This document shows positions 1-64,000 of a DNA stretch of 64,000 bases, one piece after another. Every line of letters starts with the position of its first letter. Positions within the stretch are counted from its first letter, which is position 1. Source of the stretch: Arthrobacter sp. ISL-5. GTDB lineage: Bacteria; Actinomycetota; Actinomycetes; Actinomycetales; Micrococcaceae. The DNA lies in the NCBI RefSeq assembly GCF_018613835.1, contig NZ_JAGGPM010000005.1, forward strand, positions 1-64,000, in the 5' to 3' direction. Below the pieces are notes generated by a model, which worked only from the letters and a program-made list of their open reading frames with translations, made no database searches and was not told where the DNA came from. The position numbers and the translations under genes are program-made.

Positions 1-539
1 GCGAGCCAGCGCGGCACAAGGCGCAGGATCAGGCCCGGCACCGCTGTTCCGGCGACGAGTAGCCCCATCCCGGTGACGTAGCCGACCCCGCCCGTGATGA
101 AGGCGAGAAAGGCCAGCGCGTGGGTGAGCGTCACATCGGTGGTGATCTCTGGGCGGCTCAGCAGCCAAACAACCGAAGCCGAGAGCATCAGGAAGAGTGC
201 TGCGGCGATGCCGCCGAAGAACCCGATTCCGGGACCGGGAACCCGAACTCCGAGGCGGAGCAACCGGGCATAAACAGTGGCGGCGTAGATGCCCAGCGGC
301 ACGGCTGAGCCGAACTGGATCATGCCCGCAACGCGTTCTGCAATCGCGTTCTCCTGAAAGTACGCCGCGACCTGCCCCGCCGTGGAGAACGGCGAGACAA
401 ACGTGCTGCCGCCGGTCATGATCGCGGCCGTGACCAGGCCGGCAACGGTAAGCCCGAGGCTCACGGCCGCCAGGATGCCCGGATTGGGTCCGCCCGAGCG
501 GACAGTTTGGCCGGCGCGCGGAGGGGAAACGTCAGTCAT
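1..539 (-). CDS. Polytopic membrane protein, partial (cut by window start)
   Basis: Reading the minus strand from the ATG at 539 gives about 179 codons open to the window edge, so the C-terminus is missing. The protein starts MTDVSPPRAGQ and has roughly four hydrophobic segments (near residues 22-42, 75-92, 104-125 and 138-170) separated by short polar loops. It is an integral membrane protein of unknown function. The general pattern resembles small DUF4386-like proteins, but I cannot assign the family with confidence. It is transcribed divergently from the MarR regulator at 621, with an inverted-repeat operator in the shared 81-bp gap, so the regulator probably controls it. Confidence 0.7.
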   Translation of the reverse strand, partial: MTDVSPPRAGQTVRSGGPNPGILAAVSLGLTVAGLVTAAIMTGGSTFVSPFSTAGQVAAYFQENAIAERVAGMIQFGSAVPLGIYAATVYARLLRLGVRVPGPGIGFFGGIAAALFLMLSASVVWLLSRPEITTDVTLTHALAFLAFITGGVGYVTGMGLLVAGTAVPGLILRLVPRWL

Positions 540-559
540 GATCGCACCTTTCCAGCAAT

Positions 560-582
560 TGAGTCATTACAAAAATGATTCA
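560..582. promoter_or_regulatory. Putative MarR operator (inverted repeat)
   Basis: An inverted repeat with 9-bp arms, TGAGTCATT and AATGATTCA (8 of 9 bases complementary), is separated by the 5-bp spacer ACAAA. It lies between the divergent membrane-protein and marR genes in an AT-rich stretch. MarR proteins usually bind such palindromes in the divergent promoter they autoregulate. The assignment is by position and symmetry. Confidence 0.6.
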
Positions 583-620
583 CCCGTTGAATTATTCTGT
601 CAAGAAGGTAATCTGAAGTC

Positions 621-1103
621 ATGGACTCCCCAGCCGCGCCCCGGTCGAGGCGCACCGCCTTTCTCCTCTCGCAGCTGGGCGCCCTGGCGTCGTCACGTTT
701 CGCCGAACGCACCCGGGAAATCGGGCTCACCCCGAGCGATGCGGGCGTGCTTCGCCTGATCGGCCGGACCCCGGGGCTGAGCCAGCGGGCCCTTGCCGAC
801 CGGTTTGGGGCCGTGCCCAGTCGCGTGGTCTCGCTCGTCGACTCGTTGCAGGCCCGCGGCCTCGTGGAGCGGGAGCGCAGCAGCACCGATCGCCGGACGT
901 ACGAACTTCGTCTGACCGCAGAAGGCGCGCAGGTCATGCGGCAGCTGCGCGAGATCGCCGAAGCGCACGAGGCCGAACTTCTGGCGCCACTCACCGGCGA
1001 GCAGTCTGCCCAGCTCGGAAGCCTGCTTGCCCAGCTCGCGGCCGCCAACGCTCTGGACCTGGACCTCCACCGGGAGACCGGTCATGAGGATCACGCACGA
1101 TGA
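621..1103 (+). CDS. MarR family transcriptional regulator
   Basis: 160-aa protein with the MarR winged-helix layout. An N-terminal dimerisation helix is followed by the HTH segment LSQRALADRFGAVPSRVVSLVD (about residues 53-74). Then comes the wing with the family signature RERSSTDRRTYELRLTAEG, where the conserved D-R-R is visible. The start ATG at 621 has AAGG about 11 nt upstream. The gene is divergent from a membrane protein with an operator-like repeat between them, the classical arrangement for a ligand-responsive repressor controlling a neighbouring transporter. The ligand is unknown. Its TGA overlaps a downstream ATG by 4 bp. Confidence 0.9.
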   Translation: MDSPAAPRSRRTAFLLSQLGALASSRFAERTREIGLTPSDAGVLRLIGRTPGLSQRALADRFGAVPSRVVSLVDSLQARGLVERERSSTDRRTYELRLTAEGAQVMRQLREIAEAHEAELLAPLTGEQSAQLGSLLAQLAAANALDLDLHRETGHEDHAR

Positions 1104-1207
1104 CCCGGCCTCACCAGCAGCCCAGGGCCCAGCACGCTGTCGTTGCCACCCAGCTCGTCGGCGCGCCGGCCCGGCGGACACCCCGCTGCGCGGGCATTCT
1201 CAGATGA
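1100..1207 (+). pseudogene. Short ORF translationally coupled to marR; possible truncated gene start
   Basis: A 35-codon frame starts at an ATG overlapping the marR stop (ATGA), the usual junction of a co-transcribed gene. It begins MTRPHQQPRAQHAVV and stops after 35 codons. It resembles the N-terminus of a longer protein whose remainder is absent. The accessory tract begins at about this point, so it may be the scar of an insertion or deletion. Alternatively it is a chance frame. No family is recognisable. Confidence 0.3.
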
Positions 1208-1426
1208 TTCTTCGAATACAGCTAGCGGGCATCCCTAATGAGTCATCGCGGCCTCTGTCTTGGCTGCAGGATTCCTTCTATGGTGTGGTCTAGTCCCTTG
1301 TGTCCATGCCCGAGACAGCGCTTAAATTCGAATCAGAGCGTCGTCGACCGGTTCGCGGACCTGTGCTGAGGTCATTTAGTCAGTCGCTGACCGCGTCGTG
1401 TCGGCGGTGAATGGGACAATCGATCC

Positions 1427-2768
1427 ATGACTGCCGATCCCGCTATGGCCAGCCCGTCCGAGCCGAAGCCCATGGGGCTGGATACCGCCACTCTCCCCCT
1501 CGGTGAACGCTCCCTGCGACTCATCCTGGACCACGTCCTGGCCGTCGGCGACGAGGCCGAGACGACCTACCTGGAGGTCAAGAGCAGCCTGGACCTCAGC
1601 AGCAAGACAGGCGTGGCGAAGGTCGCGAAGTTCCTCCTGGGGGCGGCAAACCGTCGGCCGAAGGAGGCTGCACGCCACTTCCGCGGCCACGCGGTGATGA
1701 TCATCGGCGCGCAGAAGGATGCCGCACCGGGTGTCCCCCGCGGCGTCGAGGCCCACGAGCTGGAAGACCGGCTCCGGCCCTACCCCGGGCCCCAGTTCCC
1801 CGCGTTCGAGTTCGGCAGGATTGGCGTCGACGACGCCAGCGAGGTGCTGTTCGTCATCGCGCAGCCGCCGCAGGACGGTCAGCCGATCTTTCCATGCCAC
1901 AAGAGCTTCCAGGGCGACGACCGCCGGGACAGTCTCGAGGACGGTGCCGTTTATGTGCGAGGGACCAGCAACACCCGCCCGGCTCGGGCCGGTGAGGTCC
2001 TGGCCCTCGTTGAGCGGGCCCGTGGCGGCGGCAAGCCGCCCATCGAGCTCGAGGTAGCGATCCTCGGTTCCACCGGCCGCGTAGGTAGCGTCGACGAGGT
2101 GATGGGCCGGCTGTACGAGTTCGAGGAGGAACAGTTCAGCGCGACGCCCGAGCCGGTTCAGAGCACGTCGCTGCTGACCATAACGCCGCCCAGCATCTTC
2201 GGCAGCCCGGAGCCCACGTCGGCATCGGAGCGGGCAGCGCGCCTGGACTCGTGGCGGAGGGAGAGGGACACCCATATCGCGAGGGGTCGAGAGCACTTCC
2301 TCGGCGTTGTGCTGCCTGGTGCAGGAATCCGCCTCGTCAGCCGCGACAGGTTTGTCGCCAAGCCCCACCTTATCGTGACGTTCCACGACTGTGAGGCGCT
2401 GGAGTTCCGCGAGGCCGACGATGCCGACTTCGAGAAGGTGGTGGAGCCGATTGTGAGGCGGCAGAGCCGCTATGTGCTGGGACTCGACCCGTCGGACTAC
2501 AGGATCACGCCGCGTGACTATCCCGTCGCCTGGGCCCCCAGGGCGACGACGTCGAAGTCATGCTCACGCCCGAGTCGTTCCGGCCCAACGGACGAGCGAC
2601 CTGGACGACTACGTGCTCCTGGCACGGGACCCGCGGGCGAGCTCAGTGACTGTGGCGTGGGTGCTCACCGAGGACGGCAACGACGAGGTCACCAGAGGCG
2701 AGGCCCCTGCTGCAGACCTCGTCGATGCTGCTGACCTATTCAAAGCAGCCTTCTTCAGTGGCAGTTGA
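1427..2768 (+). pseudogene. AlbA_2-domain (Schlafen-like) protein, broken by two frameshifts
   Basis: The reading frame from the ATG at 1427 encodes about 370 sensible residues. The N-terminal part (about residues 45-190) fits the AlbA_2 / divergent AAA-4 domain of putative DNA-binding or ATP-binding regulators, including TTYLEVKSSLDL and the segment HELEDRLRPYPGPQFPAFEF. At the C5 run 2535-2539 the sensible frame moves so that a segment reading QGDDVEVMLTPESFRPNG (2539-2592) continues. Near 2596 it moves again to a frame reading DLDDYVLLARDPRASS and ending at 2768. Each shift is explained by one missing base. The intact protein would be about 447 aa. It is either a decayed accessory gene or two sequencing errors. 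Nothing adjacent indicates a function. Confidence 0.7.
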
Positions 2769-2941
2769 GAGCGCGGAACGAGATCCTCGCATAGGGATCG
2801 GTGGCCCAAGAAGTCGCTTCCTGCGACGCGCCTAGCGAGACGCAGCTTTTGCGGTCCGATCCGTCGAGGGATTAGGTTACGGACGCTCGAGGGCCAAAGG
2901 TCCCCTCTGACGCGACCCGGGCACGTCTTACACTCAGAGTC

Positions 2942-3125
2942 GTGGCTACATATAGACCTGCCGAACTCGCCCGCGAACTGGGCTATACCAATGATCACCG
3001 ACCAAGGGAAAGTCGTCCGGCATTATCTCCGAAGAAAATACCCGGACCATCCCAAGTACCAGCGTTGGGTGCTAGATGAAGCCCACGCCGCTGACGTGCG
3101 TGCCAACGTCCCTCGAAAGCGGTGA
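2942..3125 (+). pseudogene. Small conserved-looking protein with a +1 frameshift
   Basis: From the GTG at 2942 the frame reads VATYRPAELARELGYTNDHRP. After one extra base within AAGGGAAA (about 3004-3011) it continues sensibly as KVVRHYLRRKYPDHPKYQRW and ends NVPRKR at the TGA 3123-3125. The joined product of about 60 aa has a short HTH-like N-terminus and a basic C-terminus, suggesting a small nucleic-acid-binding protein. I do not recognise the family. As sequenced, the gene is interrupted. It sits in the same accessory tract as the frameshifted AlbA_2 gene. Confidence 0.45.
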
Positions 3126-3148
3126 CTATTAGCGCCCGGTAGCTGGCC

Positions 3149-3511
3149 CTACCTCGGAGCTTCACTCAGCTTGACCAAGGGGCCCCATAAAACTTCGACT
3201 CTGAAGTCACCCCATTCTGCATATCCAGTGCCGTTCTCATGGATAAGGCCACGGACTTTCGTCACTACACGTGATGGTGCATCAAGTCGCGTTAATACAC
3301 ATTCCGCATCATCTGCTGTTGCGCCCCCGGACCAAACGGCTATACCGATATTGCCACTACCATCGTCAGGTAGAGCAAGGCCAGGGGCGTCAAGACTACC
3401 CATGCAGCCCTTCGCCGCGCTTCTCAACTGCTCTGTGGGCGAACTACACCCCGCAAGCAAAACGGCCAGGGCGCATGAGATAAATCCAAGACTCTTCACG
3501 CCCCCAAACAC
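3149..3511 (-). CDS. Small secreted lipoprotein, function unknown
   Basis: 120 aa. The N-terminus is a lipoprotein signal peptide: a basic start, a hydrophobic run and the lipobox LLAGC with Cys near residue 22. The mature part of about 98 aa has no domain I recognise. It contains two further Cys residues (GCMGS and AECVL) that could form a disulfide outside the membrane. The composition is less G/C-biased than neighbouring core genes. The gene stands alone in the accessory tract. Confidence 0.7.
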   Translation of the reverse strand: MFGGVKSLGFISCALAVLLAGCSSPTEQLRSAAKGCMGSLDAPGLALPDDGSGNIGIAVWSGGATADDAECVLTRLDAPSRVVTKVRGLIHENGTGYAEWGDFRVEVLWGPLVKLSEAPR

Positions 3512-3692
3512 TACTCAAACGAACCCACGTTCCTCACGAACCACGCGGAACGCCCGCACGACGACCGTCGGCCTCTGCGCGCACGACGTTATCGACGAAG
3601 GCCTAGTCATAACTCCAGCACCAGCGTTAGCGCGATAGAACGCGGATAGGAGCGTGCTGGTGCCCGCCATGGAAGCACGCCCGTCTGCGTCG

Positions 3693-4205
3693 TTAGCCGG
3701 TCGGCGGAGCGGGCTTCGAAGCGCGTAACTTGACTCCGGCGACCCAAAACAGGACGAACCCTGCAAAATCGAACGGGACCCAGAATTCCCGTGTGGCGTA
3801 GACCGGGATAAGTGGGTTGAACAGGAGGGCAATAGCGACGAAGACCACGACCCAGGGCGTCCTCTTGAGTGCGCTGGCCACTACGCACATCCAGATGGCC
3901 ATTCCGGTCACGGCCCACCGCATGACTACATAAAACTCGTATTGGGCACCCATGCCCGCCATCAGCAGGAACACCGCTCCAATGGCGGCTGGGACTGTGG
4001 CCGGATGAACGGTGATGAGTGGGACGTCGTTCAGCTGCTCCTCCGTGAATCCCGGGGCGGCGGGCCACCGGTCGGTCGAGTGCTGATAAGGGTTGTACAC
4101 CTGAAGCCCCCCAATCTTTGCGGCCCAGGTTTTCGACAGCGGGCCTAGCAAAACCTTAGCTGTTGGCGCTGTTTCCCTGGTACTAGTCGGGCTGTCTGAT
4201 GACAT
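3693..4205 (-). CDS. Membrane protein, DUF6804-like
   Basis: 170 aa. An N-terminal cytoplasmic region of about 65 residues is followed by four hydrophobic segments at about 71-90, 93-110, 114-130 and 138-158. The pattern MRWAVTGMAIW, ALLFNPLIPV and a C-terminal W/F-rich helix fits small DUF6804-type membrane proteins of unknown function. The ATG at 4205 has no obvious strong ribosome-binding site. It shares the low-density tract with a lipoprotein and broken genes. Confidence 0.6.
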   Translation of the reverse strand: MSSDSPTSTRETAPTAKVLLGPLSKTWAAKIGGLQVYNPYQHSTDRWPAAPGFTEEQLNDVPLITVHPATVPAAIGAVFLLMAGMGAQYEFYVVMRWAVTGMAIWMCVVASALKRTPWVVVFVAIALLFNPLIPVYATREFWVPFDFAGFVLFWVAGVKLRASKPAPPTG

Positions 4206-4462
4206 GTGTCATTAGGCGGTCCTCGAATGTACACTGCTGCAACACGCCTGCCCCTCTGGAGCCCCACCGCCTGCTGCCCATCTCGCACCCCGAGGAGTTG
4301 GAACGCCGCATCGGAGGAGTTCAGGAAGAGCGACGACTGGGAGAGCCCGGAGTCGTGACCATTCTCTGAGCCGCGATGTCCAGCCACGGGTGGCGATCGC
4401 GGCAGAGCAGCACCAACTCTCAACAGAGCGGTGGGCAGGGAAAATGCCGGTTCATAGCCACT

Positions 4463-4500
4463 TGTGCCTAGGCAAGGTCGAGGCGTTTTGCCTAGGCACA
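4463..4500. promoter_or_regulatory. Double TGCCTAGGCA palindrome (13-bp inverted repeat)
   Basis: TGTGCCTAGGCAA (4463-4475) and its exact reverse complement TTGCCTAGGCACA (4488-4500) flank a 12-bp spacer. Each arm is itself built on the 10-bp palindrome TGCCTAGGCA, so the site is two copies of one symmetric box about two helical turns apart. It lies in the 389-bp gap between the DUF6804-like gene and trmH, where I see no gene. Two dimer-binding operators are the simplest reading. A terminator is less likely because no T-run follows on either strand. Confidence 0.5.
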
Positions 4501-4594
4501 CTCACCCTAGTTGGCGCCTGACACCGCGGTGAGATGAGTCCGACCGCCGAGACGTTCTGACTCGAATCGAATCATGCGAATTCAAGCCAGGCCC

Positions 4595-5485
4595 CTACCT
4601 CGTCGCATAGAACGCAACCGCCGACGAGGCGGCCACGTTCAGCGAATCTACCCCGTGCATCATTGGAATGGTGACTCTCCTATCAAGCACCCTATCCGTC
4701 TCCGGGATCAGGCCATCCCCTTCGGTGCCAAAGACCAGGGCGAGGTTCTCGTGGTCTTCGGCGACCAACTCGTCCAGCGTGATCGCGCCCTCCCCCAGGG
4801 TCATGCCCGCCACCACGTAACCTGCCTCCTTCAGGACCTCGATATCGCCAGGCCACGATTCGATCCGTGTCCATGGCACCTGGAACACTGTGCCCATCGA
4901 CACACGGATCGCCCGGCGGTAGAGCGGGTCAGCACACTGCGGCGTGACGAGCACAGCATCGACACCGATCGCCGCAGCGCTCCGAAAAACAGCTCCAACA
5001 TTTGTATGGTCCGTAAGATTTTCCAGGATTGCTATCCTCGAGCGCGTTCGTTTCTCAGGAGCAACGTCCGATATTTTGCGACACCTCACGTTGGTGTGGT
5101 CCACGATGTCTTCAAGCACCGCCACCCTGCGGGCGCCGGCCAGCAGTTCGGGAAGCGGAACCGGCGCGGGCCGGTGCATGGCGGCCATGGCCCCGCGGTG
5201 CAGGTGGAAGCCGGTGATCTCCTCGAGCAGGCCGGCACTGCCGATGTAGGCAGGCACGTCGGGATACTGCTCAAAAATATCGGCCAGGTCCGGAAGCCAC
5301 TTTTCCGCAAGGAAGAACGACCGCGGCCGGTGGCCCGCGGCCAGCGCCCGCCGGAGGACCCGGGAGGATTCGGCGATGTACATGCCCTCTGCCGGTTCGC
5401 GGAGCTTGCGCAGGTGAACGTCGGTCAGCTGCGTGTAGTCGGAGACCCGCGGATCGGCGGCGGACTCGAGATAGTGGAATGTCAC
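4595..5485 (-). CDS. TrmH/SpoU-family RNA 2'-O-methyltransferase with internal duplication
   Basis: 296 aa. The N-terminal substrate-binding part (1-115) precedes the SpoU methyltransferase domain. Motif 2 (LALVFGTEGDGL) and motif 3 (IPMMHGVDSLNVAASSAVAFY) of the SAM-binding trefoil knot are intact, as is FRSAAAIGVDAVLVTPQCADP. The protein is about 30 residues longer than expected. RVAVLEDIVDHTNV (120-133) is repeated as RIAILENLTDHTNV (150-163), with RCRKISDVAPEKRTRS between. The second copy uses A/T-rich codons (ATA, GCA, AAT, CAT, ACA), unlike the first. The C-terminal part seems joined from a different source while staying in frame. Whether it is active is uncertain, because the duplication sits in the knot fold. 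It ends near the accessory tract and lies 7 bp downstream of the TauE gene. Confidence 0.88.
   Translation of the reverse strand: MTFHYLESAADPRVSDYTQLTDVHLRKLREPAEGMYIAESSRVLRRALAAGHRPRSFFLAEKWLPDLADIFEQYPDVPAYIGSAGLLEEITGFHLHRGAMAAMHRPAPVPLPELLAGARRVAVLEDIVDHTNVRCRKISDVAPEKRTRSRIAILENLTDHTNVGAVFRSAAAIGVDAVLVTPQCADPLYRRAIRVSMGTVFQVPWTRIESWPGDIEVLKEAGYVVAGMTLGEGAITLDELVAEDHENLALVFGTEGDGLIPETDRVLDRRVTIPMMHGVDSLNVAASSAVAFYATR
4997..5128 (-). repeat. Degenerate internal repeat in trmH (two 42-bp copies)
   Basis: Copy 1 (5087-5128) and copy 2 (4997-5038) each encode 14 residues of the form R-x-A-x-L-E-x-x-x-D-H-T-N-V. Nine residues are identical. At DNA level the copies are clearly divergent, so this is not a recent tandem duplication. 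The 90-bp inserted segment is 4997-5086. Confidence 0.8.
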
Positions 5486-5492
5486 CGGGCGA

Positions 5493-6278
5493 TTATTTCA
5501 GCAGATTCGCGATCATGAAGCCGAGCGCAACCAGCCCGAGGGCAAAGATGACGCCGCGCAGCACCGGCGGCGAGAGCCTGCGGCCCACCTTGGAGCCGAC
5601 GAGGCCGCCGATGAGCGAGCTGACAGCGATGATGGCCACCACCGTCCAGTTGATCCGGCCGAACGCGAACAGCAGGTAGGACGTCGCCGCGATGAGGTTG
5701 ACACCGAGAACCAGGATGTTCTTCATCGCATTGGCGTTCTGGATGGTGCCCGTCATGAAGATGCCGAGGATGGCGACCAGCAGAATCCCCTGCGCGGCAA
5801 CAAAGTAACCGCCGTAGACGCCGGCCAGGAAGACGAGCACCACGAGGAGGACGCTGTGGTGCTTATCCCGGAGCGCGTGCTCGGGGTTCTCTTCGCGGTT
5901 GCGGACCCAGCGCTGCAGCCGGGGCTGGAAGACCACCATGAGCAGCGCAAGCACGATCAGCACCGGCGCCGCGTAGTGGAACACTTTTTCGGGGAGATGA
6001 AGAAGCAGCCACGCTCCGGATATGCCGCCGAGGAGGGAGGCCGGGAGCAGCTTCAGGAGTTGCCGGCCGCGGCCTTCCAGCTCGCGGCGGTATCCCCAGG
6101 CGCCGGCCGCTCCTCCGGCCACGAGGCCCATGGCGTTGCTCATTGACGCCGTGACCGGCGCGAGCCCCAGGGCGATCAGCACCGGGAAGGTGACCAGTGT
6201 GCCGGATCCGACCACGCTGTTGATGGTGCCGGCCCACAGGCCGGCGAAGAACACAAGAATGCCGCTGAAAAACTCCAC
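5493..6278 (-). CDS. Sulfite exporter TauE/SafE family membrane protein
   Basis: 261 aa, the usual size for the family, with about eight hydrophobic segments. The N-terminal motif AGLWAGTINSVVGSGTLVTFP is typical of TauE/SafE, with its repeat later as GVYGGYFVAAQGILLVA. A charged cytoplasmic loop (RWVRNREENPEHALRDKH, about 125-142) separates the two halves. Family members export sulfite, sulfoacetate or related organosulfonates, but the substrate here is not shown. It lies 18 bp after the ABC ATPase gene on the same strand and 7 bp before trmH, suggesting one transcript. Confidence 0.9.
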   Translation of the reverse strand: MEFFSGILVFFAGLWAGTINSVVGSGTLVTFPVLIALGLAPVTASMSNAMGLVAGGAAGAWGYRRELEGRGRQLLKLLPASLLGGISGAWLLLHLPEKVFHYAAPVLIVLALLMVVFQPRLQRWVRNREENPEHALRDKHHSVLLVVLVFLAGVYGGYFVAAQGILLVAILGIFMTGTIQNANAMKNILVLGVNLIAATSYLLFAFGRINWTVVAIIAVSSLIGGLVGSKVGRRLSPPVLRGVIFALGLVALGFMIANLLK

Positions 6279-6296
6279 GCTGTGCCGGCCGCCCGG

Positions 6297-7082
6297 TTAG
6301 CGGCGGGCGGTGGCGGTGTATCGGCCGGAGTTGACGGAGACCTCGAGCGGCAGGCCGAAGGTCGCGCTGAGGTTGCCGGAGGTGAGGACCTCTTCGACGG
6401 GTCCGGCGGCCACGACGCCGCCGTCGCGCATGAGCATCGCGTGCGTGAAGCCCGGCGGGACTTCCTCAAGGTGGTGGGTGACGAGCACGATCGCGGGAGC
6501 GGTGTCGTCGAGGGCCAGCTGGCTGAGGCGGTGCACGAGGTCCTCGCGGCCGCCAAGGTCAAGCCCGGCGGCGGGCTCGTCCAGCAGGAGCAGCTCGGGA
6601 TCGGTCATGAGGGCCCTGGCGATCTGGACGCGCTTGCGCTCCCCCTCGGAAAGTGAGACGAACGGCCGGTTCAGCAGCGGGCCCATGCCCCATTCGTTCA
6701 GCAGGGCGAACGCCCGGCGTTCGTCTTCCTTCTCGTAGCCCTCGCGCCAGCGGCCGGTCACGCCATAGGCGGCGGTGACAACGACGTTGAGGACCTTCTC
6801 CTGCTCGGGGATCTGGTTGGCGAGTGCCGCCGAGGAGAGTCCGATCCGCGGCCGCAGCTCGAAGACGTCCACGGATCCGAGGATTTCCTCCAGGATGCCT
6901 GCCATGCCGCTCGTGGGATGGAGCCTGGCGGCGGCGATCTGGAGCAGAGTGGTCTTGCCAGCGCCGTTGGGTCCGAGGATTACCCACCGCTCGCCTTCCT
7001 TGACCTGCCAGTCAACCTTGCTCAGGAGCGTTTTGGCTCCGCGGACAACGCTGACGGCGGCCATTTCAAGAACATCACTCAT
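6297..7082 (-). CDS. ABC-type ATP-binding protein (stand-alone ATPase)
   Basis: 261 aa from the ATG at 7082; an in-frame GTG at 7094 is the alternative. Walker A is GPNGAGKTT, the Q-loop region and signature read SLSEGERKRVQIARAL, Walker B is LLLLDEP and the switch His is in VTHHLEE. The signature carries LSEGE rather than LSGGQ, a form seen in YheS/ModF-like soluble ATPases. No permease gene adjoins; the next gene is a TauE exporter. A role in molybdate-type transport or as a free-standing ATPase cannot be decided. The family assignment is firm and the function is not. Confidence 0.85.
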   Translation of the reverse strand: MSDVLEMAAVSVVRGAKTLLSKVDWQVKEGERWVILGPNGAGKTTLLQIAAARLHPTSGMAGILEEILGSVDVFELRPRIGLSSAALANQIPEQEKVLNVVVTAAYGVTGRWREGYEKEDERRAFALLNEWGMGPLLNRPFVSLSEGERKRVQIARALMTDPELLLLDEPAAGLDLGGREDLVHRLSQLALDDTAPAIVLVTHHLEEVPPGFTHAMLMRDGGVVAAGPVEEVLTSGNLSATFGLPLEVSVNSGRYTATARR

Positions 7083-7212
7083 AGAAGTAGACACTAGGAC
7101 AAAACGGGGTGCGACTGATAACTGGAACGTTGTCCCCGTCGGTGCGTCGCCATTGCGTCACCGGCCCGACGCCGGTAAGCGAAACGAATTCGGGCCGCAA
7201 CGCTGCGCTGGC

Positions 7213-7218
7213 TAAGAT
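7213..7218 (+). promoter_or_regulatory. -10 box of serB, leaderless arrangement
   Basis: TAAGAT lies 7 nt before the ATG at 7226. This is the spacing expected when transcription starts on the start codon. No Shine-Dalgarno sequence precedes the ATG. It supports 7226 as the serB start over the in-frame codon further upstream at 7109. Confidence 0.5.
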
Positions 7219-7225
7219 TGCAGCC

Positions 7226-8131
7226 ATGAGTTCGAACGTGACCGCGGTCAGCTACGGCGTGAAATTGTCCCCCTCGGAACCGGAAAACCTCCGGTCCCTG
7301 CTGGCCGGTTCCGGCACGACATTCGGAGCAGCCTCGCGCAGCGGCGACGGCCGCTATGACGTCTGCACCGTCGATTTTGACGTGCCGTCCGGATCCGCGG
7401 CCGACATAGCCGGGCTGCGGCACCGCGTTACCGCGGCGAAGGAGGGCGCGGGACGGGACGGCGTGGATACCGCCATCGTGCCGGCGGAGCTGCGGAAGGC
7501 CGAACGCAAATTCCTCATCATGGACGTGGACTCCACCCTGATCCAGCAGGAGGTCATCGAGCTTCTCGCCGCCTACGCCGGAAAGCGGGATGAAGTGGCT
7601 GCGGTGACGGAAGCCGCCATGCGCGGGGAGCTGGACTTCGCCCAGAGCCTACACGCGCGGGTGGCGGTCCTCGCAGGGCTGCCTGCCGCCGTCGTCGATT
7701 CCGTCAGGGCTGAAGTGAAGCTCAGCGAGGGAGCGGCGGAGCTCGTGGCGGCGTTCAAGGCCGCCGGCCATGTGGTGGCCGTGGTGTCAGGCGGCTTCAA
7801 CCAGATCCTCCGCCCGATCGCCGAGGACCTTGGCCTGGATTACTGGATCGCCAATGAGCTCGAAATCGTCGACGGCGCGCTGACCGGCAAGGTGCTCGGC
7901 GCCGTGATCGACCGCGCCGCGAAGGAGAAGTACCTGCGCGAATGGGCCGCCGCCGAAGGGGTTGCCATGGAGCACACCATTGCCGTGGGCGACGGCGCCA
8001 ACGATCTTGACATGCTCGGCGCGGCCGGAATCGGGGTGGCGTTCAACGCCAAGCCGGCAGTGCGCGCCGTGGCCGATGCCGCCGTGAACATGCCGTACCT
8101 CGACGCCGTGCGGCACATCGCCGGCGTCTGA
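7226..8131 (+). CDS. serB: Phosphoserine phosphatase SerB
   Basis: 301 aa; last step of L-serine synthesis, hydrolysing O-phospho-L-serine. The HAD nucleophile motif DVDSTL has its two Asp residues at 100 and 102. Motif II is VVSGGFNQI, the motif III Lys lies in the AAKEKYLREWA region, and the Mg-binding motif is GDGANDLDML. About 90 N-terminal residues form a divergent ACT-like regulatory region. The start is placed at ATG 7226 because a TAAGAT box lies 7 nt upstream. It is divergent from the ABC ATPase gene and monocistronic. Confidence 0.93.
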   Translation: MSSNVTAVSYGVKLSPSEPENLRSLLAGSGTTFGAASRSGDGRYDVCTVDFDVPSGSAADIAGLRHRVTAAKEGAGRDGVDTAIVPAELRKAERKFLIMDVDSTLIQQEVIELLAAYAGKRDEVAAVTEAAMRGELDFAQSLHARVAVLAGLPAAVVDSVRAEVKLSEGAAELVAAFKAAGHVVAVVSGGFNQILRPIAEDLGLDYWIANELEIVDGALTGKVLGAVIDRAAKEKYLREWAAAEGVAMEHTIAVGDGANDLDMLGAAGIGVAFNAKPAVRAVADAAVNMPYLDAVRHIAGV

Positions 8132-8191
8132 GCTGCAGGGACTGAAAAGCGGCGGCTGACCCGCAGAGTCCAACTCGCCGGCCCGGTCGAT

Positions 8192-9037
8192 TCAGCCGGT
8201 CGGCGGTGTGAACTGGCTCGCGGTGAATACCGCTCCCCCGGGGTCCCGGATCAGGACGGTGCGCGTCCACTCGGTATCGTCCTGCCCCAGTATGCGGGCG
8301 CCCAGTCGCTCGGCATCTTTAGCCGTGCGGTCCCGGTCCGCGACTGTGAACGTCACGTGCCACTGCGGCCGATGGCCGGGCGCCGCGGAGGCAAGCCAGC
8401 CGACGGCGTCCTCGAAGCCGCGGGGGACGGCGTCGCCCGACTGGCGGGCCCTGATATTGGGGTCGATCGTGGCCTCCAGGTGATCACCATAACCGGGGCG
8501 GCGGATCATCGTTCCGAAGTCGAGGTTGTCGAACTGCCAGCCAAATGCCTTCGTGTAGAATGCGACCGCTGCGTCGATGTTTGTGGTGAGGAGGTCGCTG
8601 AAGTTCCATCCGCCGGGCAGGTTGACCGCCTGCGCCCCGGGCCTCTCCCGGGCCTGCCAGATACGGAACTCGGCGCCTTGGGGGTCCGCCAGCACCGCGT
8701 GCACAGCTCCTGAGCCAGAGTCGGCGGGAGCCGATTTCAGGGTTGCACCGACCGAGAGAAGGTGGCGCGCGGCAGCATCCGCGTCCTCGACTGAGATGTA
8801 GGTGTTCCACGCGGGGACTCCGGTTGCGTGGCCCGCGATCGCGCCGGCCTCCTGGCCGTCAAGCGTGGCTATTACGTACCTGCCGGCCGCACCGGATGGG
8901 GCAGTGTCCTCGAACTGCCACCCGAAGAGTCCGCCGTAGAAGTCCATGGCGGCGTCCACGTCGGGCTGCTGCGTGTCCACCCAACACGGCACACCTGACG
9001 GATAGGTCCGGCGTGCCACCTCGCGCTGCTGTTCCAT
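8192..9037 (-). CDS. VOC family protein (two glyoxalase-fold domains)
   Basis: 281 aa from the ATG at 9037, starting MEQQREVARR; a 12-codon upstream extension is in frame but lacks support. Two tandem vicinal-oxygen-chelate domains occur: the first around PCWVDTQQPDVDAAMDFYGGLFGW (about 18-120), the second around WNFSDLLTTNIDAAVAFYTKAFGW (about 145-275). Such two-domain hydroxylase-like or CfP-32 type proteins are common in actinobacteria and have no certain reaction. The gene is convergent with serB, with a 60-bp gap. Confidence 0.87.
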   Translation of the reverse strand: MEQQREVARRTYPSGVPCWVDTQQPDVDAAMDFYGGLFGWQFEDTAPSGAAGRYVIATLDGQEAGAIAGHATGVPAWNTYISVEDADAAARHLLSVGATLKSAPADSGSGAVHAVLADPQGAEFRIWQARERPGAQAVNLPGGWNFSDLLTTNIDAAVAFYTKAFGWQFDNLDFGTMIRRPGYGDHLEATIDPNIRARQSGDAVPRGFEDAVGWLASAAPGHRPQWHVTFTVADRDRTAKDAERLGARILGQDDTEWTRTVLIRDPGGAVFTASQFTPPTG

Positions 9038-9110
9038 GCATAGAACCCTAGGCGGCCCTGCCCACATGGACAACGCCCCGGACGTACAGGTTGGGCGCCG
9101 CGAAAGACGA

Positions 9111-9141
9111 GAGCTCCGGGCAGGAGTACTGCCCGGAGCTC
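9111..9141 (-). terminator. Hairpin after the SDR gene
   Basis: Perfect 13-bp stem GAGCTCCGGGCAG / CTGCCCGGAGCTC with a 5-nt loop. It sits 57 bp downstream of the SDR stop on the minus strand, followed by a weakly T-rich TCGTCTTTCG. It is a likely intrinsic terminator separating the SDR gene from the VOC gene. Confidence 0.65.
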
Positions 9142-9197
9142 GTCATGATGGGTGTTGTCGCGTGGACAACCGGCCCTTTATGGGAGGCCCGGAGGAG

Positions 9198-9950
9198 TTA
9201 CTCGGCGCTCTTGCCGAAGTAGTCGGCACCGCCGGCGTACTCCGTGTGGCCGGACTCGACGTCGGCGGTGGCCATGCTGGCAACCACTTCAGCGAACTCC
9301 GCCACGGAATACAGCTTGCCGGCTTCGGCGCGGCGGGCCTCGATGGCGCCCGGGTTGGAACGGTCCAGCAGGGTAGCGGTGACGGTGCCTTCGATCATGT
9401 CGCCGGACACGACCACCAGCGAAATGCCTTTTTCCGCCAGGTTCGGCAGGAGCCCGCGGAGCGCGTCCTCGCCGGCGCGCTTGCTGCGGGCCACGGGCTC
9501 GTACTCCGGCATGGTGGGCACCGAGTTGATGAAATGGGCCTGGTGGCTGGTGACGAACACCACGCGGGAGCCGGCCTTCATGAGGGGCACGGCGGCGTTA
9601 AGCATGTTGACCTGCGCGTCCCGGTTCAGCTTGAGGGCATATCCCTCTTCCATGCCCGATTCCATGCCGCCCGAGGCGTTGAGCACCAGGACGTCCAGCG
9701 ACCCGAAGTTCTCCATGGCGGCGCTAGCCAGGGCCTGCACGCCCTCATCCGTGGTCAGGTCGGCGCCCACGGCCACTGCGCGGCCGCCCGCGGCCTCGAC
9801 GTCGGCCACCACCTTGTTGGCGCGCGGTGCCTTCTGGCGGTAGTTAACGACTACGGCGGCACCCTCGCCAGCGAGGATCTTGGCCACTTCGGCGCCGATT
9901 CCCCGCGAGGATCCGGTCACAATGGCGGTCTTGTTGTCCAGCAGTCCCAT
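9198..9950 (-). CDS. SDR family oxidoreductase
   Basis: 250 aa. The Rossmann NAD(P)-binding motif TGSSRGIG is at residues 13-20, with LVLNASGG replacing the usual NNAG at about 88-95. The catalytic region is unusual: after the candidate Ser in VTSHQAHF, the Tyr in PEYEPVARSK lies seven residues before the Lys, not the canonical Y-x-x-x-K spacing. It may be a subfamily variant or have reduced dehydrogenase activity. The substrate is unknown. The gene is monocistronic, with a hairpin terminator downstream. Confidence 0.87.
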   Translation of the reverse strand: MGLLDNKTAIVTGSSRGIGAEVAKILAGEGAAVVVNYRQKAPRANKVVADVEAAGGRAVAVGADLTTDEGVQALASAAMENFGSLDVLVLNASGGMESGMEEGYALKLNRDAQVNMLNAAVPLMKAGSRVVFVTSHQAHFINSVPTMPEYEPVARSKRAGEDALRGLLPNLAEKGISLVVVSGDMIEGTVTATLLDRSNPGAIEARRAEAGKLYSVAEFAEVVASMATADVESGHTEYAGGADYFGKSAE

Positions 9951-10062
9951 ATGAGCTCCTTTTGTTCCAAACGTCTAAATCACTTAGGCCTGAAGTCCAT
10001 CATGCCAGCGGAAAAGCCGGATCCGCTTGTCGGAACGCGACAAAGAAGGCCGGGGCTGCTAG

Positions 10063-11475
10063 TTAGCCGCTGTTGCGCTCCAGGACCGCGCCGAGGATCC
10101 GCGCCCCTTCCGGGAACGCCCCCGGGTTTGGCCCGGCGTAGTTGAGCCGGATGAACGGCCCCGCGGGTTCGGCCGGGAACCAATCCGTGCCGGCGGCGAT
10201 GATGACCCCCGCGGTTTCGCAGTCGCGGACGAGCCGTTCGAGGTCGGTCCCGTCGGGCAGGCGTGCCCAGAGGTTCAGCCCTCCCTTGGGCACGTGGGTG
10301 ATGTGGGCCCGCGGCGCATGCTCCCGCAGGCTGGTGACCAGGAGGTCCCGGCGCGCCTGCAGCTGAAGGCGGAGGCCGCGCAGGTGAGTCTGCCAGCCGG
10401 GCTGGGTGACGACGTCGAGTGCTGCCGTCTGGAGGAGGCCGCTCACATACATCGTCTCGGCACTCCGGTCGGCCAGAATGCGCTCGCGGGCCGGCCCGCG
10501 GGCGATGACTGCGGCAATGCGGATGGCCGGGGAGACGCTCTTGGTGAGTGACCGTAGGTAGACAACATGGCCGGAATCGTCATGGGCGGCAACGGGAACC
10601 GGGGTGGTGGTGATGCCGAAGTCGTGCGCCCAGTCGTCCTCCACGAGGAATGCTCCGTTCGCGCGGACAACGTCCAGGACCTGTTCGCCCCGCCCCGGCG
10701 CCCATTGCGCTCCGGTGGGGTTTGCATAGTTCGGCTGAGCGTAGAACATCCGGGCACCGGTCTCTTCGAAGGCCCGCGACAGCTCCTGCGGATCGGGGCC
10801 GTCGGGACCGCTGGGCACCGGAACGACGCGGACACCGGCCTGGGCCGCCGCCAGGATGGCTCCCCAGTAGGTCGGGGACTCGATGAGCAGGGGCTGCCCC
10901 CGGCCGACCAGTGCGCTGAAGATGGAGCTCAGTCCGCTTTGGCTTCCCGGCAGCACGATGACGTCGCTCGGCGTTGGCGGGGTGACCCCGACCGGGGTCG
11001 AGGCGCCGAGTTCGTGCGCGAACCAGGACTGCAGTTCCGGCAGTCCTGCCGCAGGCGGACGGGATAAGGCAGCGTCGCCGCGGGCCGCCCGGGTGAGTGC
11101 GGCACGCACCAGTCGCTCCGGCAGGAGTTCCCGGTCCGGGTAGCCGGAGTGGAATGCGATGACGTCGTTCGGGGCGCTTCGCATCGCGGCGGCGGCATAG
11201 CGAAGAGGTGCCCGCGGCGAACCCAGGGCCGCCGTCTGCCAGCCGTAGTCGGACGGGCGCGCGGTCCGCACGGCCCGGACGAACGTCCCGACGCCGGGCC
11301 GGCTCTCGATCAGCCCCTGCGTTGTCAGGGTTTGCAGGGCCTTCTGCACGGTGACGGGGCTGGCCTGGTACTCCGCCACCAGTGACCGCGTGGACGGCAG
11401 CCGGGCTCCGGGCGCGGCCCCGGCGATCCACTCTCGGAGTCGCATCGCAATCCGCGAACTGCTATCGTTGTTCAT
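10063..11475 (-). CDS. MocR-type transcriptional regulator (GntR HTH fused to aminotransferase domain)
   Basis: 470 aa. The winged helix (about 1-70) includes ARLPSTRSLVAEYQASPVTVQKAL. It is followed by a fold-type I PLP domain with SPTYWGAIL, QPNYANPTGAQW and the PLP-lysine motif SLTKSVSP. MocR proteins sense PLP-linked or amino-compound ligands and often control a divergent gene, here the EamA transporter. The ATG at 11475 fits the typical N-terminus and is chosen over an upstream extension to 11778 that would overlap the divergent gene. Its start codon overlaps that of the EamA gene on the other strand. A TACTAT box lies 8 nt upstream, so the message may be leaderless. Confidence 0.9.
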   Translation of the reverse strand: MNNDSSSRIAMRLREWIAGAAPGARLPSTRSLVAEYQASPVTVQKALQTLTTQGLIESRPGVGTFVRAVRTARPSDYGWQTAALGSPRAPLRYAAAAMRSAPNDVIAFHSGYPDRELLPERLVRAALTRAARGDAALSRPPAAGLPELQSWFAHELGASTPVGVTPPTPSDVIVLPGSQSGLSSIFSALVGRGQPLLIESPTYWGAILAAAQAGVRVVPVPSGPDGPDPQELSRAFEETGARMFYAQPNYANPTGAQWAPGRGEQVLDVVRANGAFLVEDDWAHDFGITTTPVPVAAHDDSGHVVYLRSLTKSVSPAIRIAAVIARGPARERILADRSAETMYVSGLLQTAALDVVTQPGWQTHLRGLRLQLQARRDLLVTSLREHAPRAHITHVPKGGLNLWARLPDGTDLERLVRDCETAGVIIAAGTDWFPAEPAGPFIRLNYAGPNPGAFPEGARILGAVLERNSG

Positions 11476-12433
11476 GAGAGACAATAGTAGCGCTACTACC
11501 CTTATTCGCCCAGCGATATCGCCGGTACCGTCCCGGCAGGCCAGCGGCCTCTGGTGGGGCCTCCTCGGAGTAGCGGCCTTCTCGTTCACCGTTCCGTTCA
11601 CCCGGGTGGCTGTCGCCGGCATGTCCCCACTATTCATCGGATCCGCGCGTGCGGTCCTGGCGGCTGTGCTGGCGGCCTCCGCCCTTGCGCTCACCCGGCA
11701 GCGCCTTCCCCAGGGTGCGCTATGGGTGCGGCTCGCCGTGGTGGCCGGCGGGATCGTCGTCGGCTTCCCGCTGCTCACGTCCTATGCGCTCACCACCGCG
11801 CCTGCCAGCCACGGCGCCGTCGTCATCGCTTTGCTCCCGGCGGCGACCGCAACCGCCGCAGTTCTCCGCGGGCGCGAGCGTCCACGGGCAGCCTTCTGGA
11901 TCGCGACGGCCGTCGGCGCCCTTGCGGCGATCATCTTCGCCTTCGCCCAGTCCGGCGGCTTGGGACAGCTGCACTGGGCGGACCTGCTGCTCCTCGGCGC
12001 CGTCGCGGCCGCGGCCATCGGGTACGCCGAAGGGGGCCTGCTTGCACGCGAGCTCGGCGCATGGCAGACCGTATCCTGGGCGCTGGTGCTCGCATCGCCG
12101 CTGATGGCGTTCCTGACAGCACTCTCCATGGCGCAGCAACCGCCGTCCGGCACGCCGGTGCAGTGGGCTGCCCTTGCATACCTGGGCGTCGTCAGCGCGT
12201 TCCTCGGGTTCTTTGCCTGGTACCGCGGCCTCGCCATTGGCCCCATGGCCCAGGTGAGCCAGATCCAGCTTGTCCAGCCCGTCCTGAGCATCTGCTGGGC
12301 CGGACTCCTGCTGGGCGAGGGCCTGACCTGGTCCACCATGGCCGGCGGTCTGGCGGTCATCCTCTGTGCCGGCGCCGCGGTCCGTGTGCGGCTAAGCCCG
12401 CTTAACCCGCCGAAAGCAAAGCACAATCCCTGA
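11474..12433 (+). CDS. EamA/DMT family transporter
   Basis: 319 aa with about ten hydrophobic helices and two EamA repeats, an inverted-topology drug/metabolite transporter. Family features include WWGLLGVAAFSFTVPFTRVA at the first helix and the second-half helix QIQLVQPVLSICWAGLLLGE. It probably exports an amino acid, amine or other metabolite, and its divergent MocR neighbour suggests the substrate is sensed by that regulator. No Shine-Dalgarno precedes the ATG. TATCGT lies 5 nt upstream, consistent with leaderless initiation. Confidence 0.88.
   Translation: MRDNSSATTLIRPAISPVPSRQASGLWWGLLGVAAFSFTVPFTRVAVAGMSPLFIGSARAVLAAVLAASALALTRQRLPQGALWVRLAVVAGGIVVGFPLLTSYALTTAPASHGAVVIALLPAATATAAVLRGRERPRAAFWIATAVGALAAIIFAFAQSGGLGQLHWADLLLLGAVAAAAIGYAEGGLLARELGAWQTVSWALVLASPLMAFLTALSMAQQPPSGTPVQWAALAYLGVVSAFLGFFAWYRGLAIGPMAQVSQIQLVQPVLSICWAGLLLGEGLTWSTMAGGLAVILCAGAAVRVRLSPLNPPKAKHNP
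11485..11498. promoter_or_regulatory. 14-bp palindrome at the mocR/eamA divergent starts
   Basis: TAGTAGCGCTACTA is a perfect palindrome beginning 9 bp inside the EamA coding sequence. It overlaps the -10 region of mocR, where TACTAT is part of its minus-strand arm. It is a good candidate operator for the MocR protein or another dimeric repressor. Confidence 0.5.
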
Positions 12434-12496
12434 CGATCCGCTGATCACAGGACTCCATCCAGCAAGAACGATCCTTCATCCAGCAAAGGAAACCCC

Positions 12497-13168
12497 ATGT
12501 ACACCCCGGAGCACTTCGCAGCCCACCCCGATGCGGTCCAGGACCTCCTTGCGAGGCCGGCGGCGGCCAACCTCATCACCGCAACCCGGCAAGGCACCCT
12601 CGCGACGCTGCTGCCCTTTGTCTACGATCCCTCGGTCGGCGAGCACGGCGCGCTGCAGGGACACCTCGCCCGGAACAACCCTCAGTGGTCAGAGCCTGCG
12701 ATGGGCGAATCACTCGTCATCATCCAGGGCGGCGATGCCTACATTTCGCCGTCATGGTACGCGTCGAAGGCAGCACACGGACGCGTCGTGCCGACCTGGA
12801 ACTACTCCACCGCGCACGTTTACGGAAAGCTCGCGGTCCATCAGGACCCTGACTGGCTCAGCCGGCATATAAGGCGACTGACCGACCTCCACGAAGCACG
12901 CTCCGAGCGGCCGTGGACCGTGGACGACGCACCGGAGGGCTACATTGCGGGCCAGCTGCGCGCCATCGTGGGCGTCGAACTGCTCATCACGCGGATAGAG
13001 GCAAAGAACAAACTCAGCCAGAACCGGCCCGACGCCGACGTCGACGGCGTGGTGGCAGGACTTACTGCCCGAGGAGAGGCAGGAGTTGCCGCCGACGTGG
13101 CGCGGGCCCGACGTGCAAATTCAGCGGGATCTAGTGGCCCATGCCCAGTCCGCCGTCGACCGGAATGA
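12497..13168 (+). CDS. PaiB-like FMN-binding negative transcriptional regulator
   Basis: 223 aa. It begins MYTPEHFAAHPDAVQDLL and contains HLARNNPQW, YISPSWYASK, VPTWNYSTAHVYG and KLSQNRPDADVDGVVAGL, all hallmarks of the PaiB/FMN-binding split-barrel family. PaiB homologues bind flavin; the Bacillus member represses degradative-enzyme and sporulation genes. The ATG at 12497 follows AAAGGAAA. The last 15 or so residues are not family-like because the frame runs 38 bp into the 3' end of the convergent fabG gene. Confidence 0.88.
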   Translation: MYTPEHFAAHPDAVQDLLARPAAANLITATRQGTLATLLPFVYDPSVGEHGALQGHLARNNPQWSEPAMGESLVIIQGGDAYISPSWYASKAAHGRVVPTWNYSTAHVYGKLAVHQDPDWLSRHIRRLTDLHEARSERPWTVDDAPEGYIAGQLRAIVGVELLITRIEAKNKLSQNRPDADVDGVVAGLTARGEAGVAADVARARRANSAGSSGPCPVRRRPE

Positions 13169-13856
13169 CGGCGCCGGAGATGTAGGCGGCCTCGTCGCTG
13201 GAAATCCAGCGGACCACGTTGGCCACCTCGGAGGCATCGGCGAAGCGCCCGGCGGGCACCTTGGCGAGGTAGTCCTTCTGCGTGGCTTCCGGGAGCTCGG
13301 CGGTCATGTCGGTGTTGATGAATCCCGGTGCAACCACGTTGGCGGTGATGCCGCGCGAGCCGAGTTCGCGGGTGAGGGAGCGCGCGATGCCTACGAGCCC
13401 CGCCTTGGAGGCGGAGTAGTTGATCTGGCCCGGGGCGCCGTAGAGGCCGGAGACAGAGGAGATGAGCACCACGCGGCCCTTGCGCAGCCGGATCATGCCC
13501 TTGGAGGCCCGCTTGATGACCCGGAACGCGCCGGTGAGGTTCGTGTCGATTACCGAGGTGAAATCGTCCTCGCTCATGCGCAGCAGGAGGGTGTCCTTGG
13601 TGATGCCCGCATTGGCCACCAGCACCTCGACGGGACCGTGGGCCGCCTCAACTTCGGCGAACGCGGCGTCAACGGACGCCTCGTCGGTGACGTCGGCCTT
13701 AACGCCGAGGATGCCTTCCGGCAGCTGCGATTCGCTCCGGTACGTCACGGCCACCTTGTCTCCGTTGGCCAGGAAGGCCTCCGCAATGGCCAGGCCGATG
13801 CCGCGGTTTCCGCCGGTGATGAGGACGCTGCGGGCCGTGGTTGCTGCTTCAGACAT
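13131..13856 (-). CDS. fabG: 3-oxoacyl-[ACP] reductase FabG-like SDR
   Basis: 241 aa. The cofactor motif is TGGNRGIG (about 14-21), followed by NAG in VANAGITKDTLLLRM. The catalytic triad is ISSVSGLYG (Ser) and YSASK (Tyr, Lys), and GFINTDMT is also present. It would reduce 3-oxoacyl-ACP with NADPH in fatty-acid elongation. Mycobacterial homologues sit in the same family. The start ATG at 13856 begins MSEAATTARSVLITGG. It is divergent from the DUF3099 gene and overlaps the paiB-like gene tail-to-tail. Confidence 0.9.
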   Translation of the reverse strand: MSEAATTARSVLITGGNRGIGLAIAEAFLANGDKVAVTYRSESQLPEGILGVKADVTDEASVDAAFAEVEAAHGPVEVLVANAGITKDTLLLRMSEDDFTSVIDTNLTGAFRVIKRASKGMIRLRKGRVVLISSVSGLYGAPGQINYSASKAGLVGIARSLTRELGSRGITANVVAPGFINTDMTAELPEATQKDYLAKVPAGRFADASEVANVVRWISSDEAAYISGAVIPVDGGLGMGH

Positions 13857-13973
13857 GAGTGCTCCGGATTTCCGCGAAGCCTGGCTCCGCTGTGGTGGCT
13901 GGATTTTTACTGCCTCCGATCTTAGCGCCCGTTTGGGGGGCTCCCCCGGATGGTGAGAGAATTGAGGTAGCCA

Positions 13974-14444
13974 TTGGAGCGTGATGAGACAGCCGTGACA
14001 CCTGAACACCAGCCCGGACAGCCGATGCCCGAGAAGCGTGACGCCGCATCCGGTCATCCGGAGGTACACAGCATCACGGACGCAGCTGCAGCGCATTCCG
14101 AAGACATGCGGGAGCGCATGATCAAGTACGCCGTGGCAATGGGAATCCGCATGGTCTGCCTGATTCTGATCTTCGTGGTGGATGGCTGGCTCAAGCTCGT
14201 TGCAGTGGCCGGGGCCGTTTTCCTGCCGTGGATTGCCGTGGTGATCGCCAACGGCTCGGACAAAGCCGAGATCCACAGCGACTCGCTCCTCGACTACACT
14301 CCGTACGCTGAACTCGAGGCAGCTGATGGCCCGCGGGCTGGGGAAGCGGAGGACTCCGGGTATCCCGGAGACCAGCCAACGGTGCTGCAGGGCGAACTGA
14401 TCAGCGATGAAGACGACGACGACCGGGGACAGAAAGCTTCATGA
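13974..14444 (+). CDS. DUF3099 family membrane protein
   Basis: 156 aa from TTG at 13974, which has GAGG about 7 nt upstream; GTG at 13995 is a possible later start. The conserved DUF3099 core HPEVHSITDAAAAHSEDM precedes two hydrophobic helices (about 60-95). The C-terminal tail is acidic (SDEDDDD). The family is actinobacterial and of unknown function. It overlaps the next gene by ATGA and leads a three-gene unit ending in SURF1, so a link to the respiratory chain is possible but unproven. Confidence 0.8.
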   Translation: MERDETAVTPEHQPGQPMPEKRDAASGHPEVHSITDAAAAHSEDMRERMIKYAVAMGIRMVCLILIFVVDGWLKLVAVAGAVFLPWIAVVIANGSDKAEIHSDSLLDYTPYAELEAADGPRAGEAEDSGYPGDQPTVLQGELISDEDDDDRGQKAS

Positions 14445-14704
14445 ACCTTTTCAACCTGGGCGGCGGAACCGGCGAGACTGCGGGGCCGGCGTCCGCGGCT
14501 ATGTGCTCACGCAAGGCCTGCCGGGCAGATGCGTCGTGGCAGCTGCTCTGGAACAACCCGAAGATCCACACGCCGGAGCGCCGCAAGGTGTGGCTCGCGT
14601 GCGGTGAGCACAAGGAATGGCTGGAGGATTACCTCCAGACGCGGGGACTGTGGAAGGAAACCGTCCCGCTAGAGGCCACACCAGCGATTGGCGGGAACGG
14701 CTGA
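14441..14704 (+). CDS. Small conserved protein of unknown function
   Basis: 87 aa. The core has Cys residues in AAMCSRKACRA and VWLACGEH, with a His-rich IHTPERRKVWLACGEHKEW, which could bind a metal ion such as zinc. No signal peptide or membrane helix is visible. The ATG overlaps the DUF3099 stop by 4 bp and the TGA directly abuts the SURF1 ATG, so the three genes are translationally coupled. I do not recognise a named family. Confidence 0.72.
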   Translation: MNLFNLGGGTGETAGPASAAMCSRKACRADASWQLLWNNPKIHTPERRKVWLACGEHKEWLEDYLQTRGLWKETVPLEATPAIGGNG

Positions 14705-15583
14705 ATGTACCGCTTCCTGTTCTCGAGCAAATGGCTCGGGTACCTCCTGCTGGCCGCAATCTTTGCCACCGGTTGTGTCTTCCTGGGCCGCTGGCAGATG
14801 GACCGGCGCGCCGAAACGCTCGCTGAGATCCAGCGCGTCACCTCCAATTATTCGGCCACGCCAATCAGCTTTGCCGACGCCAGGGACGACTTCCGGCAGC
14901 TCGATCCGGACCGTGAATGGACTCAGGTGGAACTCCGGGGCAGCTACAACGTCACAGGACAGCGGATTGTGCGTAACCGTCCGCTCAACGGCCAGCCCGG
15001 CTACGAAGTGGTGGTGCCCTTCAGGCTCGTCTCAGGCGAAACCGTGGTGATTGACCGGGGCTGGCTGCCCATCGGGAACAACAACCCGGGGCGCCCGGAT
15101 TCCATTCCGGCCCCGCCTACCGGACAGATCACCGCGGTTGTACGGCTGAAGCACGGCGAACCAGCCCTGCAGCGCGGCGCTCCCGACGGCCAGCTCGCCT
15201 CCATCGACCTGCCGGCCTACTCCGCGCAGCTGGGATACCCGCTCCTGACGGGAGCCTACGGGCAGCTCGCCTCAGAAACGCCGCCCGCTGCGGATATGCC
15301 GCAGGCGTTCCCCATGCCGTCGGTTGAAGAGGGGACGCACCTGTCCTACTCGCTCCAGTGGTTCGCCTTCGGCATCCTGATGTTTGTCGGCTTCGGCTAC
15401 GCCGCCCGCCAGCAGGCACGGAACGCGGCCATCGACGCCGAGGACGCCGAAGCAGCCGCCGCCGGCGGTGCGCACTCCGGCGCCGGTGCGGGAGCCCGCC
15501 GTCGTCCGCCGGCAGCGCGGAAGCGCAAGCACCCCACGGCGGAAGAAGAGGAAGACGCGATCCTGGATGCCCAGGGCTACTGA
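14705..15583 (+). CDS. SURF1 family cytochrome oxidase assembly protein
   Basis: 292 aa. An N-terminal membrane helix (about 9-28) ends in CVFLGRWQMDRR, the SURF1 W-Q-x-x-R motif. The periplasmic domain carries VELRGSYN, RNRPLNGQPGYEVVVPF and VIDRGWLP. The second helix SLQWFAFGILMFVGFGYAA is near 218-236. A low-complexity, basic, Ala-rich tail follows. SURF1 helps insert heme a into the aa3 oxidase. The ctaA and ctaB heme A pathway genes lie 21 kb away in this window. It ends 17 bp inside the start of the ybaK-like gene. Confidence 0.92.
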   Translation: MYRFLFSSKWLGYLLLAAIFATGCVFLGRWQMDRRAETLAEIQRVTSNYSATPISFADARDDFRQLDPDREWTQVELRGSYNVTGQRIVRNRPLNGQPGYEVVVPFRLVSGETVVIDRGWLPIGNNNPGRPDSIPAPPTGQITAVVRLKHGEPALQRGAPDGQLASIDLPAYSAQLGYPLLTGAYGQLASETPPAADMPQAFPMPSVEEGTHLSYSLQWFAFGILMFVGFGYAARQQARNAAIDAEDAEAAAAGGAHSGAGAGARRRPPAARKRKHPTAEEEEDAILDAQGY

Positions 15584-16065
15584 CGGCAGGAGTACGGACA
15601 TCATTCCCGATCCCGTGGCCAATGTACGGCGCGCCCTGACCGACGCCGGAGCCGAGGACACCGTCACCGTACTGACGGATAAGGTCCCGACGGCGGCTGC
15701 CGCGGCAGCCGCGCTCGGCTGCGACGTCGCGGCCATCACCAACAGCCTGGTGTTCGAACTCGACGGCGCTCCCCTGCTGATCCTTGCCAGCGGCGCGGCG
15801 AAGGTGGACGTTCGATTGGTCGCCACGCAGCTGGGCGGCGGCAAAATCCAACGCGCCGCCCCGGACTTCGTCCTCCACCACGGGACAGGAAGTAGGAGGC
15901 GTAGCCCCGGTGGGCCATCCGGCGAAGATCCGCACCCTCCTCGACACCTCACTGGAAGAGCACGGAACCCTGTGGGCCGGCGCAGGCGACCACCATTCCA
16001 TGTTCTCGATCAGCTACGAAGAGCTGCAGAGGATCACCGGCGCCCGCACGTTACGGGTCCGTTAG
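15567..16065 (+). pseudogene. YbaK/EbsC (aminoacyl-tRNA deacylase-like) gene with frameshift
   Basis: From ATG 15567 the frame reads NVRRALTDAGAEDTVTVL and ITNSLVFELDGAPLLILASG, typical of the YbaK/ProX editing fold. At CACCACGGG (about 15876-15884) the family sequence moves to the next frame and continues TGQEVGGVAPVGHPAKI, ending ISYEELQRITGARTL at 16065. One extra base or two missing bases explain the shift. Intact, it would be about 165 aa and would deacylate mischarged tRNA. It is either a pseudogene or a sequencing indel. It overlaps the SURF1 stop and is probably its operon partner. Confidence 0.8.
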
Positions 16066-16132
16066 CGTACGCTGGCGACCCGGCCGGAACTGCCACAGTT
16101 CTGCAATTCCTGGGGACCGTGTCCGGCGCTCA

Positions 16133-16138
16133 TATACT
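16133..16138 (+). promoter_or_regulatory. -10 box (TATACT) of the LAL regulator gene
   Basis: TATACT lies 6 nt before the ATG at 16145, and only TGGGGG separates them. Transcription starting at the ATG would be leaderless. The G-run could alternatively serve as a very close Shine-Dalgarno. No clear -35 box is seen. Confidence 0.4.
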
Positions 16139-16144
16139 TGGGGG

Positions 16145-18889
16145 ATGCCGACGGATGTGCTGGCCACAAAGCTGCATGTTCCCGTGCCGCGCCCCCGGAA
16201 TGTTGCACGGCCTCGGCTACTCGAGCGCCTGAACCGGGAGCTGGGTTCGGGCCGCAAGCTGACACTTGCCTGTGCCCCCGCTGGCTTCGGCAAGACCACC
16301 ATCCTCAGCGAATGGATTGCTCGCAGCAAGCGAAATTTTCCCGACATGCGAGTGGCCTGGCTGTCGCTGGACGAAGGCGACAACGATCCATCCCGGTTCC
16401 TGACGTACCTGGTCTCCGCACTGCAGGGTATCGAGACGGACATCGGTACAGAGGCGATGACGCTTTTGCACGGTGCCCAGGTGGCGCCGGTCGAACTGGT
16501 ACTGACGGCCCTCCTTAACGACGTGCCTCGGGCGGGCGGGGAGATCATCCTCGTGCTCGATGACTACCATGTGATTGAAGCACGGCCGATTCATGAGGCC
16601 ATCAGTTTCCTGCTCAACCATCTGCCGTCGCAGCTGCATCTGGCTATCGCCAGCCGTTCCGATCCCCCTCTCCCATTGGCCCGCCTCCGCAGCCGTGGCG
16701 AGTTGACCGAGCTTCGCGTCGCCGACCTCCGCTTCACGCCTGACGAAGCGGCGGACTTCCTCAACCAGGCGATGGACCTCGGTCTTTCCACCGATGACAT
16801 CGCCGCCCTTGAAACCCGCACCGAAGGTTGGATTGCCGGCCTCCAACTGGCCGCGCTCTCGATGCGGGAGCACGATGACGTATCCGGATTCATACGCGCT
16901 TTCACTGGCAGCCACCGGTTCATCATCGATTACTTGGTGGAAGAGGTATTGCACCGCCAGACCGATGATGTCCGCAGCTTCCTGCTGAACACCTGCGTTC
17001 TCGACCGGCTGACCGGTCCGCTGTGCGAGGCCCTCACCGGGGAGGGCGGCGGCACCGAAATGCTGGAGACCTTGGAGCGCGAGAACCTGTTCGTGGTTCC
17101 ACTGGATGACCAGAGGCAGTGGTATCGCTATCACCACCTCTTCGCCGATGTGCTCCGGGCTCGCATGTTGACGGAACTCCCCGGCCGTGAGCTTGCGCTG
17201 CATCGCCTCGCCAGCGAGTGGTTCGAGCGGCACGACCTGGCCGAGGATGCGGTACGGCATGCGCTGGCCGCCGAAGACTTCGGACGGGCGGCGAGCCTGA
17301 TGGAAGCCGCTTTGCCGGCGATGCGGCGCGACAGACAGGATGTGATGCTGCTCGGCTGGCTGAGGGCGCTCCCGGACGAAGTCCTCCGCCGCAGTCCTGT
17401 CCTCAGCGTCTTCTGCGCCTGGAGGATGCTCGTCGCCGGCGACCTCGAAGGGGTCGAACCTTGGCTGCGGGAGGCAGAACAGGGGCTGGGTGCCGCGGCG
17501 GGCACCATGGACTTATCGGAGCGTCCGGTAGCCGATAAATCGGTCCATGGAGAAGAGTTTCGGACGTTGCCGTCGACCATCGCCATGTATCGGGCTGCAC
17601 TCGCGCAGGCGCTGGGCGATGTGGCTGGCACAACCCAACACGCCCGGCGGGCACTCGAGCTGACTCAGCCAGGCGATCATCTCGCGCGTGCCGCCGCCGG
17701 CGGATTCCTGGGGCTGGCATCGTGGGCGGCCGGCGACGTCGAGACAGCCCTGCGAACTTTTTCCGGCGCCGTGACAAGCCTGCACGCGGCCGGCGACGTG
17801 GCCGACGAGCTGAGCAGCACGATTGTGTTGGCCGACATGTGGATAGCCCGAGGCCGGCCGCAGGAAGCGCGACGGCTCTACGAGCGGGCACTGCAAATGG
17901 CGACGGCACAAGGTGAACCGGTTCCCCGGGCGACGGCCGATCTGCACGTGGGGATCAGCGAGCTTCACCGCGAGTTCGACGAACTGGGAACCGCCCTGCA
18001 TCACCTGTTGACCAGTACTGCGCTGGGTGAGCATGCAGCGCTGACGGAAAACCGGCACCGGTGGTTCGTGGCGATGGCACGAGTCAGGGAAGCAGAGGGA
18101 GACCCCGACGGCGCCATCGAACTGCTGGACGAAGCCGGGCGCCTACACCTTCGGGGTTTCGTCCCGGAGGTGCGCCCGATCGCGGCAGTGAAGGCACGAA
18201 TACGGATCGCGCAAGGCAGACTTCCCGAGGCCCTGGATTGGGCACGCGAACACGGACTGTCGGCCACAGACGACCTCCGTTACCTTCGCGAATTCGAGCA
18301 CGTCACCCTGGCACGCCTACTCATCGCCCAGTACCGGATTCACTGGGCGGAGAACACAATCCGGGACGCCGTGGCGCTGCTGGACCGACTTCTCGAAGCT
18401 GCAGAAGGATCCGGACGAAATGGAAGCGCGAACGAGATCCTCGTCCTGCAGGCCCTCGCCCAGGAAGCGCAAGGACACCGCCCGCAGGCGCTGGCGTCCT
18501 TGGAACGGGCCCTGCTTCAGACCGCACCAGAGGGGTATGTCCGGCTGTTTCTCGATGAAGGCGCACCCATGGCTGCGCTATTGCGCGGAGCTGAGCTACA
18601 TGGAATCGCTGCGGATCATGGCGGTCGGCTGCTCCGGGCATTCGGAACCGCTCCAGGCGAAGCCCTCATCACGCCCCGGGACGCGGCTCCGTCCTTGGAG
18701 GCCCTCAGTCGGCGCGAACTGCAAGTGCTCAGGCTGCTAGACACCGAGCTGACCGGGCCGGAGATCGCCCGCGAACTGTTCGTTTCGGTCAACACCTTGC
18801 GCACCCACACGAAGCACATCTTCGCAAAGCTCGAAGTTAACAGCCGCGTAACTGCCGTCCGTAGCGCCAAAGAGCGCGGCCTGATCTAA
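16145..18889 (+). CDS. LuxR family MalT-like ATP-dependent regulator (LAL type)
   Basis: 914 aa, the normal size for a large ATP-binding LuxR regulator. An N-terminal STAND ATPase carries Walker A APAGFGKTT (about 44-52) and Walker B IILVLDDYH (about 134-142). The central 350-830 region is a helical TPR-like repeat domain that would bind an inducer. The C-terminal LuxR helix-turn-helix is LSRRELQVLRLL through PEIARELFVSVNTLRTH (about 850-910). Such proteins are activators triggered by ATP and a small molecule. The two downstream membrane-protein genes, separated by an operator-like repeat, are its likely targets. Codon use is typical of the chromosome. Confidence 0.92.
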   Translation: MPTDVLATKLHVPVPRPRNVARPRLLERLNRELGSGRKLTLACAPAGFGKTTILSEWIARSKRNFPDMRVAWLSLDEGDNDPSRFLTYLVSALQGIETDIGTEAMTLLHGAQVAPVELVLTALLNDVPRAGGEIILVLDDYHVIEARPIHEAISFLLNHLPSQLHLAIASRSDPPLPLARLRSRGELTELRVADLRFTPDEAADFLNQAMDLGLSTDDIAALETRTEGWIAGLQLAALSMREHDDVSGFIRAFTGSHRFIIDYLVEEVLHRQTDDVRSFLLNTCVLDRLTGPLCEALTGEGGGTEMLETLERENLFVVPLDDQRQWYRYHHLFADVLRARMLTELPGRELALHRLASEWFERHDLAEDAVRHALAAEDFGRAASLMEAALPAMRRDRQDVMLLGWLRALPDEVLRRSPVLSVFCAWRMLVAGDLEGVEPWLREAEQGLGAAAGTMDLSERPVADKSVHGEEFRTLPSTIAMYRAALAQALGDVAGTTQHARRALELTQPGDHLARAAAGGFLGLASWAAGDVETALRTFSGAVTSLHAAGDVADELSSTIVLADMWIARGRPQEARRLYERALQMATAQGEPVPRATADLHVGISELHREFDELGTALHHLLTSTALGEHAALTENRHRWFVAMARVREAEGDPDGAIELLDEAGRLHLRGFVPEVRPIAAVKARIRIAQGRLPEALDWAREHGLSATDDLRYLREFEHVTLARLLIAQYRIHWAENTIRDAVALLDRLLEAAEGSGRNGSANEILVLQALAQEAQGHRPQALASLERALLQTAPEGYVRLFLDEGAPMAALLRGAELHGIAADHGGRLLRAFGTAPGEALITPRDAAPSLEALSRRELQVLRLLDTELTGPEIARELFVSVNTLRTHTKHIFAKLEVNSRVTAVRSAKERGLI

Positions 18890-18907
18890 CGGACCGACGG
18901 CAGGCCG

Positions 18908-18937
18908 ATCACCACATCAATCACCACAGGTGGTGAT
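18908..18937. promoter_or_regulatory. Operator-like repeats between the LAL gene and the membrane genes
   Basis: ATCACCACA occurs twice 12 bp apart (18908, 18920). The second copy forms an inverted repeat ATCACCAC-AG-GTGGTGAT (18920-18937). It lies 18 bp past the LAL stop and upstream of the gene at 19053. It is a candidate binding site for the LAL regulator, though a weak hairpin terminator is possible. Confidence 0.45.
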
Positions 18938-19052
18938 GCCCGGTCACCGCACGCGCCGGTAGCTTCGAATTGTCCCCGGCACCAATCCAGGGTCATGACG
19001 CTTGCTACAGCACTCGTTGTGTCGCGCAGTCCCCAACAGTCAAGAGCCTCCG

Positions 19053-20048
19053 ATGTCTTCAAGAATTCAGTTATCCCTACCTGCCGTACTTATTAGGATC
19101 TTTGCCTTCGCGGGATTTCTCTCCGCAGCCATACTGGTGGTGAACGCGGCCAAGCGGGCAGGAGTCATCCCCACATCGCCTGTCACCCAGCTGGCTGCAC
19201 CGCTTGCCCAACTCGCCGCCATCGGGCTGGTGATCGGTATCTATTTGGTGATTTCCCGCAAGGCCGGGGCGCTGGGAACCGCAGGTGCCATGCTCTCCGT
19301 AACGTCGCTGGCCGGCCTCGTCGGAGTCGAGTTTGTTCTCAACCTTGTCTTCCCTTACGTCGATCGAGGTGTCATCACCGTTCTGCGTGCCGGCCCGCTT
19401 GGTATCGCCCTGACAGCGGTATCGGTGCTGTTCCTGCTCGGCACGGTGGTCTTCATGTTGGCGCTGTGGCGCATCTCAGGCGCGCCTAAGGGTGCGGTCG
19501 TCCTCTACGCGGCGAGTGTCATTCCCATCGCCTTGCGTACGGTTTTTCCGGAAGCTGTGCTGCAGCTGGGCCTGGTTGGTCTGGCCGTGGCTATCACTTG
19601 GCTCGCCCTCTGGATGCTCCGGAACGTCCCCCAGAAGGCCGCCGACGGCACAGCGGCCGCCGTTCAAAGGCCAAGGCGTTCCCCCACACCTCGGTCGGCT
19701 TCTAGGTATCCCCAGTACCCACCTTTGGGCGGGACTTCAAAACAAAAGGAGAGCGAAAATGAACATTACATACTCCAAACTGACCCGGGCGGCCGGTTTG
19801 TCAGCCGTGCTGTCAGGGCTGCTATTCATCCTGATTCAGCCCATCCACCCGCTGGAGGATGCTGCCACCGTCACCAGCCCAGCCTGGGCGATCGTCGCCT
19901 ACATGACCATGGCCATGTCGATCCTTGGCCTGGTGGGCCTGTCCGGTATCTACCTCCGGCAAGTGAAAGAAACCGGTTTGGTCGGACTTATCGGGTATCT
20001 CATGTTCGCTTTCGAGTACGTGCTGGTGGCGGCCTGGACCTTCGCTGA
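19053..20048 (+). CDS. Polytopic membrane protein; 3' end probably frameshifted
   Basis: From ATG 19053 (MSSRIQLSLP) about 200 residues form six to seven hydrophobic helices, resembling the DUF4386-like protein downstream. After about residue 205 the frame turns Arg/Pro/His-rich and runs about 290 bp through the next gene in the wrong frame. Adding one C to the C5 run 19681-19685 would instead bring in a TAG at 19703-19705. That is 53 bp before the next ATG and gives a product of about 217 aa. So the annotated C-terminus after residue 210 is probably not real. The role is unknown; it is likely under the upstream LAL regulator. Confidence 0.6.
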   Translation: MSSRIQLSLPAVLIRIFAFAGFLSAAILVVNAAKRAGVIPTSPVTQLAAPLAQLAAIGLVIGIYLVISRKAGALGTAGAMLSVTSLAGLVGVEFVLNLVFPYVDRGVITVLRAGPLGIALTAVSVLFLLGTVVFMLALWRISGAPKGAVVLYAASVIPIALRTVFPEAVLQLGLVGLAVAITWLALWMLRNVPQKAADGTAAAVQRPRRSPTPRSASRYPQYPPLGGTSKQKESENEHYILQTDPGGRFVSRAVRAAIHPDSAHPPAGGCCHRHQPSLGDRRLHDHGHVDPWPGGPVRYLPPASERNRFGRTYRVSHVRFRVRAGGGLDLR

Positions 20049-20448
20049 AGCCCTAATCCTGCCCCCGTTGGCGGCCGAAGCGCCGCAGTTCGTGGACAGC
20101 TTCCTCAGTATCTTCAACGGCTCCGGAGCCGGGATCAGCCTGGGAACGCTCGGTGCCATGGGCTTGGTGTCCTTCGTGTTCTATCTGGGCGGCGGCGTAT
20201 TGTCAGGCATCGCCATCTTCCGGGCCGGCGTCCTGTCACGGCGGGGCGCTCTCCTGCTGGCCCTCGGCGCAGGGGCGACCCCGCTGGTTGCCCTCCTCCC
20301 GCACGCCCTCGGCCGGTATGCCGCCGTACCGGTCGGGCTGGCTCTAATCTGGCTGGGATACTCGCTCTGGTCTGAACAGCGAAAGAGTTCCAGGGAACCC
20401 ACGACGGCTGTGCAGAACACACACCTCAACCGGACCCCGGTTGTCTGA
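19759..20448 (+). CDS. DUF4386-like membrane protein
   Basis: 229 aa. ATG 19759 has an excellent AAAGGAGA about 8 nt upstream, which decides the start. About seven hydrophobic helices are seen (about 11-30, 41-65, 73-95, 129-155, 160-180, 185-215), with the early motif AAGLSAVLSGLLFILIQPIHP. The protein is membrane-bound with unknown function. Homologous arrangements next to LuxR-type regulators are common in actinobacteria. It probably pairs functionally with the preceding membrane protein and the small protein at 20484. Confidence 0.75.
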   Translation: MNITYSKLTRAAGLSAVLSGLLFILIQPIHPLEDAATVTSPAWAIVAYMTMAMSILGLVGLSGIYLRQVKETGLVGLIGYLMFAFEYVLVAAWTFAEALILPPLAAEAPQFVDSFLSIFNGSGAGISLGTLGAMGLVSFVFYLGGGVLSGIAIFRAGVLSRRGALLLALGAGATPLVALLPHALGRYAAVPVGLALIWLGYSLWSEQRKSSREPTTAVQNTHLNRTPVV

Positions 20449-20483
20449 ATTCACGAGGGAGACCCGTCGTTGGGAAGCAGCCG

Positions 20484-20726
20484 ATGAACGAGATGCCCGG
20501 GGTGCATCACGAGCCTGGGCGATACGAGCTCCGCATCACGGGACACCTCGACGATTGCTGGGCCGAACGGTTCGAGGGCTTGGCACTCAGCCGCGAGAGC
20601 GACGGAACGACAACGTTGTGCGGCCCGGTCATCGATCAGTCGGCGCTGCACGGTCTGCTCGCCAGGGTGCGTGACCTCGGTGTGACGCTGATTTCGGTGC
20701 GTGCGATCGACAATCCGGAGCCTTGA
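20484..20726 (+). CDS. Small protein of unknown function
   Basis: 80 aa: MNEMPGVHHEPGRYELRITG through LLARVRDLGVTLISVRAIDN. It has no signal peptide or membrane helix. It reads as a compact alpha/beta domain in which a His/Asp/Cys-containing segment (GHLDDCWAERFEG) precedes a C-terminal helix-strand. It lies 35 bp after the DUF4386-like gene and is probably the last gene of the LAL-controlled unit. Confidence 0.6.
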   Translation: MNEMPGVHHEPGRYELRITGHLDDCWAERFEGLALSRESDGTTTLCGPVIDQSALHGLLARVRDLGVTLISVRAIDNPEP

Positions 20727-20817
20727 TCGCTGCAGACCCAGAAGGCGGGCAAAGGCAACCTGGAGAAGCCCTTGTTTCCTCGTGCACTCACCAGAACCTC
20801 GAGATCTCGAGCCCGGC

Positions 20818-22416
20818 TTAAGCCAGCGTAATCAGGTCCAGGTAGTCTTCGTTCCAGTGGTCTTCGACGCCGTCGGGCAGCAGGACAACGCGCTCGGGAT
20901 TCAATGCCTCGACGGCGCCTTCGTCGTGGCTCACCAGGACAACGGCACCGGCATAATTCCGCAGTGCCCCGAGGATTTCGGCGCGGCTGGCGGGGTCCAG
21001 GTTGTTGGTGGGCTCGTCGAGGAGGAGCACGTTGGCGCTGGAGGCCACGATGGTGGCCAGCGCCAGGCGGGTCTTTTCGCCGCCGGACAGAACGCCCGCC
21101 GGCTTGTCGACGTCGTCGCCGGAGAACAGGAACGAACCGAGGATGCCGCGGACCTCGGCGTCCTTCATGTCGGGAGCGGAGGAACGCATGTTCTCCAGGA
21201 CGGTGCGGCTGACGTCGAGCGTTTCGTGTTCCTGGGCGTAGTAGCCCACCTTCAGGCCGTGGCCGGGGATGACTTCGCCGGTGTCGGGCTTGTCCACGCC
21301 GGCGAGCATGCGCAGCAGGGTGGTCTTGCCGGCACCGTTGAGGCCCAGGATGACCACCTTGGAGCCACGGTCGATGGCCAGGTCCACGTCAGTGAAGATT
21401 TCGAGTGAGCCGTAGGACTTGCTGAGCCCATCCGCGGTGAGCGGGGTCTTGCCGCAGGGCGACGGGTCGGGGAAGCGCAGGGCCGCCACGCGGTCGTTTT
21501 CGCGCACTGCCTCCAGCCCGCTGAGCAGCCGTTCGGCGCGCTTGGCCATGTTCTGCGCGGCAACCGCCTTGGTGGCCTTGGCGCGCATCTTGTTGGCCTG
21601 GTCGAACAGGACCTGGGCCTTCTTTTCGGCGTTGGCGCGTTCCCGCTTGCGGGCGCGTTCGTCTGTTTCGCGCTGCGTCAGGTAGCGCTTCCAGTCCATG
21701 TTGTAGAAGTCGATCTGGGCGCGGTTGGCGTCCAGCAGGAACACCTTGTTGACCGTGGCTTCGAGCAGCTCGGTGTCGTGGCTGATCACGATCAGCCCGC
21801 CCTGGTGGTTCTTGAGGAAGTCACGCAGCCAGGCGATGGAATCGGCGTCGAGGTGGTTGGTGGGCTCATCGAGGAGCATGGTCTCGGCGTCCGAGTACAG
21901 GATGCGGGCGAGCTCCACACGGCGCCGCTGGCCGCCGGACAGGGTCTTGAGCGGCTGGTTCAGCAGGCGGTCCGGCAGGGCGAGGTTCGAGCAGATGGCT
22001 GCGGCCTCGGCTTCGGCAGCATAGCCGCCGGCGGCGAGGAACTCGGATTCGAGCCGGTCGTAGCGGTTCATCGCCTTGCGCTGGACAGCGGCGTCCTCGC
22101 TGGCCATCTCTTCGTGGGCCACACGGAGCTTGCCGACGGCGACGTCCAGGCCGCGGACGGAGAGGATCCGGTCCCGCGCGAGCTGTTCCATGTCCGGGGT
22201 GCGGGGGTCCTGGGGCAGGTACCCGATCTCGCCGGTGCGGGTCACCTTGCCGGCGGCGGGAAGGCCCTCGCCCGCAAGAACGCGGGTCAGCGTCGTCTTT
22301 CCTGCACCGTTGCGGCCCACGAGGCCGATCTTGTCTCCCTTGTCGACCCGGAAGCTCACCTGGTCCATGAGCAGCCGGGCGCCGGCGCGCAGTTCAAGAT
22401 CCTGGACGGTAATCAA
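20818..22416 (-). CDS. ABC-F family ATPase
   Basis: 532 aa with two nucleotide-binding domains and no membrane segments. Domain 1 has GRNGAGKTT, LSGGQRRR and LLDEPTNHLDADS. The charged inter-domain linker, about 240-300, is rich in Lys/Arg/Ala. Domain 2 has GLNGAGKTT, LSGGEKTR and LLLDEPTNNLDP. ABC-F proteins bind the ribosomal E-site and rescue or tune translation (EttA/Uup-like); some confer resistance to ribosome-targeting antibiotics. The short linker and housekeeping context suggest a translation factor rather than a dedicated resistance gene. The start is ATG 22416. Confidence 0.92.
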   Translation of the reverse strand: MITVQDLELRAGARLLMDQVSFRVDKGDKIGLVGRNGAGKTTLTRVLAGEGLPAAGKVTRTGEIGYLPQDPRTPDMEQLARDRILSVRGLDVAVGKLRVAHEEMASEDAAVQRKAMNRYDRLESEFLAAGGYAAEAEAAAICSNLALPDRLLNQPLKTLSGGQRRRVELARILYSDAETMLLDEPTNHLDADSIAWLRDFLKNHQGGLIVISHDTELLEATVNKVFLLDANRAQIDFYNMDWKRYLTQRETDERARKRERANAEKKAQVLFDQANKMRAKATKAVAAQNMAKRAERLLSGLEAVRENDRVAALRFPDPSPCGKTPLTADGLSKSYGSLEIFTDVDLAIDRGSKVVILGLNGAGKTTLLRMLAGVDKPDTGEVIPGHGLKVGYYAQEHETLDVSRTVLENMRSSAPDMKDAEVRGILGSFLFSGDDVDKPAGVLSGGEKTRLALATIVASSANVLLLDEPTNNLDPASRAEILGALRNYAGAVVLVSHDEGAVEALNPERVVLLPDGVEDHWNEDYLDLITLA

Positions 22417-22562
22417 AGCAGGTAAGGCCTTTCACAACAGGGAACGCCGCGGCACAGCGGATGGAAACTGGCAGGTACCGGGACGGTGCGGCCGAGAGAA
22501 CGGCCCCTACAAGTCTACCGGCCGCAGCAAGGCATCAAAACCGGACGCCGCGGGACGCACCG

Positions 22563-22602
22563 GCCGCCATTTGTACCGGAATCATCGCCGCCATTTGTGC
22601 CG
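22563..22602. repeat. Two 16-bp direct repeats at 24-bp spacing
   Basis: GCCGCCATTTGTACCG (22563-22578) and GCCGCCATTTGTGCCG (22587-22602) differ at one base. They lie in the roughly 300-bp gap between the divergent ABC-F and bioY genes, which otherwise holds only the inverted repeat at 22628. They could be a regulator's tandem half-sites. Confidence 0.45.
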
Positions 22603-22627
22603 TGCGCTCAGCCCCGGCGTTACCCTC

Positions 22628-22644
22628 TTGTAGAACAACTACAA
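22628..22644. promoter_or_regulatory. Candidate operator of the biotin-transport operon
   Basis: The inverted repeat TTGTAG-AACAA-CTACAA lies 74 bp upstream of the bioY ATG. Biotin transport genes are normally repressed when biotin is plentiful (by BirA, BioR or BioQ in different bacteria). The repeat is in the right place but does not clearly match any of those known boxes. Confidence 0.5.
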
Positions 22645-22717
22645 AATGGACGCATTCCCCGGCCAGTAACGTCACTATCAGCCGATAATTGTTTGTACCT
22701 CTCCGACAGGACCCTCC

Positions 22718-23386
22718 ATGACCCAGACCCATTCAGCCAGCACCGGCCACCAGGCCCGACGCAGCCGCTGGAACGCCACCGACCTCGGACTCATCGCCGT
22801 CTTCGCCGCCTTGGTGGCCGGCTCGGCGCTCGTAGCGGCCGTCCCCGTGGGCGGCCTGGGCGTCCCCATCACCCTGCAGACCCTCGCCGTGATCCTGACC
22901 GGACTGGCGCTCGGCCCGGGCCGGGCCTTCGCCGCCGTCGGTCTTTACACGCTCCTCGGCCTCGCCGGCCTCCCCATCTTCAGCGGCGGGCGCAGCGGGC
23001 TGGGCATCCTGGCCGGCCCGTCGGCCGGCTACATCGTTGCGTTCCCCCTGGCTGCAGCAGCGGTCGGCTGGCTCGCCGCCGTCGTCATCCGCCGGACCCT
23101 GAAGTACCGGGGCGTGTTCCTGTTCGCGGCCGCCATGGTCACCAGCATCGTGGTCATCCACGGGCTCGGTGTGCTCGGCATGATGGTCAACGCCAAGCTT
23201 GAACCGTCCAAGGCCTTCCTCGCGGACCTCGCCTACTACCCCGGCGACATCATCAAGAACGTCCTGGCCGTCACCGTCGCCCTCGCCCTGCACAAGGCGT
23301 TCCCCGACCTGCTGGTCCGACGTGTCCGGCCGCTGGCCGCACCGGTCCCGGCAACCTCCGGCCAGCAAGCCACACCGCAGCAGTGA
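22718..23386 (+). CDS. bioY: Biotin transporter BioY (ECF S component)
   Basis: 222 aa with six hydrophobic helices. Family marks include VPITLQTLAVILTGLALGPGR, the glycine-rich GLAGLPIFSGGRSGLGILAGPSAGYI and LAYYPGDIIKNVLAVTVALALH. BioY binds biotin in the membrane and needs the ECF ATPase and transmembrane partners encoded next. The ATG at 22718 follows an upstream region carrying an inverted repeat. The stop overlaps the ecfA GTG by 4 bp. Confidence 0.94.
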   Translation: MTQTHSASTGHQARRSRWNATDLGLIAVFAALVAGSALVAAVPVGGLGVPITLQTLAVILTGLALGPGRAFAAVGLYTLLGLAGLPIFSGGRSGLGILAGPSAGYIVAFPLAAAAVGWLAAVVIRRTLKYRGVFLFAAAMVTSIVVIHGLGVLGMMVNAKLEPSKAFLADLAYYPGDIIKNVLAVTVALALHKAFPDLLVRRVRPLAAPVPATSGQQATPQQ

Positions 23387-24150
23387 GCACCGTTTCCCTC
23401 AGTGACGTTGAGGTCCGGGTGGCCGTCGACGGCCACCCGGACCCCAAAGTCCTGCTCCAAAACGTGACACTCAGCCTGACGGAGCAGCGGATCGGCGTGA
23501 TCGGCGCCAACGGTTCCGGCAAGTCCACGCTCCTGCGCCTGCTCAACGGCCTCGTGGCGCCGACTGGCGGGACGGTCACTGTCAACGGTTCCGATACCGT
23601 CCGGAATGTTCGGGCCGTACGGCAGCAGGTGGGCTTTGTCTTCACCGATCCCCTGTCCCAGCTGGTCATGCCCACAGGCCGCGAGGACGTTGAACTGTCA
23701 CTGCGGCGCTCCGTACGGAACGGGTCGGAACGCCGCCGCCAGGCCGACGCCGCACTGGGCCGCTTCGGCCTGCTCCACCTCGCGGACCAGAGCATCTACG
23801 AACTCTCCGGCGGGGAACGGCAGCTCCTTGCGCTGGCCGCCGTGCTGGCAGTGGAACCCGACGTGCTGGTCCTTGACGAGCCGTCCACCCTTCTGGACCT
23901 CCGGAACCGCGAACTGCTGCGCCGCACGCTGGCGGGCCTCCGCCAGCAGATCGTCATGTCGACCCACGACCTTGAGCTGGCCCTCGACTTGGACCGCGTC
24001 CTGGTGGTCGAGTCCGGCCGGATCGCGTACGACGGCGGTGCTGCCGCCGCCGTCGCGCATTACCGCGCCTTGTGCGCGGACAGTCTTGAGGTTCCTCGCG
24101 GCCGTAACGTGGCCAGCAGTGTTGACCCGTCCGGCGAGGAAGCCCGGTGA
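23383..24150 (+). CDS. bioM: ECF transporter ATPase (BioM/EcfA)
   Basis: 255 aa from GTG 23383. Walker A is GANGSGKST, the signature is ELSGGERQLLALA, Walker B is VLVLDEPSTLLD and the switch His is in STHDLELAL. It energises biotin uptake with BioY and BioN. The order bioY-ATPase-EcfT with 4-bp overlaps (GTGA, ATGA-type) is the dedicated group I biotin ECF cassette. The short C-terminal tail (about 225-255) lacks any added domain. Confidence 0.93.
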   Translation: MSTVSLSDVEVRVAVDGHPDPKVLLQNVTLSLTEQRIGVIGANGSGKSTLLRLLNGLVAPTGGTVTVNGSDTVRNVRAVRQQVGFVFTDPLSQLVMPTGREDVELSLRRSVRNGSERRRQADAALGRFGLLHLADQSIYELSGGERQLLALAAVLAVEPDVLVLDEPSTLLDLRNRELLRRTLAGLRQQIVMSTHDLELALDLDRVLVVESGRIAYDGGAAAAVAHYRALCADSLEVPRGRNVASSVDPSGEEAR

Positions 24151-24770
24151 AAGGCAACGGCGTCCTGCTCGCCAACTACGTACCGGGGACGTCGGTAATC
24201 CACCGTATGCCGCTCTGGCTCAAGTTCTTGGCGGTGCTGGCCTGCGGCATGGCATCATTCCTGATCGTGGACTGGCGCCTGGCCGCCGCAGCCCTTGCCC
24301 TGATGTGCACGCTGTTCCTCCTCAGCGGTGCGGGGCCGGCCCGCCTCTTCCGCGCCGTCCGGCCGCTGCTTCCCGTCCTGCTGGCCATCGGGCTGTTCCA
24401 GTGGTGGCAGCTCGGGGCGCCCACGGCAGCACGCATCGTCCTGAACATCCTGCTCTGCGTGGTGGCGGCGTCGCTGCTGACGGCAACCACGCCGCTGCAC
24501 CGGCTGCTCGACGGCGTGGTGTCCCTGGCCCGCCCGTTCCAGCGCTTCGGCGCCGACCCTGAGCGGTTCGCCCTCACCATCGCCATCATGCTGCGCAGCA
24601 TCCCGTTCATCGCCGGGGCCTTCGAGGACGTCCGGGATTCGGCGAGGGCCCGGGGCCTGGAACGCAACCCGCGCGCGCTGGTCCTGCCGGTCTTCATCAC
24701 CACCGTGGCGTACGCCCGCCACACCGGCGATGCGCTGGCCGCCCGCGGCCTGGGTGAGCCGGACGACTGA
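24147..24770 (+). CDS. bioN: ECF transporter transmembrane protein (BioN/EcfT)
   Basis: 207 aa with about five hydrophobic helices. The EcfT coupling-helix signatures appear near the C-terminus: DSARARGLERN and ALAARGLGEPDD, both containing the A-R-G motif that docks on the ATPases. It completes the BioYMN biotin importer. The ATG overlaps the ATPase stop. It is followed by a 48-bp gap to the convergent nuclease gene. Confidence 0.92.
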   Translation: MKGNGVLLANYVPGTSVIHRMPLWLKFLAVLACGMASFLIVDWRLAAAALALMCTLFLLSGAGPARLFRAVRPLLPVLLAIGLFQWWQLGAPTAARIVLNILLCVVAASLLTATTPLHRLLDGVVSLARPFQRFGADPERFALTIAIMLRSIPFIAGAFEDVRDSARARGLERNPRALVLPVFITTVAYARHTGDALAARGLGEPDD

Positions 24771-24818
24771 CAGCAGCTTCGGAAGGCTTGCTAAGCGCGC
24801 GGTGTGGTACTTTCGCGG

Positions 24819-25523
24819 TCAGGAGCAGGACTTCAGGACGTTGGCGATGGCGTCATGTTCGGCTTGGGTGACCCACAACTTGTACTTGGCCTTCACGGCT
24901 GTCTGGCGGGCGACGTACTCGCACCGGAACGGCTTGTTCGGGGGCAGCCAGGTGGCTGCGTCCTTGTCCGACTTGGCTGAGTTCGTGGGGCCGTCTGCGG
25001 CCATCAGGTTCAGGGGGTCGTTGGCCAGCAGCCTGCGCTGCTCGGCGCCGATCTTCTGGGCGCCTTTCTGCCAGGCGTCGCTGAGGGGAACGATGTGATC
25101 AATCTGGACGGCTGAACTGGTCAGGTTGCCCCGAACGAACTTGATGGTCGTCCCCGTGTACTTGTCGGACAGCGTGCCCGCAGCCACCACGCAGTTCCGC
25201 GTCCCGGGTTTGAACGTCTCGCCGGTCAGGTCGCGGGCAAGAATATCGTTCCGGGTATCGCAGCCGTTGCGGTCAACGTCAGCCCACGCCGGGCCGAACT
25301 GATCGCGGCTGTACCCGGTCTTGGGGGCCCGGCCCTTGACCGGTATGGTGCCGAGTTGGGCAACCGCCACGGCTGCTGCTTCCGGCTTCAGCGCCCCCGG
25401 GGCGGCGGATGCGGCCGGGCTGCATCCGGCGAGACCTCCGGCAAGGAGCAAAGCGGTGAGAATGGCGAGCGTTTTGGCGGCAGGGGTTTTCGTGGCAGGG
25501 CGTGAGATCGACTTGTCCTTCAT
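24819..25523 (-). CDS. Secreted HNH (DUF1524/GmrSD-C-like) nuclease lipoprotein
   Basis: 234 aa. A lipoprotein signal, LLAGGLAGC with Cys near 34, means it is anchored outside the membrane. The C-terminal nuclease-like domain includes DRNGCDTRNDILARDL, QIDHIVPLSDAWQKGA (His and Asp of the HNH core), NLMAADGPTNSAKSDKDAATWLPP and FRCEYVARQTAVKAKY. This matches the widespread family of secreted HNH proteins in actinobacteria, likely used for extracellular DNA breakdown or nutrient scavenging. It is monocistronic and convergent with bioN. Confidence 0.9.
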   Translation of the reverse strand: MKDKSISRPATKTPAAKTLAILTALLLAGGLAGCSPAASAAPGALKPEAAAVAVAQLGTIPVKGRAPKTGYSRDQFGPAWADVDRNGCDTRNDILARDLTGETFKPGTRNCVVAAGTLSDKYTGTTIKFVRGNLTSSAVQIDHIVPLSDAWQKGAQKIGAEQRRLLANDPLNLMAADGPTNSAKSDKDAATWLPPNKPFRCEYVARQTAVKAKYKLWVTQAEHDAIANVLKSCS

Positions 25524-25608
25524 GTGTACGGCGGCAACGACCAGACTAAACGCCGGCTCCCGCGTGCGGCGGCAGCACGCGCCGCCAAAGGAAAGAATGA
25601 CCTTCCGG

Positions 25609-26799
25609 CTACAGCCGGACGTACCGGAACAGGGCGGCCGTGCCCATGCCGCCGGCGATGCTGATCATGGCCAGGGCGAGCTTGGTCCGGTCCGGAGTCT
25701 GCCGGGCCTGCGCCAGCAGCCTCGTCACCAAGACGGCGCCGGAAGCCCCGTACGCATGCCCCAGCGCCAGGGCGCCGCCGTCGGCGTTTGCCCGCTCCGG
25801 CTCGATGCCGAGCCGGTCCAGGCAGGCGAGCGTCTGCGAGGCAAATGCCTCGTTGAATTCAACGAGTTCCACAGCGTCCGCCGCCACGGCCTGCGACGCC
25901 AGCAGGCGCTCTGCGGCCGACGCCGCCCCGATGCCAAGGAGCCGGGGCTCCACGCCTGCCGTGTCCGTCCCCAGGACGAGGAGCGCGTCCGGAACGCCGA
26001 GTTCCCGGGCGCGGGCCAGAGAGGTTAGGACGACGGCGGCGGCGCCGTCTGCGTCGAAGCAGGAGTTCCCGGCGGTGACCGTTCCGGATTCCGCGAATGC
26101 TGGCGGGAACCTGCCCATCACGCGAAGCCGGGGCCGGGGGCCGTCGTCCGCCGACACCGTCCCGGATTCAGAAGGCAGCGGCACAATTTCCCGGCCGAAG
26201 GCGCCGTCCGCGGCGGCGGCAACAGCCCGGCGGTGGCTCCGCAGGGCGAATTCGTCCTGCCGGGAGCGGCTGATGCCGAACTCGGCCGCCACGTTCTCGG
26301 CGGCAACCCCCATGTCCGGGTCGCCCAGGCCGTGCGGCGCAAACTGGGCCCGGCTGAAAAAGGCGGGGTCGCCGTCGTCGTTCCGGTGCGCGCGCAGCGG
26401 TGCGGTGCTGATGCTTTCCACTCCCCCGGCCAGATACACGCCGCCGCCGCCCGCGGCGACGAGCCGGGATGCGAGGACGATGGCGTCCAGCCCGGAGCCG
26501 CACTGCCTGTCCACGGTGAGTCCCGGGACTGCTACGGGAAGCCCGGCCTCGAGGGCCGCCAGCCGCGCCACGTTTCCGCCGCCGCCCACCGCATTGCCGA
26601 TCACGACGTCGGTCACTTCTGAAGGCGCGGCGCCGGTTTGGGCCAGGAGTGCGTTGATCACGGGCGCCAGGAGCTCGTGCGCGCGGAGGCGCTTGAGCTG
26701 GCCGTTGGCCCGGCAGATGGGCGTGCGCAGGGCGGCGATGATGACCGGCTGCCGCTCGGGAGGAAGGGCCGCCGGCACCTGCGCGTGCACCTCAGACAA
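25609..26799 (-). CDS. Thiolase family protein with Ser at second catalytic Cys position
   Basis: 396 aa, the normal thiolase length. The nucleophile motif VDRQCGSGLDAI gives Cys100, ELVEFNEAFASQ is the family NEAFA motif, and GHAYGASGA replaces the usual GHPxGASGA. The final motif, normally C-x-G-G-G-x-G with the general-base Cys, reads ISIAGGMGTAALF, with Ser at about 380 in place of Cys. It may have low or altered condensation/cleavage activity, or act as a thioesterase-like or binding protein. It starts at TTG 26799 and overlaps by 8 bp the acyl-CoA-ligase-type gene before it, implying joint action on a CoA thioester. Confidence 0.85.
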   Translation of the reverse strand: MSEVHAQVPAALPPERQPVIIAALRTPICRANGQLKRLRAHELLAPVINALLAQTGAAPSEVTDVVIGNAVGGGGNVARLAALEAGLPVAVPGLTVDRQCGSGLDAIVLASRLVAAGGGGVYLAGGVESISTAPLRAHRNDDGDPAFFSRAQFAPHGLGDPDMGVAAENVAAEFGISRSRQDEFALRSHRRAVAAAADGAFGREIVPLPSESGTVSADDGPRPRLRVMGRFPPAFAESGTVTAGNSCFDADGAAAVVLTSLARARELGVPDALLVLGTDTAGVEPRLLGIGAASAAERLLASQAVAADAVELVEFNEAFASQTLACLDRLGIEPERANADGGALALGHAYGASGAVLVTRLLAQARQTPDRTKLALAMISIAGGMGTAALFRYVRL

Positions 26800-28198
26800 G
26801 GCGCCGTGCCCGTGAGTCCCGGGCGGTGATCCAGTCCAGCATGATGCGGCGGCTGACCTTTCCGCGGTCCGTCAGCGGGAGCTCGGCGAGGGCGAAATAC
26901 TGCAACGGCCGCTTGTCCTTGGCCAGAATTTCCTCCAGCCCGGTCTTGAGCTGGGTGGCCGTGACACCGCCGTGCGAGGGGACGATCCCTGCCACGACGC
27001 GCTGGCCCCGGACGTCGTCGGCCATGCCGGCCGCCACTGCGGAGGCGACGCCGGGAACGCACGCGAGGGCCAGCTCGACCTCGTGCGGATAGACGTTCTT
27101 GCCCGCGGTGATGATCATGTCCGCGCGGCGGCCCAGGATGTGGAGCTCGCCGTCCTCCAGGTAGCCCTGGTCGCCCACGGTGAACCACCCGTCGAAGCAG
27201 CGCAGTGCCTGGCCGTCGTCACCCCACAGGTAACCGTTACTGACCATGCCGCTGCGAACGCTGATGTTCCCGGCAGTGCCGTCCGGGAGCATGGCGCCGG
27301 TGTCGTCCAGAATTCGCACATCCACGCCAGGGAAAGGCCGTCCGATGCCCGTGCCGCCGGCGTCGAGCGGTTCCCCTGCGGCGAGGCCGGTACCGGAGAC
27401 GAAGCTCAGCTCGGAGGCGCCGTAGTACTCGAAGATGGTGGCGTTCGGGGCCCAGCGCCGCGCCGCCTCAAGCGTGCGGGCGTCCAGCTTCGAGCCCGCA
27501 CAGATGATGGTCCGCACGCCCGAGGCGTCGACGCATCCGGTCAGGCCGCGTTCGCTGAGCAACCGCAGCATCGTCGGGACCAGCACCAGCCGCGTGATGC
27601 CGTCGTGGGCGATGGCGGCGTGGACGTCCCCGACGTCGAAGGATTCGAGGGTGTGGAATTCCGAGCCCGCGTACAGGCACTCGGCGAGGGCGTACAGGTT
27701 CAGGCTCGCGGCGAGCGGTCCCGGCGCCAGCGTTTTGTCCGCCTGGCTCAGGCCGAAGAACTCCATGGAGGCTTCGAAGGACTCCTGCCAGGACCGCCGC
27801 GAACGGGTGAAAGCCTTTGGCACGGAGGTGGTGCCGGACGTCAGCCCGATCAGGAACGACGACGCCGGGTCCCCGTCCGCCAGCGGCGCCCCGGCACCGC
27901 CGGGGACTGCGAGAGCGGCAGCACCGAGCCGCCCGACGATTTCCTCCTGCATCGGCCCGGGCCACGTCGGATCGAGCACTGCGCACTGCCGCTCCCCGGC
28001 AACGGCCGCGGCGAAGTCAATGGCAAACTGCGTGGAATTGTGCCGCGCGAGCACGGCCACTTCGGCTGTGTTGTCCGCCGCGGCGGCCTCCGCGGCATCG
28101 CGGAGGGCAGCCCAGCTGAGCCGCTGTCCTGCCACGACGACGGCGGTGTCGTCGGGGCGGTCATCAGCCCAGCGCTGGAGTCTGTTGAGAAAAGGCAT
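26792..28198 (-). CDS. AMP-dependent acyl-CoA synthetase/ligase
   Basis: 468 aa from ATG 28198, shorter than most fatty-acyl CoA ligases. The adenylate-forming motifs are in order: the P-loop LIGLTSGTTSVPKAF (about 122-136), YYGASELSFVSG, GWFTVGDQGYLEDGELHILGRRADMIITAGKNVYPHEVE and the C-terminal catalytic Lys region LPLTDRGKVSRRIM. It activates a carboxylic acid as an acyl-AMP and then acyl-CoA. The coupled thiolase downstream suggests beta-oxidation or ketoacyl-CoA formation from an unknown, probably short or aromatic, acid. It is divergent from the zinc peptidase gene. Confidence 0.9.
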   Translation of the reverse strand: MPFLNRLQRWADDRPDDTAVVVAGQRLSWAALRDAAEAAAADNTAEVAVLARHNSTQFAIDFAAAVAGERQCAVLDPTWPGPMQEEIVGRLGAAALAVPGGAGAPLADGDPASSFLIGLTSGTTSVPKAFTRSRRSWQESFEASMEFFGLSQADKTLAPGPLAASLNLYALAECLYAGSEFHTLESFDVGDVHAAIAHDGITRLVLVPTMLRLLSERGLTGCVDASGVRTIICAGSKLDARTLEAARRWAPNATIFEYYGASELSFVSGTGLAAGEPLDAGGTGIGRPFPGVDVRILDDTGAMLPDGTAGNISVRSGMVSNGYLWGDDGQALRCFDGWFTVGDQGYLEDGELHILGRRADMIITAGKNVYPHEVELALACVPGVASAVAAGMADDVRGQRVVAGIVPSHGGVTATQLKTGLEEILAKDKRPLQYFALAELPLTDRGKVSRRIMLDWITARDSRARRLV

Positions 28199-28258
28199 CG
28201 GACCAACTTTACCGGCAGGAACGGGCCCGTCGCCGTGGGCGAAGACTATTGTGACAGC

Positions 28259-29155
28259 ATGAGCTTCAATGACGGGGTCGAGATTGACCCATCCCAAGTG
28301 GAAGACCGGCGCGGCGGCGGAATGGGCCGCGGCACGAAGATCGGCGGCGGCATCGGCGGGGGCATCGTCCTCCTGCTGGCCGCGCTGTTCGGCATCAATC
28401 CGCAGCTGCTCGAGGGACTGGTCGGCACGGGACAGGAGCAGCCCGGTGCCAGCCAGACGACCACAGCGGAGGCGTGCAAGACCGGCGCCGACGCCGACCA
28501 GCGTCTCGACTGCCGCATCAAGGCCACCGTGAACAGCCTCAACGCGTTCTGGCCCGCCTACCTGGCCGACTACAAGGTCAAGTACCCCCGGCCCAGGACC
28601 GTGCTCTTCGAAGGCGGCACCCGCACCGGCTGCGGCGCCGCGACGTCGGAGGTCGGCCCGTTCTACTGCCCCGCGGACACCACGGCCTACTTCGATCCCG
28701 GCTTCTTCCAGGACCTCGTGGACCGCTTCGGAGCCTCCGGCGGTCCGCTGGCGCAGGAGTACGTCGTTGCGCACGAGTTCGGGCACCACGTCCAGAACGT
28801 CCTTGGCGACCTGGACAGGGCGCAGCAGGATCCGCAGGGACCCGAGTCCGGAGCCGTGCGGGTGGAACTGCAGGCCGACTGCTATGCCGGGCTCTGGACC
28901 CGCTACGCTACCACACAGAAGGATCCCAACTCCGGCCTGCCCTTCCTGGAGCCGCTGACGCAAAAGGACCTTAACGACGCCCTCTCGGCCGCGTCCGCCG
29001 TGGGCGATGACCGCATCCAGAAGGCCGCCACCGGACGTGTCTCACCCGAGGGGTGGACGCACGGATCGAGCGCCCAGCGGCAAAGGTGGTTCTACCAGGG
29101 CTACCGGACCGGCGACATCAACCAGTGCGACACCTTCAGCGCCGCGACCCTTTAA
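28259..29155 (+). CDS. Neutral zinc metallopeptidase, YpfJ/KPN_02809 family
   Basis: 298 aa. A short cytoplasmic N-terminus and a glycine-rich membrane helix (about 27-45, GGGIGGGIVLLLAALFGIN) precede an extracytoplasmic catalytic domain. The zinc site is VVAHEFGHHVQ, with the downstream third ligand in VELQADCYAGLW (Glu/Asp). FYCPADTTAYFDPGFF is another conserved family segment. Members are predicted metalloproteases with unknown substrates. The ATG is at 28259-28261. It is divergent from the AMP-ligase gene and ends at a strong bidirectional terminator. Confidence 0.88.
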   Translation: MSFNDGVEIDPSQVEDRRGGGMGRGTKIGGGIGGGIVLLLAALFGINPQLLEGLVGTGQEQPGASQTTTAEACKTGADADQRLDCRIKATVNSLNAFWPAYLADYKVKYPRPRTVLFEGGTRTGCGAATSEVGPFYCPADTTAYFDPGFFQDLVDRFGASGGPLAQEYVVAHEFGHHVQNVLGDLDRAQQDPQGPESGAVRVELQADCYAGLWTRYATTQKDPNSGLPFLEPLTQKDLNDALSAASAVGDDRIQKAATGRVSPEGWTHGSSAQRQRWFYQGYRTGDINQCDTFSAATL

Positions 29156-29159
29156 TTCA

Positions 29160-29272
29160 ATCGATTGCTCCGTAAGTGCCGTTCTGAGGCTCGAGAAGGG
29201 CACCTGGGCCCACGCCGGCAGGGTTCCCTGGCCGAACTTGTGAGGCTAGGGGGCCGGTGGGGAGCAATCGAT
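29160..29272. repeat. 113-bp intergenic element bounded by 12-bp perfect inverted repeats
   Basis: ATCGATTGCTCC (29160-29171) and GGAGCAATCGAT (29261-29272) are exact inverted repeats separated by 89 bp. They lie just after the peptidase stop codon and directly before the 54-bp terminator stem. Nothing inside reads as a gene. It could be a MITE-like remnant or a regulator pair site. Confidence 0.45.
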
Positions 29273-29275
29273 GAG

Positions 29276-29329
29276 AGTACGACGACGGCCGGCCACCTTC
29301 GCTGGAAGGCGGCCGGCCGTCGTCGTACT
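29276..29329. terminator. Bidirectional intrinsic terminator
   Basis: A 19-bp perfect outer stem AGTACGACGACGGCCGGCC (29276-29294) pairs with 29311-29329. It continues into a 5-bp inner stem CCTTC/GAAGG around a GCTG loop, with one mismatch between. Short T-rich runs follow on the plus side. It stops both the peptidase (plus) and suf (minus) transcription. Confidence 0.85.
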
Positions 29330-29342
29330 TTAAGCAGTTTCT

Positions 29343-29675
29343 TTAGATGTTGAACCCGAGGGCGCGCATCTGGTCCTTGCCGTCATCGGTGATCCGTTCC
29401 GGGCCCCATGGCGGCATCCACACCCAGTTCAGGCGCCACTCGTCCACGACGCCGTCCAGCGCCTTGCCGACCTGCTCCTCGAGCACGTCGGTGAGCGGGC
29501 AGGCCGCCGTGGTGAGCGTCATGTCGATGAGCAGGGCGCCGTCGTCCTCCGAGTACTTCAGGCCGTACAGCAGCCCGAGGTCCACGATGTTGACCCCGAG
29601 CTCGGGGTCGATGACGTCCTTGAGTGCCTCTTCGACATCCTCCAGCCCGGTGCGGGCTGCGTCGATTTCTGTCAT
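29343..29675 (-). CDS. sufT: SufT/DUF59 metal-sulfur cluster assembly factor
   Basis: 110 aa. It has the full MIP18/DUF59 pattern: LKDVIDPELGVNIVDLGLLYGL, MTLTTAACPLTDVLEEQV with the reactive Cys, and WMPPWGPERITDDGKDQMRALG. It delivers or matures Fe-S clusters on target proteins. It is the last gene of the suf operon, 12 bp downstream of sufC, and ends at a strong terminator. Confidence 0.92.
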   Translation of the reverse strand: MTEIDAARTGLEDVEEALKDVIDPELGVNIVDLGLLYGLKYSEDDGALLIDMTLTTAACPLTDVLEEQVGKALDGVVDEWRLNWVWMPPWGPERITDDGKDQMRALGFNI

Positions 29676-29687
29676 GGCGTGTCCTTA

Positions 29688-30485
29688 CTAGGCCTGTGCT
29701 GCGGCGGCAGCAGCAGCGATCGTGGCTGCTCCGGCGCCTGTGGCGTAGCGGTCGTAGCCTTCTTCTTCAAGGCGGTCAGCGAGTTCCGGGCCGCCCTCTT
29801 CGACAATCTGGCCGTCAACGAAGACGTGGACGAACTCAGGCTTAATGTAGCGCAGGATGCGCGTGTAGTGCGTGATGAGCATGGTGCCCATGTTGCCCTC
29901 GGCGTGGGCGCGGTTGACGCCTTCGGAGACGATCTTCAGGGCGTCGACGTCCAGGCCGGAGTCGGTCTCGTCGAGCACGGCGAACTTGGGCTTGAAGAGC
30001 TCGAGCTGGAGGATCTCCACACGCTTCTTTTCGCCGCCGGAGAAGCCTTCGTTGACGTTGCGCTGCGCGAAGTCCGCATCGATGCGCAGCTGCTGCATGG
30101 CAGCCTTGACGTCCTTGGTCCACGTGCGGAGCGCAGGCGCCTGGCCGTCGATGGCGGTCTTGGCCGTCCGCAGGAAGTTGGTCATGGTGACGCCGGGAAC
30201 TTCAACCGGGTACTGCATGGCCAAGAAGAGGCCGGCGCGTGCACGCTCGTCAACGCTCATCGCCAGGACGTCTTCGCCGTCCAGGGTGATGGTGCCGCCG
30301 GTGACCTTGTAGCGCGGGTGGCCGGCGATGGTGGACGCAAGAGTGGACTTGCCCGAACCGTTGGGGCCCATGATGGCGTGGGTCTCACCGGTCCGGACGG
30401 TCAGGCTGACGCCCTTCAGGATCTCCTTGGTGCCCTGCTCGGTGTCGATGCTGACGTGCAGGTCCTTGATCTCAAGAGTAGACAT
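29688..30485 (-). CDS. sufC: Fe-S cluster assembly ATPase SufC
   Basis: 265 aa from ATG 30485 (MSTLEIKDLHVSID). An ABC ATPase with Walker A GPNGSGKST, signature FSGGEKKRVEILQ, the SufC-typical Walker B AVLDETDSGLDVDAL and the switch region TMLITHYTRILRY. It drives the SufBCD scaffold complex. The frame could begin seven codons earlier, but the conserved N-terminus supports this start. SufS and SufU are not encoded between sufC and sufT, unlike in many other actinobacteria. Confidence 0.95.
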   Translation of the reverse strand: MSTLEIKDLHVSIDTEQGTKEILKGVSLTVRTGETHAIMGPNGSGKSTLASTIAGHPRYKVTGGTITLDGEDVLAMSVDERARAGLFLAMQYPVEVPGVTMTNFLRTAKTAIDGQAPALRTWTKDVKAAMQQLRIDADFAQRNVNEGFSGGEKKRVEILQLELFKPKFAVLDETDSGLDVDALKIVSEGVNRAHAEGNMGTMLITHYTRILRYIKPEFVHVFVDGQIVEEGGPELADRLEEEGYDRYATGAGAATIAAAAAAAQA

Positions 30486-30571
30486 GTGTCTTGTTCTCCT
30501 CTGCACCGTGCCGTTGGGGCGGCGGTGCGGTCTTTTGGTCTGGAAGTTATTAAGTTCTGGTACAGGCCGGG

Positions 30572-30931
30572 CTAGCTGAAGTTAGGGGCTTCGGCGCCAT
30601 TCAGGACGTTGGTGAAGTCCACGTAGACCTCGTCTCCGACGATCTCCACCGCGAACACGGGCACGGGATCGTAGGCCGGCAGCTGGAGGGGTTCGCCGGT
30701 GCGCAGGTCGAACTGCGAACCGTGGCCCCAGCATTCGATGGCACAGCCCTCGACCTCGCCCTCCGAGAGGGAGATGTCCGCGTGCGAGCAGGTGTCGCCG
30801 ATAGCGTGGATCTCTCCCATGGAGTCCTTGACGATCGCGACCGGGAAGTCATCGATCAGGATCCGCAGGGCCTGCTTGGGCTGGATCTCGTTCACCTTGC
30901 AGACGAGCTCGCCCTTTGGCTGTTCAGTCAT
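30572..30931 (-). CDS. Rieske-type ferredoxin (suf operon)
   Basis: 119 aa. The Rieske 2Fe-2S motifs are C-x-H in DTCSHADISLSEG and C-x2-H in CAIECWGHGSQFDLRTGEPL. It resembles NirD/BphF-type ferredoxin subunits of non-heme oxygenases. Its place between sufD and sufC is seen in several actinobacterial suf operons, and it may supply electrons for cluster assembly. It has no membrane helix. Confidence 0.92.
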   Translation of the reverse strand: MTEQPKGELVCKVNEIQPKQALRILIDDFPVAIVKDSMGEIHAIGDTCSHADISLSEGEVEGCAIECWGHGSQFDLRTGEPLQLPAYDPVPVFAVEIVGDEVYVDFTNVLNGAEAPNFS

Positions 30932-30958
30932 CCGTTGTCCTGTACTTTCCGGGTCTGC

Positions 30959-32209
30959 TTAGTTTTCGGTCGCGGCGAGTTCACGCTCAACAGCCTCGGT
31001 CAGGCGCTCTTCGAGCGCCGGGACCTTGATCTGCTGGATGATCTCGTTGAGGAAGCCGCGCACGACGAGCCGCCGCGCCACCTCTTCCGGAATGCCGCGT
31101 GCCATGAGGTAGAACAGGTGTTCGTCGTCAAAACGCCCGGTGGAGCTCGCGTGTCCGGCACCCTCGATGAGACCGGTTTCGATCTCGAGGTTCGGAACCG
31201 AGTCGGCCCGGCAGCCGTCCGTCAGGACAAGGTTCTGGTTCTTCTCGTAAGAGTCGGTGCCCAGGGCCTGCTTCTGGATCAGGACGTCGCCCACCCACAC
31301 GGTGTGTGCGTTCTTGCCCTGCAGGGCGCCCTTGTACAGCACGTTGGACTTGCAGTTGGCCACGTTGTGGTCAACGAAGGACCGGTGCTCCAGGTGCTGC
31401 CCGGCGTCGGCGAAGTAGAGGCCCAGCAGCTCGGCCTCGGCACCTTCACCCGCGAAGCGGACGTTGGAGTTCAGGCGCACGATGGATCCGCCGAGGGACA
31501 CGGCGATGTGCTTGTACACAGCGTCCTTGCCCACCTGCGCGTCGTGCTGTGCCAGGTGCTTCGCGTCGTCTTCCCAGAGCTGCACCGAGATGACGGTGAG
31601 CTTCGCGCCCTCGCCGACGATGACTTCGAGGTTGCCGTTGTGGTCGGCCGCACCGGTGTGCTCCAGGATCACGACGCTGCGCGAGTTGGCCCCGGCCTCC
31701 AGCACGTAGTGTGCGTTGGAGCGGCGGCCGGCACCCGCGCCGTGGACCAGGATCCGCAGCGGCTCAGCCGGTTCGGCTTCCGCCGGGATGACCACGTGCA
31801 GCGCCTCGTCGGTGTTGGCGGAGGCGACGACGGCGGCACGGTCGGCCGGGGTCAGCACGGTTCCGCGCGGGGCGGCTCCGTGAGCCAGCGGCGTGCGGAC
31901 ATAGCCTTCCGGCGCATCCACGGTGAACGCGGCGGCCGGATCCGGATCAAGATCCGTCGCTGTGTCAGAGAGCAGGTTGGCCAGGCCGCGGACCGGGCTG
32001 AAGCGCCATTCTTCCTCGCGGCCCGTGGGCAGCGCGAAGTCGGCGACGTCGAAGCTCGTGAGCCGCTCGGCGCGCGAGGACATCACGGTCACGCCGTGGT
32101 TGTGGCTGTGGTCCACCTTGGCGGAGACCAGGCCCTCGCCTTCCTCGGTGAAGCCTGCGATGGAAGGCGCTCCGATGCGGGCCTTTTCAGTAGTAATTTC
32201 GGCAGTCAT
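30959..32209 (-). CDS. sufD: Fe-S cluster assembly protein SufD
   Basis: 416 aa. The C-terminal right-handed beta-helix core has SufB/D features: HYVLEAGANSRSVVILEHTG, DHNVANCKSNVLYKGALQGKNAHTVWVGDVLI and EEVARRLVVRGFLNEIIQQI. It pairs with SufB and SufC to build clusters. The ATG at 32209 overlaps the sufB TAA by one base (TAATG), so the genes are translationally coupled. Confidence 0.95.
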   Translation of the reverse strand: MTAEITTEKARIGAPSIAGFTEEGEGLVSAKVDHSHNHGVTVMSSRAERLTSFDVADFALPTGREEEWRFSPVRGLANLLSDTATDLDPDPAAAFTVDAPEGYVRTPLAHGAAPRGTVLTPADRAAVVASANTDEALHVVIPAEAEPAEPLRILVHGAGAGRRSNAHYVLEAGANSRSVVILEHTGAADHNGNLEVIVGEGAKLTVISVQLWEDDAKHLAQHDAQVGKDAVYKHIAVSLGGSIVRLNSNVRFAGEGAEAELLGLYFADAGQHLEHRSFVDHNVANCKSNVLYKGALQGKNAHTVWVGDVLIQKQALGTDSYEKNQNLVLTDGCRADSVPNLEIETGLIEGAGHASSTGRFDDEHLFYLMARGIPEEVARRLVVRGFLNEIIQQIKVPALEERLTEAVERELAATEN

Positions 32210-33672
32210 TAACCGACGGATCCTTCCATCTGGAGTTCAATGAGGCGGTTCAGCTCGAGGGCGTATTCCATCGGCAGCTCACGGGCGATCGGCTCGATGA
32301 AGCCGCGCACGATCATGGCCATGGCTTCGTCTTCGCGCATGCCGCGGGACATGAGGTAGAAGAGCTGCTCTTCGGAAACGCGCGAGACAGTTGCCTCGTG
32401 ACCCAGCTGGACGTCATCCTCGCGGATGTCGATGTACGGGTAAGTGTCCGAGCGGCTGATGGTGTCCACGAGCAGGGCGTCGCAGCGCACGGTGTTGGCC
32501 GAATGCTTGGCGCCTTCGCGGATCTGGACCAGGCCGCGGTAGGCTGCGCGTCCGCCGCCGCGGGCCACGGACTTGGAGATGATGGAGCTCTTGGTGTTCG
32601 GCGCGATGTGGACCATCTTCGAGCCTGTGTCCTGGTGCTGGCCTTCGCCGGCGAACGCGATGGACAGGGTCTCGCCCTTGGCGTGCTCGCCCGTGAGGTA
32701 GACGGCCGGGTACTTCATGGTGACCTTGGAGCCGATGTTGCCATCGATCCACTCCATGGTGGCGCCTTCTTCGCAGATCGCGCGCTTGGTCACCAGGTTG
32801 TACACGTTGTTGGACCAGTTCTGGATGGTGGTGTACCGGACGCGGGCGCCCTTCTTGACCACGATTTCCACGACGGCGGAGTGCAGCGAATCCGAGGTGT
32901 AGATCGGGGCGGTGCAGCCCTCGATGTAATGGACGTAGGAGTCCTCGTCCGCGATGATCAGCGTGCGCTCGAACTGGCCCATGTTTTCCGTGTTGATGCG
33001 GAAGTAGGCCTGCAGCGGAATGTCCACGTGGACGCCCTTGGGCACGTACACGAAGGATCCGCCGGACCACACGGCCGTGTTCAGTGACGCAAACTTGTTG
33101 TCGCCCACGGGAATGATGGTGCCGAAGTACTCCTGGAAGATCTCCGGGTGCTCGCGCAGCGCCGTGTCGGTGTCCAGGAAGATGACGCCCTGGGCTTCGA
33201 GGTCTTCGCGGATCTGGTGGTACACAACTTCGGATTCGTACTGGGCTGCCACGCCGGAAACAAGGCGGCTGCGCTCGGCTTCCGGGATACCCAGCTTCTC
33301 GTAGGTGTTCCGGATGTCCTCGGGGAGGTCTTCCCAGGTAGCGGCCTGCTTCTCCGTGGAGCGCACGAAGTACTTGATGTTGTCGAAGTCGATGCCGGAA
33401 AGGTCCGCGCCCCAGGTGGGCATGGGCTTGCGGCCGAAGTACTTCAGGCCCTTCAGGCGGAGGTCGAGCATCCATTCCGGCTCGCTCTTCTTGGCCGAGA
33501 TGTCGCGGACGACGTCCTCGTTGAGGCCACGGCGTGCGTTGGCGCCGACATCGTTCTTGTCGGCCCAGCCGTACTCGTAGGTACCGATTCCGTGGAGCTC
33601 GGGATTCTTTTCGAGAATCTCCGAAATCACAGCAGTCTCGGCAACCGTCTTCTCTGATAGTTGGTCCGTCAT
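32209..33672 (-). CDS. sufB: Fe-S cluster assembly protein SufB
   Basis: 487 aa from ATG 33672; the preceding GTG at 33675 is an alternative. Family segments include [72 protein letters not shown] and a C-terminal [19 protein letters not shown]. It is the scaffold subunit of SufBCD. Its start shares a base with the sufR stop (TGATG), tying its translation to the regulator. Confidence 0.96.
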
Positions 33673-34517
33673 CACGGCCTTTCTTGCAGATGGTTGGATA
33701 CTTCGTCCAGGTTGTCCGTAACGGCTCGGGTGGTTTCCGCCACCGTCGCGGCCGGACGGCCTGTTGGTATGTGGGTGGTGCAGACGTGGCCCCCGCGCGC
33801 CAAAGTGGAGAGACGCCTCACGTCGACGCCGACCAGCCGGGAAAAGGTCTCGGTTTCAGCATCGCAGAAAACCGGGAACTGCGCTGCGAGCTGCTGGATG
33901 GGGCAGTGCCCCTGGCACAGCTGGACGCTGGAAAGCGCTGTCGGCAGCGGTGCCTTGGCTTCGATGGACGCGGTGGAGGCTACATAGCCGTCCCGGGACA
34001 GGGCGGCGGAAAGCGCCTGCGCCCGGGCAGTGATGTCGGTTCCGGCCGCATCGACTTCGGGGGCGTAGCGGCGTTCCATCTCGGCAAAACGCTCGACGGC
34101 GAACTTCCGCACCGCTTCGGCGCCCGCCATTTCCTCGAGCTGCTTGAGCGCGGTGCTGGCGATATTCAGGTAGTCGTCACCGAGCGTCGATTGGCCCTGC
34201 GAACTCAGGACATAGCGGCGGGCCGGACGGCCCGCGCCGGCGCCTGCACGGGCGACGCGCTTGACTTCGATGACGCCGGCACGGGACAAATGGTCCAGGT
34301 GGCGGCGGACGGCGGCCGGCGTGAAGCCGAGCAGGTCGCCCAGTTCCGCGGCGCTGACGGGCCCGTGTTCGAGCACCGCGCTGAGGACGCGGTCGCGCGT
34401 GCGCTCGTCCGCGTCGGCTGCCTGCGGCACGGCCGCCAGGGCAGCGCCTTTTCCACCGCGCAGCGCACCAACCGGCGCGCCGTGCCCGGCCAGAGGCAGG
34501 GAAGTGGGATTAGTCAT
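33672..34517 (-). CDS. sufR: SufR-type Fe-S-sensing transcriptional regulator
   Basis: 281 aa from ATG 34517 (GTG 34526 is possible). The N-terminal winged helix [23 protein letters not shown] (about 55-80) is followed by a helical region. The cluster-binding cysteine pattern [22 protein letters not shown] lies near the C-terminus. SufR binds DNA when it carries an Fe-S cluster and represses suf; loss of the cluster induces the operon. It is the first gene of the operon and divergent from the ABC exporter at 34633. Confidence 0.93.
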
Positions 34518-34620
34518 GGAATACACAACACAATCATGTCGTAATTTACTCCACCCATCCAGTAAGGCTTGGCTGACCTGCGGCGCCGGGCTGGCACATC
34601 GGAGGCAGTACTACTTCGCG

Positions 34621-34626
34621 TAGAAT
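34621..34626 (+). promoter_or_regulatory. -10 box (TAGAAT) of the ABC exporter, leaderless start
   Basis: TAGAAT lies 6 nt before the GTG at 34633 with no Shine-Dalgarno between. This spacing puts the transcription start on the initiator codon, supporting GTG 34633. Confidence 0.5.
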
Positions 34627-34632
34627 GCTGGG

Positions 34633-35598
34633 GTGCGATCCCCCGAATCCCCCGTACTGTCCATCAACGGGCTAATTAAGGACGTTGGTCCGCTGCCCAC
34701 CCTCGATGGCAGGATGCTGAGGGTGGTGAGCGACGTCTCACTCGTCGCCGGACGCGGCGAGGTGACCGCCCTGCTCGGAGCCAACGGTGCCGGCAAAACC
34801 ACCACCATCGAATGCGCGCAGGGCCTTCAGAAGCGCTCAGGCGGCAGCATTTCCCTGCTGGGCGAGGATCCCGGCAACGCCGGTGCGGAACTGCGCTCCC
34901 GCGTAGGCGTCATGCTCCAGGACGGCGGCCTCCCGCCGTCGGCCCGTCCCCTTCCCCTTCTCCGCCACATCGCCGGCATGTACCGCAATCCGCGACCGCT
35001 CGACGAACTGGTGCAGCGGCTCGGCATCGATGCGTTCAGCCGGACCACTGTCCGCCGGCTGTCCGGAGGCCAGAAGCAGCGGCTGGCTCTCGCCGCCGCG
35101 CTCATCGGCAATCCCGAGGTGCTCTTCCTCGACGAACCGAGCGCAGGCCTTGATCCGCAGTCGCGCCAGCTCGTGTTCGGGCTGATTTCCGAGCTGCGGA
35201 ACAGCGGAATGGGAATCATCCTGACCACCCATCTCATGGACGATGCCCAGCGCCTGGCCGATTACGTGTACATCATCGACGCCGGCAGGAACGTCGCCGA
35301 GGGCACCGTCGCCCAGCTCCTCCAGCACACCCCGGACATGACCCGCAAGGACCACATCCGGACGCTGCACTTCGAGGCGCTGCCCGGGCTGGACTTCACG
35401 GGTGTTCTTCCCGCCGAGGTGGAGATCAGGGAGACGCGGGCCGGCAGCTACTCGGCCACGGGCGTGCTCACCCCGGAGGATCTTGCCGCGCTGACGGCCT
35501 GGTGGGCAGCCCATGGCGTGATGCCGGGGTCCATGAGCATGGAGGCCCGGAGCCTCGAAGACGTATTCCTCGACATTTCCGGAAGGGAAGCCCGATGA
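34633..35598 (+). CDS. ABC transporter ATP-binding protein
   Basis: 321 aa, an exporter-type ATPase with a C-terminal extension (about 230-321) of the DrrA/CcmA kind. Walker A is GANGAGKTT, the signature RLSGGQKQRLALA and Walker B VLFLDEPSAGLDP, with TTHLMDDAQRLADYV following. It works with the permease encoded next. The pair lies between sufR and ctaA, an arrangement I associate with Micrococcaceae. The substrate is unknown; heme- or oxidase-related export is possible given the ctaA neighbour. Confidence 0.92.
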   Translation: MRSPESPVLSINGLIKDVGPLPTLDGRMLRVVSDVSLVAGRGEVTALLGANGAGKTTTIECAQGLQKRSGGSISLLGEDPGNAGAELRSRVGVMLQDGGLPPSARPLPLLRHIAGMYRNPRPLDELVQRLGIDAFSRTTVRRLSGGQKQRLALAAALIGNPEVLFLDEPSAGLDPQSRQLVFGLISELRNSGMGIILTTHLMDDAQRLADYVYIIDAGRNVAEGTVAQLLQHTPDMTRKDHIRTLHFEALPGLDFTGVLPAEVEIRETRAGSYSATGVLTPEDLAALTAWWAAHGVMPGSMSMEARSLEDVFLDISGREAR

Positions 35599-36353
35599 CG
35601 ACAGTGACCGGCAGCGCTCCCGCTCCCCTGCTCCGCCGGATCCTGCTGCAGGGTCAGTACGAGGCCATGACGATGCTCCGGAACGGCGAACAGCTGATCC
35701 TCGCGATCGTCCTGCCGCTCCTGGCCATGGTCGGGCTCACCGTGACGCCGCTGCTGGACGGGCTGGGCGACAGCCGGATCAACGTGGCCGTGCCCGGCAT
35801 CCTCGCGCTGTGCGCCATGTCCACGGCGTTCACCGGCCAGGGAATCTCGACCGGATTCGACCGCCGTTATGGCGTGCTGCGCTTCCTCTCCACGACGCCG
35901 CTGGGACGCACCGGACTCATCGCCGGAAAGATCATCGCCGTCCTCGCCGTGCTGTTCCTGCAGGTCCTGATAGTCTCCGGCATTGCCCTCACGCTCGGAT
36001 GGCGGCCCGATCCGGCCGGCTGGCTGCCGGGAACGGGCCTGCTGATACTCGGCGCTGCGGCGTTCACGGCCCTCGGCCTGCTGGTGGCCGGTACGGTCCG
36101 GCCGGAGGCCACGCTGGCCATCACCAACCTGCTGTGGATCCTCCTTGGCGCCCTGGGCGGCATCGTCATCCCCGCGCCGCGGCTGCCCGGCCCGGCGCAG
36201 GATGCCGTGCATTTCCTGCCCTCCGGGGCCCTGGGGCAGGGGCTTCGCGATGCCTTCCTGCACGGTGCCGTCGACGGTGCCGCAGTCCTTATCCTGCTGT
36301 TGTGGCTGGTTGTCGCCGGCGCCGCAGCCATCCGTTGGTTCAAGTGGAATTGA
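35595..36353 (+). CDS. ABC-2 type transporter permease
   Basis: 252 aa with about six hydrophobic helices, ABC-2 type. It has the family block FTGQGISTGFDRRYGVLRFLSTTPLGR and AFTALGLLVAGTVRPEATLAITNLLWILLGALGGIVIP. It overlaps the ATPase gene by ATGA. It ends 8 bp before the ctaA GTG, so the three genes probably share a transcript. Confidence 0.9.
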   Translation: MTTVTGSAPAPLLRRILLQGQYEAMTMLRNGEQLILAIVLPLLAMVGLTVTPLLDGLGDSRINVAVPGILALCAMSTAFTGQGISTGFDRRYGVLRFLSTTPLGRTGLIAGKIIAVLAVLFLQVLIVSGIALTLGWRPDPAGWLPGTGLLILGAAAFTALGLLVAGTVRPEATLAITNLLWILLGALGGIVIPAPRLPGPAQDAVHFLPSGALGQGLRDAFLHGAVDGAAVLILLLWLVVAGAAAIRWFKWN

Positions 36354-36361
36354 GAAATACC

Positions 36362-37306
36362 GTGAGCACGGCTTCGCGCCTCCCCCAGATCGTCGGCCGC
36401 CTGGCGTCAAAGCTTCCGGTCACCGTTGATGCAACAGTCCGCCGCCTCGCCTTGCTGTCCCTGATCGGGCAGACGCTGCTGGTGGTCACGGGCGGCGCCG
36501 TCAGGCTGACCGCGTCAGGGCTGGGCTGCCCCACCTGGCCCCGCTGCACGAACGAATCCCTGGTCAACACACCCGAAATGGGAATCCACGGCTTCATCGA
36601 GTTCGGCAACCGGCTCCTGACCTTCGCCCTCGCCGCCGTCGCGGCAATGATGCTGGTCTACCTGTGGAACCTGCGCAAGGAACGCAAGGATCTCTTCCTG
36701 CTTGCCCTGGGGCTGCTGGCGAGCATTCCCGCGCAGGCCATCATCGGCGGGGTGACGGTGCTGACGCGGCTGAACCCGTGGGTGGTGGGCCTTCACTTCC
36801 TGGTGTCCATGGCCCTGGTGGTCTTCGCCACGCTGCTGGTCAACCGCGCGTACGGCAGGACCGGCCGGTTCCTCACCCGCCCGCTGACGTCCCTGCCGGG
36901 AGTCCTGCGGCCGGTGATGACCGCCGTCGCTGTTTTCTCCGCGGTGGCGGTCATGCTGGGCGTCGTGGTGACCGGCGCAGGCCCGCACGCGGGCGACGCC
37001 AAGGCACCCCGCAACAACCTCGACTGGGACCTCTTCTCCCACATCCACGCCGTGCCTGCCTACCTGATCACCGCCGGAACCCTGTTTGCCGCCTACCTGG
37101 TGTTCCGCCGCGGCATCTCCGGCCCGTTCCGCACGGCCGTGCTGCTGCTCCTCGGCGTCACGCTGCTGCAGGCCGTCATCGGTTTCACCCAGTACTACAA
37201 CGGCATCCCGGCGCTCCTCGTGGGCGCCCACATGCTGGGCGCGGCGCTGCTGATGAGCGCTGCAACCAACGCCTGGGACATCGCCCGCTACAGCCCCGTC
37301 AAGTAG
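36362..37306 (+). CDS. ctaA: Heme A synthase (CtaA/COX15)
   Basis: 314 aa from GTG 36362, with eight membrane helices in two four-helix halves. The heme-ligand His residues are visible in GIHGFIEFGNR, VVGLHFLVSMAL, SHIHAVPAYL and GAHMLGAAL. GLGCPTWPRC holds the conserved Cys pair and RLTASGL precedes it. It oxidises heme O to heme A for the aa3 oxidase. The partner ctaB lies convergently downstream. The stop codon TAG is itself part of a 16-bp tandem repeat. Confidence 0.94.
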   Translation: MSTASRLPQIVGRLASKLPVTVDATVRRLALLSLIGQTLLVVTGGAVRLTASGLGCPTWPRCTNESLVNTPEMGIHGFIEFGNRLLTFALAAVAAMMLVYLWNLRKERKDLFLLALGLLASIPAQAIIGGVTVLTRLNPWVVGLHFLVSMALVVFATLLVNRAYGRTGRFLTRPLTSLPGVLRPVMTAVAVFSAVAVMLGVVVTGAGPHAGDAKAPRNNLDWDLFSHIHAVPAYLITAGTLFAAYLVFRRGISGPFRTAVLLLLGVTLLQAVIGFTQYYNGIPALLVGAHMLGAALLMSAATNAWDIARYSPVK

Positions 37307-37397
37307 CGGGCGCGTCAAGTAGCACGCATCAGCCGCGCGCCCCGCCGCAAAGTAGCTCAGCTCAGAAGTAGCTGGGCACAGAAGGTAGCTCGGCACA
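37301..37397. repeat. 16-bp tandem repeat starting at the ctaA stop codon
   Basis: AAGTAGC recurs at 37301, 37317, 37350 and 37366, and AAGGTAGC at 37382. Spacing is 16 bp, with one degenerate unit at about 37333 carrying one extra base. The first copy is the last Lys codon and TAG stop of ctaA. It looks like slippage expansion of the ctaA 3' end, ending where the terminator begins. Confidence 0.75.
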
Positions 37398-37401
37398 AGA
37401 G

Positions 37402-37433
37402 AAGCACTCCGGTCCGCGTTGACCGGGGTGCTT
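37402..37433 (+). terminator. ctaA intrinsic terminator
   Basis: The stem AAGCACTCCGGTC (37402-37414) pairs with GACCGGGGTGCTT (37421-37433), including one G-U. The loop is CGCGTT and TTCTGTT follows. Confidence 0.85.
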
Positions 37434-37448
37434 TTCTGTTCTCTACCG

Positions 37449-37699
37449 ACGCTCTCTCACTTCCTGCGCACTTTCGGCCGATGCCCTCACTTCCTGCACG
37501 CGATCTGCCGACGCTCTCTCACTCCCTGTCGCCCAAACACAAACGCTCTCTCACTTCCGTACGCTATAAGGAAGCTCCCCCACATGATGATGTGAAGGAG
37601 CGTTGCCGAATCTGTTGCGAAAAGTGAGAGAGCGTTGCGGAATCTGTTGCGAAAAGTGAGAGAGCGTGGCCGAATTTATTGCGAAAGGTGAGAGAGCGT
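37449..37699. repeat. Eight-copy 32-bp-period array in inverted halves
   Basis: Core ACGCTCTCTCAC or a variant begins at 37449, 37481 (degenerate, ATGCCCTCAC), 37511 and 37543. The inverse, GTGAGAGAGCGT, begins at 37592 (two changes), 37624, 37656 and 37688. Spacing is 32 bp except one 30-bp step where two bases are lost from the core. The 20-bp inter-core segments are partly conserved and differ between the halves. The array fills the gap between convergent ctaA and ctaB, downstream of the ctaA terminator, and could fold into a long imperfect stem about a 37-bp centre. No cas genes are nearby. Confidence 0.85.
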
Positions 37700-37714
37700 C
37701 CTGGGGGTGCCCGG

Positions 37715-38674
37715 TCAGCCCATAATGGCTGAGCCCACGAACGGGTCCACGGCCAGGGCGATGAAGAGGAGCGTCAGGTAGCTGATGGAGCCGTGGAAGA
37801 CCTTCATGGCGCCATTATCGGACAGGTCCCCGCCCTGCGCCCGGTTGTACAGGGCGTGGGACTCGTACAGGAACCAGGCGCCGGCAAGAACGGCGGTCAC
37901 GGTGTAGACCCAGCCGGCACCGCCGGCGGGGACCATGAGCAGCGAACACGCAACCATGGCCCAGGCGTAGAGGACCACCTGCACGGAAACCACCTTGGCG
38001 CCTGCGATGGCGCCGAGCATGGGCACGTTGGCGTTCCGGTAGTCCTCGCCGTAGCGCATGGACAGCGGCCAGTAGTGCGGCGGAGTCCACAGGAAGATCA
38101 CCATGAACAGTACGACTGCCGGCCACTCGACGGTGTTGGTGACAGCAGCCCACGCGATGAGAACCGGGAAGCAGCCGGCCGCCCCGCCCCAGACGATGTT
38201 CTGGGCAGTTCGCCGCTTCAGGATCATGGTGTAGATCACCACGTAAAAGACGATCGCACCGAGCCCGAGCCACGCGGAGAGCGGATTCGCGCCGAACCAG
38301 AGGATGGCGATTGCGGCCGCGCCCAGCAGCCACGCAAAGATGAGGGCCTCCCGCGGCGTGACCTCACCGGTGACCAGCGGACGCTTTTCGGTGCGGTGCA
38401 TCAGCTTGTCGATGTCGCGGTCGATGTAGCAGTTGAAGGCGCCGGCGCTGCCGGCGGCGAATGCGCCGCCCACCAGCGTTGCGATGATGAGCCCGAGGGA
38501 CGGAAAACCGCGCTGGGCGTAGATCATCGTGGGGAGCGTGCTGACCAGCAGAAGTTCAATGACCCGCGGCTTGGTGAGAGCAAGGTACGCCTTCGCCTTG
38601 CGGGCTAGTCCGGCTCTTCCGTGGACCCTGCTGGAGGTCAGCGGCGTATCTGTTGTGCTCACGTTGGCAGTCAC
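37715..38674 (-). CDS. ctaB: Protoheme IX farnesyltransferase (heme O synthase) CtaB
   Basis: 319 aa from GTG 38674 (GTG 38662 also fits), with about nine membrane helices. The prenyltransferase Asp motif is [20 protein letters not shown], followed by a second cytoplasmic loop [17 protein letters not shown] and [10 protein letters not shown]. It farnesylates heme B to heme O, the substrate of CtaA. Two further upstream in-frame starts exist but would extend into the promoter region shared with tkt. Confidence 0.93.
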
Positions 38675-39185
38675 TCTGTTCTGTCTGGCTGTGTTGTCTG
38701 ACTGATCTGCCCGAATCCTGGGTCCGGAATGATCCCTCAACGGCGGTTGACGGGCTTGAAGGTCCGCTGCGCGGGCCCTGCCTGTCCGCCGGTGGCCTCC
38801 CGATATCATACCGCGGTCCCGCATCCGTCGTTGGCACCACCGGGCTCGGGCAAATCACTGAAAATGATTCCTTCGAGCCCGCTTCGAGCACATTAACGCA
38901 GCCTCACCGGAGACGCCCGCCAAGAGTGATTCACAAAAGAGAAATTGCGTCCATTTGGTGAGATTTTCGCTGCCCGAAGTGTGGAATAGAGCTAAGCTGT
39001 CTGCAGATCAGCGCACACTGGGAATCGGCTAGAAACCGCATTCCCACTCCGTCCAGCGACTGAATGAAGATCAACGTTTCAATGGTGAACGGCTGGTAGA
39101 CAAAAACGCAGCGGGCACCGACCTGTGCCTTTGCCGCGACCTGTCCGTACCGCTTGCCGTTAGCACAGAGAGGGGCCCGGTTTTC
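38675..39185. other. Intergenic promoter region between ctaB and tkt
   Basis: 511 bp with no gene on either strand. It is less G/C-rich than the coding regions around it and must hold the divergent ctaB and tkt promoters. I see no convincing -35/-10 pair or long hairpin. The only motif noted is a weak TAAGCT near 38991. Confidence 0.5.
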
Positions 39186-41312
39186 GTGCCACATTTGAAA
39201 GAGCAAGAACTGACATGGACCAGCTTGGACCAGCGCGCGGTTGACACGGTCCGTGTCCTGGCCGCCGACGCCGTCGAAAAGGTGGGCAATGGCCACCCCG
39301 GCACTGCAATGAGCCTGGCTCCGGCCGCATACCTTCTCTTTCAGAAGATGATGCGCCACGACCCCAAGAACCCGGACTGGATCGGCCGTGACCGGTTCAT
39401 CCTCTCCCCCGGCCACACGTCCCTGACGCTGTACATCCAGCTGTTCCTCTCCGGCTACGGCCTGGAACTGAAGGACCTGCAGGCCCTGCGCACCTGGGGT
39501 TCGCTGACCCCCGGCCACCCGGAATACAAGCACACCGCCGGCGTGGAGATCACCACCGGCCCGCTCGGCCAGGGCCTCGCGTCCGCAGTCGGCTTCGCCT
39601 ACTCCCAGCGCCGCCAGCGCGGCCTGTTCGACGCCGATGCCGCTCCCGGCACCAGCCCGTTCGACCACACCATCTGGGTCATCGCCTCCGACGGCGACCT
39701 CCAGGAAGGCGTGACCTCCGAGGCCTCATCCCTCGCCGGCCACCAGGAGCTCGGCAACCTCGTGGTCATCTACGACGAGAACCACATCTCCATCGAGGAC
39801 GACACCGACATCGCCTTCACCGAGGACGTCCTCAAGCGCTACGAGGCCTACGGCTGGCACGTCCAGCGCGTGGACTGGACGAAGACCGGCGAGTACCAGG
39901 AAGACGTCCAGGAACTGCACGCCGCACTCCAGGCGGCCCAGGGCGAGACGTCCAAGCCGTCCATCGTCTCGCTGCGCACCATCATCGGCTACCCCGCGCC
40001 GAAGAAGCAGAACACCGGCAAGATCCACGGCTCGGCCCTGGGCTCCGAAGAAGTGGCAGCCCTGAAGGAAGTCCTTGGCTTCGACCCCGAGAAGACCTTC
40101 GAGGTCGATGAGGACGTGCTGGCCCATGCACGCGCCGTCGTGGACCGCGGAGCCCACGCACGCAAGGAATGGGAGGAGTCCTTCGCGGCCTGGCAGTCCG
40201 CCAACCCGGAAGCGGCTGCCCTCCTGGAGCGCGTGGAAGCGCGCAAACTGCCCACCGAACTGGACGCCGCGCTGCCCGTCTTCCCGGCCGGCAAGGACGT
40301 GTCCACCCGTGCGGCCTCCGGCAAGGTCCTGAACGCCATCGGCCCGGTCATGCCGGAACTCTGGGGCGGCTCCGCGGACCTCGCGGAATCGAACAACACC
40401 ACGATCGAGGGTTCGCCGTCGTTCGTTCCGGCGTCCAAGCAGACCGAGGCCTGGAAGGGCAACCCCTACGGCCGCGTCCTGCACTTCGGTATCCGCGAGC
40501 ATGCTGCGGCTTCGATCGTCAACGGCATCGCCCTGCACGGCAAGACCCGCGCGTTCTCCGGCACGTTCCTGATCTTCAGCGACTACCAGCGCCCCGCCAT
40601 CCGCCTCGGCGCCCTCATGGGCGTGCCGTCCCTGTACGTCTGGACCCACGACTCGATCGGCCTCGGCGAAGACGGCCCCACCCACCAGCCGGTGGAACAG
40701 CTCGCCTCCCTGCGCGCCATTCCGGGCCTGGACGTCGTCCGTCCCGGTGACGCCAACGAGGTCTCCGCGGCATGGAAGTCCATGCTGGCGAACCACGAGA
40801 ACCCCGCAGGCATCGTGCTGACCCGCCAGAACATCCCCACCTACGCCCGCGGCGAGGGCGACGCCGAGGGTGACACCTTCGGTTCCACCGCCGGCGTTGC
40901 CAAGGGCGGCTACGTCCTGGCCGAGGCCTCCAAGGACGGCAAGACCGTTCCGGCCGACGTCATCCTCATCGGCACCGGTTCGGAAGTCCAGCTCGCCGTT
41001 GAGGCCCGCGAAGCGCTTCAGGCCGAGGGCATCGCCACCCGCGTGCTCTCCATGCCCTGCGTCGAGTGGTTCAACAAGCAGGACGCCGCCTACCGCGAGG
41101 CAGTCCTGCCCGCCGCAGTCAAGGCCCGCGTTTCGGTCGAGGCCGGCCTGGCCCTGGGCTGGAAGGAGTTCGTCGGCGACGCCGGACGCTCCATCAGCCT
41201 CGAGCACTTCGGCGCCTCAGCCGACTACAAGCGCCTCTTCCAGGAATTCGGCATCACGGCAGAAGCTGTCACCGCCGCCGCCAAGGATTCCCTCGCCGGA
41301 ATCCAGTCCTGA
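39186..41312 (+). CDS. tkt: Transketolase
   Basis: 708 aa from GTG 39186. Thiamine-diphosphate motifs are [21 protein letters not shown] and YDENHISIE, with [19 protein letters not shown] and [25 protein letters not shown] near the N-terminus. The second half has [23 protein letters not shown] and [24 protein letters not shown]. It transfers two-carbon units between sugar phosphates. It is the first gene of tkt-tal-pgi-zwf-opcA-pgl, all co-oriented with short gaps. Confidence 0.96.
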
Positions 41313-41341
41313 CAGCACCTACAGTTTCAAGGAGAAATGAA

Positions 41342-42460
41342 ATGACTACCACTCCCACCCAGCAGCTCTCCGACGCCGGCGTTTCCATCTGGCTCGATGA
41401 CCTCTCCCGCGGCCGCCTGAAGACGGGCACCCTGCAGAAGCTCATCGAAGAGAAGAACGTTGTGGGTGTCACGACGAACCCCAGCATCTTCCACGCCGCC
41501 ATCACCACCGGCCATGACTACGACGCCGTCATCGCCAAGGAAGCAGCGGCCGGCGCCAGCATCGAAGAGACCATCTTCGAAATCACCACCACGGACGTCG
41601 CAGACGCCTGCGACCTGTTCGCTCCGGTTGCCGCGGCAACCAACGGTGTTGATGGCCGCGTTTCCATCGAGGTCGACCCGCGCCTCGCCTGGGACACCGC
41701 AGGCACGATCGCCGAGGCCAAGCACCTGTACAAGAAGGTCGGCCGGGACAACGTGCACATCAAGATCCCTGCCACCCTTGAAGGCCTCGAGGCCATCACG
41801 GCCACCCTCGCCGAGGGCATCAGCGTCAACGTGACCCTGATCTTCTCGCTGGAGCGCTACCGCGCCGTCATCAACGCCTTCCAGTCCGGCCTGGAGCAGG
41901 CCAAAGACAACGGCCACGACCTCTCGACGATCCACTCCGTGGCCTCGTTCTTCGTCTCCCGCGTGGACACCGAGATCGACAAGCGCCTCAACGCCATCGG
42001 CACCGACGAGGCCAAGGCACTCAAGGGCAAGGCCGGCGTTGCCAACGCCCGCCTCGCCTACCAGGTCTACGAGGAGCAGTTCTCCACCGAGCGCTGGGCC
42101 GTCCTGGCCGAGGCAGGCGCCCTGCCGCAGCGTCCGCTCTGGGCCTCCACCGGCGTGAAGGACCCGGCCTACCCGGACACCCTCTACGTCACCGAACTCG
42201 TTGCCCCCGGCGTCGTGAACACCATGCCGGAGAAGACCCTCGACGCCACGTTCGACCATGGCGTCATCACCGGCGACACCATCACCGGAACGTACGAGGA
42301 AGCCAACGCCACCCTCAACGCCCTGGAAGCACTCGGCGTCTCCTACAACGAGGTTGTTGCCGTGCTCGAATCCGAAGGCCTGGACAAGTTTGTTGCCAGC
42401 TGGAAGGAACTGCTGGCCGACGTTGAGGGCGCCCTCGCCACCGCACGGAAGGCTTCCTAG
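41342..42460 (+). CDS. tal: Transaldolase
   Basis: 372 aa, the long actinobacterial form. The Schiff-base Lys lies in [14 protein letters not shown], with [13 protein letters not shown] near the N-terminus and [17 protein letters not shown] after it. ATG 41342 is preceded by AAGGAG at good spacing. It exchanges three-carbon units in the non-oxidative pentose phosphate branch, next to transketolase. Confidence 0.96.
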
Positions 42461-42466
42461 TACACA

Positions 42467-44101
42467 ATGAGCACACTCAGCTACGACGCCACCGGCGCCG
42501 CCCGGAAGGCTCTTGAGCAGCACCTGCCCGCCCTGGTGGAGGACCGGATCGCCACCCGCATCTTCGCGAAGGACCACACGCTGTGGGGTCCCGATGCTGA
42601 AGCCGAGTCCGCAGTCCGCCTGGGCTGGGTCGAGGCGGCCACCGTCGCACGGCCCCTCGTCGGCGGCATCCTGGAACTCCGCGATGCACTGAAGGCCGAC
42701 GGCGTTACGCGCATCGTCCTTTGCGGCATGGGCGGCTCCTCGCTCGCTCCTGAAGTCATCGCCGGCACCGCTGGCGTCGAGCTGACCGTGCTGGACAGCA
42801 CCGACCCCGAACAGGTCGGTGCTGCCCTCGCGGACCGTCTCGCCGAGACCGCGGTCGTGGTTTCTTCGAAGTCGGGTTCGACCCTTGAAACGGATTCTCA
42901 GCGGCGGGTCTTCGAGAACGCCTTCAACGAAGCCGGTATCGACGCCAAGAGCCGGATCATCATCGTGACCGACCCCGGTTCGCCGCTGGACAAGGCGTCC
43001 CGCGAGGCCGGCTACCGTGCCATCTTCAACGCGGACCCGAACGTGGGCGGACGCTATTCTGCCCTGACGGCCTTCGGACTCGTGCCCTCGGGCCTGGCCG
43101 GCGTCGACATCGAATCCTTCCTGGACGAGGCTGAGGAAGCCGCCGAAATCCTGAACGAGGACGCGCCCGAGAACATCGGGCTGGCCCTGGGAACGGCACT
43201 CGGCGGCACCAGCCCGCTGCGCGACAAGATCGTCATCGCCGAGGACGGCTCGGGCATCGTGGGCTTTGCCGACTGGGCCGAGCAGCTCATCGCCGAATCC
43301 ACCGGCAAGCTCGGCACCGGCGTCCTGCCCGTCGTTGCCGGCACGTCCGCACCGGAGGTTACCTCGGGCGCCGAAGACGTACTCGTGGTGCGGCTCGTGA
43401 GCCCGGATGCCGACGTCGAACTCGGCGAAAACGAGGTTGCCATCGCAGGCGGACTCGCCACCCAGATGATGGTGTGGGAGTTTGCCACGGCGGTGGCCGG
43501 CCGGCTCCTGGGTATCAACCCGTTTGACCAGCCCGACGTCGAAGCAGCCAAGGTCGCCGCCCGCGGCCTGCTGGATGCGCAGCCGGAACCAACGCCCGCA
43601 GCCTTCGTTGACGGTGCCATCGAAGTCCGCGGTGGCGACTGGCTCGGCGGCTCGGCCACCGCGGCCGAAGCCGTTTCCGCGCTGCTCGGTCAGTTGGGCA
43701 GCAGCGGCTACCTCAGTGTTCAGGCGTACTTTGACCGGCTGGCATATGCGCGCCTTGAGGGCATCCGCGACGAACTGGCTGCAGTAAGCGACCGTCCGGT
43801 CACCTTCGGCTGGGGACCGCGCTTCCTCCACTCGACCGGGCAGTTCCACAAGGGCGGCCCCGCCATCGGCGTATTCCTGCAGGTCACGGCGGCTTCCAGC
43901 AAGGACCTTGCCATTCCGGACCGCCCGTTCACTTTCGGCGAGCTGATCACGGCGCAGGCGGCCGGCGACGCGCAGGTGCTGAGCGAACACGGCCGCCCGG
44001 TCCTGCGCCTGCACCTCACCGACCGTGCAGCCGGTGTGGCCCAGTTCCAGGAGATCGTTTCCGCGCTTGCCGGCCAGGCAACATCCGTCACTGAAAGCTA
44101 A
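42467..44101 (+). CDS. pgi: Glucose-6-phosphate isomerase
   Basis: 544 aa. Sugar-isomerase signatures include LCGMGGSSLAPEVIAGT, VVSSKSGSTLETDSQRR, the active-site segment STGQFHKGGPAIGVFLQVT and a C-terminal tail. It interconverts glucose-6-P and fructose-6-P. Its placement inside the pentose phosphate operon, 6 bp after tal, lets fructose-6-P from transaldolase and transketolase return to glucose-6-P for Zwf. Confidence 0.94.
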   Translation: MSTLSYDATGAARKALEQHLPALVEDRIATRIFAKDHTLWGPDAEAESAVRLGWVEAATVARPLVGGILELRDALKADGVTRIVLCGMGGSSLAPEVIAGTAGVELTVLDSTDPEQVGAALADRLAETAVVVSSKSGSTLETDSQRRVFENAFNEAGIDAKSRIIIVTDPGSPLDKASREAGYRAIFNADPNVGGRYSALTAFGLVPSGLAGVDIESFLDEAEEAAEILNEDAPENIGLALGTALGGTSPLRDKIVIAEDGSGIVGFADWAEQLIAESTGKLGTGVLPVVAGTSAPEVTSGAEDVLVVRLVSPDADVELGENEVAIAGGLATQMMVWEFATAVAGRLLGINPFDQPDVEAAKVAARGLLDAQPEPTPAAFVDGAIEVRGGDWLGGSATAAEAVSALLGQLGSSGYLSVQAYFDRLAYARLEGIRDELAAVSDRPVTFGWGPRFLHSTGQFHKGGPAIGVFLQVTAASSKDLAIPDRPFTFGELITAQAAGDAQVLSEHGRPVLRLHLTDRAAGVAQFQEIVSALAGQATSVTES

Positions 44102-44116
44102 GGCACCGAACCAACC

Positions 44117-45676
44117 ATGCCAGAAACCCTGAACGGCAGAAGGTCAGCAGGCAGGAACGGGAACCCGCTGCGGGATCCCCGGGACCGCCGCCTGAACCGG
44201 ATCGCCGGGCCGTCCTCGCTCGTGCTCTTCGGAGTCACGGGGGATCTTGCCCGCAAGAAGCTCATGCCCGCTGTCTACGACCTCGCCAACCGTGGGCTGC
44301 TGCCGCCCAGTTTTGCCCTGGTGGGCTTTGCCCGCCGGGCGTGGGATAACGAGGACTTCGCCGCCGAGGTGAAGGATGCCGTGATTGCGTACTCCCGTAC
44401 TCCTTTTGATGAGGCGGTCTGGAACCAGCTCTCCGAGGGCATCCGCTTCGTGCAGGGCGAGTTCGACGACGATTCCGCGTTTGAGCGGCTCGGCGAGACC
44501 ATCAAGGAACTCGACGAGAACCGCGGCACCCGCGGGAACCACGCGTTCTACCTGTCGATTCCGCCGAAGGCCTTCGAACAGGTCTGCCGGCAGCTCTCCA
44601 AGCACGGGCTGGCCCAGGCCGAGGGGGAGAAGTGGCGCCGGGTGGTGATCGAGAAGCCGTTCGGGCACGACCTGGAGTCCGCCCGGGCCCTGAACGACAT
44701 CGTCGAATCGGTGTTCCCGCCCGACGCGGTGTTCCGGATCGACCATTACCTGGGCAAGGAGACGGTGCAGAACATTCTGGCGCTGCGCTTCGCGAACCAG
44801 CTGTTCGAACCGCTCTGGAACGCGAACTACGTGGACCATGTGCAGATCACCATGGCCGAGGACATCGGCACCGGCGGCCGGGCAGGGTACTACGACGGGG
44901 TGGGCGCGGCCCGCGACGTGATCCAGAACCACCTGCTGCAGCTGCTGGCCCTGACGGCGATGGAGGAGCCCATCTCCTTCAACGCCGATGACCTGCGCGC
45001 GGAGAAGGAAAAGGTCCTCGCCGCGGTCAGGCTTCCGGAGGATCTGTCCACCCATTCGGCGCGCGGGCAGTTCGCCGGCGGCTGGCAGGGCGGCGAGCAG
45101 GTCCAGGGCTACCTCGAGGAGGAAGGCATCCCGGCCGACTCCACCACCGAGACCTTTGCCGCGATCCGGGTGGACATCAACACCCGGCGCTGGTCCGGGG
45201 TGCCGTTCTACCTCCGGGCGGGCAAGCGGCTGGGCCGGCGCGTCACCGAGATCGCGGTGGTGTTCAAGCGCGCCCCGAACCTGCTCTTCCGCGACCACGG
45301 CGAGGACGACTTCGGCCAGAACGCCGTGGTCATCCGGGTCCAGCCGGACGAGGGCGCCACGATCCGGTTCGGGTCCAAGGTCCCGGGCACGCAGATGGAA
45401 GTGAGGGACGTGACCATGGACTTCGGCTACGGGCACTCCTTCACCGAATCCAGCCCCGAAGCCTACGAACGGCTGATCCTGGACGTGCTGCTCGGGGAGC
45501 CGCCGCTGTTCCCGCGGCATGAGGAAGTGGAGCTGTCCTGGAAGATCCTGGATCCCTTCGAGGAGTACTGGGAAGGCCTCGGCGAGCAGCCCGAACCGTA
45601 CGCGCCCGGCAGCTGGGGCCCGGCCTCCGCTGACGAGCTCCTAGCCCGCGACGGACGAACCTGGAGAAGGCCATGA
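44117..45676 (+). CDS. zwf: Glucose-6-phosphate 1-dehydrogenase
   Basis: 519 aa. The NADP-binding motif GVTGDLARKKLMPAVYDL is near residues 39-56. The substrate/active-site block RIDHYLGKETVQNILALRFAN contains the catalytic His, and EKPFGHDLESA precedes it. It starts the oxidative branch, making 6-phosphogluconolactone. Its stop overlaps opcA by 4 bp. gnd is absent from this window. Confidence 0.96.
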   Translation: MPETLNGRRSAGRNGNPLRDPRDRRLNRIAGPSSLVLFGVTGDLARKKLMPAVYDLANRGLLPPSFALVGFARRAWDNEDFAAEVKDAVIAYSRTPFDEAVWNQLSEGIRFVQGEFDDDSAFERLGETIKELDENRGTRGNHAFYLSIPPKAFEQVCRQLSKHGLAQAEGEKWRRVVIEKPFGHDLESARALNDIVESVFPPDAVFRIDHYLGKETVQNILALRFANQLFEPLWNANYVDHVQITMAEDIGTGGRAGYYDGVGAARDVIQNHLLQLLALTAMEEPISFNADDLRAEKEKVLAAVRLPEDLSTHSARGQFAGGWQGGEQVQGYLEEEGIPADSTTETFAAIRVDINTRRWSGVPFYLRAGKRLGRRVTEIAVVFKRAPNLLFRDHGEDDFGQNAVVIRVQPDEGATIRFGSKVPGTQMEVRDVTMDFGYGHSFTESSPEAYERLILDVLLGEPPLFPRHEEVELSWKILDPFEEYWEGLGEQPEPYAPGSWGPASADELLARDGRTWRRP

Positions 45677-46614
45677 TTGTAGATCTCCCGAACACCACCA
45701 CCTCCAAGGTCTCCAAGAAGATCATGTCCCTGCGGGAGCAGGGCGGCGTGATCGCCCTCGGACGGGTGCTCACCCTCGTGGTGGTCACCAAGTCCGGGCT
45801 GGAGGAGGAGGCCATCGAGGCCGCGAACGAGGCCAGCCGGGAACACCCCTGCCGGATCATCGTGCTCGCGGACGCCGGCTCCGCCGCGCCCAACCGGCTC
45901 GATGCCCAGATCCGTGTGGGCGGGGACGCCGGCGCCTCCGAGGTCATCGTGCTCCGCGGCTTCGGGGAACTGGCCGAGGAAAGCGAATCCCTCGTCGCCG
46001 CGCTGCTGCTGCCGGACGCGCCGATCGTGGCCTGGTGGCCGCACGGCGCGCCGAAGAACGCCAGCGAAACCTCGATCGGCCGGATCGCGCACCGGCGCAT
46101 CACCGACTCCGCGAACGAGGCCGAGCCCCAGGTTGCGCTCGAGAACATCCGCAACACCTACAAGGCCGGCGACACCGACCTCGCCTGGACCCGCCTGACC
46201 AACTGGCGCATCCAGCTCGCCGCCGTCCTGGACCAGGTGGATTCCTCGCCCGTCACGGCCGTGGCCGTGGAGGGCGCGTCCGACTCCCCCAGCACCATCC
46301 TGCTGGCGGCGTGGCTGACGCTGTCCCTCGACGCGCCGGTAACCATCGTTGCCGATCCCGCAGGAACCGGTATCCGGCGGGTCCGGCTCTGCAGGGCCAG
46401 CGGCGACGTGCAGCTGTTCCGCCCCGGGCTCTCCGTTGCCGAACTGACCCAGCCGGGCCAGCCCGCGCAGCGGATCTCCCTGCCGCGCCGCAGCCTGCGG
46501 GACTGCCTCGCCGAGGAACTCCGCCGCCTGGATCCCGACGAAGTGTTCGGCGAAGTGATTACTATTGGACTGCCACGTACCAATCTAAGGAGTGTCCGAC
46601 CCAGTGAGCGCTGA
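45673..46614 (+). CDS. opcA: Glucose-6-phosphate dehydrogenase assembly protein OpcA
   Basis: 313 aa. The actinobacterial OpcA domain includes GRVLTLVVVTKSGLEEEAIEAA, PDAPIVAWWPHGAPK, IGRIAHRRITDS and DLAWTRLTNWRIQLAAVLDQ. It is needed for correct assembly and redox activation of Zwf, to which it is coupled by overlapping codons. The 3' end overlaps the pgl start by 11 bp. Confidence 0.94.
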   Translation: MIVDLPNTTTSKVSKKIMSLREQGGVIALGRVLTLVVVTKSGLEEEAIEAANEASREHPCRIIVLADAGSAAPNRLDAQIRVGGDAGASEVIVLRGFGELAEESESLVAALLLPDAPIVAWWPHGAPKNASETSIGRIAHRRITDSANEAEPQVALENIRNTYKAGDTDLAWTRLTNWRIQLAAVLDQVDSSPVTAVAVEGASDSPSTILLAAWLTLSLDAPVTIVADPAGTGIRRVRLCRASGDVQLFRPGLSVAELTQPGQPAQRISLPRRSLRDCLAEELRRLDPDEVFGEVITIGLPRTNLRSVRPSER

Positions 46615-47422
46615 CCCCAGAGTAAGCATCCATCCAGACTCATCCGTACTCATGGCCGCCATTGCGGCCCGCCTGATCACCAAGCTTGTGGATGTCCAGG
46701 ACCGATTCGGTGAAGCAACGGTGGTGCTGACCGGGGGCACGGTGGGCATCGGCACGCTCAAGGCCGTGGCAGACTCACCCGCTGCGCCCGCCGTGGACTG
46801 GGCCAAGGTGAACTTCTGGTGGGGCGACGAGCGTTTCCTCGGGTCCAAGGACCCGGACCGCAACACGCTCCAGGCGCACGAAGCGCTGTTGAAGCACATC
46901 GACGTTGATCCGGACCGCATCCACGAACCGGGTTCGACCGACGAGTTCGAGACCCCTGAGCAGGCAGCCGAGGACTATGCGCGCCGGCTCGGCGAGGCCG
47001 CGGCCGCCGAGCACGCCGCGGACACCTCAGATGACAGGCCCGAGAATCCGGGCAACCTTCCCCGTTTCGACGTTGTCCTGTTGGGCGTGGGGCCGGACGC
47101 GCACGTGGCGTCCCTCTTTCCGGAGCAGGGCGGCATCCGCGAAAAGGAGCGGACGGTTGTGGGAGTGCGGAACTCCCCCAAGCCGCCGCCCGAACGGATC
47201 TCGCTGACGCTTCCGGCGATCAACACAGCATCTGAAGTATGGATGGTGGTGGCCGGTGAGGACAAGGCCGGGGCAGTGGGCCTGGCCTTGGCCGGCGCCA
47301 ACCCCGTTCAGGTTCCCGCGGCCGGACCTGCGGGACGCTCGCGCACGCTCTGGCTGATTGACGAAAATGCTGCCGCGCGCGTGCCCCAGCAGCTAGTCCG
47401 GAAGGCCCCTGCTGGCTCGTAG
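46604..47422 (+). CDS. pgl: 6-phosphogluconolactonase
   Basis: 272 aa from GTG 46604 (MSADPRVSIH). AAGGAG at 46588-46593 gives a better spacing to this GTG than to the in-frame GTG at 46592. DevB/Pgl motifs are LTGGTVGIGTLKA, NFWWGDERFL, VVLLGVGPDAHVASLFPE and ISLTLPAINTASEVWMVVAGEDKA. It hydrolyses the Zwf product. It is the last gene of the operon, and its stop lies 30 bp inside the 3' end of convergent rbpA. Confidence 0.94.
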   Translation: MSADPRVSIHPDSSVLMAAIAARLITKLVDVQDRFGEATVVLTGGTVGIGTLKAVADSPAAPAVDWAKVNFWWGDERFLGSKDPDRNTLQAHEALLKHIDVDPDRIHEPGSTDEFETPEQAAEDYARRLGEAAAAEHAADTSDDRPENPGNLPRFDVVLLGVGPDAHVASLFPEQGGIREKERTVVGVRNSPKPPPERISLTLPAINTASEVWMVVAGEDKAGAVGLALAGANPVQVPAAGPAGRSRTLWLIDENAAARVPQQLVRKAPAGS

Positions 47423-47770
47423 CCTTCGCAATGCTCCAGCCAGGACGTCCTCGGCGTCTTGGCTGGAGCGTCTTTCTTTAACGTATTCCAGATGCGTTTT
47501 GAAGCCGTCTTCCGCCGTTTCCTTAGCGGGCGCTACGCCCGGAGTCCGCGACGCCGGCCTGCCGCACCGGCGGCAGTCCCAAGTAGCGGGAATCTCCTCT
47601 TCGGGCAGCTTAACGAAAACAGGCCGCGTCTCATGTCCCAGGGCGCACCAATAGGAGACACAAATACGCGGCAAAAGCTCACCGAGCGGGTCATCGCCTT
47701 GGTTCTTCAATCCGGCTCCCTGTGTGACACCCACCCGGGTGCCCCGGAATCCTGAAGTGGAATGCACCAT
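47393..47770 (-). CDS. rbpA: RNA polymerase-binding protein RbpA
   Basis: 125 aa, the usual size. The RbpA core has ICVSYWCALGHETRPVFVKLPEEE, IPATWDCRRCGRPASRTP (cysteines around the core) and the C-terminal sigma-interaction helix TAEDGFKTHLEYVKERRS. RbpA stabilises open complexes of the primary sigma factor holoenzyme in actinobacteria. The gene is monocistronic and convergent with pgl, overlapping it by 30 bp. Confidence 0.95.
   Translation of the reverse strand: MVHSTSGFRGTRVGVTQGAGLKNQGDDPLGELLPRICVSYWCALGHETRPVFVKLPEEEIPATWDCRRCGRPASRTPGVAPAKETAEDGFKTHLEYVKERRSSQDAEDVLAGALRRLRASRGLPD
47433..47469 (+). terminator. pgl operon terminator inside rbpA coding sequence
   Basis: The stem GCTCCAGCCA-G-GACG (47433-47447) pairs with CGTC-T-TGGCTGGAGC (47455-47469), with one mismatch and a 7-nt loop, followed by GTCTTTCTTT. 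It lies 11 bp after the pgl stop and within the antisense C-terminal codons of rbpA. Confidence 0.85.
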
Positions 47771-47853
47771 GGGAACTCCTCGCTTCTAATGGCTGCGCTG
47801 CCGTTAGGTCCAACAGCCAGTTTAGTGCGGAGTTGCCGGTGGCGGCAGGGTAA

Positions 47854-47896
47854 AGGCCCGGGCAAGTCCGGAACAGATCCGAACTCGCCCGGGCCT
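47854..47896 (-). terminator. secG terminator
   Basis: AGGCCCGGGC (47854-47863) pairs with GCCCGGGCCT (47887-47896). A partly paired inner region carries AGT-CCGG / CCG-ACT. It lies 22 bp downstream of the secG stop on the minus strand and ends with T-rich TTTACCC. Confidence 0.65.
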
Positions 47897-47918
47897 AAAA
47901 GGCAAGGGGTCTTCCAAG

Positions 47919-48176
47919 CTAGGAGTCAGCCACACCCGTGAACCGCATCAGCAGGCCGAGCGCGATGATCACGGCGCCCCAGGTGATGCCAAGGATGACG
48001 GTGAACCTGTTCAGGTTCTTTTCCGCGACGCCTGAAGAGCTCAGGCCGGAACTCATTCCGCCGCCGAACATGTCCGACAGACCGCCGCCACGTCCCTTGT
48101 GGAGCAGGATGAGCAGCGTCAGCAGCAGGCTGGTGATGCCCAGGAGGATCTGCAGAATGACATGAAGAACGTCCAC
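47919..48176 (-). CDS. secG: Preprotein translocase subunit SecG
   Basis: 85 aa. Two hydrophobic helices (about 4-25 and 60-78) flank the conserved loop LHKGRGGGLSDMFGGGMSSGLSSSGVAEKNLNR, of which HKGRGGGLSDMFGG is the SecG signature. It is part of the SecYEG channel. It lies 48 bp after tpiA on the same strand, the usual actinobacterial order. Confidence 0.93.
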   Translation of the reverse strand: MDVLHVILQILLGITSLLLTLLILLHKGRGGGLSDMFGGGMSSGLSSSGVAEKNLNRFTVILGITWGAVIIALGLLMRFTGVADS

Positions 48177-48224
48177 GACGGCCTTTCGAGGGTAGGAAAT
48201 ACGGGAGTCTTGCCGGTGTCCGGA

Positions 48225-49040
48225 CTAGTCCGTCACAAGGTGACTCTCGAACCTGACAATATTAGCAAACTCAGCCGGATCGAGGCTGGCGCCGCCTACG
48301 AGCACGCCGTCGACGTCGCGTTCCTTGAGGATGGCTGCGGCGTTGCTTGCTTTGACGGAGCCGCCGTACAGCAGACGCACCTTGGCGGCGACGTCCGTGT
48401 CGAAGAGCTCAGCGAGCTCGGCACGGATGGCTGCGCACATTTCCTGGGCGTCCTCCGGGCCGGCAACTTCACCGGTTCCAATGGCCCACACGGGTTCGTA
48501 GGCGACGACGAGTTCTGCAGCCTGCTCCGCGCTGATTCCGGCAACGTTGGCGCGGAGCTGGTCGAGGGTGTGCTGGACGTGGGTGCCGGCCTGGCGGATT
48601 TCCAGGCCCTCGCCGACGCAGAGCATCGGGGTGACGCCATGGCGGTAGGCGGCCTTGACCTTGGCGTTGAGAACGTCGTCGGACTCGTTGTGAACGGTGC
48701 GGCGTTCACTGTGCCCCACCAGGACGTACTTGCACCCGAGCTTGTTCAGGAACTGGCCTGAAATGTCCCCCGTGTAGGCGCCGGAGTCGAACTGGGACAG
48801 GTCCTGCCCGCCGTACGCGATGTCGAGTTCGTCGCCCTGGACCAGCGTCTGGACGCCGCGGAGGTCGGTGAAGGGCGGGAAGACCACAACTTCCACGCGG
48901 CTGTAGTCGTGCTTGGCGTCGGACAGGGTCCAGGCCAGCTTCTGCAGGAGGGTGATGCCCTGGACGTGGTCCATGTTCATCTTCCAGTTGCCCGCAATGA
49001 GAGGGGTGCGGTCAAAGGTGCCGTTAGTTGACGTTGTCAC
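48225..49040 (-). CDS. tpiA: Triosephosphate isomerase
   Basis: 271 aa. The catalytic residues are all present: Lys in GNWKMN, His in [10 protein letters not shown] and Glu in [15 protein letters not shown]. The phosphate loop is YGGSV and VGGASL. It interconverts dihydroxyacetone-P and glyceraldehyde-3-P. A strong terminator separates it from pgk upstream, so it may also have its own promoter. Confidence 0.96.
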
Positions 49041-49084
49041 GTGTTCTCCAAAAAGTGCAGGTCAAATGTGCTTGTCAGATAAAA

Positions 49085-49134
49085 CAGCCGGCACGGCGCC
49101 TTCCTGCATGCGGAGGAAGGCGCCCTGCCGGCTG
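49085..49134 (-). terminator. Terminator between pgk and tpiA
   Basis: CAGCCGGCA-C-GGCGCCTTCCT (49085-49105) pairs with AGGAAGGCGCC-C-TGCCGGCTG (49114-49134). That is 20 bp with a single mismatch and an 8-nt loop. On the minus strand it is followed by TTTTATC, a classical intrinsic terminator. Confidence 0.85.
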
Positions 49135-49142
49135 GTGTGCTT

Positions 49143-50369
49143 CTAGCGGTCCAGGACGCTCAGGCCCGGGAGTTCCTTGCCTTCAAGGTATTCCAGGCTG
49201 GCGCCGCCGCCGGTGGAAATGTGCCCGAACTGGTCATCCGCGAAACCGAGCGTGCGGACGGCAGCGGCCGAGTCTCCGCCGCCCACCACGGTGAAAGCGT
49301 CCGACTCCGTCAGCGCCTGCGCGATGGCACGGGTGCCCGCCGAGAACGCCTCGAATTCGAACACACCCATGGGTCCGTTCCAGAACACGGTCTTGGCGCC
49401 CTTGATCCGCTCGGCGAACGCCTGCGCGGACTCCGGGCCGATGTCCAGGCCCATGCCCTGCGCGCCGAACCGGCTGCTTTCGATGGCGTCTGCACTGACA
49501 GTCTCGTGGTCCGCGTCCGCGGCGAATTTCGCGGCCACCACAACATCGGTGGGCACCACGAATTCCGTGCCTGCGTCGGCAGCACGCTTCAGATAATCCT
49601 GAACCACGGGGATCTGGTCCTCTTCCAGCAGGCTGCCGGCCACTTTGTGGCCCTCGGCTGCGAGGAAGGTGAACAGCATGCCGCCGCCCACGAGGATGGT
49701 GTCAGCCTTGCCGATCAGGTTGTTGATGACGGCGAGCTTGTCGGAAACCTTCGAGCCGCCGAGTACCACGACGTAGGGGCGCTGGGTGTCTGCCGTCAGC
49801 TTGCGCAGCACCTCCACCTCCGTGTGGACGAGGTCGCCCTGGTACGACGGAAGCCGCGTGGCGACGTCGTAAACGCTGGCGTGCTTGCGGTGCACGGCAC
49901 CGAAAGCATCGTCGACATAGGCGCCGTTTTCCCCGGTCAGGGCCACCAGCTCATCAGCAAAGGCGCCGCGCTCGGCGTCGTCCTTGCTGGTCTCGCGGGC
50001 GTCGAAACGCACGTTCTCGAGCACCAGGACCTGGCCGTCCTGCAGCGAAGCGGAGAGCTCCTTGGCCGACGGTCCTACGATGTCCTCCGCGAGGGATACC
50101 GGAAAGGAGGCCAGCTCAGCCAGGCGCGTGACGGCAGGCTTGAGCGAGTATTTTTCTTCCGGGGCGCCCTTGGGGCGGCCCAGGTGGGCTGTTACCAGCA
50201 CGCGGGCACCGGCGTCCGTGAGCTTTCCCAGTACTGGCAGTGAGGCCCTGATGCGGCCGTCGTCAGTCACTGTAGAGCCGTCGAGCGGCACATTCAGGTC
50301 ACTTCTGACCAGAATGTACCGCCCGCGGACACCTTCAGCGATCAGTTCGTTGAGGGTGTGAAATGTCAT
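49143..50369 (-). CDS. pgk: Phosphoglycerate kinase
   Basis: 408 aa from ATG 50369. PGK marks are [62 protein letters not shown] and the C-terminal [11 protein letters not shown]. It makes ATP and 3-phosphoglycerate from 1,3-bisphosphoglycerate. It lies 10 bp downstream of gap. Confidence 0.96.
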
Positions 50370-50379
50370 GAAGCTAACC

Positions 50380-51423
<1,044 letters not shown>

Positions 51424-51556
51424 CTAGTTGAGCGGGCATTCAAGCCAACTAACAGATCCCGCACGCCATTGGGCAGAGATAATTACCAGATCGGAGGGCG
51501 ACCAGCCACATTGCTGAAGGCTAACCGCCTTCCGTGATCCATCTTACGTTTAAGAA

Positions 51557-51586
51557 GGTCCGCCCCCGCAAGTGCGGGGGCGGACC
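51557..51586 (-). terminator. sodA terminator
   Basis: GGTCCGCCCCCGCA (51557-51570) is the reverse complement of TGCGGGGGCGGACC (51573-51586). Effectively it is a stem of 12 bp with a CAAGTG loop, followed on the minus strand by TTCTTAAACG. It lies 71 bp past the sodA stop and separates sodA from gap. Confidence 0.8.
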
Positions 51587-51656
51587 GTCCACGATTCGGC
51601 CCTAAAGCAACCGAATGTGAAGTTTGTTACTGGTGCGTGTACGGCGGATCACACTG

Positions 51657-52280
51657 TTAGAGCGTGATCAGTCCGGTGGCGTTGGCGCGGGCCGCGGCAA
51701 AGCGCTGCGCGACATCAGCCCAGTTGACGATGTTCCAGAAGGCCTTGACGTAGTCAGCCTTGACGTTGACGTAGTCGAGGTAGAAGGCGTGCTCCCACAT
51801 GTCGAGCATCAGCAGAGGGGTGGTGCCCAGTGCGACGTTGCCCTGCTGGTCATAGAGCTGTTCGATGACCAGGTTTCCGCCAATGGGTTCGTAGGCGAGG
51901 AAGCCCCAGCCGGAACCCTGCAGGCCGAGGGCGGCTGCGGAGAACTGGGCGCGGAACGCGTCAAAGGAGCCGAAGGCGTCGTCGATGGCTGCAGCCAGCT
52001 CACCTTCCGGCTTGTCCCCGCCGTCCGGCGAGAGGTTGTTCCAGAACACGGAGTGGTTGATGTGACCGCCGGTGTGGAAGGCCAGGTCCTTGGAAAGCCG
52101 GTTGATGTTGGCGAAATCACCCTTGTCGCGGGCGTCTGCGAGCTGGGCCAGGGCGTTGTTGGCGCCCGCCACGTAGGCAGCGTGGTGCTTGCTGTGGTGC
52201 AGCTCCATGATCCTCGCTGAGATGTGGGGCTCCAGCGCTGCGTAGTCGTAGCTGAGTTCGGGCAGAACGTACTCGGTCAC
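51657..52280 (-). CDS. sodA: Superoxide dismutase (Mn/Fe family)
   Basis: 207 aa from GTG 52280, which has GGAGG 5 nt upstream (an extension to 52337 is unlikely). The metal ligands are His in [13 protein letters not shown] and INHSVFW, and Asp/His in [16 protein letters not shown]. The [14 protein letters not shown] segment resembles the Mn type more than the Fe type, though this needs testing. It removes superoxide in the cytoplasm. It is monocistronic between whiA and gap. Confidence 0.94.
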
Positions 52281-52459
52281 AAAATCCTCCAATGTCGTGG
52301 ACAGTTTGTCCGGTTCGGTAACTCTCGGATTGTGCATCCGGATGACGGGTCACCCGGAAGTCTGCGGTGGCGGGTCCCCTGCGGACCACCCTCCACGAGC
52401 CGTAACTCCCGGGCCGTCCAAGGTATTTCCGCCACCTGGTCTTGATTCTAGGGGCGCAT

Positions 52460-53440
52460 TTACTCGTCCAGCATTTCCGGCGTCACATTGGCATCCGTGC
52501 CGGGAATGCCGAGGTCGGTGGCGCGTTTGTCCGCCATGGCCAGCAGGCGCCGGATGCGGCCGGCGATTGCGTCTTTGGTCATGGGCGGATCGGCGAGCCG
52601 GCCGAGCTCGTCGAGGCTTGCCTGTTTGTGGGCCACCCGGAGCTCCCCGGCGTACTTCAGGTGCTCCGGGACGTCGTCGCCGAGGATTTCCAGGGCCCGG
52701 TCCACACGGGCTCCTGCGGCGACGGCCGCCTGCGCCGAGCGGCGCAGGTTGGCGTCGTCGAAGTTCGCGAGCCGGTTGGCGGTGGCGCGGACTTCCTTCC
52801 GCATGCGGCGTTCTTCCCACACCATCAGGGCGTCGTGGGCGCCCATCCTGGTGAGCAGCGCCGCGATGGTGTCGCCGTCCCGGATCACCACGCGGTCCAC
52901 TCCCCTGACCTCACGGGCCTTGGCCTGAATGCCAAGCCGCCTGGCGGCGCCGACGAGGGCCAGCGCCGACTCCGGTCCGGGACACGTGACCTCCATGGAC
53001 GAGGACCGGCCGGGTTCCGTGAGCGATCCGTGCGCCAGGAAGGCGCCGCGCCACACGGCCTCGGCGTCGGCGGCAGAACCGTTGACCACCACCGAGGGAA
53101 GCCCGCGCACCGGGCGGCCGCGGGTGTCGAGGAGACCGGTCTGCCGCGCCAAGGCCTCGCCGTCCCGGACCACCCGCACCACGTAGCGGTTCCCGCGGCG
53201 AAGCCCGCTGCCGGACACGACGATGATTTCGCTCTGGTGTCCGTAGACTTCGGCGATGGCGGCCCGCAGCCGCCGTGCCGTGGAGGCCAGGTCCACTTCG
53301 GCCTCGATGACAATCCGCCCAGAAATGATGTGCAGCCCGCCGGCGAAGCGGAGCATGGCCGACACTTCAGCCTTCCGGACCGATGACTTCTTTATGTCCA
53401 GGCGGGACAGTTCTTCCTTGACTGATGCTGTCAGTGCCAT
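52460..53440 (-). CDS. whiA: Sporulation/cell-division regulator WhiA
   Basis: 326 aa. The N-terminal degenerate LAGLIDADG endonuclease-like domain ([20 protein letters not shown]) is followed by a C-terminal [36 protein letters not shown]. WhiA controls cell-division genes with WhiB in actinobacteria. It closes the conserved group rapZ-yvcK-whiA, 9 bp after yvcK. Confidence 0.95.
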
Positions 53441-53449
53441 GGCACCTTC

Positions 53450-54463
53450 CTAACTGTTCCCAAAAATATCCTGGTAAGCCGTAGCCAGCCGCAGGGGGTC
53501 GTGGACCGGACGCCGACCCGAAGCCCCTACTTTACCCAAGACAACCTCGGCTCCGATCATCCCTGCAGCCTTCTCAAATTCCCGCAGATCCGAGACCGAG
53601 GCGGGATCCGCCAGCACCACGTCCGCGCTGAACTCGGGCGCGTATTCGCGCAGGACGTGCAGGTGGTCGGCTGCGGACATCCCCGACGTTTCCTTGGTGT
53701 CCATGGCGAGGTTCATCGTGAGGCACCTCTTGGCCGGCGTGTCACACAGGGCCTGCCTCATCTCAGGCAGCAGCAGGTGCGGGAGGACAGAGGTGTACCA
53801 GGAGCCCGGTCCCAGCACCACCCAGTCGGCGAGTTCAATCGCGGTCAGCGCCTCAACGCACGCGGGCGCGTGGTCAGGGAGGAGCCTGACGCTTTCGAGC
53901 GAGCCGGCCACCGCGCACCGCGCCTGGCCCCTGATGGTGGTGAGCGTGCTGCTGCCGTCAGGGGCGGCAACCCGCACGTCACCCTCGATCGTCAGCGGCA
54001 CCGTGGACATGGGCAGGACCTGGCCGCGGGCTCCCAGCAGGGCCCCGGCCCACTTCAGCCCGGCCACCGCATCACCCAGCAGCTCCCAGAGCGTGACGAT
54101 CAGCAGGTTTCCCATGGCGTGGTCGTCCAGCGAGCCGCTGCCGCGCGGGGACTTGAACCGGTGCTGCATGACGTCGCGCCAGGTGCGGCCCCAGTCGGTG
54201 TCGTCGCACAGCGCGGAGAGCGCCATGCGGAGATCGCCGGGCGGCAGGACACCGTACTCCTGGCGGAGGCGGCCGGAGGATCCGCCGTCGTCCGCAACGG
54301 TGACAATCGCCGTTAGTTCGGAGGTCAGCAGCCGAAGCGCCGACAGCGACGCCGAGAGGCCGTGGCCTCCGCCGAGGGCCACCACGGAGGGACCCTTGGC
54401 CTGTTGGGAGCCGGCCAGGCCGGCCGGCGGAACCAGTGGCAGCGGGCCGGTTAGCACGCCCAT
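53450..54463 (-). CDS. yvcK: YvcK/CofD-like gluconeogenesis factor
   Basis: 337 aa from ATG 54463. The substrate-loop ALGGGHGLSASLSAL and DDGGSSGRLRQEYGVLPPGDLRMALSAL are typical of the YvcK/CofD fold. The family binds UDP-GlcNAc-like ligands and affects cell-wall precursor supply and gluconeogenic growth. The ATG overlaps the rapZ stop by one base (TAATG). Confidence 0.94.
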   Translation of the reverse strand: MGVLTGPLPLVPPAGLAGSQQAKGPSVVALGGGHGLSASLSALRLLTSELTAIVTVADDGGSSGRLRQEYGVLPPGDLRMALSALCDDTDWGRTWRDVMQHRFKSPRGSGSLDDHAMGNLLIVTLWELLGDAVAGLKWAGALLGARGQVLPMSTVPLTIEGDVRVAAPDGSSTLTTIRGQARCAVAGSLESVRLLPDHAPACVEALTAIELADWVVLGPGSWYTSVLPHLLLPEMRQALCDTPAKRCLTMNLAMDTKETSGMSAADHLHVLREYAPEFSADVVLADPASVSDLREFEKAAGMIGAEVVLGKVGASGRRPVHDPLRLATAYQDIFGNS

Positions 54464-55386
54464 TACTCGCGGCCCAGATCCCGGTGCGTGGTGGTCACCG
54501 TCACGCGCGGATACTGCGCAAGTTTCTTGGACAGCTCGACGGCGACCGCCACCGAACGGTGCTTTCCGCCGGTGCAGCCCACCGCGATGGTGGCGTAGTG
54601 CTTGTTCTCCCGCCGGTACCCGTCCAGGACCGGCTCCAGGGCAAGGACGTAGCGTTCGATGAAACTTGGCACCCCCTCGGCCTGGAGGACGTAGTCGCTC
54701 ACGTCCTGGTCCATGCCGGTGTGCGGGCGCAGCTTGGGGACCCAGTGCGGGTTGGGGATGAACCGGACGTCCGCCACGTAGTTCGCATCCACGGGCAGGC
54801 CGTATTTGAAGCCGAAGCTCATGACGTTGAGCCGCAATGCCACCGGACCGGTTTCCGAGAAGAGTTCCGTGACCGCGGTGGCCAGCCCGTGCACGTTGAG
54901 CGTCGTCGTGTCCAGGACAAGGTCCGAGGAGTCCCGCAGTTCCTTCAGGAGTTCGCGTTCCGCGGCAATGCCGTCCAGGATCCGGCCGCCGCCCTGCAGC
55001 GGGTGCGGCCGCCTTCCCTGCTCGAAGCGGCGGACCAGGACGTCGTCGCTTGCATCGAGGAACAGCACGCGGAACGTGACGCCGCTCGCGGCGAGGGCAC
55101 CGAGGGCGGCCCGGATGTCCGCGAACAGCGCCTTGCTCCGCACGTCCATGACGACGGCGAGCCTGGGGATGGACTGCGGGGCGTGGGACACCAGCTCTGC
55201 GAGCGTGCCCAGCATTTGCGGGGGCAGGTTCTCCACGACGTACCAGCCGTGGTCCTCGAGGGCATCGGAGGCGGTGCTGCGGCCGGCGCCGGACATTCCC
55301 GTCACCACGAGCATTTCCGCTTCGGCGGGCTTGACGGGCGTCAAGCCGTCTTCGTCCGCACCGGATCCCGCCGTCGACTCTGCCAT
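54463..55386 (-). CDS. rapZ: RNase adapter RapZ / nucleotide-binding protein
   Basis: 307 aa from ATG 55386, chosen for the AGGA at 6-nt spacing; longer in-frame starts reach 55449. The P-loop is GMSGAGRST (about 30-38). RapZ-typical blocks include [39 protein letters not shown] and the C-terminal [16 protein letters not shown]. It binds ATP/GTP and, in E. coli, GlcN-6-P and the small RNA GlmZ. In actinobacteria the role is less clear, but its operon with yvcK and whiA is conserved. Confidence 0.93.
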
Positions 55387-55499
55387 TAAATCCTGCCCCA
55401 TTCCTGCCGTTGCTTCTTGTGTGCTGCGTCCCGTGTACTGCGCACACATCGGCGCACGTCGGATTCCGTACTTACCCTAGCTAACATTCAGGACGCTAG

Positions 55500-57563
55500 C
55501 TAAGTTTCAAGCACTTCTCCGGTGGTCATGTTGATGGCCGGCAGAGCGTCGTCGGCCGCGCCGCCCGCCCCGCCCGCACTGAAATGGGTGACGATCGCCG
55601 CGGCCAGCGCCGGACCGACGCCCTTGGCCGACATGAGTTCCTCAGCGGTGGCGGCCTTGATTTTCCTGACTGAGCCGAACTGGGCCAGCAGCGCCTTGCG
55701 CTTGGACTCGCCGAGTCCCGGCACGCCGTCCAGGGCGGAAACAGTCATGGCCTTGCCGCGCTTCTGCCGGTGGAACGAGATGGCAAAGCGGTGGGCCTCG
55801 TCGCGGATGCGCTGCAGCATGTACAGGCCCTGTGAGGAGCGGGGCAGGATGACCGGGAAGTCGCTGTCAGGGAGCCACACTTCCTCAAGCCGCTTGGCCA
55901 GGCCCACGACATACACGTCATCGATGCCCAGCTCGGCCAGGGCACGGGCGGCGGCATTGACCTGCGGCTTGCCGCCGTCCACCACCACGAGGTTGGGCGG
56001 GTAGGCGAACTTTGCCCGCGGCGCGGGGGTGGTGGTGTCCGCAATACCGGCATCCGCAGAGCCGGCCGCAGAGCCGGCCGCAGAGCCGGCCGCGGAGCCG
56101 GCCGCTTGTGCCGCGGGGTCCGGCTCCGGGGGTGCCAGCTGGGAGGCTTCCACCTGCGCGGTTTTGTCCACCAGATAGTGGCGGAAGCGCCGGGTCAGGA
56201 CGTCGTGCATGGCGGCGGTGTCATCGGTCGCCGCCGCTCCGGTGATGGAGAACTTCCGGTAGTCGGATTTCTTCGGCAGCCCGTCTTCCACCACCACCAT
56301 CGACGCCACCACGTTGGTCCCCTGGACGTGGGAGACGTCATAGCATTCGATGCGCAGCAGCGGGACGGGCAGTTCCAGTGCTTCCTGAAGTTCCTGCAGG
56401 CCCTGGGACCTGACAGTGAGGTCGCCCGCGCGGCGTGTCTTGTGGAGCCGGAGGGCGTGTTCGGCATTCTCCCGGACCGTGGACATCAGGGCGGCTTTGT
56501 CGCCGCGCTGCGGAACCCGGATGTCGACCTTTGCCCCGCGGAGGCCACCCAGCCACACGGCCAGGTCCCCGGCATTGCTGGGCTCCACCGGCACGAGCAC
56601 CTCCCGGGGAAGCCGTCCCTGGGTGTCGCCGTCTTCGCCGTAGACCTGCTGGAGCAGGTGCTCGACCAGGTCCGGGGTGGTGGCGTCCTCCACTTTTTCG
56701 ACCACCCATCCGCGCTGGCCTTTGACGCGGCCGCCGCGGACATGGAAAACCTGGACCGCCGCTTCGAGCTCGTCCTCGTAGAGCGCGAAGACGTCGGCGT
56801 CCGTGTCCTCCGCCAGCACCACGGCGTTCCGCTCGAAGACCTTGCGCATGGCCGCAATGTCGTCGCGGAGCCTGGCGGCCCGTTCGTAGTCCAGTTCCGC
56901 TACTGCAGCCGCCATCTCCTTTTCCAGCCGGCTGATGAACCGCTTGGCCTCGCCGCCCATGAAGGCGCAGAAGTCCTCGGCCAAGGCACGGTGTTCCTCG
57001 GGGGTGACGCGCCCGACGCACGGGGCCGAGCACTTGTCGATGTAGCCCAACAGGCACGGCCGGCCGCTGGCCTGGGCGCGCTTCAGCACGCCGGCGCTGC
57101 AGCTGCGCACGGGAAATACGCGGAGCAGGGTGTCCATGGTTTCCCGGATGGCGCCCGCCGTGTAGGGGCCGAAGTAGCGCGTGCCCTTCTTCCGATCGCC
57201 CCGCATGACCTGCACCCGCGGCAGCTTCTCCCCCATGGTGACGGCCAGGTAGGGGTAGGTCTTGTCATCCCGGAAGACCACATTGAACCGCGGCTTGAAT
57301 TCCTTGATCCAGGTGTATTCCAGCTGGAGGGATTCCAGCTCGCTGCCCACGACCGTCCACTCGACGCTGCTGGCCGCGTGGACCATCGCGTGGGTCTTGG
57401 GCAGCAGCCCCGCAGGGTTGGCGAAGTAGGAGTTCAGCCGCGAGCGGAGGTTCTTGGCCTTGCCGACGTAAATGACCCGCCCGTGGGGGTCCCTGAACCT
57501 GTAGACGCCCGGATTGGTCGGAATCTCACCCGTCTGGGGCCGGTAACTCATTGGATCTGCCAC
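55500..57563 (-). CDS. uvrC: Excinuclease ABC subunit C
   Basis: 687 aa from GTG 57563 (ATG 57551 possible). The GIY-YIG nuclease is [26 protein letters not shown] (about 18-43). The UVR UvrB-binding helix is [23 protein letters not shown] (about 215-237). The RNase H-like second nuclease has [20 protein letters not shown] and [16 protein letters not shown]-terminal double helix-hairpin-helix ends it. A linker of four AAGS units (near 490-507), encoded by a 12-bp minisatellite, separates the two nuclease halves and may vary among strains. It makes the two incisions of nucleotide-excision repair with UvrAB. Confidence 0.95.
56057..56104. repeat. 12-bp minisatellite within uvrC
   Basis: Three copies of CAGAGCCGGCCG (56057-56068, 56069-56080, 56081-56092) and one CGGAGCCGGCCG (56093-56104) run in register with codons. 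They give four repeats of four residues (Ala-Ala-Gly-Ser) in the UvrC linker. Slippage would add or remove four residues in frame. Confidence 0.9.
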
Positions 57564-57637
57564 GGTTCCAGTCTACTGAGCCGGCGGCAGGCCGAACGCC
57601 ATGCACGAGGCACATGCACGAGGCGCCGGCCAGCGCC

Positions 57638-58306
57638 CTACTCGACGGTTTTGCTCTGGTTGTAGCTGGTGGAGCGTTCCTGCCCGCTGAGCTCGGCAAT
57701 GGCGTCCATGATGCGGTCGGTGACCTGGCGGCGCGCCGGGAGCGAGTGGTCCGGCCCGGTCTTGTCAAAGTAGAGCGGCTCGCCGACTTTCATGGTGAAG
57801 TGCTGCGGCTTGACCGCGTTGCGGCCCGCGGGCTGCAGTTTCTCGGTGCCGATCAGCCCGACCGGGATCACCGGCGCACCGGTGGTCAGTGCCAGCCAGC
57901 CGACGCCGGTCCGGCCCCGGTAGAGGATCCCGTCGCGGGAGCGGGTGCCCTCGGGGTAGATACCGATTCCCCTCCCGTCCTCCAGGATGTCCAGAAGGGT
58001 CTTCAGTGCCTGCACGCTGGCTGCCTGCTCGCCGCGCTCGACGGGAATCGATCCCACTGCTTCAAAGAAGGACTTCATGATGCGTCCCTTGACGCCCTTT
58101 GTGGTGAAGTATTCCGCCTTGGCGAAGAAGGCGACGGGGCGGGGCATGAGGGCCTGCACGATCACGCTGTCAAGAAAAGAGAGGTGGTTGGGGGCCACGA
58201 TGAACGGACCCTCCTTGGGGACGTTCTCCAGTCCGATCACCGTCGGCCGGCACGTTCCCGAGATGAGGCCGCGCGTGGTCCAGCGGATTCCGTCAAACAG
58301 CTCCAT
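57638..58306 (-). CDS. 1-acylglycerol-3-phosphate O-acyltransferase (PlsC family)
   Basis: 222 aa. The acyltransferase motifs are APNHLSFLDS (N-H-x4-D), AVGSIPVERGEQA, GIYPEGTRSRDG and GAPVIPVGLIG. It would add the second acyl chain in phosphatidic acid synthesis; several paralogues are normal in actinobacteria. The start ATG 58306 lies inside the upstream HAD gene by 14 bp, so the two are co-translated. Confidence 0.92.
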   Translation of the reverse strand: MELFDGIRWTTRGLISGTCRPTVIGLENVPKEGPFIVAPNHLSFLDSVIVQALMPRPVAFFAKAEYFTTKGVKGRIMKSFFEAVGSIPVERGEQAASVQALKTLLDILEDGRGIGIYPEGTRSRDGILYRGRTGVGWLALTTGAPVIPVGLIGTEKLQPAGRNAVKPQHFTMKVGEPLYFDKTGPDHSLPARRQVTDRIMDAIAELSGQERSTSYNQSKTVE

Positions 58307-59009
58307 CGTTGCGCACCTCGCTCAGTGCCGCGGCGCGGACAGCTTCCAGCTCCTCGATTTTGGTGCGCAGGGCCAGGGTGTCGGGGACCACTGCCACGGC
58401 CCCGGCTTCCTCGAGCTCGCCGTCGGGCGCAAAACCCCAGCTGACGCCGATGCAGTCAATACCGTTGGCGAAGGCGCCGGCAACGTCCTGGGCCCTGTCC
58501 CCCACCATGATGGCGTGCTGGGTGCGGAGGTCCGCCAATGCGGCGGCGATGATCCCGGTCTTTCCGACGGGCCCTGCGGCTGCTGCGGTCTCGTCCTCCG
58601 CGGAGCCCCTGATGAAGAGGAACCGGTCGGCAATCCTGTGGTGCTGAAGGACGAGGTTCGCCAAGGTTTCCGGTTTCTGCGTGGCCACCGCGACAGGGCG
58701 GCCGGAAGCGACATAGCCGTCGAGGAGCTCGACCATGCCGGGGTAAAGGCGGCTCTGCGCGATGCCGCTTTCCGCGTAGCGCAATCGGTAGCTGCGGATG
58801 ACGTTCTTCAGCATGGCCGGCGGAACCCGTGCGATGGTCAGCAGCGAGTCACTCAGCTTTGGCCCGACCATGGCGTCCAGGAGATCCTGGCTGGGGACGG
58901 GAATACCGAATTCAGTGAGAGCCGCGGCAATTCCGTCTGTTATCCCGCCGGCCGGATCGACAAGAGTGCCGTCCAGGTCGAAGATCACGGGCACTGTTGT
59001 TGAAGTCAC
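58293..59009 (-). CDS. HAD family hydrolase (phosphoglycolate-phosphatase-like)
   Basis: 238 aa. HAD motif I is FDLDGTLVD (residues 10-18), motif II Thr in VAVATQKPETLANLVL, the Lys-containing motif III VGKTGIIAAAL and motif IV MVGDRAQDVAGA. The cap is of the Gph/PGMB-like helical type. The substrate is a phosphate monoester, not specified by sequence. It overlaps the acyltransferase gene and runs downstream of uvrA on the same strand. Confidence 0.9.
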   Translation of the reverse strand: MTSTTVPVIFDLDGTLVDPAGGITDGIAAALTEFGIPVPSQDLLDAMVGPKLSDSLLTIARVPPAMLKNVIRSYRLRYAESGIAQSRLYPGMVELLDGYVASGRPVAVATQKPETLANLVLQHHRIADRFLFIRGSAEDETAAAAGPVGKTGIIAAALADLRTQHAIMVGDRAQDVAGAFANGIDCIGVSWGFAPDGELEEAGAVAVVPDTLALRTKIEELEAVRAAALSEVRNDGAV

Positions 59010-59068
59010 CGGCTTAGTTTCTCACGACAGCACGCCTGTACAAATTCACATGCCGTGCCGGGAATACT

Positions 59069-59116
59069 TCCGGCCCGCCGCGGGGCCTCCGCCGCCGCGC
59101 CGTGCGGCGGGCCGGA
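59069..59116 (-). terminator. Hairpin after uvrA
   Basis: TCCGGCCCGCCGC (59069-59081) is the exact reverse complement of GCGGCGGGCCGGA (59104-59116). The loop is 22 nt. It lies 12 bp past the uvrA stop on the minus strand. It has no clear T-run, so the terminator call is tentative. Confidence 0.5.
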
Positions 59117-59127
59117 CCCCGCTGCTC

Positions 59128-62055
59128 CTACCCCAGGATTTCGGCCAGGAACGAGGCTGTGTGGCTCTCCTTCGACTTGGCAAGCTGCTCCGGCGTGCCC
59201 GACGCCACGATACGCCCGCCGCCGGAACCGCCGTCAGGTCCCAGGTCCACGATCCAGTCCGCGCTCTTGATGACGTCCAGGTTGTGTTCGATGGTGATGA
59301 CGGTGTTGCCCTTGTCCACAAGGCCCTGCAGCACCATCAGCAGCTTGCGGATGTCCTCGAAGTGCAGTCCTGTGGTTGGCTCGTCAAGGACGTATACGCT
59401 GCGCCCGTTCGAGCGCTTCTGGAGCTCGGCGGCAAGCTTGACGCGCTGTGCTTCGCCGCCGGACAACGTGGTGGCCGGCTGCCCCAGGCGGACGTACCCC
59501 AGGCCCACGTCCACCAGCGTGTTCAGGTGGCGGGCGATGGGCGAGAAGGCCGCGAAGAACTCTGCACCCTCTTCGATGGGCATGTTCAGCACGTCCGCGA
59601 TGGTCTTGCCCTTGTAGTGAACCTCGAGTGTCTCGCGGTTGTACCGCGCCCCGTGGCACACCTCGCACGGAACATAGACATCGGGCAGGAAGTTCATCTC
59701 GATCTTCAGGGTGCCGTCACCGGAACAGGCCTCGCACCGACCGCCCTTGACATTGAAGGAGAAGCGGCCGGGCAGATAGCCGCGGACCTTGGCCTCTGTG
59801 GTCTCCGCGAACAGCTTGCGGATGTTGTCGAACACGCCGGTGTAGGTTGCCGGGTTGGAGCGCGGCGTGCGTCCGATCGGGCTCTGGTCCACGTGGACCA
59901 CCTTGTCCAGGTGTTCCAGCCCCTGGACCGTGCGGTGCCGCCCGGCCACCTGCTTGGCTCCGTTGAGCTTGTTGGCCAGGACCTTGTAGAGGATCTCGTT
60001 GACCAGGGTTGATTTGCCGGAGCCGCTGACCCCCGTCACCGCCGTGAACAGCCCAAGGGGGAAGGCGGCGTCGACGTTGATGAGGTTGTTTTCGCGCGCC
60101 CCGACGACTTTCAGCTCACGTTTTTTGTCGTACTTGCGGCGCTTCTTGGGGATGTCGATCTTCTTGCGCCCCGAAAGGTAATCGCCCGTCAGCGATTCCG
60201 TGTTTTCGAGGAGGGCCTGGTAGGAACCGGAATGGACCACTTGCCCGCCGTGCTCCCCCGCGCCCGGCCCGATGTCCACGATCCAGTCCGCTTCGTGGAT
60301 GGTGTCTTCGTCGTGCTCGACGACAATGAGCGTGTTCCCCATGTCCCTCAACCGGGTGAGCGTCTCGATGAGCCGGCGGTTGTCCCTTTGGTGCAGGCCG
60401 ATGGAGGGCTCGTCGAGGACGTAGAGAACGCCCACGAGGCCGGAACCGATCTGGGTGGCGAGCCGGATGCGCTGCGCCTCACCGCCGGACAGGGTTGCGG
60501 ACGGGCGTTCAAGGTTCAGGTATTCCAGGCCGACGTCCAACAGGAAGGTCAGGCGGGCCTGGATTTCCTTGAGGACCTGGTGGGCGATCTGCGCCTCGCG
60601 TCCGGTCAGCACGAGGTTGTTGAGGAACTCGGCGCACTCACGCATGGGCAGTGCCGCGACATCGGCGATCGACTTGCCGTTGATGAGGACCGACAGCGAC
60701 GCCGGATTCAGGCGTGCGCCGTTGCAGGCGGGGCAGGGTACCTGCCGCATGTATTCCTCGTAGCGGTCGCGGGCCCAGTCGGAGTCCGTTTCGCCGTGCT
60801 TGCGGTGCACATACTGAATGGCGCCCTCGAAGCCGGTGCTGTACTTGCGCTCCCGGCCAAACCTGTTGCGGTACTGGACCACAACCTTGTGGTCCTTTCC
60901 GTGGAGCACGGTCTGGCGGACGTCGACCGGCAGTTTTTCCCACGGGGTGTCCATGGAGAAGCCGAGTTCCTTGGCCAGTCCGTCGAGCAGGCGGTTCCAG
61001 TACTCGGTTGTGGCTGTGCCGAGCGACCACGGCGCTATGGCGCCTTCAGCCAGCGAGAGCTCGGGGTTGGGAATGATGAGTTCCTCGTCAACCTCAAGCT
61101 TGGTGCCAATGCCGCTGCAGGCAGAGCAGGCGCCGAAGGGGTTGTTGAACGAAAAGGACCTCGGTTCGATTTCATCGATGGCCAGGGGATGTTCGTTGGG
61201 GCAGGCAAGATTCTCGGAGAACGCACGCAGGCGGCCCGGATCATCGGCGTCCAGGTCAACGAAGTCGGCCAGCACGCGCCCCTCGGCAAGACCGAGGGCC
61301 GTTTCGATGGAGTCCGTCAGGCGCTGGCTGATGCCCTCCTTGACCACCAGCCGGTCCACCACCACCTCGATGGTGTGCTTGAACTGCTTCCCGAGCTTGG
61401 GGGGATCGCTGAGCTGGATGAGCTCGCCGTCCACCCGGGCGCGTGAGTAGCCCTTCGCGGTCAGTTCCTTGAAGAGGTCCACGAATTCACCCTTGCGGCC
61501 CCGCACCACGGGCGCGAGGATCTGGAAGCGTGTGCCGTCCTCCAGTTCCAGGAGCTGGTCCACAATCTGCTGCGGCGTCTGCTTGATGACCGGCTCGCCG
61601 CAGACAGGGCAGTGCGGACGGCCCACCCGTGCCCACAGGAGGCGCATGTAGTCGTAGATTTCGGTGATGGTGCCGACCGTTGAGCGCGGGTTCTTGCTCG
61701 TGGACTTCTGGTCGATGGAGACCGCGGGCGAAAGGCCTTCGATGAAGTCGACGTCGGGCTTGTCCACCTGCCCCAGGAACTGCCGGGCGTAGGCCGAGAG
61801 GGATTCGACATAGCGGCGCTGGCCCTCGGCGAAGATGGTGTCAAAAGCGAGGGACGACTTGCCCGAACCGGACAGCCCGGTGAAGACGATCATGGCGTCG
61901 CGTGGAAGATCGAGGTCGACGTTGCGCAGGTTGTGTTCGCGTGCGCCCTTGACGACCAGGCGGGAGAGATCCGGGCGCGCCGGTTTGGGGTGGTTCAGCG
62001 GCACGACGGCGGAGTGGGCATCAACGGCTGTTTCTTCAGCTACGGCTTTAGGCAC
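59128..62055 (-). CDS. uvrA: Excinuclease ABC subunit A
   Basis: 975 aa from GTG 62055. There are two ABC-ATPase modules: Walker [14 protein letters not shown], signature [12 protein letters not shown] and [14 protein letters not shown] in the first, and Walker [22 protein letters not shown] and [17 protein letters not shown] in the second. Two zinc-binding cysteine modules are seen (CSGIGTKL and [14 protein letters not shown] with neighbouring CEVCHGARY). It recognises damage with UvrB in nucleotide excision repair. It is upstream of the HAD gene; uvrC lies 1.6 kb further. Confidence 0.96.
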
Positions 62056-62103
62056 GGACTAATGCTAATCGAAAACTTCTTCGAATATCCATGCGGACCC
62101 CCG

Positions 62104-62484
62104 CTAGCCCGCATCGTAGGCCGCCGCCAGCAGGTGGACGGCCTCGGCGAACGTGGCGCCCTGGGATTTGGCTGCGGCGGCATAGTCCGCGGCAGCCTCG
62201 GACAACACGCCCCACCGTTCGTCGCGGGCGCACACCACGGTGCCGTTCCTGCCCTTGGTGGCCACGACGCCGGCAGCCTCAAGCTCTTTGTACGCCCTGG
62301 CGACCGTGTGCGGGGCAACGCCGAGGACCCCGGCGAGGTTCCTGACGGCGGGCAGCCGGGTTCCCGGGGCAATCTTTCCCTGATCGGCCTGTTCGATGAT
62401 GTGGAGCCGCAGCTGCTCGTAGAGCGCCACGGAGCTGGCGTGGTTGGGCTTCCACTGCCCCGGGAAGGCTTCACCGGTGCTCAC
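62104..62484 (-). CDS. GntR family transcriptional regulator
   Basis: 126 aa from GTG 62484. A short single-domain YtrA-type GntR with SVALYEQLRLHIIEQADQGKIAPGTRLP, the HTH PAVRNLAGVLGVAPHTVARAYKEL and the wing GVVATKGRNGTVV. It overlaps the ABC exporter stop by 4 bp (GTGA). YtrA-type regulators are usually encoded with an ABC transporter they control, which fits here. Confidence 0.9.
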   Translation of the reverse strand: MSTGEAFPGQWKPNHASSVALYEQLRLHIIEQADQGKIAPGTRLPAVRNLAGVLGVAPHTVARAYKELEAAGVVATKGRNGTVVCARDERWGVLSEAAADYAAAAKSQGATFAEAVHLLAAAYDAG

Positions 62485-64000
62485 AGGCCGGGCTCCTGCA
62501 CGCCGTGGTGGCCCGAGCCCGGTTCCCGGTCCATGTCCATGCCACGGAACTGGGCGTTGTAGAGGCGCCGGTAGTGTCCGTCAACGGACAGCAGGCTGCG
62601 GTGGGTTCCCTGTTCAACGATGCGTCCGTGGTCCATGACCAAGATTAGATCAGCGTCGCGCACTGTGGACAAACGGTGGGCGATAACGAAGCTGGTCCTC
62701 CCCTGCCTGAGCCTGCTCATCGCCAGCCTGATCTGTACTTCCGTCCGGGTGTCCACCGAGCTCGTGGCTTCGTCCAGGATCAGCACGCTGCGGCCCGCGA
62801 GCTGCGCGCGGGCGATGGTGATGAGCTGCCGCTGCCCCTGGCTCAGGGAGTCGCCGTCGTTTCCCAGCACGGTGGAATAGCCGCCCGGCAGGGAACGGAC
62901 AAAGTGGTCCACGTGGCTTGCCTCTGCCGCGGCCACGATTTCGGCGTCACTGGCCCCCGGCGCGCCGTACTCGATGTTCTCGTTGATGGTGCCGCTGAAC
63001 AGCCAGACATCCTGCAGCACCACGCCGAAGTTTGAACGCAGCGAATCCAGCGGCACGGAGGCGATATCCGTGCCGTCAATGGTGATGCGGCCCGAATCCA
63101 GCTCATAGAAGCGCATGAGCAGATTGACCACTGTGGTCTTGCCCGCGCCCGTGTGCCCCACGATGGCCACGGTGTCGCCCGGGCGGACGGAAAAGGACAG
63201 CCCGCTGACCGCCTCGACCTCCGGGGTGTAGCCAAACGTCACGTCCTCGAACTCGATCCGGCCGCGGAGGCCTGGCTGCCGGACCTGCGCCGGATCCTCG
63301 CGCGGGATCTCGGCCGCATCGAGGAGGGAAAAAACCCGTTCCGCCGACGCCGCGCACGACTGCATCAGCGTGAGCATCCCGCCGATCTGGCCCATGGGCT
63401 GCGTGAACAGCCTGCTGAACTGGATGAACGCCTGGATGCCGCCAATGGTCATGGCCCCGGCCGCTACCTGGAGCGCCCCCACCACGGCCACCGCCACGTA
63501 GTTGAGGTTTGCCACGAACACCATGAGCGGCTGCACGGCCCCGGAGACATACTGGGCGCGTGCGCTGGTGCGGGCCAGCCGGTCGTTGCTGCGCCCGAAA
63601 ATCGCCGCCGCGGCCTCCTGCTGCCCAAAGGCCCTGATCACTTCATGGCCGGTGACGAATTCCTCGATGTGCGCGTTCAGGTCACCGGTGGACGCCCACT
63701 GGGCCGCGAAATAGACCTGCGACTGACGGGCTATCCAGACCGTGATGAGGGTGGACACCGGAACAGACAGGAGGGCGATGGCAGCGAGCAGCGGGGAGAT
63801 CCAGAGCATCATGGCCAGCGAGCCGCACAGCATCAGCACGGACATGATGAGCTGTGTCAGCAGCTGGTTGAGGGCCTGGGAGATGTTGTCGACGTCGTTG
63901 GTGGCCCGGCTGAGCACGTCCCCCCTGGTCTGCTCCTGGAAATGCGCCGACGGCAGCCGGTGGAGTTTCTCCTCGACGGCGGAGCGGAGCCCGAACACCA
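62481..64000 (-). CDS. ABC exporter, fused permease-ATPase, partial (cut by window end)
   Basis: The visible part of about 506 aa lacks the N-terminus, which lies beyond 64000. It holds the end of the six-helix exporter domain (GDVLSRATNDVDNISQALNQLLTQ and following helices) and the whole ATPase. Walker A is GHTGAGKTT, the signature SLSQGQRQLITIARA and Walker B VLILDEATSSVD, with IAHRLSTV after it. Such half-transporters work as heterodimers with a second half-transporter, often the gene immediately upstream. The substrate (multidrug or lipid) is unknown. Confidence 0.92.
   Translation of the reverse strand, partial: VFGLRSAVEEKLHRLPSAHFQEQTRGDVLSRATNDVDNISQALNQLLTQLIMSVLMLCGSLAMMLWISPLLAAIALLSVPVSTLITVWIARQSQVYFAAQWASTGDLNAHIEEFVTGHEVIRAFGQQEAAAAIFGRSNDRLARTSARAQYVSGAVQPLMVFVANLNYVAVAVVGALQVAAGAMTIGGIQAFIQFSRLFTQPMGQIGGMLTLMQSCAASAERVFSLLDAAEIPREDPAQVRQPGLRGRIEFEDVTFGYTPEVEAVSGLSFSVRPGDTVAIVGHTGAGKTTVVNLLMRFYELDSGRITIDGTDIASVPLDSLRSNFGVVLQDVWLFSGTINENIEYGAPGASDAEIVAAAEASHVDHFVRSLPGGYSTVLGNDGDSLSQGQRQLITIARAQLAGRSVLILDEATSSVDTRTEVQIRLAMSRLRQGRTSFVIAHRLSTVRDADLILVMDHGRIVEQGTHRSLLSVDGHYRRLYNAQFRGMDMDREPGSGHHGVQEPGL

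Follow-up and report, generated by a model that had tools for sequence, protein, structure and literature searches.

A palindromic 32-bp repeat array between ctaA and ctaB in Arthrobacter is a likely binding and landing site of a protein with AbiEi and homing-endonuclease-like parts

To our knowledge, most repeat families that are spread through bacterial genomes have no known maker, and the RAYT enzymes are the main exception. In the available excerpts of two papers on REP sequences, repeat and enzyme are described as co-evolving, with the RAYT gene flanked by its own repeat (PMC8266576, PMC3733652). Excerpts on the AbiEi antitoxin describe two monomers that bind two 23-bp repeats and bend the DNA (PMC7319586), those on the EDxHD homing endonuclease I-Bth0305I describe a protein that dimerises on nearly 60 bp (PMC3943268), and those on the Caulobacter protein VsrA report a DUF559 domain and a DNA-damage response that the protein causes in cells (PMC12907096). 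Among the matches listed from the open-access literature, none links AbiEi or DUF559 proteins to interspersed repeats, and none names the core motif of the array described here.

This array lies in a window of 64,000 nucleotides, the whole stretch of Arthrobacter sp. ISL-5 DNA that was analysed. Comparison of genome sequences showed that the repeat is linked to a gene in most gene-bearing relatives, that the flanks of this gene and its protein diverge together, and that at one site the array has the gene at its centre in some genomes and lacks it in others. We regard a partnership between the repeat and an AbiEi-endonuclease-like protein as highly probable, and the window array is likely a binding and landing site of this protein, AbiEi joined to a part resembling a homing endonuclease, in a copy without the gene.

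The whole palindromic array, as read from the sequence, occupies 37449..37699 (no strand). Its predicted place between ctaA and ctaB was confirmed by Pfam: a ctaA-like gene (COX15-CtaA; 36362..37306, plus strand) ends 142 nt 5' of the array, and a ctaB-like gene (UbiA prenyltransferase; 37715..38674, minus strand) has its stop 15 nt from it, the starts of both genes being approximate. The core is the 12-mer ACGCTCTCTCAC. The plus half comprises unit 1 (37449..37480, exact core 37449-37460), unit 2 (37481..37510, only 30 bp long, with a damaged core ATGCCCTCAC that has lost 2 bp), unit 3 (37511..37542, exact core 37511-37522) and unit 4 (37543..37574, exact core 37543-37554). The minus half comprises unit 1 (37572..37603, core 37592-37603 with 2 mismatches) and units 2 to 4 (37604..37635, 37636..37667 and 37668..37699), whose exact cores lie at 37624-37635, 37656-37667 and 37688-37699. 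The original prediction of four plus four cores at 32-bp steps around a 37-bp centre therefore holds with amendments. Three cores in each orientation are exact, the minus core at 37592 carries its two mismatches and the plus core near 37481 lacks its two bases, so the distance from 37449 to 37511 is 62 bp (32+30) and not 64, the steps being otherwise kept. The centre hides an additional half-core, AAGCTCCCCCAC, at 37572-37583, which can pair with the damaged minus core at 37592 in a central hairpin (37571..37603, no strand); part of this hairpin (37601-37574, minus strand) is terminator-like. Between ctaA and the array, at 37402-37436, a further hairpin with a short T-tail resembles a terminator; it was seen by eye and is absent from the list of the terminator scan. 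The array had no credible family match in Rfam.

Counted within the window only, cores with two mismatches are unremarkable (12 against 7.3 expected, a number reached by 9 of 100 shuffles). The window's genome (G000; 5.35 Mb in 70 contigs) contains 105 exact 12-mer cores, 50 plus and 55 minus, against 0 copies of the same pattern read backwards, which rules out chance at the scale of the genome. The proposal of an interspersed repeat family was thus borne out, as the core recurs throughout the genome and its 32-bp step is kept in relatives. At least 26 arrays, 18 of them with both orientations, were recognised in G000 from the stretches around 100 listed cores. Six contigs of this draft, C8, C29, C34, C40, C41 and C69 (L195, L202, L204, L206, L207 and L208), end a few hundred bases from arrays; the arrays probably break the assembly, and the copy counts are therefore minima. 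An orientation of cores set by the replication arm was considered and dropped, a listing of 100 of the 117 cores of one genome being mixed in orientation.

Among 59 genomes searched, 26 contain the core (G000 included), and the matches in the three of these that lie outside the genus, one or two each, may be due to chance. Among the matches listed, most relatives with tandem pairs belong to Arthrobacter or Pseudarthrobacter; one Paenarthrobacter and one unplaced Micrococcaceae genome also have them. With one free base allowed, the tandem form was found in 18 of 245 genomes of the family (G000 included), the 18 belonging to 2 of 32 genera; a class-wide search of 246 genomes found it in 2, namely G000 and one of the same genus. 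The ctaB site itself holds an array in 13 of 30 genomes, G000 included, with core variants such as ACGCTCCCTCAC in G036, ACGCCCGCTCAC in G012 and ACGCGTCCTCAC in G002. Some gaps after ctaB have other contents when read by eye: the array centre in L239 (G004) resembles a T-tailed terminator hairpin with repeat-unit arms and is followed by a copy of the palindrome of a second clade, and L255 (G034), L249 (G008) and L259 (G061) carry a different motif, CACCTAG/CTAGGTG, at short intervals.

Array rules were taken from the 39 of 119 stretches that had been selected by the core alone. In these the step was exactly 32 bp in 191 of 207 same-orientation neighbour pairs, and the spacers of 69 of these 191 pairs were less than 40% identical; the corresponding count for the mixed set is 331 of 352, in which 80 of the 119 stretches came from a pattern that already required a 32-bp step. 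All 39 orientation switches in the core-selected stretches were plus-then-minus, and a mixed first survey contained a few minus-then-plus switches, with 23 bp as the commonest distance from core start to core start across the switch. Across 263 distinct units, TT follows the core, position 17 is G (97%) and position 18 is C or T (96%); positions 23-25 form an AT-rich patch (82-86% A or T), with A and T interchangeable and GC-rich stretches on either side. No hairpin-type covariation was found between any two positions of these 263 distinct 32-bp units, and unit-level hairpins were rejected for that reason; only facing units pair. Rho-type RNA loading sites were also considered, the sense strand being CU-rich, and were set aside in view of the exact 32-bp step and the A/T exchange in the AT patch. 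Exact spacing without common sequence, together with A/T exchange, suggests that a protein recognises the units as double-stranded DNA, in phase with the helix at three turns per step. The idea in the original prediction of a protein bound along one helix face fits such a unit, with its A/T exchange in AT-rich patches and no internal base-pairing signal; a general nucleoid-protein array is not what the findings favour.

A candidate for this protein is encoded in G000 on a contig other than that of the window, where a gene for a 319-aa protein lies between a plus and a minus half-array. The protein matches the Pfam/NCBIfam profiles for AbiEi and, at its C-terminus, DUF559/MTES_1575; its structure model resembles an AbiEi antitoxin joined to I-Bth0305I, and its predicted enzyme part is Vsr/EDxHD-like. 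Three copies of the flanked gene matched no recognised transposase in Pfam or NCBIfam, and the flanked gene gave DUF559/MTES_1575 and AbiEi matches only, none of them to an HUH/Y1 tyrosine transposase. An AbiEii toxin gene was not found beside the gene at L084, where the neighbours are PucR and a formyltransferase, the other loci having been read by eye only.

Gene and repeat are physically linked in most genomes that have the gene. A close homologue (at least 380 bits) is present in 22 genus genomes, and in 19 of these, G000 included, cores at 32-bp spacing lie on both sides of it; G013 and G033 have them on one side only and G008 on neither, and none of eight distant paralogues (at most 362 bits) has them on either side. 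Two genomes of a second genus likewise carry the gene between half-arrays. In 11 of the 23 copies shown, the TGA stop of the gene is part of the first minus core, and the plus half-array ends shortly 5' of a TGTGGATAA box, which we take to be the DnaA-box consensus. A perfect TGTGGATAA is found upstream of 50 of 62 AbiEi-DUF559 genes (L268-L348) against 1 of 263 control genes, and 46 of the 50 genes with the box have it 45-49 nt 5' of the start; it occurs at 1 of 9 AbiEi-DUF559 genes from other families.

Both states of one site can be compared next to a formyltransferase gene (Pfam Formyl_trans_N; called purU) and a PucR-type regulator, the latter recognised on the far side by the end of its sequence except in G062 and G013. 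At this purU site the palindrome is uninterrupted in G000, G020, G028 and G036, and the gene lies between its halves in G015, G021, G062 and L084. G013 has the gene and the minus half only, G002 has an uninterrupted array beside the same formyltransferase, and the remaining 21 of 30 loci have neither form by the rule used, some of them with other palindromes or other neighbours. We infer that at this site the array is the target of the enzyme. No target-site duplication was established between filled and empty purU sites, which are too diverged. The gene also occurs beside fhs, where by eye the cassette of L278 (G002) runs in the direction opposite to that in the other genomes read, which suggests re-insertion or inversion. 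The gap downstream of fhs, again by eye, holds the close clade in many genomes and a second clade with a different palindrome in L291 (G006) and L290 (G032); in G006 this palindrome reads TTGCTCTATCA...TGATAGAGCAA.

Gene and repeat also appear to vary together. In several genomes the variant of the core that flanks the gene is also the one found dispersed through that genome, in a comparison that leaves out the variant of G010. Tandem pairs of the ACGCSCGCTCAC type number 57 in G012, 20 in G011, 19 in G017 and 3 in G001, where this type flanks the gene; elsewhere there are 9 in G009, which has a gene fragment only, 2 in G006, 1 in G022 and 0 in G000. A second, degenerate pattern has 53 matches in G036, 42 in G035 and 13 in G018, where the gene flanks fit the pattern (those of G035 and G018 are counts only, with places not listed), and 0 in G000; four genomes that lack a close gene match it too, with 19 in G026, 15 in G024 and 17 in each of G003 and G032. 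G002 agrees imperfectly, with ACCCTTCCTCAC as the core flanking its gene against ACGCGTCCTCAC as its dispersed core.

The same relationship was examined at the level of whole flanks. The upstream and downstream 350-bp flanks of 50 of 61 genes, from several clades, aligned better than those of all 123 controls, and those of the other 11 did not exceed every control; the 61 include orthologues and are not independent, and 9 of them come from other families, while the controls are genes of the genus of the window. Of 65 loci given, L304 and L306 (no protein match) and L270 and L345 (short flanks) had been excluded. At least one low score, that of L307, is due to a wrong gene start, and the palindromes of this locus are visible. 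When the upstream flank of one gene was paired with the downstream flank of another, a control-beating score was obtained in 0.1% of pairs with the most distant proteins and in 78% with the closest. In the close clade the flanks are similar in inverted orientation only, which places the gene between two half-palindromes. The other clades mostly have complete palindromes on both sides, and in L300 and L301, the two cases read most closely by eye, the arms are 32 bp long. One of these other-clade palindromes is itself dispersed, with 10 exact matches in G012 and 15 in total in 5 of 59 genomes. Across the class, the two flanks of 20 of 27 genes from 12 families matched each other better than 99% of mismatched pairs do (28 loci given, the incomplete L395 excluded).

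Profile matches to the protein family were found in 94 of 118 genomes of the class and 64 of 72 genera, with up to 14 per genome, under the names hypothetical, DUF559, endonuclease domain-containing and very-short-patch-repair endonuclease. Related proteins occur in 6 of 72,556 plasmid records and 1 of 50,697 phage records, all at less than 60% identity, and in these collections the family looks mainly chromosomal.

Binding, cutting and movement of the repeat are the activities that the partner protein would have under the following scheme. By analogy with the excerpted accounts of AbiEi (PMC7319586) and I-Bth0305I (PMC3943268), one protein monomer would read one 32-bp unit through its AbiEi part, and two units that face each other would together bind a dimer over about 64 bp. 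Near the array centre the endonuclease part would cut or nick, and repair of the break from a gene-bearing or gene-less array would copy in the gene or more array; on this view the window array would be a non-autonomous copy that lacks the gene. Whether the arrays were spread by this nuclease we consider evenly balanced. Repeats per genome have a median of 31.5 in 22 gene-bearing genomes and 15 in 15 gene-less ones, in counts that mix single cores and tandem pairs and with overlapping ranges, and repeats are absent from 0 of 22 and 5 of 15, respectively. No close gene was found in several genomes that do have arrays, namely G003, G024, G025, G026 (one contig), G027 (68% complete), G028 and G032, nor in G004 and G006, which have few cores; G009 has a gene fragment only. 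Intact genes are found in genomes that also contain many uninterrupted arrays, which a simple homing enzyme would be expected to cut, so cutting, if there is any, must be rare, regulated or structure-dependent. More tentatively, and with somewhat less than an even chance of being right, we suggest a large and unrecognised class-wide selfish family of AbiEi-EDxHD endonucleases that home into the centres of their own palindromes and seed dozens of gene-less copies past gene ends, with a palindrome for each clade and, in the Arthrobacter group, expression tied to chromosome replication through the conserved DnaA-box-like TGTGGATAA close to the 5' side of the gene; the window array would be one such seeded landing site.

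The position of the arrays might suggest another function. Of 134 distinct arrays in the 119 stretches, 63 lie in convergent gaps against 100 of 499 background gaps, and 13 in divergent gaps against 136 of 499. A facing stop codon is present at 121 of the arrays, at a median distance of 9 nt, and 46 of 56 arrays in tandem gaps are closer to the 3' end of the upstream gene. The 39 core-selected stretches agree (27 of 56 convergent, median 9.5 nt, tandem 19 of 23), the nearby genes in all cases having been called by a simple codon-score script with approximate starts and small genes. A barrier between convergent genes, as once proposed for the window array, survives as a tendency but not as a rule. 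The idea that one-way arrays strictly follow the sense direction was dropped, since the signal looked strong among the first 61 arrays and weak in the larger set; one-way arrays point with the nearest facing stop in 31 cases and against it in 17 (p 0.06), or 12 and 6 in the core-selected part. Arrays so placed could be end-of-gene devices, either two-way terminators or protectors of mRNA 3' ends, with the nuclease gene hitchhiking in gaps that tolerate insertions. Arrays do persist in genomes without the close gene, the G004 ctaB gap has its T-tailed hairpin with arms of the same kind (by eye), and as RNA the region 37440-37710 folds much more stably than shuffles (z -8.07, 0 of 200 as stable). 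We nevertheless think this explanation unlikely: the window array has no T-tailed hairpin beyond chance (one terminator-like site, at the centre on the minus strand, against 0.6 expected), a terminator has no need of an exact 32-bp step across dissimilar spacers, and such devices give no account of the matching palindrome, particular to each protein clade, on both sides of the gene. If the arrays are landing sites, copies immediately beyond the ends of genes are probably the least harmful, and at such positions they may also act at transcript ends.

An insertion sequence with repeated inverted ends, its scattered arrays being MITE-like gene-less derivatives moved by cut-and-paste rather than in a homing or REP-like manner, would also place a gene between inverted halves, produce gene-less copies and occupy several host loci, of which there are at least three (fhs, PucR-purU and a third by eye). 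Tandem 32-bp units are unusual for the ends of such elements, the enzyme part is Vsr/EDxHD-like with no match to a transposase family, and a target-site duplication was not established; we hold this origin to be distinctly unlikely. It is very improbable that the units are simply operators of a stand-alone regulator that represses its own gene and perhaps others, with the nuclease part serving defence. AbiEi antitoxins, in the excerpts available, bind repeats in their own promoter (PMC7319586), and here arrays do lie upstream of the gene beside the conserved TGTGGATAA box, but they lie downstream of it as well, elsewhere they are found mostly past gene ends, and the divergent gaps that would contain promoters are depleted of them (13 of 134 against 136 of 499).

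A binding and landing site for an AbiEi-endonuclease-like protein shares features with several described systems. REPIN/REP sequences with their RAYTs (TnpA-REP, REPtrons) are likewise scattered extragenic inverted repeats with a dedicated DNA-processing gene that is flanked by its own repeat and co-evolves with it, and, as in a REPtron, the enzyme gene is flanked by the repeat here, in 19 of the 22 genomes of the genus that have the close gene. A RAYT, however, is an HUH tyrosine transposase and a REP is a hairpin of 20-40 bp, whereas here AbiEi is combined with a Vsr/EDxHD-like domain and the 32-bp direct-repeat site has no unit hairpin. As with homing endonuclease genes, the gene lies inside a site that is uninterrupted in relatives (purU), but unlike I-Bth0305I it was seen with no intron, an AbiEi part takes the place of the phage DNA-binding region, and there are dozens of gene-less sites in one genome. 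The AbiEi fold is that of the AbiE type IV toxin-antitoxin system, from which this protein differs in its nuclease-like fusion, in having no adjoining toxin gene at the purU site and in its genome-wide repeats. The C-terminal part matches DUF559, as in Vsr/DUF559 endonucleases such as VsrA, for which the available excerpts propose a role in mismatch repair and do not mention repeats (PMC12907096). If real, the partnership would be a second and unrelated case of an enzyme paired with a repeat, implying that the arrangement evolved more than once, and would represent a new route of repeat spread in bacterial genomes. It would also assign a function to a protein family that matches 94 of 118 class genomes; most genes of this family have predicted DNA sites on either side, so that specificity could be read across many natural pairs. 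The pairing of this enzyme with this repeat appears new, with no described equivalent among the open-access matches listed, and its logic is shared with REPs and RAYTs and with homing genes that split their own targets.
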